Shown here one piece after another: positions 1 through 64,000 of a DNA stretch of 64,000 nt. The stretch covers positions 5,837,246-5,901,245 of the forward strand of contig OZ017770.1 of the NCBI GenBank assembly GCA_963969345.1. The letters are read 5' to 3'. The notes below the pieces were generated by a model, which was given only the letters and a program-made list of their open reading frames with translations, was not told where the DNA came from and ran no database searches. Position 1 is the first letter of the stretch; every line of letters starts with the position of its first letter. The position numbers were made by a program, and so were the translations under genes. This DNA is from Turbatrix aceti. Lineage: Eukaryota; Nematoda; Chromadorea; Rhabditida; Panagrolaimidae.

Positions 1-3000
1 TGTGACAGAAGTTTTCAGCATCACGCCGACTACCTCCAACCCTATATTTGCATAATGGAAGATCTCGTCAACGACCATGCTTCTTCTAGTTCGGGTTGTT
101 CATATTTATGTTTTTTCGTACTCATAGTCACTTGTTTCAGCGGTCATGGGTAATGGGCTAAACGTGTTACGGCGCCCCCTAAATCCTGCCAATAACGGTG
201 AGCCTTTCAGCATCGTTGTCTTTTTTACTTTCTTTTCAGATAAATTTGACATGTCAAATGTCCAACGTGCCTTCAACGAAGCAGCCCAGCCAACAGACAG
301 CAGGATACCCGAAAATGGCACTGCATGGAAGGAGGCTAACCTCTTTGAGCTTAATAACACTATGGTAATTTAAGACCAGGGGAGGATAATTACGAAAAAA
401 AATTGCATTTTAGTCTTTTGAAACCCGCATCCACGAAGCTGGACTCGTAATCAAGAGAACGATGCAGATCCGTAATCCTCAGCTAATTAGAGACCGACAG
501 GCGCAACGAGTGGTACTTGATTGAAGCACGCGCAAAAGTCTAAAAAATTTGTTACAGGTTTATTCACAGTGCATGATTGGCTCAGAGATGACAAAGTGGA
601 TGGCACAGCAGGTTTCGGAGATCCTCCAACAACCCATGCAATCAATTAACAACCTACAAATTATTGGGATGTGGCAGGCACTCATGGAACATCATATTGT
701 CTCTCACATAACGAATGAATCTCAGTTCAAAGATAAATACGTGTTCTACAAATGGACTATCGACGATCCATTTGAGAGTTACTATCGTGCTAGAGGCGAG
801 CATCCCAATATGCAACCTATGCAGACCCCTGGAGGCAACATAATCATTTCGGGCTCCAGTGGCGATGGTCCGGCGACGCGGAGCTTTGAAATACCAGGTT
901 TTACGGATCTGCAAAATACACTGTTTTTTCTGAGCACAATCGGACCTGACTCCTTGTTTCGGATGATACTGACCAAATCGTAAGAATAGACTTTTTTGCA
1001 ACTTTGTTTGCACGCTTTTTTTGTTTTTAGACCGATGGAAAGAAACCCCGAAGAACTCGAGCTGGTTTACGAGGAGTTGCTCCATGTGAAGGCGCTCTCA
1101 CATCTCAGCACCATGGTAAAACGTGAACTGGCGAGTGTCATTCGCTTTGAGCAACACCAATACGCCGGAACCGTCCTTTTTCATCAAGGTGAAGAGGGTA
1201 AGAGCTGGTATATAATTCTGAAGGGCAGCGTCGACGTCAGCATCATAGGCAAAGTGAGTTTTTTTATATATATTGATAGTCGGGTGAAAGAGGGAGCTCT
1301 GCGCTTCCGGTTTGCGTGCATGAGATGTGGCATACGTTTTGCTTTAGGGCGTCGTTTGTACACTGCATGAAGGAGACGATTTCGGAAAGCTGGCACTGGT
1401 TAACGACGTACCAAGAGCGGCTACAATTGCTCTTCGAGAAAATAATTCACAATTTCTACGTGTTGACAAGCTGGATTTTAATAGGTTTGTCGTGTTTGAC
1501 AATTATACTGAGATTGCAGTGACATTTGGGATGTTTAAGGATACTCCGCGATGTTGAGGCGAACACGGTGCGTCTTAAAGAACATGATCAAGACGTTCTG
1601 GTTCTCGAAAAAATCAATCTCTCAGCACCGGGATCATCCAATAGCACGTCACAAAAAAATCAGTGCTGGTTTGTCTCCGACGTTTTTTTCGGAGCGCTCT
1701 GACAAACGTCAATCACTTTTAGTTACTCTGTAATGGCTGGATTTCCGGAGAAGATGCTTGAGTACGTGTTAGAAACACGGATAGATGCTCAGGTGGACGA
1801 GGTTGTACTGGATACCTTTTTGGAAGATTTCATTCTTACGCACATTGTTTACATGCCATCTAGCGGGCTATGTAATTACCTCAAAAATTACTACTCTCGA
1901 CGCGGAGCTACGGTTTGTTTTTGTCTTTTTTTGGTCTCCGAAAACATTTATAAATAATTTTTACCTTTTTCAGGCGTATGGAAAAAATGGCATTGTTGTA
2001 CCCTCTGTTGAAAGTAACTTTGACATCATCCAGCAACATATTGCAAAACGACGAGTCATAACTTTTTTGACTGTTTGGGAAAGCGTTTTTGGTATCCATT
2101 TTTTTCTGGATTCGGTTGTGAATTCTTTTGTCGAAGAAATGTACTGTTGTGTTCTGGAGGATAGCAAGCACATCCCGAACATGATGTCGGTGCTGGATCA
2201 GATCACCGGCCTACGACAGCTAAGAGAGAACGCCATGCGCGTGCTTTCGCGTCCACCGACTTCCATACTCGACTGTGGTGTGTACTCGGCAACTGCTCCA
2301 GCTTCAAGCACAATTCTTCCGATTGATACCTGTGAGTCATGTTTGAGCATATTTGCAAAACTTGACGATTTGATAATTTTTCAGGCAATCAATGCATCTT
2401 TCTCTCGGATACAACTTTCATAACGATGAACATTCGCCTAGACAAGACAGCGTCTGAAATAGCGGATTTGGCACGATGCAAATTGAAGTGCACAAGCACG
2501 CAAGAAGAATGCTTCCTTATCGAAGTCAAATCCAGCGGCGAACGAGTTGTCTTTTCGCCGACAGAAGTTAGCGTTCCGACAATGCTTTCGTTGAATGGGC
2601 GGCTTTATGTCGTCTTCAAAGACGAAATCGACTCATTGGTTTGTCTGCTTCCAGCGAGTGTTTGCATTTTGATTCATTCATGCTCTTCAGACACCAATGC
2701 CCGAGCAAAACGGTCCGTCGGATATGAACTATCACTCGGTGCTAGACTTGATGGGTAGCACAGAAGTAGCACAACAACTTTGCACTTTTCATATGCAACT
2801 TTTTGAGGCCACCGACGAGATCGAGCTAATTTTTCAAGTAAGATTAGCACATCTGTCGTGACAGGCTTAAAGTGATTTTTTTAGGTTATTGGCAGAGATC
2901 AGTTCCCAGGAAGAATACCTGCAAATCTTGATATATTGCTCAGACGCTTCAATGAAGTACAATACTGGGCAACGACCGAAGTCCTTCTCGCGGGTTCTGC

Positions 3001-3743
3001 CAAACGGGTAGCAGTTCTCAAGAAGCTCATTAAAATAGCATCACAAAGCAAGGATAACAGAGATCTCATGTCATTTTTTGCAATCACCTTAGGTCTCAGT
3101 AATATTTCCGTGAGCAGGCTCACGACGCTCTGGGATGTAAGAAATGCTTTTCCGGGAGGTTTTTTAGTTATCTCCTTTTTTAGAAACTTTCCACGAAACA
3201 ACGCAGACAATATGGCGAATTTGAGGCGCTTCTCGATCCATCACGAAATCATAGAGCCTATAGGATGCTAATTGCCAAAATGTCACCCCCCGTCATCCCA
3301 TTTGTTCCGCTGCTTCTCAAAGACTTGACCTTCATGCATGAGGGAAACAAAACTTACTTTGCAGGGCTCGTTAATTTTGAAAAAATGGTTAGTTGTTTTT
3401 GTGAGAAAAAAAAGAAAAGTGCACGAACAAATAAAGGCGTTTAAAATAAAATAAATTGTTTTTCTTTCAGCATATGATAGCCAATGTACTGAGAACTTTT
3501 CGAAACTGCAAGAACAAATTCGGGAGAACGGCTATGGGTGGTAGCGTTCCCAAAAAACCCCTCGACTATAACGCCATGATTCGGTAAGAAAAACAGAGCA
3601 ATTTTTTTTTCCAAAACTAAATATTATCTGATTCACCGACATGTTGCAGCAATTTTCGTGTAATCGACAACCAGCAAAGATTGATGGAACTGTCGTATCA
3701 AATAGAACCTCCGCAACGTCCTTCATACATTCGACAGCCATAG
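1..3743 (+). CDS. epac-1: EPAC-type cAMP-activated Rap guanine nucleotide exchange factor, 5' partial
   Basis: This is a cAMP-gated exchange factor that loads GTP onto Rap GTPases at membranes. Reading across introns gives, in order: a DEP domain (about 558-979, with GSEMTKWM and [15 protein letters not shown]), a cyclic-nucleotide-binding domain (1031-1668; [14 protein letters not shown], then the phosphate-binding cassette [15 protein letters not shown] with its cAMP-contacting Arg), the Ras exchange motif ([15 protein letters not shown], 1733 on), a Ras-association-like domain, and the CDC25 catalytic domain ([23 protein letters not shown]-type segment; [17 protein letters not shown]). The similarity to EPAC1/2 is close throughout. 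Early exons are 1-88, 141-197, 240-364, 414-512 and 558-979, all phase compatible; the donor at 89 is weak, so the first join is tentative. The stop is TAG at 3741-3743. No first cNMP domain is visible before DEP; it may lie outside the window or be absent as in EPAC1. A possible polyA signal is at 4103. Confidence 0.93.
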
Positions 3744-4211
3744 TCAAGTAAACTTGCGTAGCAAAATCTCCCCCCCAATTCTTCTCTCACATATCGTTCA
3801 ACACTTGACCATGTTGTTATTTGTTTTACACACAGCATTGAATGAAATTCAAATGAAATAGATGAATATAGAGAATTTTTAAAAAATCATGGCAGATTTG
3901 CAAAAGCTCAGTACATTTATTATAGCCAAAATCACCGTAATACAAAAAATAGCAAGCAGTGTCACACGCTGTGCATAACAATTCAAAACATGGATTGCAT
4001 GTAGTGTGATAAAATTTTAACATACATAAAGATTTTACAGACAAAAACGAGATCGCAGTCAGAAAAACAAAGCAATCAAGGCACTTAGGTAGGAACAGAG
4101 TCAATAAATATTCACGTAAAGTTTTTTTAAGAGTTACTCGTATCATTGATGCACCGAATGAACATAGAAATCGTGTGGATACATGGAATTGACAAAAAAA
4201 AAGAAATGGTT
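3744..4211. other. Convergent 3' intergenic region
   Basis: This AT-rich spacer lies between the EPAC stop and the FGF stop. An AATAAA on the plus strand at 4103-4108 could end the EPAC transcript, and an AATAAA on the minus strand (TTTATT at 3916-3921) could end the FGF transcript. If both are used, the two 3' UTRs overlap by nearly 200 bases. No other gene is seen. Confidence 0.5.
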
Positions 4212-6092
4212 TCAGAAAAAGCTGAGGGATCTTTGTAAATTTGTTTGCAGCAACCTAGGATTGCTGTAACGAGCAACGGAACGGAGTTTATTAGAGGCAG
4301 GCTGGCGCCTAAGTTGTTCCAAGTTTTTCCTCCGATGTCTTCTCCTCTGCTCTTCTCGCTCCATCCGTCGTTGTTTCCGCTCCATAAATCCCTTCAGCTC
4401 TTCGAGAGTTTTTTTTCTCGCTTCGTAATCAGACGGCTTCGCTGAAAGACTGAAGCGCTCACACTTTTTCAAAAATGAAAGTATTGCTAACCTGCTTGTG
4501 TACCAGCACTTGGGTCATCCGTACGTGTTTTGATGTCTTTACTCCTGTCTGTGTGTGACGGTATGTTGGGAATTTGATTATAGTTGTTACTGAGCAACCG
4601 ACTATCATGATTTTTGTCAGCTCCAAGCGAAGGCGGTGGTTCTTTGAATAACTTGTCGGGAAGCCATTTATTGGTCATTTTTTCTAACCAATTGTAACCG
4701 TCGTCAGTAAAGCCGTTGTGTGTGTTGGGCAATGTTTCGACGACTTTTGGTGCAACCCAAAAATCTTTGTTGAGTTCTTTCGTTACAAATTGAGCGCCAA
4801 CGTCAAAGGCGGCAGCGCGTCGACCACTTCGGGGAATACCAGAATGACGAAAAGCAATATACCACGGCTTCTCTGTACTGCCATATGCGCAGGATGCATA
4901 AGTTGTATAGTAATTTTCGAGCACATCCTCCATAAATACACACTCGACGGTATAATTGCTTAAGGGCTAAAAGATATAAAAATTTAGACCATATAAATTT
5001 CTTGTTTTTTTGATTATTTGTGCACAATTAAGTTATCAACAAGCAGGACTTACGGTGTTGTAAAGTTCCCCTCGTCGGTTCATGCAGAGAAAATTTTTTG
5101 TTTCAAGTGATCGTATACTGAGCAGTCCGATGGCAATAGAGTAAAACTCGAGAAGCGCTGGAAAGATGATCGTTTAGAGCAGTCGTACATACTCTGCTTG
5201 ATTTTTGATGTTGCATTCAGAAAATTTTGTCTCCGTTAGGTGATCTTGCGTATGTACTGAGGCAAGGAATCAAAAACTTAATGTCTTAGTTTGTCAGGAT
5301 TACGACTTTTTTATACAACATCAACTCAAGGAAAGCGAGAGGTAAGTGAGCCGAGCACTGACCTACACAGCCACCTTCAACACTACACCCGCAGTTTTTA
5401 GTCTTGAAAAACAACAACTGTCGCATGTGGTATAGCCAATACGTCAAAAGCAGTCAGTCATGATTTTGCGTTACATGCTGTTAACAAGACCGCTTTAATG
5501 AAGCAATTAATGCGTAATTTGAAATCTACGAGTCGAATGCACTGAAATGTGCGTAAAAACCAACCGTATCGGCTCTCGACGTTGTGAGTCCCCCGAACGT
5601 GGTAGTGCTTGAGCCAGGCCTCGGCATCTCGTTGAACGTCTTTGTCGACTATTTCCATCCATATTCCGGCCCGACAAAAAAGTCCTCCAATTTTGTGGGG
5701 CGCTTCAAGTACTTCCGGTCTGAAAGAACAGTCAATGAATGCTAATTTTGCGTGTTTAAAACAACTGGCGACCAAAAAAAAAAGACTAACTTTATATCAG
5801 CAATGGGTAACGGAGGAATCAAAAATTCGTCGGACCATTTAGGAAGTCGCCACCGATGATGCTGCTGGAGAGATAGCGTGCACTGGTTGATAATGGCCCG
5901 GCCCTTCGTTGTGAAGGGCGACGGCATCGGGCCCCGATGGCGATGGCTGTGATAGTGATGATGATGCTGATGATTCGAAACCAAAGGCGGCATTGTCGTT
6001 TTGGTATCGGATAATTGAGGTATATTTTCATTTGCCTGAGAACCACCGCCGCCTATCAATACTAGAAGCAGGACGAGCACGACGCCGCTCAT
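4212..6092 (-). CDS. Fibroblast growth factor, LET-756-like, 421 aa
   Basis: This is a secreted FGF ligand for an FGF receptor tyrosine kinase. Five phase-compatible exons (6092-5791, 5719-5565, 5157-5054, 4966-4492, 4441-4212) give 421 residues. ATG 6092 is preferred over the upstream ATG at 6161 because it starts a hydrophobic signal peptide (MSGVVLVLLLVLIGGGG). A His-rich stretch follows. The beta-trefoil core shows GGLFCRAGIWMEI, ALLEFYSIAIGLLSIRSLET, NFLCMNRRGELYN, ENYYTTYAS and PWYIAFRHSGIPRSGRR, all standard FGF signatures. Two oddities stand out. An insertion of about 20 residues sits in the first strand region (VDKDVQRDAEAWLKHY). The last exon is a very basic, Arg-rich tail (RKQRRMEREEQRRRHRRK) resembling a nuclear localisation signal. 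C. elegans LET-756 has a similar length and a nuclear-targeting C-terminal part, so this is the likelier of the two nematode FGFs (the other is EGL-17). Class is certain; orthology is inferred. Confidence 0.92.
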
Positions 6093-9000
6093 GTGCTGAC
6101 TCGGAAGCGCGTCGGCGTGCTCGATGCTCCGGCGAATGCCGTGGGATGACAGTAACAGCACAGAAGGCCGTGCATAAGCGGCCCGAAAAAATAAATCTTC
6201 ACCAAAGACTAGTTACGATGCGAACACTTCTGCAACATTGTCAACGCTTAGTCCTGCGACCGACCCTTAGACTAAAAAGCACGTCAGTAAAATTTGAGTA
6301 CGTGAAATCAAATAAAAAATGAACGAAAGAAGAGCAAATGAAAAGAATAATGTCGGTTACCATTGTTTATTAAAATATGATACTCTCAGAGCTCGTACTT
6401 TTTGGCAGAAGACCAAGAAAAACTTGCGATGGAATGTTGCATTCAAATAAAGAGCTCAGGATGTGAAGTGGTCATCAGAAAACGCGTCAAGTGCGCTTTC
6501 GACCATCATAACTGTACTAGGCCCGTTAGGACGTCGAAGCAAAGTCAAAAGTTACAAGTTGGTGACTAGTGTATTGACGACAAAAAAAGAGTCTAAGCCA
6601 CAAACAGTTTGTTAAATCTGAGAGAATGAAATCTTTATGAGCCTGGGGGAATACCAACACAATTGTCGCTGAGTCAGTCACTGTGTCGGGAGCAGACCAA
6701 GAGGAAGAGGATGCGAGGAACTACCCAAATGGCATTAACGGTCAGTACCAGTTGTAACCACTGACAATGCTTATAGCATTGTTTCACGGGGTCACCGCTC
6801 AACATCAGCACATTCGACAAAAATCCTTGGTGCATCAGAGAAGACAAAAACTATGGCGGGTGCGCGCAATCCCGCCCATCCTTCATAGAGCGCTGCTGGG
6901 AGGTCTAACTGACACAATTTACTACAATCAAAGTGGGTTTTTGAAGCAGTGTGGTTTTGCTTGGCAGGAGGTTATGAATTGGAGCCGTTCAATGTCTGGC
7001 GACATGGATCTATCTTTTTGCTTTTTAGTCAACCAATCAAGCGCGGCATTTTGCGGAACACAGAGGCGAGAGAAATGGGGCGTCGCGCTAGAGAAAATTC
7101 TGTAAAACATGATAAATGAATGTCCTCAAAATTTATTGTTTGCCCAATAGAAAGCATCAAAAGATTGTTTTAAATTATTTGAAAGTTTAAAATTCACCAA
7201 GACAAACGTTTTTTGGCCAACAACGGGGTAGAATGGAAGTCACAATTACACGCACGCTAGGCCACATCCCGCCAAGAAGATCGAACAAATGAAGCGGGAT
7301 CCCGGGACGAGGAGACGCGTCTCAACGTTCATACTGCCACAAAAACTCAGTACGCTTATCTTTCTCCAAACGCAGCCGAAGAGAGAAAGCCTGTCAACTC
7401 AACGGCAGGTGATCAATTTTACTGCACGGAGACAAGCAACAAAGTCTGCTTCCTTGGCACTTGTCTTTTTACCTCTTTGCACGCGTACTTCGACCGGTGT
7501 CAATCCTGACATCGACTGCGGATGTGATCAGATCACTTAATTATTTACGACTTTAATTGTAAACCCAATTAATCGAAAAAAGACAAACATGATTAGGCTG
7601 TTATCGTGGGGATGGCAATAATTGTCTTTCGTCATCGACAACAATCTTTTGCCGGCCATTAAAACGCGGAAATAACCTTCTCTAGTCAATAAACGCACAT
7701 AACGTGAAAACTGCCAGGGATAACCACCAGATTAATATCCAACGGATTTTCAAGATCATAAATGCGGTCTTTAGTTACTCGGAAACAAGCACAAGGCGGA
7801 ACCAAAAATTAGAGGGATCGTCACTGTTTTTTAAGTGTCACTCCGACTAACGTAAGACTAATTCGCTGGGATAAAAAGACGACTGCTGACGCCAATCCGG
7901 CAGAAAAGCGTGATAATGACGTTAAGCCGGCCCAGTGCCATCAATCAACAACGCTCGCTTTTGTTTTTCAATCATAAACGGATGGTTTTAGCCTGATTGC
8001 CAATTGCCTTACCCAGCAACTGGAGAGGTAGAAAAGCACTATAGTTGCAAATAAAAAATTGAAACAGAACGACAGAAAAGCTCTATGAAATTCAAAACAA
8101 TTGATGCGTTTGCACGATAGTCACTTAAGCGCACCTATCGTTCATTAAAGTCATACAAAAAAACGTGTGTTACAGATCATATCGCACAAAGAGAGGGCCT
8201 TTATTGTCAGAGTTGATCTAAGATTGCACACCAACCGGGCGGAGTAACAATAACACTGCCGTTAGCAATTTACAACAAATGTACAATTTAACACGTAGTT
8301 TTTATGCACAAGGGATTGGTTGCCTTAGGTGTTGCTTTTACCTCTTGAGGAAACCACATGTCATATGCGGCGCCGCTTGATCATAAGCTCGTCAGGTGGC
8401 AGAGGTACGTCAGTGTTTGTGCCACACCAACGCAATTGTTTTTGTCAAACAAAAAGATAAATAATAAGTATCATTTTTTAAAAATTTTAACAATTGTTGA
8501 TTACACAAAAAATAAATATCAATAACCTTGAAAAATAATTTTTTAAACAAAAAAAAATCAAAAAATATTTGTTGAAATTAATTAAAATTAGTTTGCAGTG
8601 TCCTTAATAATTAGCTCACTATTCATGATCAGATCCTTGACGAAAAAAAGTTCAAGATCAGTTGGACGTTTTGTAAGAACTTTGCGGGGGTGTTGCAATT
8701 GGCCCCCATTTGATTCAACAGGAAGAAGAAAAGTACTGAAACCCTACAAAAAGGGAGAAGAATTCAGATTCAGTAAAATCACAAAAGAATCACAATCTCT
8801 CAAAATACGTGACTTTTATTACTTGATTTAACGGAAATGACAAAAACATGCATATACTAAAAATATACACAAATATGTATTGCAAAAAATACAAATATGT
8901 ATTAAAAAAGCTAACACAAATTTGAATGTTTCACATCATGTATAATTTAGCTTCTAAGTTTTACATCATAAGAGCTGATGATTTTTCTACATGAGTAGGT

Positions 9001-11728
9001 AGACACATATAAATTTTATTGCAAAAAATGCAGTTGACTTCACTCAAATGACATTGCGGGATACTTCATTCATGTTTTTTTTTGAATTGAAGTCCCTCGC
9101 ATTTTGCGTAGGATGTCACGTTGCGGCTATAAAAAACAGTTGAATAAACGTGGATCAAATGTCAGAAAAGCGTGAAAAGTTTAAACAAAATGACAGTTTT
9201 TTTTAATTTTTTGTAGTTTTCCGAAAACGATGCCGTATGGTCGTCAAAACGCTTATAAATAGTGATTTTTTGAAAACAACAATTAATTAATTTAAAAAAA
9301 CAAGCTCGCATGTCAATGTACCAAAAAAAACAAAAAAATGCATCTAAAAAAGTTGAATATAAACGCAATAGCATGACCATTAGGAATTGCTCTGAATACT
9401 GTCTGAAGTTTAAATTGGCCATTTTTGTAAGTAGCTCACATGAAATATCTTTGTGTCTTAAATTTTTTTGCAAAGAAACGCGTTCGAAAATTGTTTCTAC
9501 AACAATAAAAAATTCGGTTTTCCGAAACAACGGCCAATTCGTTTGTGCAACACCGTATAAAAATAATTTTACTAACAAAAAATTATTAAACAGCTTTCAA
9601 TACTTTTTAATACTTCTTAAAATTTTAATATTTCTAAAAAAACTTTTATTGAAAAACGTTGCAATTTCTTTACGAAAAGCTGTAGTTGTTTAGTTTTTTC
9701 ATCCTTGTAACTGGATCAAGCCTGCTGCAAAATTTGTTTATTGACAAAAGTTTGCAAAAGAATTTAAAAAACAAACAGTGTCTTGTCTCCAAAAAAAGTT
9801 GAAATCAAAAGTAAATAAAAATTAACGCCCACATCAAGTACACCTTTCAGCTAGATTTTAAACCAATAATCTAATTAATACACACAATTAGAGCAGTTGG
9901 AGCAAAAAATTGTATAATTGTGATAATTTTTGAAACAAAACAGAATAAAAAAATATTATACCTGGCAGATGCCGGAATAATGTCGTCCGTAAGGTACATG
10001 GAAGAACATTTATTACGCCCAATGAACGGCTCAAAATAATACAAAACCGTGGAGACAAATTGGCACGCCTATAGCAAAACGTGATTTTATCAGAAACGTT
10101 ATCAAGCTTCATTCAATACGGAGAACAGCAAATTGAAACAAAGCGAAACATTTTTTGTACAATAATGTATTTTTGGCTTTTAAGACAAATATTTCCATTG
10201 ACCCTATTGTTACTGTTTTTGAATGAAAGGGAATACAAAATGGTATTGTATTTATAACAAGCCAAGATATCTTGATATCATTTCAAGCACATGATCGTCC
10301 GAAACTTTCACTGTAGTTACGTGAATTTCTGTTTTACTATTTTCGATGCCGTAAAATGCATCAATGTTGCAAAACATGGTAGTTAAAGAAAAAAACTTAC
10401 ATTCAAACAAAAATATAATTTTAGGAATTTTTGAAAAGTGTTAATAATTTGTACAATTTACAATTGCACACACCTAAAAAGCGATACAGTGCGAAAAAAA
10501 GACCCGTTGATAGATGTTACCTGCTCGAAGTCTTAGTCATAGTCTTTGATAGGAGTTTGATTGTCAAAATTTAGTAAAACTATAGGAAAAATTTTGCACG
10601 AATTTTGTTAAATAATAATAATCATGATTCAAAACTAACTTCATTTTATCGACAAAATTTTGTTTATGGTTTAGTTATTATTGATGATTAATTCTGATAT
10701 TTCAATCCTGATATCTTGATATGAAGTAAATTTGTTTTATTATTAATCTGTCACTTTTATGACCGACACATTTTTATGATAAAAAATTGTCATTAGTTAA
10801 AGTTTTTTTCACTCATTTTGTGAGCATGAAAGAAAACAACAAATTCAGTGAGAAAAAACGAAGCATTTTTTTAAGCGATTTAATACACAGGTAATAAATT
10901 ATGCAGCCGAACAACCTATTCTTTTAAGCATGTACATCCTGCATACAACTGCCTTTGCTCTTTGCCGATCGTCTTTCACGTACAACTAAAACAATGGATA
11001 TCGATTCTCTGATATTGCCAAATTATTTTTTTTCACAAGGCTTATATTTTGTCGACATTTAACAAGTTCACCAATAATTCATCATAACTTAATGATGTTG
11101 ATCCTAGAGGTATGGCGCAATGGCTCAAAATTGTTAACGCCCTTTAGACCGGACAACAGCTGACCATCTCTTCCTGCTATTTGTCTTTTAGCAGCTGGCA
11201 CCGATTTTTTTAGCAAAAAAACATAAAGATAACCGATATTGCCTTAGTCTGATAAACAAATTCGACTGGTCTATACACTTGTCAGTTTTAGGGTGTGGGG
11301 TCACTTGTGTTAAATGATGGAACGCCACTTTTTCACTATTAATGCAATTTAAACTCTTCACCCTAGGTTTTTTGTGACACGATGGATTCTGTTCGTTCTT
11401 TTTTTGCAGCTTATCCAAGTTTGAGTCGAATTTAAAAATTCTTTCCAAAAAGCCGGTATTCAAAAACAATTTGATCGTGCCATACATACAACCGTGATCG
11501 TGCTTGCCGTGCTGTCGACAGGAATTGTTGCGAGGAACACCCTTGTTCCTTGCAACGATGAGGGAAATATGTCTTGGAGCATTACGTGCATTGTCCTTTC
11601 GATTAGTAAACGCCACTTGCTTTCTTGGCGTTCACCCGTAATTCTTTTGATTGGTATCAAAAGGATCGCTAACTTTTTTGCACGGCGCTTTTTGTCACAC
11701 TGCTTTAAAACATTTTTTTAGGAAAAAA
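6093..11728. other. Long AT-rich intergenic region, no supported gene
   Basis: These 5.6 kb separate the FGF and myosin start sites. Only scattered short ORFs are present, of biased low-complexity composition (for example 9162-9578 minus, 9310-9693 plus and 11188-11616 minus); none resembles a known family or shows a splice structure. The stretch from about 8460 to 10900 is strongly AT-rich. No tRNA or rRNA signature was found. The part just upstream of 6092 probably holds the FGF promoter. Confidence 0.45.
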
Positions 11729-14700
11729 ATGGAAGGTCATCACAATGATTTGCAGTTTGCAGAATTGATGAAGTAAGTTTTTTTTTGTCTTTTTATGATT
11801 AAACATGCAACATGCAGGTATTTATCGCCACCAGAAAAACTCGTCGCAGAAGAAGTTGATCTGTTGGACGACAGAATATGGATCCCCGATGCCGAACTTG
11901 CCTATCGCATGTGCAACACTGTCGAATCCCGTGGTGACAAAGTAGTCGTTGGCTTCCGCGATGACCAGGGGTTTTACGAGAAAGTAAGTGTCACTATCGC
12001 TTAGCCCAACGTTTTTTTATTGCTTCAACTTGTTCCATTCTGAGTTCGTGACAAATGCCTTTAGTTTAAAAAATGGAATGACGTTCTTTCAATCACTCAA
12101 CCACCATTTCAGAAGACCATTGACAAAAAGTTGACGCAAAAAACCAGCTTATCACACTTTTGTGCCGATATGTGTAACCTGACGGAATTAAATGAAGCAT
12201 CTGTTCTGCATACCATCCGACGGAGATTTGATCAAAAACTCATACATGTGCGAAGGGTCAAAATGCTTTTCATATGACTCATCACCACATTTTTTTAGAC
12301 ATACTCTGGACTCTTTTGCGTCGTGGTTAATCCATGGATGTATCTCCCTCCGCTGTACAGCAAGGATATGATCAGATTTTATTCCGAGCAATCAAAGGTG
12401 CACCAAATCATGCCTCCACATGTGTACGCGGTGGCCCAGACTGCGTACGACGGCATACTTCAAGGTGGCACCAATCAGAGCATACTAATAACGCAAGTCG
12501 TCAATGAGACAGTTGGATTTAATGCGCAGCGTTTTTTAGGGGCGAGAGTGGTGCGGGAAAAACCGAAAACACTAAACGGATAATTGAGTACCTCATTTGT
12601 GCGTCTGATCCTAGTTTTTTGGAGAGTCAAAAGGGGTCATCGAGATCGATTGACACTGCAATCATAAACTCAGGCATCGCAATGGAAGCTTTTTCAAATG
12701 CAAAGACAATTCATAACAACAACAGTTCAAGAATTGTAAGTGTTCGGTCTTCGGATGAACAAAAATAAAGGGTGTGAATTTCAGGGCAAGTTTATTAAAA
12801 TTGACTTTGATCACGAAGGAAAGCTCATGTCTGCCAAAATTGAGTGCTGTAGGTTTATTTTTTGAGTTTCAAAAAATTGAATAGTATCTAATTTTCAGAT
12901 TTACTTGAAAAATCCCGAGTGGTAAACCAAAATAAAGGCGATAGGAATTTTCACATTTTCTACCAACTTCTGTCCGATGGTTTTCCTGAGACTTTAAAGA
13001 GCACTCTCGGTTTAAATAAAGATGCCGCTGGATACAAAATCCTGAATCATGGTGGCGTCTGTTTTGATAAAAACATCGACGATGCTACAGTCGCAAAGGA
13101 AACTGATGTATGTGATTGCTTAAAACAATTTTAGAGTAACAAGATGATTTCAGAATGCCCTAAACCATCTCGGATTCACAGCAAACGAAAAAAGATGGGT
13201 TGCCGAATGTGTTGCAATTTGCATTTTGCTAGGGGAAATTAAATTCGGCGAACGTTCGGGCATGGATCTAAGCTTTGTGGAAGGCATGGCTGAGGTGGAT
13301 CATGTCACCAAGTTACTCTGCGTCAAATCCTCAAAGTTGGTCGATGCGCTGACCCAACCCACTATCAAAGTCGGGGACAAGTTAATTCGAAAGAACCAGA
13401 ATCTGAAAAAGGTTTTTCTAATACTTTTATTTCATTTTTAAAATTATTTTGAATATAATTTAGACACTATTTTCCGTCGCAGCGCTGCAAAAGGTAATCT
13501 ACGAACGGATGTTTAAGTGGATTGTTGAAAAGTGTAATCAAGCGATCGATAGGCGGCACAATCGTATGTTTTTCATAGAAAATTTTTAATAATCGCCAAT
13601 AAAATTTTTTAGTAAATGACACAATTTATTCTCACTTCATCGGTGTGCTCGATATTGCCGGCTTTGAGATCATGACGGTTGGTTGTTGTAAAAAAATAAA
13701 AATAGAAATAAAGACTAATTTCACTTTATTGCAGCGAAACAGCTTTGAGCAGTTTTGCATCAACTATACCAACGAAAAGTTGCAACAATTCTTTAACCAT
13801 TTTATGTTTGTTAAAGAACAAGCTGAGTACATGACGGAGCGCATTGAATGGAGCCATGTGGACTACGCCGACGACTTGCAGCCGACCATTGACCTAGTCG
13901 AAAAGCCGATGGGCCTCCTGGCTTATCTCCAAGAAGAATGCATCGTGCCTAACGGATCTGACGATTCTCTTCTCAGCAAACTTGTCCAAAATCTAACCGG
14001 ATCTGTCTTCCAGAAGTCCAAACAATCGACGCGGTAAGTGCTAATAAAAGTAATAAAATTTGATATAGGAATTTAATGAAAGTCTTATAGCAACACATCT
14101 GTTGCACATTTCGTCGTGCAACACTATGCCGGTCCGGTCAGCTACAACATAGAAGGTTGGGTGGAAAAAAACAGAGACGTTGTTGATCAGTGTCTGCTTA
14201 ATTTACTGAGCGAATCCAGTCACGCCTTGATCAACAAGCTTTTCTCACATCCACACGTCGAAGAAAACAGCAAAGGCAGAAGAGGGTCGCTTGCAGTTTT
14301 TACGGTTACCCACGTTTATAAGGTTTGCTTCTATGAAAGTTTTGGTCTTTTAAACCTTAAAGTTTAGGAACAGCTACAAGATCTCCTCCAGACACTCAAC
14401 TCTACTACCGCGAACTTTGTCCGATGCATTGTTAGCAACTACGAACGCCAGCCATTTAAACTCGACGGTCCGCTGGTGCTGCATCAACTCAAATGCAACG
14501 GTGTGCTAGAAGGAATCAGAATTTGTCGCCGCGGTTTTCCGAATCGATTTACGTTTGATGACTTTCTCTATCGCTACAAAATTCTTGGAGGAAACGCATT
14601 GGCCCAAGAGGAATTTTCGTCCAAAAAAAGCAAAGTGGCAAAGCTTTTTGAGCTTTTGGAAGTTGACCGTGAAAAATATCAACTAGGCATAGCAAAAGTA

Positions 14701-17481
14701 TTCTGCCGAGTGGGAGTTGTTTCTGAGGTTAGTTAAATCAAACAAATTCCGATATCTTGAAATTTTTTTAGCTGGAAGAAATGCGCCGAGAGCAGATCAA
14801 CGCTCTAATCGTCGGTGTTCAAGCAGTCATCCGATGGCACTACCAGCAAAGAGTATACCGCGAAAAACAATTAGAACAGCGGGCAATCTCGACAATCCAA
14901 TCAAACACTCGCATATTTGCTCTGATAGCGACTTGGCCGTGGTTCAAATTATGGCTAACAGTCCGAGAGATCATTCCTATGAATCGAAACAAAGACAAGA
15001 TGATAAAGCTTGAAGCCAAGAACAAGGATCTCCAGGAGCAGTATGAACAACTTCAAGAGGAAAGAAAAGAGTGGGAAGAAGAACAAGCCGAATATGAAGA
15101 AGAAATCGAAGAGGTAAAATTTTTGCCCCTTTTTTGCATGAAAATGCATAATACACGTGTTTTTTTAAGCTTAAACAACAGCACCAAGAAGAGATCGAAA
15201 AAGCGAAATTCCTGAGGAAAGAAGTCAAACGCAACGAAGACCTCCTCGATCTGATGGAAAAGAAATTTGATGAACAGCATGCAAAAATTATGGTCAGTAG
15301 AAAATTTAATTAATGCAACTTTTATTTTAAAAATATTAAAATTTCAGAGATTACACACAGTCCAGAAGGAAAATGAGTCCAAGTTGCAAGCATTTGACGC
15401 CGAAAAACAAGCCTTGGAAAAACAATTGCAACAGGTAAAAAAAAACATTTTATTGGGATGAGTATTGAATTGGTTTCAGTTGAGAGAAAAGTATCACCAC
15501 GAGAAAACATTACGTGAAAACTTTGAAGAAGAACTTGACGAAGCCAGAAGACACGCAGATGAAGCTGAATTAAAATACCAGCAGATGAAAGAGCAGTACG
15601 ACAAAGCAATGGAAAACGCTGACGAGAATGAAAAATCCATCAAAACTTGGCGCGAAATGACCGAAAGACAAAGCCAGAACATAACTGAACTTCAAAAACA
15701 AATAGCCGACTTAAACGTGAGAAAAAGCACGGCACTAAATTATTTGCATTTAATTTTAGGAAAAAGTAGGCTCATTTGATGCCACGTTGTTCAAGGAACG
15801 ATCGGCAAAACGAAAGCTGGAAAACGATATCGATGCACTCGAGGAACAAATTGCGAATCACGCAGACGATCTGGAAAAGGCAGAAGCGAAACGCGAAGTC
15901 ATGGTAAGGTTATTATGCCATGAATGAAAAAATGGCTTTAGGGATTTTAGAAAGAACAGCTTCGTCAAAAAGACATTCAAATCAAAAAGCTTGAAAAGAA
16001 ACTCGAAGATAAGACAGATGAAATGGAAGTGTGCATTACCGAACTCAAAAAAATGCATAAAACAACAACCACCGAAATGCAAACCACAATCGACGACCTC
16101 AAACGCAAATGTAAAAAGTACGTTGTCATTTGTCCTCTTGAACACATGATAGATCTAACTAAACTTTGCTTTAGACTTGAAGGAGAAAATCAACAACAAA
16201 AAACGAAGATTGAAGAGCACCGTGAAGCATCGCTTGAATATGAATGTATTTGCATTTAAAAAAACATCTGTTTTACGTGAGTCTAAAACACAACTTTCAG
16301 CTCGTCCGACAAGCAGAATGAATTACGGCGGGTCACTCAGCAGAAGCCAGTATTCGTCTAACTCGCTAACAAGCTCTTTCCTCAGCATGTCAAGTTCCTC
16401 AATCCGAACCCTGGGAGGCTGTCGATCGACCACAGATTACGGAAGCACCATGGGCACACGTTCGCCGTACGAACTTACGAGAGACTCGTCGCGTTCGCTG
16501 GTCCGATCGCCGTCTTATCTGAGAATGACGCGTTCTGTCACTCAGGTTGAGGATTGCAATCTCTACAGAAGTCCGTCGACATCGCAGCTGCATGAAAAGG
16601 AAAGAAAAATTGCCGAACTTGAACGCAAGCTGCAGACAGAAAATACAAATTACCAGATTTTAAAACGAGAAGTTGACGTTTACAAAACTCAGCTACAAGA
16701 AATCGAACGAGAGAAGGAACAGTTATCAAAACAGTTGCGGACGGCAAACGATAGCCTGAATGACACAGAGAGACAACTGAAAAACGAGCAGCGCCGATTG
16801 CAAACTCTTGATCAAAGTGTCACAAAACTCACGCGCGATGTCGAGTACTGGAAAGTAAAGCACGAGGAAGCAGTCAACGAATCAAAGAACGACATTATTG
16901 CTGAGAGGCATGTACCCTCCAATTTTTTTCTAATAATAAGAACAGTTTTAGGAAAAAGCACCAAGATAAGATAAACGCTCTCATTCACGAATACGATCTG
17001 AAGTTGCAACACGCTCAGACTCATGCAAAATCCGATGGCAAACTGCACACCGATCTGATTGAAGCCCAGGCCCAGCTGGACAGAGCGCTTTCTCAAATTA
17101 CTCAGATGGAGAAAATGTCTAAATCACAGGTATTTTTTCTAAGAAAACAACGCCGTTTTAACTAACTAAGCTAGTTTAGTTCAATATCGGCGAGACATGG
17201 GAACAACAGTACCGAACAGCTCTGGGCGAGATGGATGACCTAAGAGACGAAAATGCAGCTTTGAAGACTAGAATTCGCCGGCAAAATAGACAAATAGAGC
17301 TTCTGACACGTAAGCTAACAACTTAATTAATTAATTAATTAATTACACCTGTTATTAATTCACGGTTTCAGAGCAATCAGAGATGGATGAATCCGTATCT
17401 GCACTAGAGAACCAAGTTGACAAATTTCACGAAAAAATTATGGAGACTTCAATCGCTGAAACTCTGTGCGAAGAGGACTGA
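11729..17481 (+). CDS. Divergent class II (conventional-type) myosin heavy chain with short tail
   Basis: This is an actin-based motor ATPase heavy chain of roughly 1,500 residues over about 20 exons. The motor is intact: P-loop [13 protein letters not shown] (12540 on), switch I NNNSSRIGKF (Ile where Phe is usual), switch II LDIAGFE, relay [19 protein letters not shown], and reactive-thiol helix [19 protein letters not shown]. The lever ([13 protein letters not shown], then [21 protein letters not shown]) matches class II myosins, whose Trp-Pro-Trp bend it keeps. The rest is coiled coil, but the tail is only about 650-700 residues against about 1,100 in muscle or non-muscle myosin II. It is interrupted near 16300-16560 by a Ser/Arg/Tyr-rich non-helical stretch ([19 protein letters not shown]). 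The intron ahead of the P-loop uses a GC donor (12493-12539). A TTTTTTTAG acceptor lies 7 nt before the ATG. The stop is TGA at 17479-17481, with AATAAA at 17528. Confidence 0.9.
17323..17345. repeat. (TTAA)n microsatellite in a myosin intron
   Basis: Nearly six copies of the tetranucleotide TTAA run uninterrupted within the last-but-one myosin intron. It is read directly from the sequence and is likely length-variable. Confidence 0.9.
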
Positions 17482-18217
17482 CGGAATTTCAATTTTTTGA
17501 TTTACTACCTTATGAAACAAACATACGAATAAATAGATTTTTTCATTGTATGCGAGCTTACCAATATAATTGTTTTTTAAGTACTTTTTTGACTTACAAG
17601 TTATTCTTAGGACATTGGCACTATGTGTAACAATATTTTCGAGTTGAATTGATTAACTTTGTTGGCTCAAAGAAAACAATGTTTCTCTTCCCTTTTTTGA
17701 TATATGTGCATACATTAGATGCCCGCAGTTCTTTTTTTCAGCTATGGTGTGAATAACCATCATTTTTAATGAGCCTGCTGTTCAGGGAAAAAATAGCCAA
17801 GATTTTTTGTTAGTATTTCTTTAAAAAAAACTATGCATGCAAACAACAGTTTTTTTCTCTTCGAAGAATTCTTATGCATTGGTCCCTGTCATTTTCATTC
17901 CCCGACTAGTACTTCCGTAGAACGATATTTTTGTGTTCTTTAGTTATAAATTTGGACCGCCGGTACGGGTGTTGGTAAGGAGTGGAGCATTTCGGGTAGC
18001 ATGGGACAAAGGGCACTTGTCTGACTACATTTTTATGGTTTGTCCTGAGACCCCTATAATGTTTGTAGTACATATCTATCACAAGTTAAAGTGCAAACAA
18101 TGAGACGATTGCTTCTTCCTCCGCCACCCCCTACGAATAACAAAAAACCGTTCATGTGCACCGACAAGCGTAGTCAAAGTGATCACAAAGGCAAAAGCAA
18201 GTGAAAGCGAATTTGTA
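17482..18217. other. Convergent intergenic region between myosin and MOB3
   Basis: This AT-rich spacer carries the myosin polyA signal at 17528-17533. The remainder should contain both 3' UTRs. I see no clear AATAAA on the minus strand for MOB3 and no additional gene. Confidence 0.45.
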
Positions 18218-19181
18218 TTATTGTCTTTTCACAGCAGGAGCTGAAGCCGTATTTTCATCCCGAATCAACCTATCGATGAGGTCTTTCTGAAATAATGTTT
18301 TCGACATAACTGGAAAAAAACAAACGATGACTCACCAATGGAATAAGTTCCTTACTTGAGACAAGATGGAACTCGGTTACGAAATAGTAGAAATGTTTAA
18401 AGAGCGTGTTTGCGTGTGGTTCCTGAATCATGCATAAAAAATGATAAAAACATGCCAGTGTAAAATTTCGAAACTTACAGCTCCGATATCCAAAATCCTG
18501 TCAAAGTGATGAATGTACGTGTGAACCAGAACTCTGTACAATCGGGAAAGAATTTTCTTGCAAACATGTCGGAAATCTTGTGGAAATGGGACTACTAAAA
18601 TTACCAAACCGTTGCATGACTGATCTCTGAGAAATCAAACCAAACCTATGTTAACAGGAAAAATGTTTTCGTTGTTGATCTGAACTTCGATCCATTCCAT
18701 GAGTTCGTTGATGTACTTCGGAGCAGGTAGCCGTGTTGGTTTTTTGTACTTGTCTCCATCTTGCCAGAGATACTCGTATTTTTGGCCCCCAGACATTGTA
18801 GGACATGTTTTTTCTGTGCAGATATCGCTGATAGTTCCGTAAAGCAAATTTATTCTGTTGAAAAAGTCGACAGCTAAAATAAATTACACTTTTGTGTTAT
18901 TGTCTGGAAATCCCTATAGCACCGGAAAGCGCTTGACTTACTATGAACCGCGAGCCAGTCGTCGAACGTCTCATTTGCAGGCAGTTTTACGGTTTGCTTG
19001 AGATCGATACCCGCATTGAGTGTCGCTTGAGCCTGTTTGTGAAGATTGTACCTCAAAGTGCCAACAGGAAACCGTTTTTTAGGACGAAATGTCTGAAATC
19101 CCTGCGTGTTATCGCTTTTTAAAATCTTACAAGGCTTACTCTGTGCTTGTTTACGTGCAAAAAGTCAAGGAAATTGGACAT
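18218..19181 (-). CDS. MOB kinase activator 3 (MOB3/MOBKL2-type)
   Basis: This is a Mob-family scaffold protein; Mob proteins bind NDR/LATS or MST-class kinases in Hippo-type pathways. Spliced exons read [40 protein letters not shown], then [14 protein letters not shown], the zinc-site segment [73 protein letters not shown], and [14 protein letters not shown]. The Cys pair and the His pair that bind zinc in Mob proteins are present. The segments KYKKPT, LPAP and WIEVQINNE favour MOB3 over MOB1. The last exon most likely uses the inner acceptor, giving [17 protein letters not shown] and stop TAA at 18218-18220. The 14-codon first exon (19140-19181) is easily missed. A CTTTCAG acceptor lies 9 nt upstream of the ATG, as at the myosin gene. 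Confidence 0.93.
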
Positions 19182-22100
19182 TTTTCCTGTCTGAAAGAAA
19201 AACGATTTTTAGCATGGACTTGCGCATAAAAAGGCCGTTAAGACACGTCGTATTCACTTTTTGTAAAGTAATAACGATGCACAAATGAGTGCAACAATGG
19301 GTCCGTCAGCCCAATCAAACAGCCGTGTCAAACGCACACACGCAAAGGTTAAGTCATTTGATTAAAGCATCTGCAATTGCGTCTCTAAAAGACCGGCGAA
19401 AACTGATGGTTCGAATGAGTTCGTTGCTTGATGCTGCAAAATGACTGTGCGCTTTTGCCAGGCAGACGCACAGGCTTGGTTTTTGCTTGCATCTCTCCTC
19501 CATGAGCAGCTGGTAGGGGCACAAAGCTGCTGCAAACTGGCAAGCCGAATGGCTAAATACGGAGCTGCTGCATTTAAAGAGCTCAAAAAATACGGATATT
19601 TTGCAAAAACAAGACTGGTACACCTGATGAATCGATTGAAAGCGTGTATTTGACACATGAAGAGTCGGCGTGTGTGGAAAAGGAAGAAAGATGTGACCCT
19701 GCGAGTACAAGTTCCAGTGCGCGACCTCGAACGAACAACGCTGGGTTGAACGCTGGACACCGATGGTTTTTACGCTCCCTTCGTTGCAGCAATGAAAATA
19801 TGTATCCTTTTTACGAGTATCCATCCATCTTGCACATTGCGCAATCCCTGGAACCGAATATGTTCGACTCAGGGTTATATTGTTGTGCGCCTGGAGCATC
19901 TTTTCCAAAACAGACTGTTGACATTTTCGTGAGGTTAACTCAATTTAAAAAAGTGGTACACAGCTTGCTGAAAGCCTGAAGCAAAAACGTTGACGCTGAA
20001 AATGAGTCACCAACTTCGAAATAATAAAAAAAAACGTCTTCAATATCGGACGTCAGCGTTATTGTTCGCAACATTACTGCAAAAAAAGGTCATCAACGAC
20101 GAACAAAACATTTAATAAATGTTTTTTTGCTTCTTGTCAACGACAAACCCGTCGATGTCCGTGCCTGTCTGCTCGGATGCTGATTTTTTACGAAAAGCAT
20201 AGCGAAGCACTTTCCCGGAAGTGAATGCACTCGCCGACTGGCACTCTGTTTTTACGGAAGATGCTACTGGCCCTACCGGCTATCCTATCGTGTTTTCGAG
20301 TCTCAATTCGATTACCACAAGATAAAAGCCTCCTAGGAGTTTGTAGTGCCTGGGTCGGGGCGTTCAAACATGTTGTCGACGCTCTTCGAACGCGAGACTT
20401 AGCGATCCTTGAGTCAGCTGCTGGCATGCATGTCGTCGCCACCACCACCACCCGCTAGCTACCCTTCGTGGCCGGGGGAGCGCTGGCGATTGGCAAGCAG
20501 CCCGGCCCTGCCGGCGGCTGCGGCTGCGGCTGCCCTACAGCGCTTGGCGATGCCTTGGTGCGGTGTCCCGGAGAGTGAAAATTTTAGCAAATACGTTATT
20601 AGAGAGCCCAGAATTTTTTTTCGGATTCGTTACGCGTGCGCTTGCAGGGCAGCTCTCTTGCTAGGTTTTTAGGCGTGTTCTCGCCAGAAAACGCTCATAT
20701 TTTCTCATGCCTTCAGTGAGTCGAGTTTACATATACCTTGGTCAACGTTTTGTTCCTTTTCGTTCTCAGACATTTTTAGGCCAGCAGGCAACAGCATCGT
20801 TGTCTGGCCCGCCGTTGAGAAAGGGGGGGAGCGGAGCGCTCGTTGTTATGCATATAACAAAAACCCATACGCGCGCGTTTTTTAGCAGTTTCGGAGCAAG
20901 CTAATTCCGCGCCAGGGTTTTTTCGCTGCCTTTTGGTTCATCCCATTGTGTCAGGAAAGGCGGTGCACCATTCCTTTCCATTATTTCCAGGTTCCTTGAC
21001 TGAATGGAATGGTGCTCTGATATTCGATGCGTTCTTCGTGTTTCCAAATGTTAGCTTGCCCATTCTTACAAAAACTCGGTGCGCATGTTTGCATACTCAG
21101 GAATAGCATGTTCACTCAACTTTTCTAATTTTAGTCTGTGTTCTCTGAGTAGGTAACAACGTCAAAGGTGTTAGGTTTATTTTTTAGTTTAAACTAATTC
21201 CTGTACAAAAACTGATCATATCAGTGACGGATGACGAGATAATATCAACCGGTGTTGACACTAAGTCTTTCACCCCTACCCCGACGCCGTCTGTCTGAAC
21301 TACCCACCAGAAGCATAGGTTCTCTATCTTCTGTTTATTTTGTTTAATCGGATCGCTAAACAGAGCTGCAGTATTTTTTTTTGCCGACTGCCGAAACTTG
21401 TAGATAAAAGTTCTGTTGACGATCTCGAGCAGCACCATTTTTACTTCGTTTTCTGATGCATCATGGTTACTACATGAATCGAAGTTCTTAGTTTTTATGC
21501 CTCACGTGCTCACCGACAACAACAACCATTGATAAGGAGCTTCCTGAATAATTTTCTCACCGGGACGGTATTTGTACAAACCCGGTGATTGCGGGGAGCT
21601 CTATTATTATTTTGTTTAGGGCTTTCTCTGATGTCGTCGCCTCTCGCATGTCTGTCAAAGACAACTGTTTGACTGCGATTTGGTACTATGTCCACAAAAA
21701 AACCCTTTTTTTTTGGGTGACGTCTCTTCTCTGCTTACTTTTTTTTGCGTGACGTTTAGAGCTCTCTAGATCAGTTGGCACATCAGGTGGCATCGTTTTT
21801 TTGCTTTGTTGCGTATTCTGTGCTTGTTGTTGTTTTTTTTCTGGGTCCGAACGGCCCCGTCTTAGGTATTTATTTCAAGTCATGTGCACTTATTGCTGTT
21901 ATCTTTGTTATTTTTTGACCCCCTATTCTTTTTATTGGATAATAAATTCTGCCTATCAGAGGGTGTTGATAAATTGATCATTGGGTCTCAAGAAGTTACC
22001 CGGGAATACAACCTGTTCTATATAAATTGTTTGAATTTTGTGCTGGCAACGTCAAGACAAGGCCTTCCACTCATTCGGCTCTTATTGTCTTGTCTGTCTG

Positions 22101-22241
22101 ATTTTTTTTGCATCCTATGTACGTGCTGCGCGACGAGTAAATTTGTAAGGACCTTAATCAGGTGTTTTTACCTTCAGGAATTAACCTTCACCCAGAAGTT
22201 GGCAATACAACTGCGCAGAGAGTCCGTTATCGCTAGAAGTA
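19182..22241. other. Divergent intergenic region between MOB3 and the phosphate transporter
   Basis: Three kilobases between diverging genes. From 19,350 to 20,900 the base composition is richer in G and C than elsewhere, with overlapping ORFs on both strands (19354-19908 minus, 19644-19979 plus) and a short CGGCTG-type repeat near 20515-20535. None resembles a protein I recognise, and their overlap on opposite strands argues that most are chance. A possible small gene at 21184-21438 is listed separately. The part near 22178 probably holds the transporter 5' UTR, since an acceptor-like CCTTCAG ends at 22177. Confidence 0.4.
21184..21438 (-). CDS. Possible small protein, 84 aa, unrecognised
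   Basis: A single-exon ORF starts with ATG in a good context (AAAATGG) and ends at 21184, with AATAAA on the minus strand only a few bases after the stop. The residues read MVLLEIVNRTFIYKFRQSAK at the start, followed by a Lys/Asn-rich middle, a short hydrophobic patch (LCFWWVV) and a Val/Ser-rich C-terminal half. I do not recognise it. The mixed composition is more protein-like than that of nearby chance ORFs, and the closely placed polyA signal is suggestive, but no homology supports it. Confidence 0.25.
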   Translation of the reverse strand: MVLLEIVNRTFIYKFRQSAKKNTAALFSDPIKQNKQKIENLCFWWVVQTDGVGVGVKDLVSTPVDIISSSVTDMISFCTGISLN

Positions 22242-24126
22242 ATGATTGCGGATCTTTCTGCCTTTCAAGCTGACACGCTATGGACGATCTTTGTCGGATT
22301 TGCAATAGCTTTTATTCTCGCCTTTGCCATCGGCGCGAACGACACGGCCAATTCCTTCGGCACGAGTGTTGGAAGCAAGGTGCTGACGCTTTACCAAGCC
22401 TATGTGCTGGCTAGTATTTTTGAATCATTGGGAGCGGGTCTATTAGGTAAGACGATTTTTTCTCCTAAACACCGAGTAAATATATCTTTTTTAGGATATA
22501 AAGTAACAGATACAATGAGAAAAGGAGTCATCGACTTGTCTTTATACAAAGACAACGAACTTGAACTCATGCTCGGCCAAATCAGTGTGCTAACAGGCTG
22601 CGGAGCCTGGCTGCTGATCGCAACTGCTTTCAAGCTCCCGGTGTCTACTACGCACAGTATCGTCGGCGCTACTCTTGGTTACTCGATGCTTCTTCGAGGC
22701 ACGGAGGGCATTAGATGGACCAAAGTTACCAACATTTTCTTTTCTTGGATTCTTTCTCCTGTACTTTCGGGTATCGTATCAATCATAATCTACGGCTTTA
22801 TTGCTCAAACCGTTCTTCGGCGAGCGCATCCCCTGAAATGCGGTCTGATTTTACTTCCTATTTTGTATTTCATTTGCATTTCTGTCAACGTTTTTGCAAT
22901 TATCTACGATGGAACATCATGTGAGAATTTTGTGCATTCCAAAGCGGTGTTTACCCGATTTTTTTTAGATCTGGGTTTCGACAAATGGGAACTGTGGCAG
23001 GTGGTTCTTGCAAGCTGTGGCACCGGTGTCATCGTCGCTGGTTTCGTGCATTTCTTTGCGTCTCATCGAATTAAGCGATGGATCATCGGTAAGACAAATG
23101 ACCCCTGTTTTTTGAAGTACAACAAATTATGATCGTTTCAGCTACTACGCCTGATAATGATGCTGACAGCGACTTGAAGGTGATTGTTCCCCCACCGATG
23201 GTGATTCATCAACCTGGCGCGAAGCCTATCATTAACGGTGTTCATTCGGAATCAACTCGCGCGTTACTCAAAGATGACGGCAATAAGCACTCGCCTTCGC
23301 CCCCGAAAGTGGGTGTACCAGTTTCTACGATTGAGCATCATAAGAATGATAAAAGTAAGCAGTTTTTCGGTGTCTATCACGGTGATACTTTGATTTGCAG
23401 AAAAAACATGTCTGATTGACTTTTTCCGATTCCATGGTCCAGAAGATCAGAGAGCATCCAAGCTGTTCAACTTTTTACAAATCCTGACAGCTTGTTTCGG
23501 TGGCTTTGCCCACGGAGGAAACGATGTCAGCAATGCGATCGCTCCTCTGGCATCACTTTACTCCATTTACATGGAAGGCTCTGTGACGCAGGCAGGCCAA
23601 ACACCTGTCTACCTGTTGGCTTTCGGAGCAGCAGGCATGTGCGTTGGTCTGTGGATTCTCGGTTATCGCGTTATCTATACAGTCGGCGAGAATTTGACTA
23701 AGATCACGCCGCCAAGGTAAACAAAACATACATCACTGATAAGTTTTGATCATTCAACTTTTTTAGCGGCTTTGCTATTGAATTTGGCGCCGCGGTCACA
23801 GTGCTTGCAGCCAGCAAGATGGGTCTACCAATCAGCTCTACTCAATGCAAAGTAAGGACATATTGCATTAGAATTAAACCAATCCACGTTTTTCAGATTG
23901 GAAGTGTCGTCGCCGTGGGTCTGATCCACTACGGAAACTCTGCTGTTCAATGGCACACTTTCCGAAACATCGCTCTCTCTTGGATTATAACTCTGCCTGT
24001 TACCGGTAAGTGTCCTGCGTCACAGCCTTAAGGGAATCTTCTAGTGTCTTAATTAATAATTAATCGTTTTTTGCAGGAGTTCTCAGTGCATTGGTTATGC
24101 TTGTGCTGCGCGCCATCGCTCTCTAA
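22242..24126 (+). CDS. Sodium-dependent phosphate transporter, PiT/SLC20 family
   Basis: This is an inorganic phosphate/sodium symporter of the plasma membrane. Both PiT signatures are present: the N-terminal repeat ([20 protein letters not shown], with [18 protein letters not shown]) and the C-terminal repeat ([20 protein letters not shown], with [20 protein letters not shown]). These inverted repeats form the transport core. About ten hydrophobic segments are seen. A hydrophilic intracellular loop (about 23143-23440, rich in Pro, Asp, His and Lys) lies between the halves, as in animal PiT-1/2. The second exon starts just after 22493 and later exons start near 23142, 23400, 23768, 23898 and 24077. 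The stop is TAA at 24124-24126. The first likely polyA signal is at 24646, implying a 3' UTR of about 0.5 kb. C. elegans has several paralogues (pitr genes), so no single symbol is assigned. Confidence 0.95.
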
Positions 24127-26844
24127 ACAATAAGCTGGCCTCAAAATGACACCATAAACTTATCCCGTTATGAAGACCCTTTTTTTAGACTTTGGTTTCG
24201 CTTACTCATGTTTATTTATGACAGTCTGTATTTTTGTTTTTCTCAAACAATTTTCTACGAACTCAGAAGTGTTAATTTACCCCTTTCTTGATTATCGATC
24301 TAGAAAAGGCGTCCATAGCCGTGTGAAACTTTAACTCAACTTTTCTACTCTGAATCTTTATTTTTTATATTTTCATTCCTAATTATTCTGAGTCCGGTTA
24401 ACGTATACAAATTTTTATTATGGGTCTCAATATTTCCTTCGTTGTTGGAAATTGTAGTTTTAAACGCGGGAATGAAACCAACTTTCTCTGCTCTAAAGCC
24501 TTGTTACGGTGCTCTTACTCCCGTTCTATCATAACACTGTTATGTGGTGCCTTGCAAACTGTACTTTTTTTGCTCAGAAATTTTTGCATATTTTTTTTAC
24601 CAATTTAGTTGTTTTGTTAAATACTGTTGTTGATTTTTTATAACTAATAAACCATTTCTGGGCATTGCCAGCTTCGAATGACGCTAAACAGATTTACATA
24701 AAATACCATGATGAATGTTATAAAAAACACGTATTTTTTTATCTTCAATGTGTCATATATCAACAATTAGCAGTTTTTCCACCATGAATAAGTCATAGGC
24801 GGTACAAGAGAAAACATCTAGTGCTATGAACTGCAATTATCGTAATCTGTAAAAGACAGGCTTTAGTTTTTTTCTGAACAATCATGTTCACAGACTCTAT
24901 AGAAGCCGATAAACAATAATTAGCCACTCGAGAGACAAAACTAGATTAAGGTAAAACTTTAAATACGACTCGCATTACATACATGTTGTCAGTGTTGCCG
25001 TCTTGCGGTGCATGGCCATTTACATAAGCAGACAGATGAAGGCTCTTATTGTTCGAAGAACTCCTGTATTGATAGCTCTATTTTCTCACCTTTTTTGGGT
25101 GGCACAAATATTAATTTGATTTTATTTGTCTTTATTGTATGTTAAGCCTTTTGTTTTTTTGCGTTACAGTTGTGCACTTGTTTTGACCATCAGATGCCCT
25201 CAAAATCAGTTTGCCGAGGCAAACGTGACATCTGAAGGCTGTATTTTATAATTTCAAGTTTCACGTCAGACGGATTAAAATTCCGTTTAGTTTCGCTTAC
25301 ATTAGACTGCGTTAAACGTCTACATGCTTAATTAACTTGTTCACATGTTTTTCCTTATTAGTTTTCTCGGATGACATGGGAGAAATGTGATCGAGGTGTT
25401 TTTTTTTTGACTCGAGCAGATGGTTTTTTTAATTTTAGTTTTTTTTTCATTCAGAAATATAATAATGACATAGACATCACAGAAGGCGCCAGATTATTGT
25501 TTGGATACGAGCGCACTACGGATTACTTATTTTTTTCTGTTATTGTCTTGTGCTTATTAACGACAACGTCTGTTGAGTGCTTTACAGTGTTTTTGACAAC
25601 GCGCAAGCACGTTGCCAGAATTGTTCCTTTTTTGCGCCAAATATGTTTGCTTTATAACCGTTGAGTTCGCTTATAAGATCAGAGGGTAAAAACGACACCC
25701 ACGGCGATTAGTTTATCGCTGCGAGAAGTATATTTTTGACTTTTTGTATTTTTGCGTGCTGATATGGCTTCTTAAACGTTTGTATTTGTTTGTAAAAGCA
25801 CCCCATTTTGTATCATGGGTAAAAAAACCAAAATAAAAGTATAAAGACCCGGCTGCAATTGCAAGGATCTTCAAAATTCATATTGCCATATTGCCATACG
25901 TCAAACTGTATTGTAAAATGGTGTATATCGTATAAGCTGTCTGGAAAAAGAAACGGATTTCAGCGTTGCAAAGTAAATGATATCAGCCAAGATCTAACTA
26001 AAAACAGTGGTTGCCACCGGAAGCATGACGCCGGAAATCAAAAGAATGTGGTGAGTTTGCAGGAAGAATTTTTAAGACTTACAAACTACAGCAAACGGAA
26101 TCTTCTAAAGTCTCTGTGGACTTGCATTTCCTACAGAGATCAGGTTTGTGCATAAAAACAAAAATTTTGAGATATCCAGGAACCAAATTAGATAAACGTT
26201 TTGGAATTAGTTATCAATGAAATGTTCCTGGAATCAAAAAAAGTACAAATTGAAAAAAATCAGTGTCAATGTTTCTCAATTTTTTTCTGTCGATACTCAA
26301 GTCCCAGATCATGCAATGCAACTTTCAACAATTAGCACGATTCTTGGTACCAATTAACAACATCACAGTTGCCGAAGACAAAAAATCTGCCTCTTTTGCT
26401 TGAAGGAAGTCAAAAAGAAGTCAGAAATGCCTCTGCAATAAACTAACATTAAAGAAGCCACAATTGTAGAACAGATTAACGACACAGTCCAATCGTTTAA
26501 TCGGTTTTAAACTTTTTTTTCTTTCCCAATTTGTGCCGTTTTACCGACGTACGCGCCTTGTGGGCGGCGTATTTCATAATAAATTGTATCTTATGATTGT
26601 ACTCACTCAAAATAAACAGCGCTGCTGCCGCTAATAGCTTCTCAAAGCGAGGGAAATTATTTTTTGCATTTTTTTGAAGATGTCAAGAGTCAGTGATGTA
26701 GTCAAATACGTACCTGGGTGACGGTAAAAGATAAGACGGTATTAACAAATTTGCTTTGTTTAGAATTCCGTGTTTTTGCGTGTTTCGTTCCAATTTTTAT
26801 TACATCATTTTCAGACGGACGTTGGATCTATCTGTGTTTTGGTA
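24127..26844. other. Intergenic region, no supported gene
   Basis: AT-rich sequence with the transporter 3' UTR at its left end (AATAAA 24646-24651). Short ORFs at 24420, 25371 and 25859 show no recognisable content. A small nested inverted repeat at 25190-25235 is listed separately. An acceptor-like TTTTCAG ends at 26814, 30 bases before the GPCR start. Confidence 0.4.
25190..25235. repeat. Nested inverted repeat (possible hairpin)
   Basis: The outer arms TCAGATG (25190-25196) and CATCTGA (25229-25235) enclose the inner arms GTTTGC (25209-25214) and GCAAAC (25219-25224) around a four-base loop. Unpaired bases on the left side are more numerous than on the right, so the fold is imperfect. 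Function is unknown. Confidence 0.35.
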
Positions 26845-28572
26845 ATGGAAAACGATAGAGTATTCCGCTTCAATAGCGATCATGGTAATTCCATAGTAAG
26901 TCAAATCCCACGTGTTTATCCTTAACAGTCTTGATTTTTTAGTTCATAAACCAAAGCACCATGTCCATGATAAAGCAAACTATGGACATGATAAAGCAGA
27001 ACATTTCTAAGAAAAATTTCCATCCGGTGCCTAATCAACAAGAACCGTACAACTGTTCTCTCATGCCCTTGTCTTGCGATGAACGTCCACTTTATCGATC
27101 TCTGATGGGCGAGGGTTTTTTCGTGGTTTTCATTTTCGCAATAATTGGAAATTGTCTGAATCTGTTTATTTATAATTCAGATCAGATGAAATACTATGTA
27201 GCAATTCGGATGCTTTGCACAAAACTGGTATGTTTTCAAAAATTCGAAAACGTAATACTGAGAACAAATTTTTTTAGCTAATGAACACTCTCATGATGGT
27301 ATTTCTCGTTCCTCAAGCCTTAAGAAATATCCGTTTTTGGTTACCTGGATCGCATCCCGATCAACTTTACTGGACTTATTTCTGGAAATTTCAAGCGCAT
27401 TGCATCAACGTTTTTGGCTTCTGTGCTATGTGGTTGGTAACTCCAGTATTTTTATTCCAAAATTTATAAAACGTTTTTAGGATAACGGTATTAATGACAG
27501 CAGAATGTTACCTTCATGTTTTCTTTCCCAGTAGATCGAAGACGGTATGCACCAAGAAGAATGTCTTTCAGAGTTACCTCATCATGGGCTGCAGCGGAGT
27601 TTTTCTTGCTCTTATCTACTTTATAAATAGAAGCCCCCAGCTGACAGAACATTGCGATACTGTAATTGTCAAAATTATTGCCTCAGAAAGTAAAGCCTTC
27701 AAAATGATTTTCCCGGGGGTTTCTAAGGAAATTGGTTTCAGAGCTATTTATGCAAGCATTAGAGAGAATTCACACTATCGTCAACCTAATACTTGCACTG
27801 CTATTGCCACTGGCTTTGCTCATCTTTATGACGGCAGCAATTGTTTGGCGATTACATATCCGTACATCCGACGTTGGAGTAGCTACCAGATTTAGCACAG
27901 AAAAGCGCTGTGTGACTCGCATAACGTTAATAACAACGCTTTTACACGTATGTAGATGATAAGCCCCTTAAATGTCAAATTCATTATTGTGTCCTATTTT
28001 TCAGGTAATTACGGAAACACCTACAGTATTGGTCTTTGTCTATGCGATAGTTTTTGGCCCCCACGTAGTGCATCGTGATACGTTATGCACATGGCAAGCA
28101 GTTTCCCACTTCTTGGGACTTTGCAACGCATCCATGTCCTTTTTTGTCTACATATCCTTCAGTCATCGCTTTAGGTCGTCAATGTGCAAGTGAGCATATT
28201 TGAATGTTTATTGAATACGTAAAAGTAAAAAAATCATAAATCACATTTCAGTCGAGCCAAGCATGCATTCAGACGGATGTTTGGCATTAACCTCAGTCAA
28301 CCAAATTCGTCCAAGGCGATCACATGTACAAGTGTTGTAAGCACAAAGTACTCAGACATTTCCAGACGCCCGGATAAGCTTGTTACAAGTCAGACAGGTA
28401 AATTAATAACGCAATCCTTTGTCTTGTATATTGCATGACATATGTTTCAGAGAATCAAAGTCTTATTAACATCGAGCTAAACAACTTGCAAACAAAGAAA
28501 CCCGCGGAAACAAAAAGTCAGCTTTTTAGTCCCTGCACAACCCCATCGAGCATTAATGATTCATTCTTGTAA
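26845..28572 (+). CDS. Rhodopsin-family G protein-coupled receptor, probable neuropeptide receptor
   Basis: This is a seven-helix receptor. Spliced reading from ATG 26845 gives an extracellular N-terminus with Asn glycosylation sites (NQS, NIS, NCS), then TM1 (FFVVFIFAIIGNCLNLFIY, with the GN pair), TM2 (LMNTLMMVFLVPQAL), TM3 starting at a conserved Cys (FQAHCINVFGFCAMWITVLM) and ending in ECY in place of the usual DRY, TM4 (YLIMGCSGVFLALIYFI), TM5 (IVNLILALLLPLALLIFMTA), TM6 (TPTVLVFVYAIVFGP) and TM7 (LCNASMSFFVYISFSHRFR), where NPxxY is replaced by NASMSFFVY. The C-terminal tail is Ser/Thr-rich. The overall pattern resembles FMRFamide-like peptide receptors expanded in nematodes; the ligand cannot be told from sequence. 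A short first exon joins at 26897/26942. Stop TAA is at 28570-28572, with AATAAA at 28628. The start choice is moderate in confidence. Confidence 0.82.
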
Positions 28573-29000
28573 AAAAAATAATACGTATATTTATGAAGCA
28601 TCATTATTCCGAGAATTAAAAAAAAACAATAAAGCAATCCTTACAGCTTTTTACGTGCTAGCTACGTGGCTGCCTAACGTGAATCGACGTTTTGTTGTGA
28701 AACATGATTGTGAACGTTTGGCGTTGGCTAAGCGTTTGCACTCGAACACAGACAAAAAGCATCAAGCAAAAAATATTTCCTGCTGGAGGAAAAATCAATT
28801 TTATTTGGCATGATGCTCAGCGATCGAGATGCTTTTAGAATTTTTTAATAATTGTTCCGTCGCATTTCAGAGTTTTTGTTTGTAACATGCGTTATATTTT
28901 TTTCCGTCCCCCCAAAATGATGCGAAATGGTACTTTGAAGGGGTCCTATCGGCACGATTTGAGTTCACAATTTAATAGCTGACGCTGACATTTCAGGTGA
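28573..29000. other. Short intergenic region
   Basis: This spacer carries the GPCR polyA signal (28628-28633) and, at its right end, an acceptor-like ACATTTCAG ending at 28996, four bases before the dynein light chain ATG. No further gene is seen. Confidence 0.45.
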
Positions 29001-29364
29001 ATGAGTTACGCTAAATCAATTCGCGACGACTCCGTCGATGACGACCTTGTCGTTAACGTCACGGAAACCGATATGGATGAAAATATGACCACCAAGTGCG
29101 TCGAACTTACCCGTCGTGCATTCAGCCTGTACCCTCTCGACAAAGTGAGTTGCATTCTTTTGTTTTTAATTTTCATCCTAACACCTGTTTTGCACATAGG
29201 AAGTCGCAACGTACATCAAGGATAACGCTGAGAAAGAGTTCGGTGCAACCTGGCACTGCATTGTCGGCAAGAGCTATGGATCCCGTGTCTCATACGAGCA
29301 GAACCACTTCATCCTGCTCAAAAAAGGAAATTACACGATCATGATTTTCAAGTGCGGCTACTGA
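29001..29364 (+). CDS. Dynein light chain, LC8 family (divergent), 102 aa
   Basis: LC8 proteins are small dimeric hubs of cytoplasmic dynein and many other complexes. Two exons (29001-29144 and 29200-29364) give 102 residues. The C-terminal half carries the family hallmark: EVATYIKDNAEKEFGATWHC, then CIVGKSYGSRVSYEQNHFI and a closing IMIFKCGY. The segment GSRVSYE is at the position of the peptide-binding strand that reads GSYVTHE in canonical LC8. The protein is about 13 residues longer than canonical LC8 (89 aa), with an acidic N-terminal extension, and several surface positions differ. It is therefore probably a specialised paralogue rather than the ubiquitous DLC-1. The intron is 55 nt. 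AATAAA is at 29435-29440, 71 nt after the stop. Confidence 0.93.
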
Positions 29365-29832
29365 TTGTCTGCTTTTTATATCGTTTGGCGCTTGTAAACT
29401 TATCAATTTAACTTTTCACTGCTTGTAGTGTTTTAATAAAATTTTCATTCAAAATTTTAATTGTTCACAACAATGAAAATGCTTTTGATCTGAAAGCGGA
29501 GGCGGCGGATTTAAGTTAATGCCTTGCGCATCCTGTGGCTTAACAATGGCCAATATAGCTTACAGACAACCCCCGCTACTGCCCTGACGTTGCTGTTCCT
29601 TGTACCCAACTGAGGTAACAGCCGGAAAAGGCACATTACCACCGCACCTCGATTTGGGTAAAAATGCCAGCTGCCGGAACAGTATCGCACAAAATAGGGG
29701 CTTTCACAAAATAATTCTACAAAAACACCAATTCCCCTCACATTGCACAAATTTAGCAAGCAAAGTTTATTACATTAAGAAATTCACATTAAAGAAAACA
29801 AAAAAGTCAACTCAAAAGATGGGTAAAGGTAA
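29365..29832. other. Convergent 3' intergenic region
   Basis: It holds the dynein light chain polyA signal (29435-29440) and, on the minus strand, AATAAA at 29766-29771 for the glycine-rich gene. No other gene is seen. Confidence 0.5.
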
Positions 29833-30794
29833 TCAGTAGGGGAAGATGGAAGCGCAGCAGACGCACTGAGGAATGACGCCGACACCCTTCGAATCTTGCT
29901 AAAACAAAACGTTGTAATTAGTTATTCTTGAGTTTGTATGAAAAAACTTACGCGCTTCTTCTTGTAGGGAGCGGAGTTAGAAGGATTGGAGTTAGCAGGA
30001 GAGTCGTTACTGACAACGCTGTCCTGGACGGCTCCATTGGACGCAAGGTTGTCGGGGTCGAAGAAAAGAATGGCGCCTTTGACGGAGTCCTAAAAAAAAT
30101 ATTAAACTTAAAATCAGACCCTCTGAAATCCAAACTTACAGGGCTTGTGTTGACAGCGCGGGCAGCTACCTGGCAGCAAGCGGTGCAGTCCTTGGCATTC
30201 GAGGTTGCGATGAAGCGGCAGAACTGACGCGAGTAGTGGCGTTTCTGGCTGCCAGGAGAGGAGTTGCTGCCGTACGGACCACTGTTGCCGCCGTCGCTAC
30301 TGACTTCGCTTTCGTGTGCGAGAGCGAAAGATCCAGAGAGGGAGCAGTAGTTGGCTAAAAATACATATATTAGATTTTTGGATTCAAGATAAAAAATTTG
30401 AAACTCACTGTCAAACACGGGAGGGTACTGAGGACGGTTCGGGAAGCCCCATCCGGGACCCCAGCCGCCAGGACCTCCGGGGCCACTGGGAACTCCAGGA
30501 CCCCAGGCAGGACCTGCGGGACCCCAGCCTTGACCTCCTTGACCCCATCCAGGGCCACTAGGTCCCCAAGCAGGGCCGTTTGAACCGCCGGAACCACCGT
30601 AGCCAGGATCGTTACTGGGGACGCCGCTGCCGCCGTAGTAATCGTTGCCATAGGCTTTGCCGATGTTCTCCTTCTGAAAACTCAAAGTGAAAACTCGGCA
30701 GAAGTCCGGGATAACTTACCTCAGCATCGGTGCTGCTTTTTTCGCAGAAAGCGCCTGCAACGACGAGGCCGATGATGATTGCCTTAAGCATCAT
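29833..30794 (-). CDS. Secreted Gly/Pro/Trp-rich protein with TACCQ and CxCC motifs, 252 aa (paralogue A)
   Basis: I do not recognise a named family. Five phase-compatible exons (30794-30720, 30673-30409, 30354-30140, 30089-29952, 29898-29833) give 252 residues. The start MMLKAIIIGLVVAGAFC is a clear signal peptide. A low-complexity region follows (GPAWGPSGPGWGQGGQGWGP type), rich in Gly, Pro and Trp. A cysteine-bearing domain comes next: NYCSLSGSFALAHESEV, then SGPYGSNSSPG, then DCTACCQVAAR. A short tail follows a dibasic KKKR and ends PQCVCCASIFPY. The last intron falls exactly at the KR. It is transcribed away from paralogue B (31278-32467), with the same domain order and the same cysteine motifs. 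A TATA box lies 42 nt upstream of the ATG. An extracellular structural role (cuticle, eggshell or pharyngeal) is plausible but only inferred. AATAAA is 62 nt past the stop. Confidence 0.85.
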
Positions 30795-30835
30795 GGTTGA
30801 CAGACACTGAGTGATAGCTAGGCAGTTTGGCATGG

Positions 30836-30842
30836 TTTTATA
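30836..30842 (-). promoter_or_regulatory. TATA box for glycine-rich paralogue A
   Basis: TATAAAA on the minus strand, 42 nt upstream of the ATG at 30794. A TCACTCAGT initiator-like sequence follows at roughly the right spacing. Confidence 0.6.
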
Positions 30843-31232
30843 TGCCCTACAGATATTTTGGCAGGCGGAGACAAAGTGATATCGGGATTTCAAGCTATTC
30901 AGGCGATCACCGTTTGTTTTTAACGTCAAACGCGTTTCCGTTGCTAGTTGTCGGCAACGAGAAACCACGCCAGGGCTTACTCTGGATGCGATGTAATAAC
31001 GCGTACGCCTACGTTGTCGCAATGCACAGCGCTGTATCAAGCTGACTTCGATGCGTTTGAAATTCTTTCATTCCGATATGCAACAACATGACAATCGCCG
31101 GAAACATGTTACGCAAAGCGTATGATCATCAAATCCGGTGCTTCAAGTTGACAACAAACCGCACAATCGCTAAGCATCGCGAGACATGGTTATTCTCCGC
31201 CTTTCAGAATCCGTAGTTACTGAAACTGAGTC

Positions 31233-31240
31233 TATATAAA
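31233..31240 (+). promoter_or_regulatory. TATA box for glycine-rich paralogue B
   Basis: TATATAAA lies 38 nt upstream of the ATG at 31278. It mirrors the arrangement on the other strand for paralogue A. Confidence 0.6.
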
Positions 31241-31277
31241 TCAGTGCTGCTCTTCGAGAACAGTGCATTCAGCAATC

Positions 31278-32467
31278 ATGGCTTCTCTCCGTCTATCGAC
31301 ATCCCTTCTCCTGGTCATCATTGCCGGTGCTCTGGTAGGTATACCTTTCCGTCCCTCTTCACTTTAAGTGAAAACTTTCAGTGCTCGAATGAGACCACAA
31401 CCGACAACGCCAAGCCCGAGGTTGGCCAGACTCACTTCTACCCTCCCGGCAGCCCGCCCTGGCAAGGAAGCCAGAGTGCCCCCGGAGGCCCCGGAGTTCC
31501 CGGCGGTCCCGGAGTTCCCGGAGGTCAGGGAGTTCCCGGAGGCTACGGAAGCCCCGGAGGCTACGGAGGCCCTCCTGCCTGGGGTGTTCCCAGCGGTCCT
31601 GCCTGGGGCGCTCCCAGCTGGGGTGTTCCCGGTGGTCCTGGCGTTCCTGGCTGGAATGCACAAGGCGCCCAAGGCGGCTGGGGTGCACCAGGCGGCCAAA
31701 ATGGCCCATGGGGTGCACCGAACGGCTACGGTGTACCGAACGGCTGGGGTGGATACCAGAGCGGAAGCGGCCCTGAACCCATCGTTGACGACTACGTTTG
31801 CGACCTCGACGCCACTGTTCTCCTCGTCGTAAGCTCCTCGAACTTCTCGAACTCCGACTCCGGATCCAGCAACGGCCCTTACGGCTCTGCGCGTTTTCCG
31901 TTCCCCGGTGGTCAGAAGCCAGTTGAAGCCGAACGCATTCGCTGTGGTCCCACTGCCATTATCAACACCGCCACCTGCACCGCTTGCTGCCAGATTGCTG
32001 CCCGTCGTGATCGCTCATTCTCCTCGAGTGACATCGTCGGCTTCATCGGAGACAAAAACCAGATCGATGACACCCAGAACGATCCTGCAAACGACAGCGG
32101 AAACGATAACGGCAACGCGAATACGAACGCGAACGCAAACGTCAACGCCAACATCAACGCCAACGCCAACGCCAACGCCAATGCCAATGTCAACGCCAAC
32201 GCCAACGGCAACTACGGCAACGTCAACTACAACCCTTCTCCCTACGTAAGTCATAGTTTTTTTTTTAATTCTCAAATAAAAAATTTTCAGAAGCGCGAGA
32301 CCTACGGTGTTGGAGCAGATTCCCCCCCTTCTGCCACTACCGGAGTCACCCCTCCGTTCTCTCCGTACTGCATCTGCTGCGCTCCTCGCCGCAGCCAGCA
32401 AGGCCCTCCTACTCAATTCCCTCCTTTCTGGGGAGCTCGTCCCTTTGGTGGTGACCAATATTGGTAA
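31278..32467 (+). CDS. Secreted Gly/Pro-rich protein with Asn-Ala repeat, TACCQ and CxCC motifs, 365 aa (paralogue B)
   Basis: I do not recognise a named family. Three exons (31278-31334, 31382-32245, 32291-32467) give 365 residues. MASLRLSTSLLLVIIAGALC is a signal peptide. The next 110 residues are collagen-like in composition but not in strict GXY order: GVPGGPGVPGGQGVPGGYG, then Trp-containing repeats (PAWGVPSGPAWGAPSWGVP). The cysteine domain matches paralogue A: VDDYVCDLDATVLLV, SSNGPYGSARFPFPGGQK, TCTACCQIAARR. Between it and the last exon is a tract of alternating Asn and Ala (or Val, Ile, Gly) residues that paralogue A lacks. The final exon begins KRE and contains PYCICCAPRR. As in A, a KR pair sits at the last intron. 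AATAAA is at 32551. The product is probably a secreted structural or matrix protein; function is inferred only from composition. Confidence 0.87.
32114..32206 (+). repeat. Hexanucleotide (AACGCC)-type repeat coding for alternating Asn-Ala
   Basis: About 31 codons alternate Asn with Ala, Val, Ile or Thr in paralogue B. At the DNA level it is an imperfect (AAC GCC)n array with synonymous and conservative drift, so it probably arose by slippage. Paralogue A has no counterpart. Confidence 0.85.
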
Positions 32468-33422
32468 AATAGCACCGCCCCCCTCAGTAACGCGATCGAT
32501 TTAATTCATGCTGTTTTTTTCTTTTAATTTTTGATTTTGTAATATGACGGAATAAAAATGTCGCTTAATAATCTCTCGAGACCACTACGCGCACCGCTAG
32601 CTACATCGGATAATAAAAACTTGCCTGCTCGCTATCAAGTTAAATGCGCGGCGAAGAAGCATCTTCGTTCAGTCATTCTCTCACCTTGCAAACAAATGTG
32701 TTGCTTTTGCGCAAAAAATGCGACAGGGGGACAGAAATTGTTTTAAGGATGACGAACTCAGGAAATTGAGGACGTAAGTCAAGTCCCTACCCCGGTGGTG
32801 GTAGTGGTGCTTCTGCGGGTGTCGGCTCTACTCGGCGGGTTTTAATTTTTCCAAGTGATGTGTGCGCAAAGTATTTTTAAAGCTTTTTGAGTGTTTTGAA
32901 AATGACTTAGGTTTTGACTACTGACCGGCACCGTCATTGTGTCTCGCGTTCCTTTGCCGCTTTTTCGTCGTTATCACTTCCAAACTTTTTTACGTTTTCT
33001 GTTTTTTTCTCAGACATTCCGTATCACTCGATGCTCGTCCGGCAGTCACATGCTGGTGCTTAAATATTGCTTACCGGTGCAAAATATTCGCTCTTGGCTT
33101 ATCAGTCAGCCTCAAGCAGGATCTGGCAGCAAGCAGCGTTGAATGCAGTCAACTTATACGACTGTGACAACACTTCAAATGCAAAAATATTGGCGATTCG
33201 AATCGTCTACCACACGGACGTACTTTGGCGTTCAAGTGTGCCGAATATTCAAGAAGCAAGTTGTGGGCTGCCACACTGCGTCATTGTAATCACATATTAG
33301 CTACTTGCCTTCATCGTGCCCGTTGCTTTGTCCCGCCTCGAGGGTTGTGGAATCGCTTTTGCCGCGATTTGTGAACTCAAAAAACAACACTTTGAGCGGC
33401 TTCCCCGTTCATTCCGAGTAGC
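32468..33422. other. Intergenic region between paralogue B and the LRIG-like gene
   Basis: It contains the 3' UTR of paralogue B (AATAAA 32551-32556). Short ORFs at 32558, 32937 and 33067 have no recognisable content. A 12-base match to the TACCQ coding motif at about 33125-33140 on the minus strand is discussed under rejected observations. Confidence 0.4.
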
Positions 33423-36400
33423 ATGACCCGTGCAAGACTTTTTTGGTCATGCTTGCTATCCGTTATTGTAAGTATAGAGTCATTCAACTGTCCTCATATT
33501 TGTACATGCCGCAACACAATTATAAATTGTTCATCGAAAAGCCTTTCCTACATTCCAGAAAACATCCCTAATACTTCGACAGTATTGTAAGTTTTATTGT
33601 CCTCGGCGGCCTTTTGAAGATGATTTTTGCGTAATCCTTTTCAATTCTTTTTTTTGTTGTTGCAGAATCATGGACAACAATGACCTAGTCACAATCAACG
33701 TTGAAGCACTTGTGTATTTAACTAATTTAACTAATTTGTAAGTGCCTCTTAGCCGCCCACGTGCGCAAAGGTGACAGCTAATAAATAAATTGCTTGTTGC
33801 ATTTGCAGATCGTTAGCATCCAATGCAATATCTACAATTCCAATAGCCATTTTTAAATATCTTCCTAATCTTCAGCACCTGTGAGTAATCAATTGTTTTT
33901 GAGTAGCTCATTTAGAAGCAGATAAAGAGTCTTGATTTATGCCAAGAGGCAAAACTTTAGACAGAGGCCAATAAACGCATTTTTTTCAGACAACTAAGTG
34001 AAAATCGCTTGACATTTATACCCGACGGCCTGCAACAACTGATCGCACTTGACACACTAGATCTGTAGGAGTTTTTTTTCACATTCAGTTTTTTATTTCA
34101 GGGTTCTACAGGTTAATCTAGCGGTGCCCTTTTGAAGTATTAGACAAAAAGAAACGAAGAATGACCGTACATTTGATGGCTTTATTCATCCATATGTCAG
34201 GGGTTGCCGCTGGAAACGCACCATTCATTGGCGCCGGAGTGTCGACAAGATGTCGTACAATGATTTTTTTTTGCTTTTGCACAAAAGGACAAACAAAAAT
34301 GCACTGAGAAACAAAATCGACCTTCAAAATTCATAAATAAGTTATTTTAAAACAGAACACTGCTTTTTTAGAAGTTCAAATCGGATCACGAATGTGACGG
34401 AAGAAGATGCGATAAATATCAAACACATCCGAGACGTCAACCTTCGCAACAACAGCATAAGAGCGTGGCCGATAAAACCCCTAAACTACGTAAAATCAAG
34501 CCTACAAAAATTGTATGGTTTAATCTTTTGAGGGAAAGAAACAAAAAAATAACTCAAAATATTATTAGGGACCTGTCGCACAACAAATTGGAAGTATTGC
34601 ATGAATTTTCATTTACGGGTTACACAAGTTTAGTCAACTTGAACGCGAGTCACAATGTAATAGAACGGATTAATAACCATGCAAACTTCAGTCCATCACT
34701 AAAATCATTGTAAGTTTTTTTAATAAAAAATAAACATGTTTGTCGATAACTTGTTTTTTAGAGATCTCTCAAACAATTTAATACGGTATATTGGTAATTT
34801 TAATATTATCGGGGACAACATGCAAAATTTAACGCTAGCAGATAACAGAATACAAGAAATAGACAGTTTAGCTTTTGCTTTTGTAAAAGAGTTATATTTT
34901 CTCAACCTCTCAAATAATCAGCTGTACAACATCGGAGCTATATGGATTCCGTACAACCTCAAACATTTGTAAGATTTTTTTGGTTTTGAACGATTCGAAC
35001 TATTGCCCATTTAGGGACCTCAGTTACAATCTCCTTTACGATGTTCAGGCTAGCTTATGGCACAATGGAAACAGTTTGCAATGGCTTTCTCTTGCTAACA
35101 ACAAAATGACCGATATTGCGCCGAATAGCTTTGAACCCCTGAAAAAGCTGGAATACTTATCACTGGAGAACAACCAGATAAAGCACGTCAACAAGAAGAG
35201 TTTTATCGGTCTGAGCAGTCTGGAAGAAATGTGAGTATTCTTCGGGCATCATAATTTATCGCAAACACGGTATTGCAGGGATCTGTCCCACAATGAGCTG
35301 GCGATCTGCGTTGAGGATCGAGCTGTTTTGCCTCACATGCCATCGCTGCGCAAGCTTGATTTCTCATCCAACCGCATTGGTGCTATTCCATCCAAGGCAT
35401 TCAGCGACTACCAAAGTCTGGAATTTCTTGACCTTTCTGAAAACCCTATTGCCACTATCGCGGAAGGTGCATTCGACGACATCGAACTGGAAGAACTGTA
35501 ATGCACAAAAAAATAGTATGGCGCCAACATTGCTTTTTTTAGACGCATATTCACCACAGACCTCATCTGCGATTGCCGCTTGGCATGGTTCCCAAACTGG
35601 CTTGCTCAATCGACTATCAAGACGCATAGCATACTTATGCATTGCAACCGTCCTTTGAGTCTTCGTGGTGTTGACGTCGTCTCCGCCAATACATCCAGTT
35701 GGACATGTGGTAAAAACAAAATGATTTCCGCAATAACAAAGGGGCTTTTCAGTGAAACCATCTCCGCAAGCTAAGATCGTTGATTCGCCGGGACAAATAA
35801 TCCACGTAAAAACAGGAACGGAGTTGAGATTGTTTTGTCGGGGACACGGCGAAGCGCCGATTAGTATCTTCTGGAAGGTGTTTGACAACGACATGGATCA
35901 AATGCTAAATGAGACATCGGACATCAGTATCTTTGCAAATAACACAATCGATGGTCAGTCCCAAATGAATGCAGAAAAAAACACAGCTTAGATTTTTAGA
36001 CGCAAATAGTGAGAACGAATACATCACAAGCGAGCTCATAGTTCGGCACGTTAAAAATCCAGCCGACTACCAGTGCGTTGTCAGCAATCGACACGGTCAT
36101 GCCTATTCGCTTCATGCTAAAATTCAGCTTTACATGCCACCAAAAATCGTCCGACGATCTTCTCCGGAAATCGCAATAATGGTAAACACAACCATGGATT
36201 TGATCTGTGAAGTTGAGGGTATGTTGACAAATTGGAGCAAATGTCATATGAATTATAGAACATTTTAGGCATCCCAGAAGTCACTCGGGTGTTTGAGAAA
36301 AAGAACGACAGAAAACGCTTTGCCATTTTGAGTCAGCAGGAGCGTCTTCACTATGACACAGAGGGCTTACACCTGTTAAAAGTGCAAAAGGAGGACGAAG

Positions 36401-37580
36401 GAGACTACCAATGCACCGCGAAAAACAGCTTCGGAACAGATATTGCAATCACTCGACTTATGGTTTTCGGTTTGAAGCACATTGCTTTCCTATTTATGCG
36501 TGCCGTATTAAAATGTTTCAGAAAAATCATTTACAAACAGCATGCAACAACAACAACACGTGCGGGTTCGGTCGTTATTTTCACTTTTCTGCAATACGGA
36601 TATCAATATGCCACACAAAATTAATTGGTACTTCAAGAATCAGCGTATCCATGCGAAGAATACATTAGGAATTATTTTTCGAGGCAATCGTAGTGAAATG
36701 CTCGTTATTCCATCGGTTAGCAAGACTTTTACCTTTGTCGTTAATGAGTAATTTACTGCAGGCTCAATTGACAAATGCCGGAGAATACAAGTGCGTTATC
36801 ACGGTCGGTGATCAAAACCTCCCCCTTGACTCTCAATTTGCCAACGTCGATGTTCACACCATACCACCAGGTGACTTTTCCGCGGTTAAGGACAGCACGT
36901 CCCCGATCACCCCAGTTACTATTCGTCTGACCACGATGCAGCCTCCAAACATTCGTACCCCTTATTTGATTGATATGGGTGCTAAAAATGTCGAACTTCC
37001 ACCCGAAAAGCGGCCTAGCGTTTTCGATGCCATCGTAAGAGTCATGATCGATGAATACCGTAGCTGGCAGTATCATGAACAGGTATTTTTTCTTCTTGTT
37101 GTCTGCATGACCAGTATTATGGGCTCTATATGCTGCTACGCGTACCTCATTCGTCACTTTGTCAAGTACCTGTGTTTTAAAATCAGGAGTATTCAAATAT
37201 TTCGCCATACTACACGGGATCGCGCAACAAACACTTCGCTGCAGGATACGGCGTCGTGTGAAGAAAGCATTCTCGCCAGGAAAGCTTACAGAGTCAGCAT
37301 CCATGATCCCGTAGTCGATTTCACGGAGGAAATTTCTCCGTTTTCAACTGTGATACCTTCCATGTATGACATCGAAGAGCCTCGCAGGTCCGTTCTCCTC
37401 AAACGCTCTCAGTATTTCGCCGACGATTCTCCAACGCCATCTCAAGGGTCACCCGTAAATTGTATTACATACGCATATATTCATTCCGACAAATTTCCAC
37501 AGGAGGCTGTCAGCACCAGGAGACTCGTCAACGATGCTGCAGCCATATCGCAAAACGTTGTCGAAGATCCACATCCTTAA
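33423..37580 (+). CDS. LRIG/SMA-10-like transmembrane protein (leucine-rich repeats plus three Ig domains)
   Basis: LRIG proteins are single-pass membrane regulators of receptor tyrosine kinase and BMP signalling; C. elegans SMA-10 is the BMP-pathway member. The first exon (33423-33586) encodes a signal peptide (MTRARLFWSCLLSVIVSIES) and the N-terminal cysteine cap (CPHICTCRNTIINC); it lacks a stop before a good donor and is easily overlooked. About twelve leucine-rich repeats follow (for example LDLSHNKLEVLHEFSFTGY, LSLANNKMTDIAPNSF), then a cysteine C-cap (DLICDCRLAWFPNWL ... SWTC), three Ig domains (ELRLFC ... DYQCVVSN; LICEVEG ... GDYQCTAKN; LFCNT ... GEYKCVI), a membrane span (VFFLLVVCMTSIMGSICCYA) and a cytoplasmic tail of about 140 residues. 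Several introns split the same Leu codon in phase 2 between repeats. Stop is at 37580, with AATAAA at 37621. An adhesion-type LRR-Ig protein is the alternative. Confidence 0.88.
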
Positions 37581-40139
37581 CTGTGTTTGGGTTAGACTTT
37601 TACGGGAATGTACAATAGTCAATAAATTTAAGTTTATTATCCAACGTTTTTCTCCTGAATCACAGGGATACGGGAAGTTTCTTCTTTCTGCACATTCTTG
37701 CAAAGTGGTCAGCGTAATTTCCAGTTGTTTGCATTAAAAATGCCACATTTTTGTTGCAGCTTTTCTGAGTTAACTAGGGGGGATTGATTGCATGTTGTCG
37801 GGGCCGTAAATCAAGGAGTAACCCAGTTACAATATCCCAAAGAGCAGTGCGGGTACCTCGTGATACGAAAATATTTATTTGCTAGTTGTATAGCAGGGCA
37901 CATGATCCCGAGTCGCAATCAAACACAATGAAAAAAAAAGTAATCGAAAGTCGAGTATCCCTTGCTGGGTAAATTTAAGCTCCCGCTTGTGTCTATCTAG
38001 GGAGAGCCAGCCGCAGTTGTCGCAGCTGGCGGCAACGGATCTACCATCGTCAATGTGCGTCTCGACGAAACAGCACGCAGACACGAGAGAGAGAATGAGA
38101 GCGTGTTTGTCTGACAGTCAGTCGTTGTCGTTCGTCACGACTCCAGCGAGATCCTAGTGGGACGTTGCTCGCAAAACGCGATGTCGTTGCCAGCATGTAC
38201 TTGATGTAGTTGTGCGTTTTGCTGTGACACAGTGGTTGTTGCAAAAAAAAAGAAGAATAGCATCTTTTTGTTTCCCCATTTACTGCCTTTTATACCCACA
38301 GTTCGACCATTGGCATTGTTTGTCGCCTTGTTATATGACTCAGTGCCAGAGCTCTTCAACGCCGCGCTAATCTTTTGTCCATCTCTGCCTCGTTTGGCAA
38401 TTGATTGGTCCACCATCCCCGGCGGCGAAAAGTGTGAGCTGGCTCTGCTTCGCGAACAGAACAGCTAGCTGACTAGAGTTGCGGTGAATTCATTCTTCTC
38501 GCGCACCTTTGCCACCTCATCGACGGCCAACCAGCGTCGTTCTTGTCCACTACTGATTGAATTGTCACCTTTGGGTTACAGATTTGCAGCTGTCTTTGCG
38601 GTGATGAAGTGCTGTTCGCGAGTGCATTACCCATCTAGCACAATTTTTGAATTGTCTATTGATTTTTTGGCGACATTTGTCGTTTTACTCGATTCACGCA
38701 CACCTGTACATTGGGTCGTGTTTTTGTCATCATTTTTTAAATAGATGACAATTTTAATTCATTTTGCGAATGCGCAAAACCGGAGAGTGGTTTTTCATTC
38801 ATTCGTTCATTACCAAATGCAAATTTCGGTTTGCCGGGTTTTCCCTTCCTCCTGTAAAACGTGTCGTGACTCCGTCATGCACACCATACATTAGTTATTG
38901 AGGTTACAAATAAGTTTGGTCGGTCAACTATTGTGTCGCGCACTCCGCGTGGTACGAACATGAAAATTGACAATGTCACCACCACACCGCACAGTTTTCG
39001 CCCCTCTAGACTGCTGCCCGAGGTTGTAATTTTTTGTTATGAGCCAATTTATGTCACTGGACAACTACAATGTTAGTTGAAAACGGAATCTGTTTTAGGG
39101 AAGGAATATTTCTTGCTATTGGTTTTCTTGTATCAGTGTTGTCCCTGTTTTGCGCGTTGGAAGAAAACAATGGAGTTTGTTGGTTGGATAGAGACATGTG
39201 TAGGTCAATAGTAAGCATGAGGGTTCGTTGAAGTCGAGAAGCACAAAGCAAGTCGTTTGCTTTTGTCAAAACAAGAATGGAGGATGATTCTTAGCCAGTA
39301 TTTCACATTACTCAGAAGTTTGTGAAAAAAAAGAGATATCCTGGAATGCGCTTTGAATATTTGTTTTGGAACCGCAAGGATTTCTGCAGCGCTCCATCCA
39401 TGATGACAATGATTTCGAAACCGTGGTTGGAGCAGCTGGCTGCACAGAGAAGAGACTCACGCTGTCTTTCATCTTTAGACGTGGTGGCCGCCAGTAATTT
39501 CGAGCGACTTGCTTGTGGAGGAAAAAATTCATTTTATTCGCGCGCGTGTGCGTTTTGCGTGTTCAATTTCATCTCAATCGCTTGGCCTGATTTAAACGTA
39601 AAATATCAAAAAATTGGATCGTTTTCAGTATCCATCCAGTAATCGAGTGGTTGCACGTTGCCGGGGCAACGCGACAGTCCTACAGTGCCTCGCGCATTGC
39701 TGGTTCCTATTGAGTTCAACAGGGTAGGTCGTGACATTTCATACGTTCGTGCGATCGATTCTTGCGCCAGTATTCATCGCTGCACCTTGCTATGAATCAT
39801 CTGCTAGGTACAGCCTGGTGAAAGGCGTTTTTTAAAAAGCAATAATCAAGAAAGCATTTTACGTTTTTTTTCGGAGGCGATTAAACGCTGTGAATACTAT
39901 GCTGGCGTGAGTTGGCAGTTAAAAAAAACTACAGCGAAAAACGTCAAAGAACGAACGGAATAAAAAACCCTATTTTATATCAAATGTGGAAGTTTACGCA
40001 GATGTTAATTCCGCTGCGAAAACGTTCATCGATAAAAATAGACGAAACCTAATCAGAAAAATTCATTCGAGTTATTTTCCCGGCCGACAAATATAGAATT
40101 CTGTGACTCATTAGTTTTTTTTAGATACGGGTATAAAAA
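37581..40139. other. Intergenic region upstream of kinesin
   Basis: It holds the LRIG-like 3' UTR (AATAAA 37621-37626) and the kinesin promoter. ORFs at 38232, 38484 and 39322 are unrecognised. A perfect palindromic X-box-like site lies at 39656-39671. A TTTTTTTTAG acceptor ends at 40124, fifteen bases before the kinesin ATG. Confidence 0.45.
39656..39671. promoter_or_regulatory. X-box-like RFX/DAF-19 site (perfect palindrome)
   Basis: CGTTGCCGGGGCAACG is a perfect 16-base inverted repeat. It fits the RFX consensus of GTTGCC, a two-base spacer and GGCAAC. It lies about 470 bases upstream of the kinesin ATG. In C. elegans such boxes mark DAF-19-regulated ciliary genes, though usually closer to the start. 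Use here is not shown. Confidence 0.45.
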
Positions 40140-43100
40140 ATGGCGAATCCATCTGAGTGCTGCATTCAGGTATGTTGCCGTGTTCGGCCACTAAACGACA
40201 TTGAAAAATCAAACGGGTCACAATTTATTCCTAAATTCATCAACAAAGATGGTATTTCTATAGGTGTAAGTTGTTTTGTTTCAATGAAAGTCCTTGATTA
40301 ACGATATATTTTTTTCTACAGGGAAAAACTTTCCTTTACGACGCTGTTTTTGATCCGTCATATTCGCAAGAGCAAGTGTATCAAAACTCGGCTTACCATA
40401 TTGTCCAGGATGTCCTCAGTGGCTACAACGGTACGGTCTTTGCGTACGGTCAGACGTCTTCCGGTAAGACGCATACGATGGAAGGCGACATCACGGCCAG
40501 CCCTGAGAAGCACGGCATCATTCCACGCATCATCAGTGACATCTTTAACCACATCTACAACATGGAGGATACCAACTTGGAATTTCACATCAAGGTTTCT
40601 TACTTTGAAATTTACAATGAAAAGATTCGAGATTTACTTGACGTTACCAAAACTAACCTGACAATTCACGAAGACAAGAATCGAGTCCCATACGTCAAGG
40701 GAGCGACCGAACAATACGTGACTAACCCGGAAGAAGTCTTCATGGTCATCGGCGAAGGCAAAGCCAACCGACAAGTAGCCGTGACAAGTACGTTTTTTTC
40801 TGCTAGCGCCAGTTTTTATTTATTTGAACTTTTTTTTCAGACATGAACGAGCACAGCTCCAGATCACACTCTGTATTCCAGATTCAGGTTGAGCAGGAGA
40901 ACAAAGCGACGCAAAAGAAACTCACTGGTAAACTGTATTTGGTCGATTTGGCCGGTTCCGAAAAAGTTAGCAAAACCGGCGCCGAAGGTGCGGTGCTCGA
41001 AGAAGCGAAGAACATCAATAAGTCGCTTTCGGCTCTTGGAAACGTCATTTCAGCACTCGCTGAGGGAACTGTGAGTACTTATGACAAGTTTGATTAAATA
41101 TACATTGTAAAATTTTGCAGAAGACCCACGTCCCGTATCGTGACAGTAAACTGACGCGTATTCTGCAAGAATCGCTCGGTGGTAACTCGAGAACAACTAT
41201 CGTTATCTGTTGTTCGCCCGCATCCTGGAACGAAACAGAAACCAAGTCCACGCTTCTCTTCGGTCAGCGTGCCAAGACCATCAAGAACGTTGTCGTCGTC
41301 AACGAAGAACTCACTGCCGAAGAATGGAAGAGACGATACGAGCGCGAACGAGATCGCAATACCAAGCTCAAGTCATTCCTGCAGGCACTCATCACCGAGG
41401 TCAAACGACATCGAGCTGGGGAACGTGTTCCAGAATCGGAATATGCAACTGTCGGCGACGATCAGCAGTTAACAGAGTCTACCGTCATGACACCATCCAT
41501 GACGGAGTCTACATTCCCTCTGGAGAACGTTCCCGCCGCTCCTGCCGCGCAGCCGTTGCTCAGCTCGCGCACTGGACCTCTCAGCGATGAAGAACGGCGC
41601 AAATACGAGGAAGAACGCTCCAAGCTATACCAGCAGTTGGATGAGAAGGACGACGAGATCCAGATGCAATCCCAGATCAGCGAACAGCTCAAGCAGCAGC
41701 TCGCGGAGCAGGATGACCTCATCAAGCAGACTCGTGCCGAATACACTCAGGCGATGAACGACCTCCAGAGTGCCCAAGTCGAGCTCGACAAGAACCACGA
41801 CGAAGCGGACGAAATGTTTGCTGCAATTCAGGAGGTTGCCATGAACTTGGAGCAGAAGAAGGGCGAAGTCGAACACCTCGCCAAGGAAAACGACAAGCTT
41901 TCCGAAGACTTCAACAAAATGAACCTCGAAGTCATGCAGGCCAACACTCGCGTGGATGAGTACCGCCAGATGCTCAACACGCAGAAGAAGAAGGTCTTTG
42001 AATCAATCCAGGCTATGCTACGCGAATTCAACGAGTTGGGAAGCAATTACCCCATCCCAGAAAAGTTCACTGCCGACTTTAACGAAAACGATCGCATCAT
42101 GGACGACGAGTTGCTGGCACACGCCAGGATCTGCATGTCCAAGCTGGCTACTGATTACAAGACCGTTCAGCAGAAAGCCAGCGAACTGCAAAACGGAACC
42201 GGTGATGTCGAGAAGAAACTCGAAACTTTGCAATCGGAGTTGTCGACTTGCCGTCTGGAGCAGCAGCAGCTTGAGGTCAAAAACAAGTCTCTACAGGAGA
42301 CGATTGACGCTCAAGAGAAAGCCAAGAGAACTCTAGAAGACGATCTTTTCTTGCTCAACTCCAGGCTTGAAACAACCGGCGCATCTGCTGAGCCCAACAG
42401 CGACCACCAGAAAGTCGTGGCCCAACTTCGGGATCAGATTGCCGAGAAGAACAACCAGATCAAACAGCTTTCGGAGTCCCTCCAGGAACTGCAGCTTACA
42501 AAGGACAAGCTTTCCAACGACCTTGAGAAACTCCGCACTGACGAAGTCGAGAAGGACAAGAAGATCAAGGAACTCACGGCGCGTTCGGACAAGCGAGAGC
42601 AGGCGAAGCAAGATCTGCGTGGTCTCGAAGAGACTGTTCAGAAGGAGCTCCAATCACTGCACAACCTTCGCAAGCTGTTCGTTCAGGACCTCACCCAGAG
42701 AATCCGCAAGAGCACCCAGGGCGACGATGGCGAAGAGGAGTTCACTTCTAGCCTGGCTCTGAGGCAAAAGATTCAGTTCCTGGAGAACAATCTTGAACAA
42801 CTCACTAAGGTTCACAAGAAGCTCGTACGCGACAATGCCGAGCTTCGCTGCGAGCTGCCCAAGCTGGAGAAGCGTCTTCGCGCCAGTATGGAACGCATCA
42901 AGAATCTGGAGAACGCTCTGCGAGACACCAAGGAGAACGCCATGCGTGATCGCCGAAAATACCAGTTCGAAGTCGAGCGCATCAAGGAAGCCGTACGCCA
43001 GCGCAACATGGCACGTCGTGGCTTGGTGGCCAACATTGGTATATATTTTGATTGCTTTACTGTTATCCATTTTTATTACCAACTTTTTTTTTAGCAAAAC

Positions 43101-43183
43101 CAATCCGTCCTGGTCAACATTACCCTCCTGCAATTCCCCAGCGTCCGCCAGGTGAGAATTTAGCCAGTAACGAAAACGTGTGA
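40140..43183 (+). CDS. unc-116: Kinesin-1 heavy chain, 942 aa
   Basis: This is the plus-end-directed microtubule motor of conventional kinesin, which carries vesicles and organelles in axons. Five phase-compatible exons (40140-40265, 40322-40787, 40841-41070, 41121-43038, 43095-43183) give 942 residues. Motor landmarks are CRVRPLND, the P-loop [13 protein letters not shown], switch [12 protein letters not shown], switch [19 protein letters not shown] and [14 protein letters not shown]. The neck is [17 protein letters not shown] long coiled-coil stalk follows, and the tail holds the autoinhibitory motif [12 protein letters not shown], completed across the last intron and ending [10 protein letters not shown]. 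The length is typical of kinesin-1. A TTTTTTTTAG acceptor is 15 nt before the ATG. The part from 41844 onward is the left copy of a 3.93-kb tandem duplication. Acceptor-like sites after 43150 could give alternative C-termini. AATAAA is at 43518. Confidence 0.97.
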
Positions 43184-45275
43184 TCGAAGTAATGCATTAG
43201 GCTATAATCGTTTTGGTTTTATTTCGCTAACTTTTCTACTTTTTTTTCCAATTTGTTTTTTACTTACGCATGCTTAACCTGGTTTGTTTTTTCAGCACCA
43301 GTCTCGTAACTGGTTTAAGTTCTGTTAAGCTTTGCGTTTTGCATAATACGTACATCTTTCTCTGGTTGCGTCCGGCTGTTATCAAGCGATTTGCTTTCGC
43401 CTACCTTGTTAAAATTTGTGATTGATTAATTTATTCATCCTCGTTCATTTTTTTCACCCTTTGCTTATTTCGCTTACATTGAAAATATTAGTCATGATTT
43501 AACTGTGTTAAAAGCCAAATAAAACAAATAAATTGTTCGAATACAAATGTGTGGATTGAATTGTCCGGTTGAACTGAATGCGTCCCATCGTTTTGCAGCA
43601 GCACGTGAATGCCCCATGACTTTTCCAGTTATGCGTGCATTGGCATTTCCTTACATAAAAACAACAGAGTTCCATATTTGAAGTCCCTTTATCTATCCCC
43701 TCCTGATTGTTTACTTACGATGCGGTCGGTCATCGACTGCCACAACTCCCCAGTCCCTTACTCCTACGTTCTTGTCCAAAATAACCAAGGCACGAAATGC
43801 TGTTATTTTGTCAATAAGCACACTTTATTGTGTTGCGTGACGACTAGGCTGGAGGAACGTTTAACTGGTTACTTCTACAATGGCACTGACGTCATGCTGT
43901 GTTTTTGGCACACAACACTTCTGGCACGGCACGTGTAAGTACTTTCGTGCGCTTTGTAGTGTACCACCGACCACGGGGGCGTTGGTATGTTATGCTGTAT
44001 CACGTTACCCACCCCTCCACTTACACATCCTTCTTAAGGATACAGTAGCTAATCCGTGTGAGCTTATACATAAATAAATCATTCTCACCTGGTTTGGAAG
44101 AAATGACAGAGACATGGAACTAATCCAGTTTTTTTGTGAAATATCAATTAGCATGACAAGATGGAATCCCTACTGAACGAAGCTTCGTATTCAGAATCTG
44201 ACGTTCTTGAACTTAGACGGTGACTTAACCAGTCCTGAAGTGCAACTCGTTTAGACGACCCGCCGCCTGTGTCGGCACCTGCAACAGATACGACTTTCTC
44301 AACGGCAGATACCATATCATCAGTGATGTTCATTGTTTGAGCTGAACCTTTTTTGAAATCGTTTGTATTTTTGCTATCTGAGCTTATTTTTTTATACTTA
44401 TAATATATCCGTTCAGATTTGTATGCTAAGTGATGTGTAGGTTTTTTTTCGATTTATTGTGTTTGGATTAGTCATAAATTATTATACTTGAGCGTTTGAT
44501 GAGCAAGTTTTGATGCGTATACGCGGGCGACACAAGTACGATTAATGCTTTCCAAGTTACCCCAATTTTAGCAATTCTCTGGCACATCGTTGGTCGCACA
44601 CACATTCGATATACGCAAATTACTTCCGATGTGACGCGGAGCTTCGCCAAGGTATTTTTTGATTCTTGAAAGCATATTTTGTTTCCAAGAGTGGCTTAAT
44701 TTAGGCGGCAGTGACGACGTGCCGTGTTGCAGCGGCCCCCGCATGTCAAGATTGCCGACGGCAAGTCATCAACGGCAAGTCCGCGGACCCCGCATGAATT
44801 AATACTTTGTGAAGATAAAAGCAGCGTACGCTCACTCAGAAAGGCCGGGTGACTGACTAATGCCCAAGTTCGCAAAATGAAATTTAAAAAAAAAACAATG
44901 CGGTGTATGCAACAGATTTATTGTGATAGTGCCGAGTTTATTACAAACGTTGGATAACAACCAAACGAGGGATGTGTTAAAGAATTCAAATGCGGGTAAT
45001 AGGAGAGAGTTTTAACTGCCTGTCGCCTCGAATCGCCTTTTTTGGGGTGGGGGGGGGAATGAAATTGGTCGTTGTTTTGACGCTGTGCACGCTGCTTGCC
45101 TTCGAAGAAAGAGATACCATAAATTGAGATAATGCTGTGGGCACGCATAATCAAAAATGCCGATTGGAAATAACATAACTGCGCCTGGTGTTTGTGGTAG
45201 AAGGTGCTGAATTCTGAGTGGAATAAATAACTTGTTGTCTTGCGAAAAATAGAGCGAGTATGCGAGATGCTTTGT
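43184..45275. other. Intergenic DNA between kinesin and IDA-1 fragments (left copy)
   Basis: It contains the kinesin 3' UTR and polyA signal (43518-43523) and, on the minus strand, AATAAA signals at about 44917-44922 and 44937 for the adjacent IDA-1 fragment. Short ORFs (43609, 44148, 44918) are identical in the right copy because of the duplication, so their repetition is not evidence of function. Confidence 0.6.
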
Positions 45276-45772
45276 TTAATGCTGAATAGCCTTGATGAGA
45301 GAAGTGACTTCTTCTGCTACGCAACTGAAGACTAGGTTATACTGCTCGCTGTTGGCAACTAGATAAGGGCGCTGGTCGCGGATGTGCTCGAGCGAAGCCG
45401 CGATGTCAATTTCCTTGACACCCTTGTTGATGCGGTTGGTGACAACGTCGATGAGACAGTATGTTCCAGCTCGGCCGGTGCCGTCAAGATCGTGCACCAG
45501 GATGGGTGACGAGCGTCCGCGGTACGACTTGTTCACCTTGCTGAAAAAAAATACTTTCACTATTATCTTTTTTTTTTAAATCTCACCGTCTGAACTCAAG
45601 CAACGACTTGTTGGACTCCGGAACGGATCCCTTTGGCCAGCTAAGGTAGTGGAACTGCGTGACCGTGCGTGTTTCGCCTGTCTTCAGCAGCTTGAGGTAG
45701 AACGACCGTACAACGTAGTCTTCGCTCCAGATGTGCTCCGAAACGAGGTTCACTTCAAACGAGCCGTAAACC
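45276..45772 (-). pseudogene. IDA-1 3' fragment (duplicated)
   Basis: Two exon pieces (45772-45588 and 45560-45276) encode the C-terminal half of the phosphatase-like domain, including [20 protein letters not shown], the pseudo-active-site [13 protein letters not shown] and the end SLIKAIQH. The sequence matches IDA-1 at 49205-49699. The 5' part is missing because the duplication breakpoint cuts the exon at 45772, so it has no signal peptide, lumenal domain or membrane span. The reading frame is undamaged, which suggests recent origin. It continues in frame on the minus strand into antisense kinesin sequence up to an ATG at 45975 (see findings). Confidence 0.9.
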
Positions 45773-45975
45773 AACTTGGAGCAGAAGAAGGGCGAAGTCG
45801 AACACCTCGCCAAGGAAAACGACAAGCTTTCCGAAGACTTCAACAAAATGAACCTCGAAGTCATGCAGGCCAACACTCGCGTGGATGAGTACCGCCAGAT
45901 GCTCAACACGCAGAAGAAGAAGGTCTTTGAATCAATCCAGGCTATGCTACGCGAATTCAACGAGTTGGGAAGCAA
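45583..45975 (-). other. Chimeric ORF across the duplication junction (antisense kinesin plus IDA-1)
   Basis: On the minus strand an ATG at 45975 opens a frame through about 200 bases of antisense kinesin stalk sequence ([20 protein letters not shown] at its start), crosses the junction at 45773/45772, and joins in frame the IDA-1 exon ([16 protein letters not shown]). It could splice on to the last IDA-1 exon. Whether it is transcribed is unknown; no promoter is evident. Confidence 0.35.
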
Positions 45976-47112
45976 TTACCCCATCCCAGAAAAGTTCACT
46001 GCCGACTTTAACGAAAACGATCGCATCATGGACGACGAGTTGCTGGCACACGCCAGGATCTGCATGTCCAAGCTGGCTACTGATTACAAGACCGTTCAGC
46101 AGAAAGCCAGCGAACTGCAAAACGGAACCGGTGATGTCGAGAAGAAACTCGAAACTTTGCAATCGGAGTTGTCGACTTGCCGTCTGGAGCAGCAGCAGCT
46201 TGAGGTCAAAAACAAGTCTCTACAGGAGACGATTGACGCTCAAGAGAAAGCCAAGAGAACTCTAGAAGACGATCTTTTCTTGCTCAACTCCAGGCTTGAA
46301 ACAACCGGCGCATCTGCTGAGCCCAACAGCGACCACCAGAAAGTCGTGGCCCAACTTCGGGATCAGATTGCCGAGAAGAACAACCAGATCAAACAGCTTT
46401 CGGAGTCCCTCCAGGAACTGCAGCTTACAAAGGACAAGCTTTCCAACGACCTTGAGAAACTCCGCACTGACGAAGTCGAGAAGGACAAGAAGATCAAGGA
46501 ACTCACGGCGCGTTCGGACAAGCGAGAGCAGGCGAAGCAAGATCTGCGTGGTCTCGAAGAGACTGTTCAGAAGGAGCTCCAATCACTGCACAACCTTCGC
46601 AAGCTGTTCGTTCAGGACCTCACCCAGAGAATCCGCAAGAGCACCCAGGGCGACGATGGCGAAGAGGAGTTCACTTCTAGCCTGGCTCTGAGGCAAAAGA
46701 TTCAGTTCCTGGAGAACAATCTTGAACAACTCACTAAGGTTCACAAGAAGCTCGTACGCGACAATGCCGAGCTTCGCTGCGAGCTGCCCAAGCTGGAGAA
46801 GCGTCTTCGCGCCAGTATGGAACGCATCAAGAATCTGGAGAACGCTCTGCGAGACACCAAGGAGAACGCCATGCGTGATCGCCGAAAATACCAGTTCGAA
46901 GTCGAGCGCATCAAGGAAGCCGTACGCCAGCGCAACATGGCACGTCGTGGCTTGGTGGCCAACATTGGTATATATTTTGATTGCTTTACTGTTATCCATT
47001 TTTATTACCAACTTTTTTTTTAGCAAAACCAATCCGTCCTGGTCAACATTACCCTCCTGCAATTCCCCAGCGTCCGCCAGGTGAGAATTTAGCCAGTAAC
47101 GAAAACGTGTGA
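45773..47112 (+). pseudogene. Kinesin-1 3' fragment (duplicated)
   Basis: This repeats the kinesin stalk and tail from residue [18 protein letters not shown] to the C-terminal [10 protein letters not shown], with the last intron intact. There is no motor domain, and the fragment begins in mid-codon context at the junction, with no native start codon. The first in-frame ATG is well inside ([14 protein letters not shown]). No frame-disrupting change is visible by eye compared with 41844-43183. It is probably a non-functional by-product of the tandem duplication, although a headless stalk protein could be made if a promoter were nearby. Confidence 0.9.
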
Positions 47113-49204
47113 TCGAAGTAATGCATTAGGCTATAATCGTTTTGGTTTTATTTCGCTAACTTTTCTACTTTTTTTTCCAATTTGTTTTTTACTTACGCAT
47201 GCTTAACCTGGTTTGTTTTTTCAGCACCAGTCTCGTAACTGGTTTAAGTTCTGTTAAGCTTTGCGTTTTGCATAATACGTACATCTTTCTCTGGTTGCGT
47301 CCGGCTGTTATCAAGCGATTTGCTTTCGCCTACCTTGTTAAAATTTGTGATTGATTAATTTATTCATCCTCGTTCATTTTTTTCACCCTTTGCTTATTTC
47401 GCTTACATTGAAAATATTAGTCATGATTTAACTGTGTTAAAAGCCAAATAAAACAAATAAATTGTTCGAATACAAATGTGTGGATTGAATTGTCCGGTTG
47501 AACTGAATGCGTCCCATCGTTTTGCAGCAGCACGTGAATGCCCCATGACTTTTCCAGTTATGCGTGCATTGGCATTTCCTTACATAAAAACAACAGAGTT
47601 CCATATTTGAAGTCCCTTTATCTATCCCCTCCTGATTGTTTACTTACGATGCGGTCGGTCATCGACTGCCACAACTCCCCAGTCCCTTACTCCTACGTTC
47701 TTGTCCAAAATAACCAAGGCACGAAATGCTGTTATTTTGTCAATAAGCACACTTTATTGTGTTGCGTGACGACTAGGCTGGAGGAACGTTTAACTGGTTA
47801 CTTCTACAATGGCACTGACGTCATGCTGTGTTTTTGGCACACAACACTTCTGGCACGGCACGTGTAAGTACTTTCGTGCGCTTTGTAGTGTACCACCGAC
47901 CACGGGGGCGTTGGTATGTTATGCTGTATCACGTTACCCACCCCTCCACTTACACATCCTTCTTAAGGATACAGTAGCTAATCCGTGTGAGCTTATACAT
48001 AAATAAATCATTCTCACCTGGTTTGGAAGAAATGACAGAGACATGGAACTAATCCAGTTTTTTTGTGAAATATCAATTAGCATGACAAGATGGAATCCCT
48101 ACTGAACGAAGCTTCGTATTCAGAATCTGACGTTCTTGAACTTAGACGGTGACTTAACCAGTCCTGAAGTGCAACTCGTTTAGACGACCCGCCGCCTGTG
48201 TCGGCACCTGCAACAGATACGACTTTCTCAACGGCAGATACCATATCATCAGTGATGTTCATTGTTTGAGCTGAACCTTTTTTGAAATCGTTTGTATTTT
48301 TGCTATCTGAGCTTATTTTTTTATACTTATAATATATCCGTTCAGATTTGTATGCTAAGTGATGTGTAGGTTTTTTTTCGATTTATTGTGTTTGGATTAG
48401 TCATAAATTATTATACTTGAGCGTTTGATGAGCAAGTTTTGATGCGTATACGCGGGCGACACAAGTACGATTAATGCTTTCCAAGTTACCCCAATTTTAG
48501 CAATTCTCTGGCACATCGTTGGTCGCACACACATTCGATATACGCAAATTACTTCCGATGTGACGCGGAGCTTCGCCAAGGTATTTTTTGATTCTTGAAA
48601 GCATATTTTGTTTCCAAGAGTGGCTTAATTTAGGCGGCAGTGACGACGTGCCGTGTTGCAGCGGCCCCCGCATGTCAAGATTGCCGACGGCAAGTCATCA
48701 ACGGCAAGTCCGCGGACCCCGCATGAATTAATACTTTGTGAAGATAAAAGCAGCGTACGCTCACTCAGAAAGGCCGGGTGACTGACTAATGCCCAAGTTC
48801 GCAAAATGAAATTTAAAAAAAAAACAATGCGGTGTATGCAACAGATTTATTGTGATAGTGCCGAGTTTATTACAAACGTTGGATAACAACCAAACGAGGG
48901 ATGTGTTAAAGAATTCAAATGCGGGTAATAGGAGAGAGTTTTAACTGCCTGTCGCCTCGAATCGCCTTTTTTGGGGTGGGGGGGGGAATGAAATTGGTCG
49001 TTGTTTTGACGCTGTGCACGCTGCTTGCCTTCGAAGAAAGAGATACCATAAATTGAGATGGTGCTGTGGGCACGCATAATCAAAAATGCCGATTGGAAAT
49101 AACATAACTGCGCCTGGTGTTTGTGGTAGAAGGTGCTGAATTCTGAGTGGAATAAATAACTTGTTGTCTTGCGAAAAATAGAGCGAGTATGCGAGATGCT
49201 TTGT
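47113..49204. other. Intergenic DNA between kinesin fragment and IDA-1 (right copy)
   Basis: It repeats 43184-45275. It carries the probable IDA-1 polyA signals on the minus strand (TTTATT at 48846-48851 and 48866-48871), giving a 3' UTR of about 340-360 bases, and the duplicated kinesin polyA signal near 47447. Confidence 0.6.
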
Positions 49205-52200
49205 TTAATGCTGAATAGCCTTGATGAGAGAAGTGACTTCTTCTGCTACGCAACTGAAGACTAGGTTATACTGCTCGCTGTTGGCAACTAGATAAGGGCG
49301 CTGGTCGCGGATGTGCTCAAGCGAAGCCGCGATGTCAATTTCCTTGACACCCTTGTTGATGCGGTTGGTGACAACGTCGATGAGACAGTATGTTCCAGCT
49401 CGGCCGGTGCCGTCAAGATCGTGCACCAGGATGGGTGACGAGCGTCCACGGTACGACTTGTTCACCTTGCTGAAAAAAATACTTTCACTATTATCTTTTT
49501 TTTTAAATCTCACCGTCTGAACTCAAGCAACGACTTGTTGGACTCCGGAACGGATCCCTTTGGCCAGCTAAGGTAGTGGAACTGCGTGACCGTGCGTGTT
49601 TCGCCTGTCTTCAGCAGCTTGAGGTAGAACGACCGTACAACGTAGTCTTCGCTCCAGATGTGCTCCGAAACGAGGTTCACTTCAAACGAGCCGTAAACCT
49701 CTGTGCCTTCAGAGGGCCAGTAGCGTTCTCCTTCGTTCAGCTGGCAGAGGTTGACGAGCAGCGACACACCGTGCTCCCAAACGAGCTGCCAGTAGTCGGC
49801 GATCGTAGCCTCCATCGGCGTTTGCGTGAGGATGTACGCGCAGTGACGGGGGTCGCTGTCATGAATCTTTGATGCATTGATGTAGCCATTGGCAATGCCC
49901 GCAAGGCTCTCATCGTCTGAAATAACATAATTAAAGACGTCCATGTTGCTCCTGGCATCTTACAGGGAATTAGACTTTGATCGCGGTTCTTGTGCACATT
50001 CTGTGGCTCCTGGGCAATGGTCGTCACGGCGTTCGCGTTAAAATAGCCGGAAACAGAAAGCCATTGATCAACAATCTTGCCGGGATTTTCCAAATGCTCT
50101 TTGAGGAAAGACTGCAAAGAATTATTAAACGTATTGCTTTTGACTTTACAAGTGCAATAAATCTTACCAAGATGACGTGGCCGGTGGAAACGTCGAGATT
50201 ACATGTTTGCATGAATCCGTCGTCAGGCCATGACGATGTGCTTGACGTCTTTGAACCACCATTGTTGTTTACCCCCGATGTTCCGGCGACGTCCTGAGTG
50301 TTCATGCGTTGCCGACAGAGGTCCTCGTACGTCGAGGCTGCCTTGCTGTCAAATTGGTCAAAGACTTGCGGCAGAGCAACGTTCAGCGGAGTTTTGCGAT
50401 TTTTGTAGAAATTAGCGGCAAGCACGCTCAGCAGTGTCATGATAGTCAACGAGCAGACAAACAGGATTGGCATGAACATCCAGTCACGTTCTGATTTTTC
50501 AACTGGCACTGTTTCTTGTCCGCTGCCGATGCCGGTTTCATCAACCTGGAGACCAGCGAGGGTCTGGATATCTTTTCTTCGCTTGTAAACGGCTTGGGCA
50601 ACGCCACTGGCACTGTCCATTCTCTTGTCACCGCTCGGCTTGATGTCGTTAAGCCTGACAATTCTGAATGACAGCTGTCCGTCTTCGTACTTGAAGTCAT
50701 CGAAGTAGAGATCGTTGGGCTGGGCAATCTTGCGATCCAAAAATTCAATCAACTTGTCAAGATCTTCGTCGGTGATGTCTTCCTTGGCGACTCGGAGGTA
50801 CACTCGGTTGCCTTCCAGGCGGTGGAAGTCGCCCTTGACGATCTTGTGCACGACGTTGGCCAGGCCCATATCGGCATTGTTGTACTGCTCAATGTCCTTC
50901 TTCAACAAAAGCTGTTGCTCATTGTTCAGCGAAGTTAACGGAACGATTTCTTCAATTTCCGGAGCAGAAATGTCTGAAAAACAGGAAACTTGAAAAATAA
51001 TACTCAGACAGGAAAGGGATTACCTTGGCTCTGCTCGAGCACCTGCTGTAGGGAACCAATGAGTTCAACAATCTTGTTTTGCTGTACAGGCGATAGCTTT
51101 TTGCTTCCGACGTTTCCGGTGTTAAGCACGTCGTGGACGTAGTCGTCGAGTTGATTCTTTTCATCGTTGGTCAATTCAAGCCCCGAGCCGAGGTCACGCT
51201 TTTTTGGTTCTTGTTGAGCTTCCTTAGCCAGTTCATCGACAATTTCCGCCACTTGGTCTTCATTGATATCCGAAGCATCAGCAGGAGCAATGTTATTGTT
51301 TGTCGCATTTACGCTGGGATGTTCATCTGCCTCGATGACTACAGACACGGGCTCGCCGGTTTCTTCCTCCTCAGCGGCGAGTTCCTGCATGAGTTCTTCC
51401 GGACTAACATCTTTCAGAAAAACAACCGGCAAAGCAATGTTGTCTTCGGGGTCAACAAAAAGAACTTGCTGGGCAACTTTGAGGAGCGGCTCTTGTTCTA
51501 CTGCTTCTACTTCCTCAACAGGCGAGAGCGCCGAAGTTTCCAGAATAGGTTCTGAAATTTGAGCTTGTTCGGCTGCTTGTTCTGAGCCTTCAAGGGCTGC
51601 CAGTTGTTCTTCTGTCAGACTTCTTGCTTGCGTTTGGCCTGTCTGAAGTTCTTCGTCGCTGAGGTAACCGTCAGAGTCGGCAAGCATGGCCTGAACGCGC
51701 TGAAATAATAGAATCACAATTTTATATGCATGTCCCAATGAAAAGTGAAAAATCTCACCTGCACCAGAGCCCATACATTAGCTGGATTTCGTACCTTGCA
51801 GAAGTCGACATCATAGTCAAGATCGTATACCACAGCGAGCTTGAAGTACGATAGCACGCACTGCGATGACGCATCTGGCCAGTTAACGTCCTCCCGCGCA
51901 AGTTGGTAAAGATGGAAACGAAGAACGTTCTGTTGTACAGCTGTTAGAGGTTTCTGAATAACGAGCGGCGTGTTGCCGCTTCCCTCGGAGTAGCACTGAC
52001 CAAAAAGCCCGTCTGCAAGACAAAAAAACGACGTGTTTATTTCATTTATGACGCAAAAAATTGAATTACCGTTTAAGCAGATTTCATTTTCATCGCAGAT
52101 TGTACTGTCTAGCGAGCAACCTGAAAAACAAAACAATTGAAGGTTTGGATTACACGGTACTCGTGATTCGTAAAGTTAGAATCGTGCTACCCCATGTTGT

Positions 52201-54097
52201 TTTCATCGTGCTTTATTTTTAGAGGGCTATGCAGAAAACTCCATCAACGGCAATGTTGTAATTTAACGCAACGGGAGTCACAACAACACCCCCTATTCCC
52301 ATGACGTCAAGTCGAAGAATCTGTAGAAAAAACTAAATTTTACTTGCATGTTATTTTTGCTCCTACGCATCGTTCTCCCTTTCCGCCTCTCTCAGCTGCT
52401 TTTTTTCTTGCCTTCTCCCGTGCCATCTTTTTTGCTGGAAAAAGAATTTGACGACATACATTGTAAGTACGTGAAATGAAAATCAGAAAAGACGCAATTT
52501 TCAACTTATTCATTTAAAAGTTGCAATTATGAGTTGCTAACAATCAGAATGCTGAGCTTGCCAACTCAGTCAAGCACAAATTCATTGAGCTGTTTCAAGG
52601 TTCAAAAATTGGGTCTCCCTACTGCAGAATTCTGACGCCATTTCACGTCACAGCTTTCGCTACTCTTTTTGGAGTTTTCCTCGTCGTTGCGTGGCAATAA
52701 TTGCCTGGACAGCAACACGATTAATACCTCACATCACCCACTGACTTTATGATTTGGACTAAAAAATGATAATGGCAAAGAGAAAAAAAATGATGCAGTG
52801 TTTTTGCGTCAATTGATTTCTTCCACTTGGGAATCATAATTCGCGGCTCATATTTATCTCCATTCGTTGACGCTTTTTAACTGACGCATGCCGCATCGTT
52901 ATCATTAAATAAAATGCCATTGGCGAGACAAAACCCTATTTATTTCATTTTACTTTTCTGTCAGCTATGCGTCGAGCTATACACTCATCATTGTGACAAA
53001 AATAAACAGATCCTGTCAAATGAGCAACAGTGCCCAAGGCACGGCTGTACGAAAGAAAAAAAATGAAAATTTGCTATAGCTGTCGCGTAAAGCATCCTTA
53101 TTCTCTTACGTGCTCGTAGCTCATAGAAGCAAGATGGATTGAAACTAAGCAGTGCTTTTCTTTTCAACATGGTTATCCCTGGATATTGTATACATTATAA
53201 AAAGCAAACAAGGCTATGAATTGTTAAGTGCCTCATGAAAAAAAAGCGCCAGACTGTCTTGTCTTGTGTTTGTTATTCTCCATGATGAACAAAATTAGAT
53301 GAAACATCCATGCGAAATGCGCAATCAAACAAGATGCTGGATGCCTTTGAATTAATTACATTATTTTTTTTGTTCCATTGAGCATGGGGTGGCATTTTCA
53401 GTCATTCTTGTCTTCATCTGACTACTACAGCTGAGCAAAACAATTTGGCAAATTGTCTGAGCACCCGGAAAACAGTGAAACATTTGTTTTCAACTTTAAG
53501 CGATAAAAAGTAACGTGGTTTATGACTTACGGTTTGTAATGGCAGCACTTTGCCGCCTGACATCTTCCCCCTATTCGTTACCGGAGGGTGCAACATGCTT
53601 AACTAATGTTTGTACAAGAAAAGGAAGCCTCATAGGAAATTGCGTACCCTGCCTGCCTTGGCATGCAACAGTTTTTTCTTCGTCCCCAAACGTGGGCGAC
53701 AAAAAAATCTCCTGCCTTTGAAGTGACGTTATTCGCGCCGCTATTATGCAAAGCAGCTACCCGAAAATTCTTTCAACGACCACAGAAAAAAAAAACAAAA
53801 ATAGAACGCGGTTATGTCCTTTATGGCGTATTGTTTCCGGCTGTGTGAAATGAGATTCTAAGACTATGCTTCAGTGATTGTATTTTTTTCAAAAAGCCAT
53901 AAACCACAGGAAGCTTCGCGCTCGATGTTTGACAACAATTTTCAGAAAAAAAACATAATCGGCATGTAAACATGTAATTTCACCCCTTTTAAAACAAAAA
54001 TAAAAAAATGAAAAAACAAAACGTACCTTGAAGCTGATCGGCAAAGGTGGTAGATACGCAAAAAACAAAGGCCAAGCAAACTTTAAATAACCGCATT
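49205..54097 (-). CDS. ida-1: IA-2/phogrin-type receptor pseudophosphatase of dense-core vesicles, 890 aa
   Basis: IA-2 family proteins are transmembrane components of neuroendocrine dense-core vesicles. Eight phase-compatible exons (54097-54027, 52120-52070, 52012-51759, 51699-51024, 50973-50168, 50111-49964, 49916-49514, 49469-49205) give about 890 residues. There is a signal peptide ([19 protein letters not shown]), the RESP18-like cysteine region ([27 protein letters not shown]), an acidic lumenal segment with dibasic sites (EPKKRD), a ferredoxin-like membrane-proximal domain, a membrane span ([20 protein letters not shown]) and the phosphatase domain ([31 protein letters not shown]). The signature loop reads [13 protein letters not shown], so the catalytic Cys is Asp: this is an inactive phosphatase, as in the family. 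The 3' end lies in the right copy of the tandem duplication. Intron 1 is unusually long (1.9 kb). Confidence 0.95.
52121..54026 (-). other. Long first intron of ida-1
   Basis: These 1,906 bases separate the signal-peptide exon from the cysteine-rich exon; most introns in the window are about 50 bases. No ORF within it is recognisable. A first intron of this size may carry enhancers, but nothing specific is identified. Confidence 0.6.
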
Positions 54098-54785
54098 TGA
54101 TTTGAGACTGATCGGGGAGCTACGGGCGATTTATGCCCGCCGTCCTCCTCTCGCCATATGCGCACTCGGCAGTTGTGCGCAAAATAGAGCTTTTAGCACC
54201 AGTGTCCAATTTTCGTTCCAATTCTAGGGGAGAACGTAGTTGCGTATCAGTAACGGCACAGACGTACACGCTCCTGCCCTCGGCATACAAAAGGCGGAGT
54301 CCGTTGGCATTTCTGCCGGATGAACTCACCACGCCTTTCGCCGTCATCGCCGACGGCAACGCAGAAAGGAGAAAGAGGCAGTATGAAAAACTGTGAGGGT
54401 GCACATAAGCTTTTTTTTCTGTACACAGCGCTGGACACAAAGTTGAGTGCGTCAGGAGCCGTGTGGCAGCAACAGCAGCGCACGGCTGAGAGGTCGCAGC
54501 TAAGTGAAGTTGCGTGTTTTTTGGAGCACAAAGCCGCTTTTATCGGATAGTTCCGTAATCAACAAAAAAAATTCCAAGAGTTCGTGTTGATGCTCCCTAA
54601 AGCAGTGTTAAGCAGGCCCGAAGTGGTCGTGTGGTCTGTGTTAACAACGGTTACTGAGTCATGTCTGTCAACTCCAGCTCACTTCCTCAAATTAAGCAAA
54701 TAAACAGTAATTGCAAATTGCAAGCCAATTTTTTTCTATCAAATGTGCACATGTCCAAAAAAGGATTTTCACTTAGCAATTATGA

Positions 54786-54820
54786 TGTACTTGCGTTGAA
54801 ATATATCCAACGCAAGTACA
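54786..54820. repeat. Perfect 13-bp inverted repeat with 9-nt loop
   Basis: TGTACTTGCGTTG (54786-54798) is followed by a nine-base AT-rich loop and its exact reverse complement CAACGCAAGTACA (54808-54820). It lies alone in AT-rich intergenic DNA. It could be a remnant of a mobile-element terminus, a terminator-like hairpin or a regulatory palindrome. Confidence 0.7.
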
Positions 54821-56338
54821 CTAAAAAACATGCAACTAACTTATTGACACCAAGTCAATGATGTCATCTAAATTTGATGTATTCGCGTGATGAAAAAAAC
54901 AAAAGCTGAGTGAGGCCTAAGGGGGTAAATGCCATATACAGCGTTTCCATTTTTGACCATTTATTCTCCCCCGCTCATGTTTTTCGTTTCTTTAACAGCA
55001 ACATATCAGGGGGCATATTTTTGTGCCTCGAGCTGTGTCCATGGTTTCATGAATGAATACGGTTACTGACTGCATAGGAAAAGTTTTACATTTTGTATCT
55101 TGCTTTTTGTAATGCACCAGAGGACATGAGCAATCACATGCTGGGAAAATCATAACAATTTATTACACCATGACGTCGTTGACTCGAATATACATAGTTT
55201 TTTGTTACAGTTTTTTTCCAGATTGTGTAACAAGTCTGTACTTAAAAGCTTTTGAGGGGGCAGACTGAGTGTATTAATTGTAGAGGAACTATTATCCCCT
55301 GCTAAACCATTATAACTGACTGTATAAAGATTGAGGAAATAAATGCCGCTAAAACCCTATTTTCGGCTTACTATGCAGATGAGAAAAACTGTACTGCCAC
55401 CACTTGTGGCAGACGTAAACAGTTCTGTGTAACCTGCATTTTTAATGAACAGAAATTGGTTAGAAGAAGTATATTCATATGGCCCGGCTCTGACGATAGC
55501 GCGGTGTTATTAAATTCTGTAACAGAAGGCACAAAAAAAAGGCACCAGCTATACTTTTCTCATTTTCCGTGTATCTGATATAAAAGCTGATTTGTAATCA
55601 TAAAATGGCATCATTTGAACTCAATTTTTGTATTTATATCCAAAAGAAGGGGGTTTAGACTGTCTTAAACATTATGTATATCTTCGGCTTTGAAGACACT
55701 CGAGACAGCCTCTAGGAGTTCGTTGACATGCATTCAAGAATAATTTAAGCCAAAATAAAAAAAAATTGTGTGCTTCTTATTCAGACAGGATGCTGGTTAA
55801 AATGACTCCGTCGTTGAGCTAATTGCCATTGTCTTACCGCTGGGTAAAATTCAAACGACTTCAAGAAACAAACAAAAAATATTTTTTGATGTGTCAAATG
55901 TGCGTGCCAAAAAGGCCTTTAGTCATGTTTTTTTGTCTTCAGGAGACAAAATTCTTATAGACGGTGACTGAATTTTTGAGCATAAACATGTGCATTGTGG
56001 TAGGCTAAAAAACCACAAAAGCCATTGTAGTTTTGCCGCATGAGCTGATTCAAAGACCGGCCAAAAAAAATTAAAATTAACATCAGCGTGGTTGCGCTTT
56101 GGCTCACGTCTGAAATTTCAGCTAATAAAAGGAACTTAAAGAAAGGAAAACCAAAGTTCTGCTTGAAAAATGCTTTTAACCTTATTGCAAATCGACGAGA
56201 CAAAAACGAAGCTTGCCACGCTGTCCAACGTGTATTTGGCTTGTCTACCAATTATACCTATTTGCCATTTAATCTCGTTACAGTCACTTTAATATTCACA
56301 ATTATGTATTTTTACAGTTAACCCAGGCGCTGAGAAAA

Positions 56339-56372
56339 GAACGATTTTCCGCCGGACGTTGTAAAATCGTTC
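56339..56372. repeat. 10-bp inverted repeat with GC-rich loop
   Basis: GAACGATTTT (56339-56348) and AAAATCGTTC (56363-56372) enclose a 14-base GC-rich loop. The pairing is perfect over ten bases. No associated gene or target duplication was identified. Confidence 0.6.
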
Positions 56373-57310
56373 AATTTGTAGTTAGCCGCTGACAAGCTGC
56401 ATTGACGTACAAGGTGCGCCCAAAGGTTTTGGTGCCGGGGAAAGAGAAAACAAATTAATTTATTTTATATTTCCGCACGCAACAGGAAACAACAAACAAA
56501 AAAAATAATATATAATTTCTCTTCTTGGTGAAAACAATAAAAACCCAACTCCCCCGAGGTTCAGGAACGCTTCATTGTTCGCACAAATGATGTGTTTTTG
56601 ATTTTGTTGGTTAATTTTTCTGGTCGTTAGCCATAATTTATGTTTTTCCTGCCATTTGTTTGTGCATTTTTTCTTTGCCGTTTTTTATAATAATAATTAC
56701 GGCGGGAGCCTGTGTAGCCTGCGTAAGATATCTTTACGTGTCCAAAAACATCAAAAAAGCATGTGGCATGACAATGTTACTGTAGATAAGATCATGGATG
56801 TGCTAATAATAAGTCCCAAAGGAGAATGTATGTATACGTATACAAAATATGATTTTCGGAGAATTTACCAGGCTTCATTGCAAAATAATTGTATGTATGC
56901 TTTTTGGTTATCATAAGACTCCCAAAAAAGTCATTTACAATCCCTTACTTACGTACTTAGCATAGCGCATAAACAGAAGCCGTATCTGTTTTGGAAAAAT
57001 ATAAGGAAGTATCCAACGTCACTTATAAATAGGTTTAAACACTCCCTGACGATCATTGGTGACAATGTAATTAAAGCATAAATTTGGAGATGCCTGCGTG
57101 CGTCAAGGCTTTGTATAGCTTCTTCCCCCACAAATTCAATCAGGCTTATTATTCTTCAAAGAAAACAAAAAAATGTATTTATTTTTATCAATGCGAATCA
57201 AAAATTATATCACCGGAAAACGCTGGGAATAGAAAGTAATTCATTTGAGTTGAAATGTGAATGCTCTATGACTAACTAAGTGAATGCAGTTAGTGAACAG
57301 CAAACCGTGT

Positions 57311-59968
57311 TCAGTTTGCCAGGTGGGGATTTGTATAACTGAAGTTCATGAAAGCTTCGGGATCGATGGATTCCAGAAGAGTTTTGTCCTGAATGGGTGT
57401 AAGTACAGCTTTTTCTTGCGTAAAGTCGTCGTCAAAGTTGGATGTGTCACTTGGAGATTTCTGAAATACAAATTTCATGCATAAAAAATTCATCAAAAAT
57501 ATTGAAATAAAACTTACAACGTTGGGTTTGTAAGGTGGGTGCACGGAACGTGTTTCAAACTTTTTCCAGTCAACGCCACGGAAGAATGAATGCGTTCGGA
57601 TGGGACCATCCGGGCATTCAGGCATACCGAGGCGGGTGTTTGGGTTTCTGTCGAACAGAGCACTCAGACATTTTGCAGCTTCTTTACCCAATGACTTAGG
57701 GAAATAGGGTCGTTCATTGAGGATGGCATCAAAGAGTTCATCTTCACCCTCGCCGTGGAAAGGTGACTGGCCAATGAGCATTTCATACAGCAGAACGCCA
57801 AGAGACCAGAAGTCGACGGCTTCGTTGTACAGCTGACCCTTGATTATTTCTGGAGCTATGTAATCCGGTGTGCCGCAGAATGTTGACGCCATTCCGTTTT
57901 CTCGATTCATCTCTGTCTTGCACATACCAAAATCGGCTAAATGTATGTGGCCTTCGGAGTCTAGCAAAATGTTATCCAGCTTAAGGTCGCGGTAGATGAT
58001 CGCCTTGCTGTGCAAAAATTGAAGGGCAACAATGATTTCACAGGCATAAAAACGCGTTCTGGCTTCGTCAAATCTCTTTACTTGCTGGATGTGATACATC
58101 AGGTCGCCGCCGTTCAAGTATTCCATAACAAAAAATAGGTATTCCTGAAATGGGGGATTTGGCATGAAGCAGATTAACGCGGATGAACTAAAACCTACGT
58201 TTGTTTGAAAGGAGCAAAACAACTGGCATAAAAATGGACACTCGTGTGAAAGAATTAGAACCCGTCGTTCAATAAATGTGCATTCGGTGTCGTCGTCTTC
58301 CAAGATAACATCTTTTTTCAGACATTTCATAGCATAATAACGACTTTGATTTCGGAGTTCGACCAGAAGAACTTTTCCGAAAGATCCTTTACCGAGCACT
58401 TTGAGAATATTGAAATGCTGAAGCTTGTACCTCTTAATTGGCCCTTCGCCACCCGACCAGATGCTGTTCATGTACCTGCAAATCAAATCCCCAGTTTTTA
58501 GGAATCAGAGACACTTCAACCCACTCTTCTGATTTCTGTTGTTCAGAGTAGTTGTGATTCTTGAACAGAGCCTTGAACTTGGAACCGACGCCATTGGTTA
58601 ACGGCGTTGAAGGTTTTTCGGACGAACTAGTACTTACAGAAAGGTTTGAGAGATTGGGAGGAGTACTTGTTGCAGAATGAGTGGTGTTACCCCGCTTGAT
58701 CTCGAGCAGTGCATCTGATAGCTGCTTCTGATTTACACCACATAAATTGGGCATGCGCTTCTGGCACTTGTGATGACAATTGACGCCGCATACTTCGCAT
58801 TTGAGGCCTTGCTTGAATAATCCATACAACAGAGAACCGCAGTGATCACAAAATGTCGGGCTTTTGAAGTTATATTGTTTAAACCGGTGAGGCACGTCGA
58901 TTTTAAACCGTTCCTTGAGGTACTAAAAATTTTTTTGTAATTCAAAATTGCGCATTTAAAAAAAAAGACATACGATAGTATCTTTCGTGTTTTTGGCCGA
59001 TCCGGGGCATTGAAACAGCGTCTTTTCGTGGCATTTTTTGTGAACAGCAGCAGAACACAACTGACATTGGTAGCCCTGTTTGTTTAAACCCCTGCAACAA
59101 AGCACAAACCGTGAAACTGGTTAGAAACTAAGCCGCAGGAATGACTAACCACATAAATTCGGAACATAGTGAGCAGAAAGTTGGTTGGCGAAAAAAGGTA
59201 GCTACAAAATGATGACCCCGTATTTCATGGATTCGTTGATGCTTGATGGCACCGCGTCGCCGTTGCAGACCCAGGTTGGGTTCAAATCCGTGAGGCACCA
59301 TGCTTGAATCATCGGCACTACCGATTTTGCGTGTCTGCGCAAGAATGCGACCACATGGCTTAAGGTTGATCCAGATGTGGGTGACGGCGTCGTGCTTGCA
59401 CTTTGTTATTACGTCCTGAGAGCGTTAAATTAATTGTTTAAGCCTTTGTCTTGAATAACAGACTCGTTTTATCGGAGTCTTGAAAGCTCACCTCTAATCT
59501 CATTGTGGCATCAGCAATTGGCGCCTTCTCATGCATTAGCATTACCTGTAGTACCCGGCCAGGTAGGATGCCAACATCAAAGCACTTATCCCAGTCAATG
59601 TACATTGTTTTGCGTTTTTGAATCAGTCTGTTCTCGCCTGAAAGATAAATTCCATTAAACAAGCTTGCTTTGTCGATCTGCAGCACAATAAAATGTTTAA
59701 TGCTTTCTGGCAGGCAAATCAACATGCATAAAACTCAAAATAGCTCACCATTGACTTCGACCTTTTCCTTAACGTTAACAGCGCAATTTAGATCGGAAGT
59801 TTGAGCACCCTTTGGTAGGTTTTCATCGGGAATTTCTGAGTGTAGAAATTTGAGCCGACACACGGCTTCCGGCTGGGCCATCTTGAACGGATCGTCGGAG
59901 TTTGGCCCGACGTCGCTCTCCACGAGCACCGTTTCAAGGAGGTCTTCCAATGGAAAGAGATCGTGGAT
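57311..59968 (-). CDS. tpa-1: Novel protein kinase C, delta type (TPA-1-like), 5' end uncertain
   Basis: This is a diacylglycerol/phorbol-ester-responsive, calcium-independent Ser/Thr kinase. In order: a C2-like domain ([20 protein letters not shown]), a pseudosubstrate with Ala at the phospho-site ([13 protein letters not shown]), C1A ([26 protein letters not shown]) and C1B ([37 protein letters not shown]), a Ser/Thr-rich hinge, and the kinase domain ([34 protein letters not shown], activation-loop [14 protein letters not shown]). The tail has a Thr-Pro turn site (VLTPIQ) and the hydrophobic motif FMNFSY. C2 and C1 features place it with PKC delta/theta. ATG 59881 gives a complete C2. However, the frame stays open to an acceptor (CATTTTAG) before 59968, so an upstream exon beyond is likely in a longer isoform. 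Stop TGA is at 57311-57313, with AATAAA at 57178-57183. Confidence 0.95.
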
Positions 59969-62900
59969 CTAAAATGGCAGCGTTCAAAAGAGACGTCAAA
60001 TGCACACTCCCAAAAATAACACGGACAAACAAAAAAAAAGAAAAGTCATTGCACAACATACAAAAAGTTTCCTGGCTTGAAGAAGGTTTTTCAGAACTTA
60101 TTTAGTGACCAAACTACTCTTTAGTGATAACAAAAATAACAGGAATGTGATCGATCAAGTATATGAATCCGCAGAAAACGCATAAAATTCTCCCCACAAA
60201 TGATTCATTGCAAAGACAGGAAAACAAGCTGCGGACAATGTCTTAAGGGTTTTTTAATTTTTAATTCGGTGGTAAAATGACCAATCTCCTGTTACTCAGC
60301 GGTAAAAAGAAATGAGAGAGACAAATGAAACAACGCTATGCGAGAGAGATCGATTGACTCGAGATCACGCCAGCCGCTTGTCGTTCTTTGGGTTGAATAA
60401 AATGTGTCGGAAAACATACCAATTCTCAGACAATTAAAAAGCGTGACATGTTTTGTGCTTCAGCAAACAAACAATATCCATGTATCAAACAATAGGCCTA
60501 CCGGGCGTCCCCCTGCTACTTCGTGATCAAAACAAAAGCCACCTATAGTTTTTTGCCTGATAATTTTGTCGAGAGAAAAAAAAACAACATGTGTTTTCAG
60601 TACGCCAATTCAAAACCATTTCGGAGTAAAAAAATGCATAAAAGCAGTAGTGACATTGTGATGTCACACCTCGCAGCTACTAAAAGGGTAAAAAGAACAG
60701 TTGATAATTTGCAGTTTTTACAAAGTGTGCTGTCAAAATAGTTTTTGTTGTGCTGAAAATGCCTTGCCAAGCTAATAGTACCCTAAACTTGCCTAATTAC
60801 CAATATTGCCTGACATCAGACACAAAATCTACTCGCAGCAACTACTACGAAAATGCTCAATACACACGACTGTGGAGTAAAAATATCACAGGATATTTGA
60901 CATTTATTTTTCGTATTTCTTTCTGGCCCTAGTTTAATTAGAATGCGACTTTGGTAGTGCTTTGTAAATGACAAAACACACTGAAAAAGTAAAAAAAAAT
61001 CAATGAAAAAAAGCCAAAATTGGATTTTATAGCTTTAATGCAAACAAACTTTTTTTCGCAATATGAAACAAGTCGCTTTTTTGAATAAAAAGAGGCAAGG
61101 AAGACTCATTTTGTTCCCTCTAAATCATTGATTACGCGCACAAAGAAGGCGAAAACAATACGGAATAGTTGTTTGTGATCAACACAGGGCATTGCTTCAT
61201 CAAACAGAAATAAAACAATAAAATCAGCGCATAAAATCATTAATTTGCTATGCATTGAAAGAAGACGCAATAACAAGATCAAAGTGTAATTGAATTTGAA
61301 AATTAATTTCAGAAAAAAAAAACATAAAAAATAAAGCCGTCGGTTGTTAGTAAAGAAATACTAAGCAAAGCATTCCAACTATTTTTAAATGCTTCCTGGG
61401 GATTTAAAGATAGAAAATCACTTACATTAGCCGAAAAGTGAAACAAACGACGCACGTGCATAAATACAATAAATTGTGCGACGAAGCTTACAGTGCGTTG
61501 AAATTTCATTCGGATGGTAGCACTTTTTTACTATTACTTTTTAATAAACCTCCTTTATTGTGTACAAAGTAATAACGTTTTTTTTCTACCCCAAAATAAA
61601 CATGCAAAAAAAGCGATCGCCAGCCGCCGGCGCTGATATTGACATCGGGGGAGTATGCTTTAAATAATGTATTTAAGGATATAAAACGCTTGCGCAATTC
61701 AATTTTAAAGCCTCTTTCAAAGTTATTTTGACAAAGAGATGCGTGGGATACTTTGTTTTTGCCTGTGAAAAAAGTTTTATCTAAGATGGAAAAAAAAGAA
61801 CAAAAACCCACAACCGTGGCATAACTTAAGTGCGACTTAGAAAAGATTATGATACCAGCAGCTACTAAACAAACAATGCTGAGTTAATAACTGCATTCTG
61901 AAAAGAGGAAAGATACATCAGCGGTAAACTTTAGAAGAGACAAAAAACAACCCTCCTCCTACAACATTAGTCGTCACAAAAAGCAACATAAAACCTAAGT
62001 AAAGGCCAATCGGTTAAATTTATGTGTCCAAATTTTTTTCAAATAAAAGTTATTGGAAATAAGAAAGCGAATTTATCAAAGAAAGCGTGCCAAACAGCGT
62101 CACAAACCTAAACATGCCCCCAAAGTCCCCCGAAGAGTGATCATTTTCGGTTACGACACACTATGAACAAATTACTTAACAGCTTTTTTAGCGCATTATT
62201 TGCAGCTAAAAGAAATTTAATCAAAAAGAATGATAAAAGCAATAAAAATGTGTAAATCGATGCAATAATCACCTAAAAAAAAGTCCCTCAATTTTCATTC
62301 GTTCAAATTTCGGGTAAGCCGTAACAAAAAAATAAGCATAAGGAATGGCAAGTTTTTTTTGAAGGCATAAAACGCGCCTACCCGCTGTCTTCATGAAGCA
62401 GAAGTTCCCACTCTACAAAAAAAACATAAAGCAAGCAATGAAAAATTAAATATTTGTGATATTCAAGCGGGTTAATTGCAATATTTGCATTTTGATTACG
62501 TTTTGCATTGCAGGGTTACAATTCGTGTCAAAAAAAGAGAAAAAGCGTCTGTGATGTATGCAATTTTTGACCTTATTATGTATATTCTAAAGCTCAAAAA
62601 GTATTTCCGGGCGCTTGCCGCAACAAGTCACAAAAATCTTTTTAGCGTGTTGCCGGCTCAATCACATGCTCCGGCAACAGATTTGAAAAAATGTGAAAAG
62701 GCGAGGACACAAAACCTTCATTTCTTGAAAACCAATAATTGAAAAGCCACTGCACACTACTGTAAAAGTACAAAAAACGCTTTTTTTCTATAAACAATGT
62801 GAGCAGAAAAATACAAGTCAGAATAGGAAACAAAGAAAAGTGTAAATATTTCATGAAAACTTTAGGGTTACAGAAAGAAGGTTGCTGGGAAAATCCACAG

Positions 62901-64000
62901 CCTTATATAGGCCCCCCAATAGCCCTATCAAAAAGCGGTGCAAACAAAACAAATGGCACATTTAATAGATTTTACGTGATTGCATAATCAAGCGTATCTT
63001 TTTGTGGAAGCCAGTCGCCCGGATGCCGGAGACAAAACCATTCATCTTCGCCCCAAAACCGTTGCGCTTCGTCATCTCGAGGACGAGTGCATGCGTACAA
63101 ATGGATCTCAAATTACCGATGATGTGTGCCATAAAAAGAATCCATTTGGATAACTAATCTCAATATGGAAGGTTTTATTAAACAAATTTCCGTACCCCAA
63201 AGAAAATGTAAAAAAAAGTGATATGTAAAATGTTTGTGTCAAAACGTGTGTGACGAAGGCGTATATGAGTCTCTGAGTTCACAGTACTAGAGATGCAAAA
63301 AAAGGCAAGTCACAATAAATTTCAAATACGTTTTTACTCATGGCCAAAAAAAATAAAGGACAACGTAAGTCGCACATAAAGCTTCACAATGCTAATCGTC
63401 CGCTTGACTCTGGCCATACCAGCAGTGAACAAATTCGGTTAAAATCGAAAATCGGTAATTTGAAAGAAAAAAACTCGTTGACAAATTGTGGCCTTTGCCT
63501 CAAAACCAGTCGCGTATGATTTGCATAATCCTCCGCAAAGAAAAAGACATGGGTTTAAAATCGCTCAAAGTAAGAAAAAAAGTACAAGAAAAGGATCAAG
63601 TTGTGATTCTGATGCACTCGAGAAGTTGCAATGTGCAAAAGAAGCACACGGCCATCAATCATAATTTAGCACTTTTTTCATCAAAAAGGGGCATAGCGCG
63701 ACGGAAATAATATCACACAAACGACTTCCATTATTAAAATATGCATATGCTATGCATTAATCTACGGAGTTTGAACGATGAAATACTTTAAAATAAGAAA
63801 ATTAGCAGAGCATATGCCGGTAGAAAGCAGGCACAATGAAAGAAATACATTCTTCTTACGCGCAACTCTACAAATAATAACAAAAGCGCCAACAAACAGA
63901 TGAAAAAAAAACTAATTTTCGAAGTTTGAAGGAAAGAAAAAAAACATAGTTTCCCCACAATGCTCTAGGCAAGCATGATGCATGGACAAAACGCACTCGC
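59969..64000. other. AT-rich region at right edge, no supported gene
   Basis: Four kilobases are dominated by A-rich runs on the plus strand. The short ORFs (60523, 61506 minus, 62476, 63486) have Lys/Asn/Phe-biased composition typical of chance frames. An upstream 5' exon of the PKC gene should lie here or beyond the window, but I could not pick it out. Confidence 0.4.

What the first reader, a model, noticed from the sequence alone, without database searches (positions are those of the whole stretch)
41844..49699. Near-identical 3.93-kb tandem duplication joining the 3' ends of kinesin-1 and IDA-1
Two abutting direct copies (41844-45772 and 45773-49699) differ by only about four substitutions and two one-base homopolymer indels seen by eye. 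The unit starts inside a kinesin exon and ends inside an IDA-1 exon, yet because the genes converge both full-length genes survive at the outer edges. The junction (GTAAACC meeting AACTTGG) has no clear microhomology. It is either a very recent structural mutation or an assembly artefact from two haplotypes.
Basis: seen in the sequence. Interest (0 to 1): 0.8.

Follow-up and report, generated by a model that had tools for sequence, protein, structure and literature searches.

The report
Recent tandem duplication of gene ends
A nearly 4,000-letter stretch of a roundworm chromosome is present twice in a row, probably an ordinary recent copying mistake that leaves both neighbouring genes whole, although an assembly error cannot be ruled out without the raw reads.

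Summary
A search of the 59.93-Mb, 28-contig nematode assembly found only these two copies. The junction has 0 bp homology, no insert, no N.

Best reading: a real, recent, end-joined tandem duplication of ordinary size for nematodes, probably neutral, leaving two 5'-truncated gene ends back to back. An assembly artefact stays possible, since no reads were available; absence of a gap and of flanking repeats speaks against the commonest artefact routes.

It is not alone: 264 contiguous kb hold three multi-kb direct duplications whose units are over 99.8% identical, one with a mosaic repeat resembling unequal crossing-over. Two further 40-kb samples hold none of that kind.

The parts
41844..45772 (.). 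Copy 1 of the 3.93-kb unit (3929 bp)
45773..49699 (.). Copy 2 of the unit (3927 bp)
45772..45773 (.). Duplication junction: 0 bp homology, no inserted base
   Evidence: junction-spanning sequence found once in the assembly
40140..43183 (+). Kinesin-1 heavy chain coding region, five exons spliced by hand, 942 aa; left flank plus copy 1; unit starts at residue 516
45773..47112 (+). Orphan kinesin 3' end in copy 2 (from residue 516, no motor domain; first in-frame ATG at 45848)
49205..49950 (-). C-terminal PTP part of the IDA-1/IA-2-type gene; frame runs unbroken across the right edge 49699/49700 (the whole gene model was not built)
45276..45772 (-). Orphan IDA-1 3' end in copy 1 (same protein reading as copy 2)
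45131..45568 (.). 438-bp stretch holding every difference between the copies (counterpart in copy 2: 49060-49495)
49698..49715 (.). Perfect 6-bp-stem, 6-base-loop inverted repeat at the right breakpoint; weak, found after the fact

Best explanation
A real, recent head-to-tail tandem duplication of 3.93 kb in a nematode chromosome, made by joining non-homologous ends. Likely route (inferred): a broken or stalled end copied about 3.9 kb from its sister or homologue and was then joined, without homology, to the other end. The genes at both edges are kept; the middle carries two 5'-truncated fragments (a motorless kinesin end and an IDA-1 end) pointing apart. I expect no phenotype, and later decay or loss by recombination between the copies. 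Shown: anatomy, junction, number of copies found, kinesin coding region whole, IDA-1 frame unbroken across the right edge. Inferred: that it exists in the animal, the route, neutrality.
For: Exact head-to-tail copies with one novel junction. No N, inside an 11.37-Mb contig. No repeat at the edges or dispersed copy of the unit that could make an assembly graph loop. The two coding differences leave the protein unchanged, the rest are outside the coding blocks, as for natural variants. Size and partial-gene content match C. elegans: spontaneous duplications 1-30 kb (PMC4673709, passages), median duplicate span 1.4 kb and about half of young pairs partial or chimeric (PMC2728529, passages). Another tandem duplication nearby has a largely crossing-over-like mosaic.
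Against: No reads, depth or second isolate could be examined. The junction lacks the microhomology that marks theta-mediated duplications in C. elegans, and that study saw no tandem duplication in 240 wild-type generations (PMC7368036, passages). The clustering of all differences, including two homopolymer lengths, near the end of copy 1 would also fit poor consensus near a contig end. Two synonymous changes are weak evidence.
Confidence: 0.68

Rival explanations
1. Assembly artefact: two haplotypes or two overlapping contig ends were laid side by side, and the gap was wrongly filled or not marked.
For: Differences cluster near the end of copy 1 and include two homopolymer lengths. The blunt junction is what a random join gives 56% of the time with equal base use. 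False duplications can also be connected by incorrect gap filling (PMC9516828, passages). Three near-identical arrays within 264 kb could point to a local assembly problem.
Against: No gap between the copies, which is the usual sign (PMC9516828, passages). No repeat that would make a graph loop. The AA/GG doublet and two transitions do not look like the homopolymer errors of long reads (inference).
Confidence: 0.24
2. Real duplication in which the copies come from two different homologues (unequal inter-homologue event), so the differences are old allelic variants. This overlaps the best explanation.
For: Differences are clustered rather than spread and the coding ones are synonymous.
Against: No population data; conversion between copies after the event would give the same pattern.
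Confidence: 0.3
3. Junction reads come from a 3.93-kb extrachromosomal circle of this locus that was built into the contig.
For: A circle of the unit would carry the same end-to-start junction (inference).
Against: The assembled path enters and leaves through both unique flanks; nothing else suggests a circle.
Confidence: 0.03
4. Unequal crossing-over between flanking direct repeats.
For: A mosaic resembling this occurs nearby at C6:5688140-5702888.
Against: 0 bp homology at the edges of this unit.
Confidence: 0.01

Closest known systems
Spontaneous tandem duplications of C. elegans (PMC4673709, PMC2728529, passages)
   Same: Head-to-tail, kilobase size (1-30 kb in mutation accumulation), cutting through genes to leave partial copies.
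   Different: Two convergent genes are cut at once, so no sense fusion arises; existence in the animal not shown here.
Polymerase theta-dependent tandem duplications of brc-1/brd-1 mutants (PMC7368036, PMC8078821, passages)
   Same: Single new junction, no long homology.
   Different: Those junctions are marked by microhomology and occasional insertions and most are about 10-20 kb; here 0 bp, no insertion, 3.9 kb.
False duplications in genome assemblies (PMC9516828, passages)
   Same: Adjacent near-identical copies cutting genes.
   Different: No gap between the copies; depth and read pairs not testable here.

Membership tests
Tandem segmental duplication | Two abutting head-to-tail copies with one novel junction between otherwise collinear flanks | tested here: met
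Tandem segmental duplication | Junction present in genomic DNA (spanning reads, doubled depth or PCR) | not testable with these tools
   no reads held
Assembly false duplication | Gap between the copies | tested here: not met
   no N in the window; a wrongly filled gap would not show
Assembly false duplication | Half or lower read depth, discordant pairs, one-copy k-mers in reads | not testable with these tools
   no reads held
Repeat-mediated unequal crossing-over | Homologous direct repeats at the two edges | tested here: not met
   0 bp at the breakpoints; longest word shared within 60 bp is 7 bp, out of register
Theta-mediated end joining | Microhomology or templated insertion at the junction | tested here: not met
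   0 bp, no insertion
Fork-stalling at an inverted repeat (helq-1-like) | Inverted repeat at a breakpoint | tested here: inconclusive
   one 6-bp-stem hairpin at the right edge (such hairpins cover 4.9% of the window, GC-rich ones 0.56%); fold energy reached by 33 of 400 GC-matched windows; no inverted repeat of 40 bp or more at 41000-50500
IA-2/IDA-1 receptor-type PTP | PTP domain closest to PTPRN/PTPRN2, with altered active-site cysteine | tested here: met
272.7 and 271.7 bits against 227.4 for the next chain; Asp aligned to the PTPRN chain's Cys.

The most novel reading that the evidence does not exclude
This lineage, or this part of its chromosome, forms or keeps kilobase tandem duplications at an unusually high rate (three in 264 kb with units over 99.8% identical, by at least two routes: end joining here, unequal crossing-over at C6:5.69 Mb). 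It would be a natural tandem-duplicator genome, perhaps with altered break repair.
Probability: 0.08. Interest if true: 0.5.

Novelty: new member of a known kind. Interest (0 to 1): 0.17.

Why it matters
Mainly as a caution: partial tandem copies like this can give annotation pipelines spurious second kinesin and IDA-1 genes. If real, it is a snapshot of a young duplication before decay. If the local density of such duplications is real, the genome would suit a study of how tandem duplications arise and disappear.

Tried and rejected
Homologous repeat at the edges: none. Mobile element or structured RNA in the unit: the unit was found nowhere else in the assembly; no Rfam family reached its gathering score at 40000-52000. 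Inverted repeats of 40 bp or more at 41000-50500: none. Exceptional folding at the right edge: 0 of 100 kinesin-exon windows were as low, but 33 of 400 GC-matched windows were, so dropped. Species identification: kinesin and COX1 (best row 96% identical, without a name) give only relatives; two paper searches did not lead me to the assembly. The array at C6:5.69 Mb as a dispersed LTR element: its 1.6-kb segment was found only at those three places, although an ORF in the unit has weak, below-cut-off PNMA and DUF7083 matches. Repeated Pfam scan of the orphan kinesin frame added nothing.

Full report
WHAT IS THERE. The window is C6:5837246-5901245 of a 59,928,900-base, 28-contig assembly; C6 is 11,373,813 bases long. 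A 30-base TTAGGC pattern matches 1337 times forward and 365 times reverse; the places listed (a capped list) lie near the end of C4 (start 11,624,954 of 11,625,588). Kinesin relatives with names are nematodes at 69-74% among the top twelve rows (Halicephalobus, Aphelenchoides, Ditylenchus, Panagrolaimus, Acrobeloides, Panagrellus); four unnamed rows reach 75-76%. So the host is a tylenchine-like nematode (inference); the species was not identified. Self-comparison of the window returns one repeat pair over 60 bp, the pair reported. The unit was found twice in the assembly and nowhere else.

GENES. The + strand gene, spliced by hand on GT..AG sites, gives 942 codons in five exons, 40140-43183, ending inside copy 1. 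The unit begins at residue 516 in exon 4. The - strand gene has a PTP domain closest among solved structures to PTPRN and PTPRN2 (272.7 and 271.7 bits; next 227.4), with Asp aligned to the PTPRN chain's Cys in the HC..DG.GR motif (the motif's catalytic role is recalled). Its stop codon is at 49205 in copy 2 and at 45276 in copy 1, with the same protein reading, and its frame runs unbroken across the right edge; I did not build the whole gene. The middle of the array holds a 5'-truncated IDA-1 end on the - strand (up to 45772) and a 5'-truncated, motorless kinesin end on the + strand (from 45773; stop-to-stop frame 417 aa, first in-frame ATG at 45848, residue 541). Both copies keep AATAAA-type signals downstream of both stops. 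No promoter was sought. Survival of the genes at both edges is a property of any tandem duplication whose edges fall in different genes; convergence only prevents a sense fusion (geometry).

DIFFERENCES. Five events (doublet AA/GG, two single transitions, two homopolymer lengths; six columns) lie within 438 bp near the end of the unit; the first 3287 aligned columns are identical. Random placement gives this in 7.4e-4 of trials for five events, 8.4e-5 for six columns and 0.027 for the three substitution events. The doublet lies beyond the IDA-1 stop codon; the two single changes lie in IDA-1 codons and leave the protein unchanged; the homopolymers lie between the last two coding blocks, in what reads as an intron. 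This fits variants brought in from a homologue, or conversion of the rest, or consensus errors near a contig end. I cannot separate these.

MECHANISM. Neither flank base matches at the junction and nothing is inserted; a random join would be as blunt 56% of the time with equal base use. Repeat-mediated crossing-over is therefore not the route. In C. [quoted passage not shown] none was seen in 240 wild-type generations; the authors favour extension of one broken end on the sister chromatid followed by end joining (PMC7368036, passages). I adopt the extension-then-joining outline and leave the joining pathway open. The right breakpoint lies at the foot of a perfect 6-bp hairpin (49698-49715). 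Such hairpins cover 4.9% of the window, and those with four or more G/C pairs in the stem 0.56%. Duplications embedded in inverted repeats are known from helq-1 mutants (PMC8078821, passages), but here the hairpin was found after the fact, no inverted repeat of 40 bp or more was found at 41000-50500, and the fold energy is reached by 33 of 400 GC-matched windows.

REAL OR ARTEFACT. Features of false duplications named in PMC9516828 (passages) are low depth, gaps between copies, discordant pairs and one-copy k-mers. Only the gap could be tested and it is absent; a wrongly filled gap would leave no N, and that paper reports such cases. A repeat-collapse loop in an assembly graph needs a repeat at the edges, and none was found. 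I put 0.68 on a real duplication and 0.24 on an artefact. The rival of an origin between homologues (0.30) is largely a special case of a real duplication, so these figures overlap.

BACKGROUND. I sampled 344 kb of the 59.93 Mb: 264 kb contiguous on C6 (200 kb upstream plus the window) and two 40-kb stretches. The 264 kb hold three multi-kb direct duplications whose main alignments exceed 99.8%: this one (99.847%); one at C6:5688140-5702888 with period 6557 bp and a 1.6-kb segment present three times (99.854%; its first and third segments are 99.27% identical); and a 3673-bp unit that runs off the left end of the sample (99.953%). The last continues to C6:5632615 and has two further matches in opposite orientation near C6:5.49 Mb. 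The 40-kb samples at C4:3.00 Mb and C6:2.00 Mb hold none of that kind; they do hold a 1.37-kb pair at 89.8% and a 539-bp pair at 98.0%, neither abutting. In the 6557-bp array the differences between first and second unit lie only in the 1.6-kb segment. The middle segment matches the third at the five sites up to offset 192, the first at 502 and 657, the third again at 676, and the first from 1207 on. Apart from that out-of-order stretch (one private change in the first segment at 676, or two in the third, would explain it) this is the mosaic expected of unequal crossing-over, as described for a 1031-bp repeat in C. elegans (PMC4673709, passages). So the reported duplication is not alone, and at least one neighbour bears a mostly biological signature.

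LITERATURE. Seven paper searches were made and five papers were seen, in passages only. Spontaneous C. elegans duplications of 1-30 kb (PMC4673709; it gives a median of 2 kb in one place and 7.2 kb in another), a median duplicate span of 1.4 kb and about half of young pairs partial or chimeric (PMC2728529) make this an ordinary example.

VERDICT. Observation confirmed; interpretation partly right; an ordinary kind of structural variant, or less likely an assembly error, of low interest unless the local density of duplications proves real.

Noticed in passing
G000:C6:5688140-5702888 (L009-L010): Tandem duplication of a 6557-bp unit with a 1.6-kb segment present three times; the 4.9 kb between segments is identical in both units, and the middle segment is a near-perfect mosaic of the outer two (one stretch out of order), as after unequal crossing-over. 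A C2-domain ORF and a weakly gag/PNMA-like ORF lie in it.
   Followed up: partly
G000:C6:5632615-5647255 (L004, start of L005): Array of a 3673-bp unit, over 99.9% identical between units, with internal 0.4-kb repeats; related sequence in opposite orientation at C6:5488696-5491482. No Pfam match in the two ORFs scanned.
   Followed up: partly
window 49698-49715: Perfect hairpin (6-bp stem, 6-base loop) whose foot coincides with the right breakpoint of the duplication.
   Followed up: partly
window 43095-43310: The last kinesin coding exon holds a GT donor and a possible downstream acceptor (about 43298) that could give an alternative short C-terminus; read by eye, not tested.
   Followed up: no
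G000:C28 (L024): Mitochondrial contig; the best COX1 relative (96%) is an unnamed ENA record on a 3999-bp contig, so a near relative seems to have been sequenced without a name.
   Followed up: no
window 22185-23132 (+); 57311-58922 (-); 525-983 (+): Other genes: PHO4-type phosphate transporter; a C1-domain protein kinase of PKC type; a DEP-domain protein.
   Followed up: no
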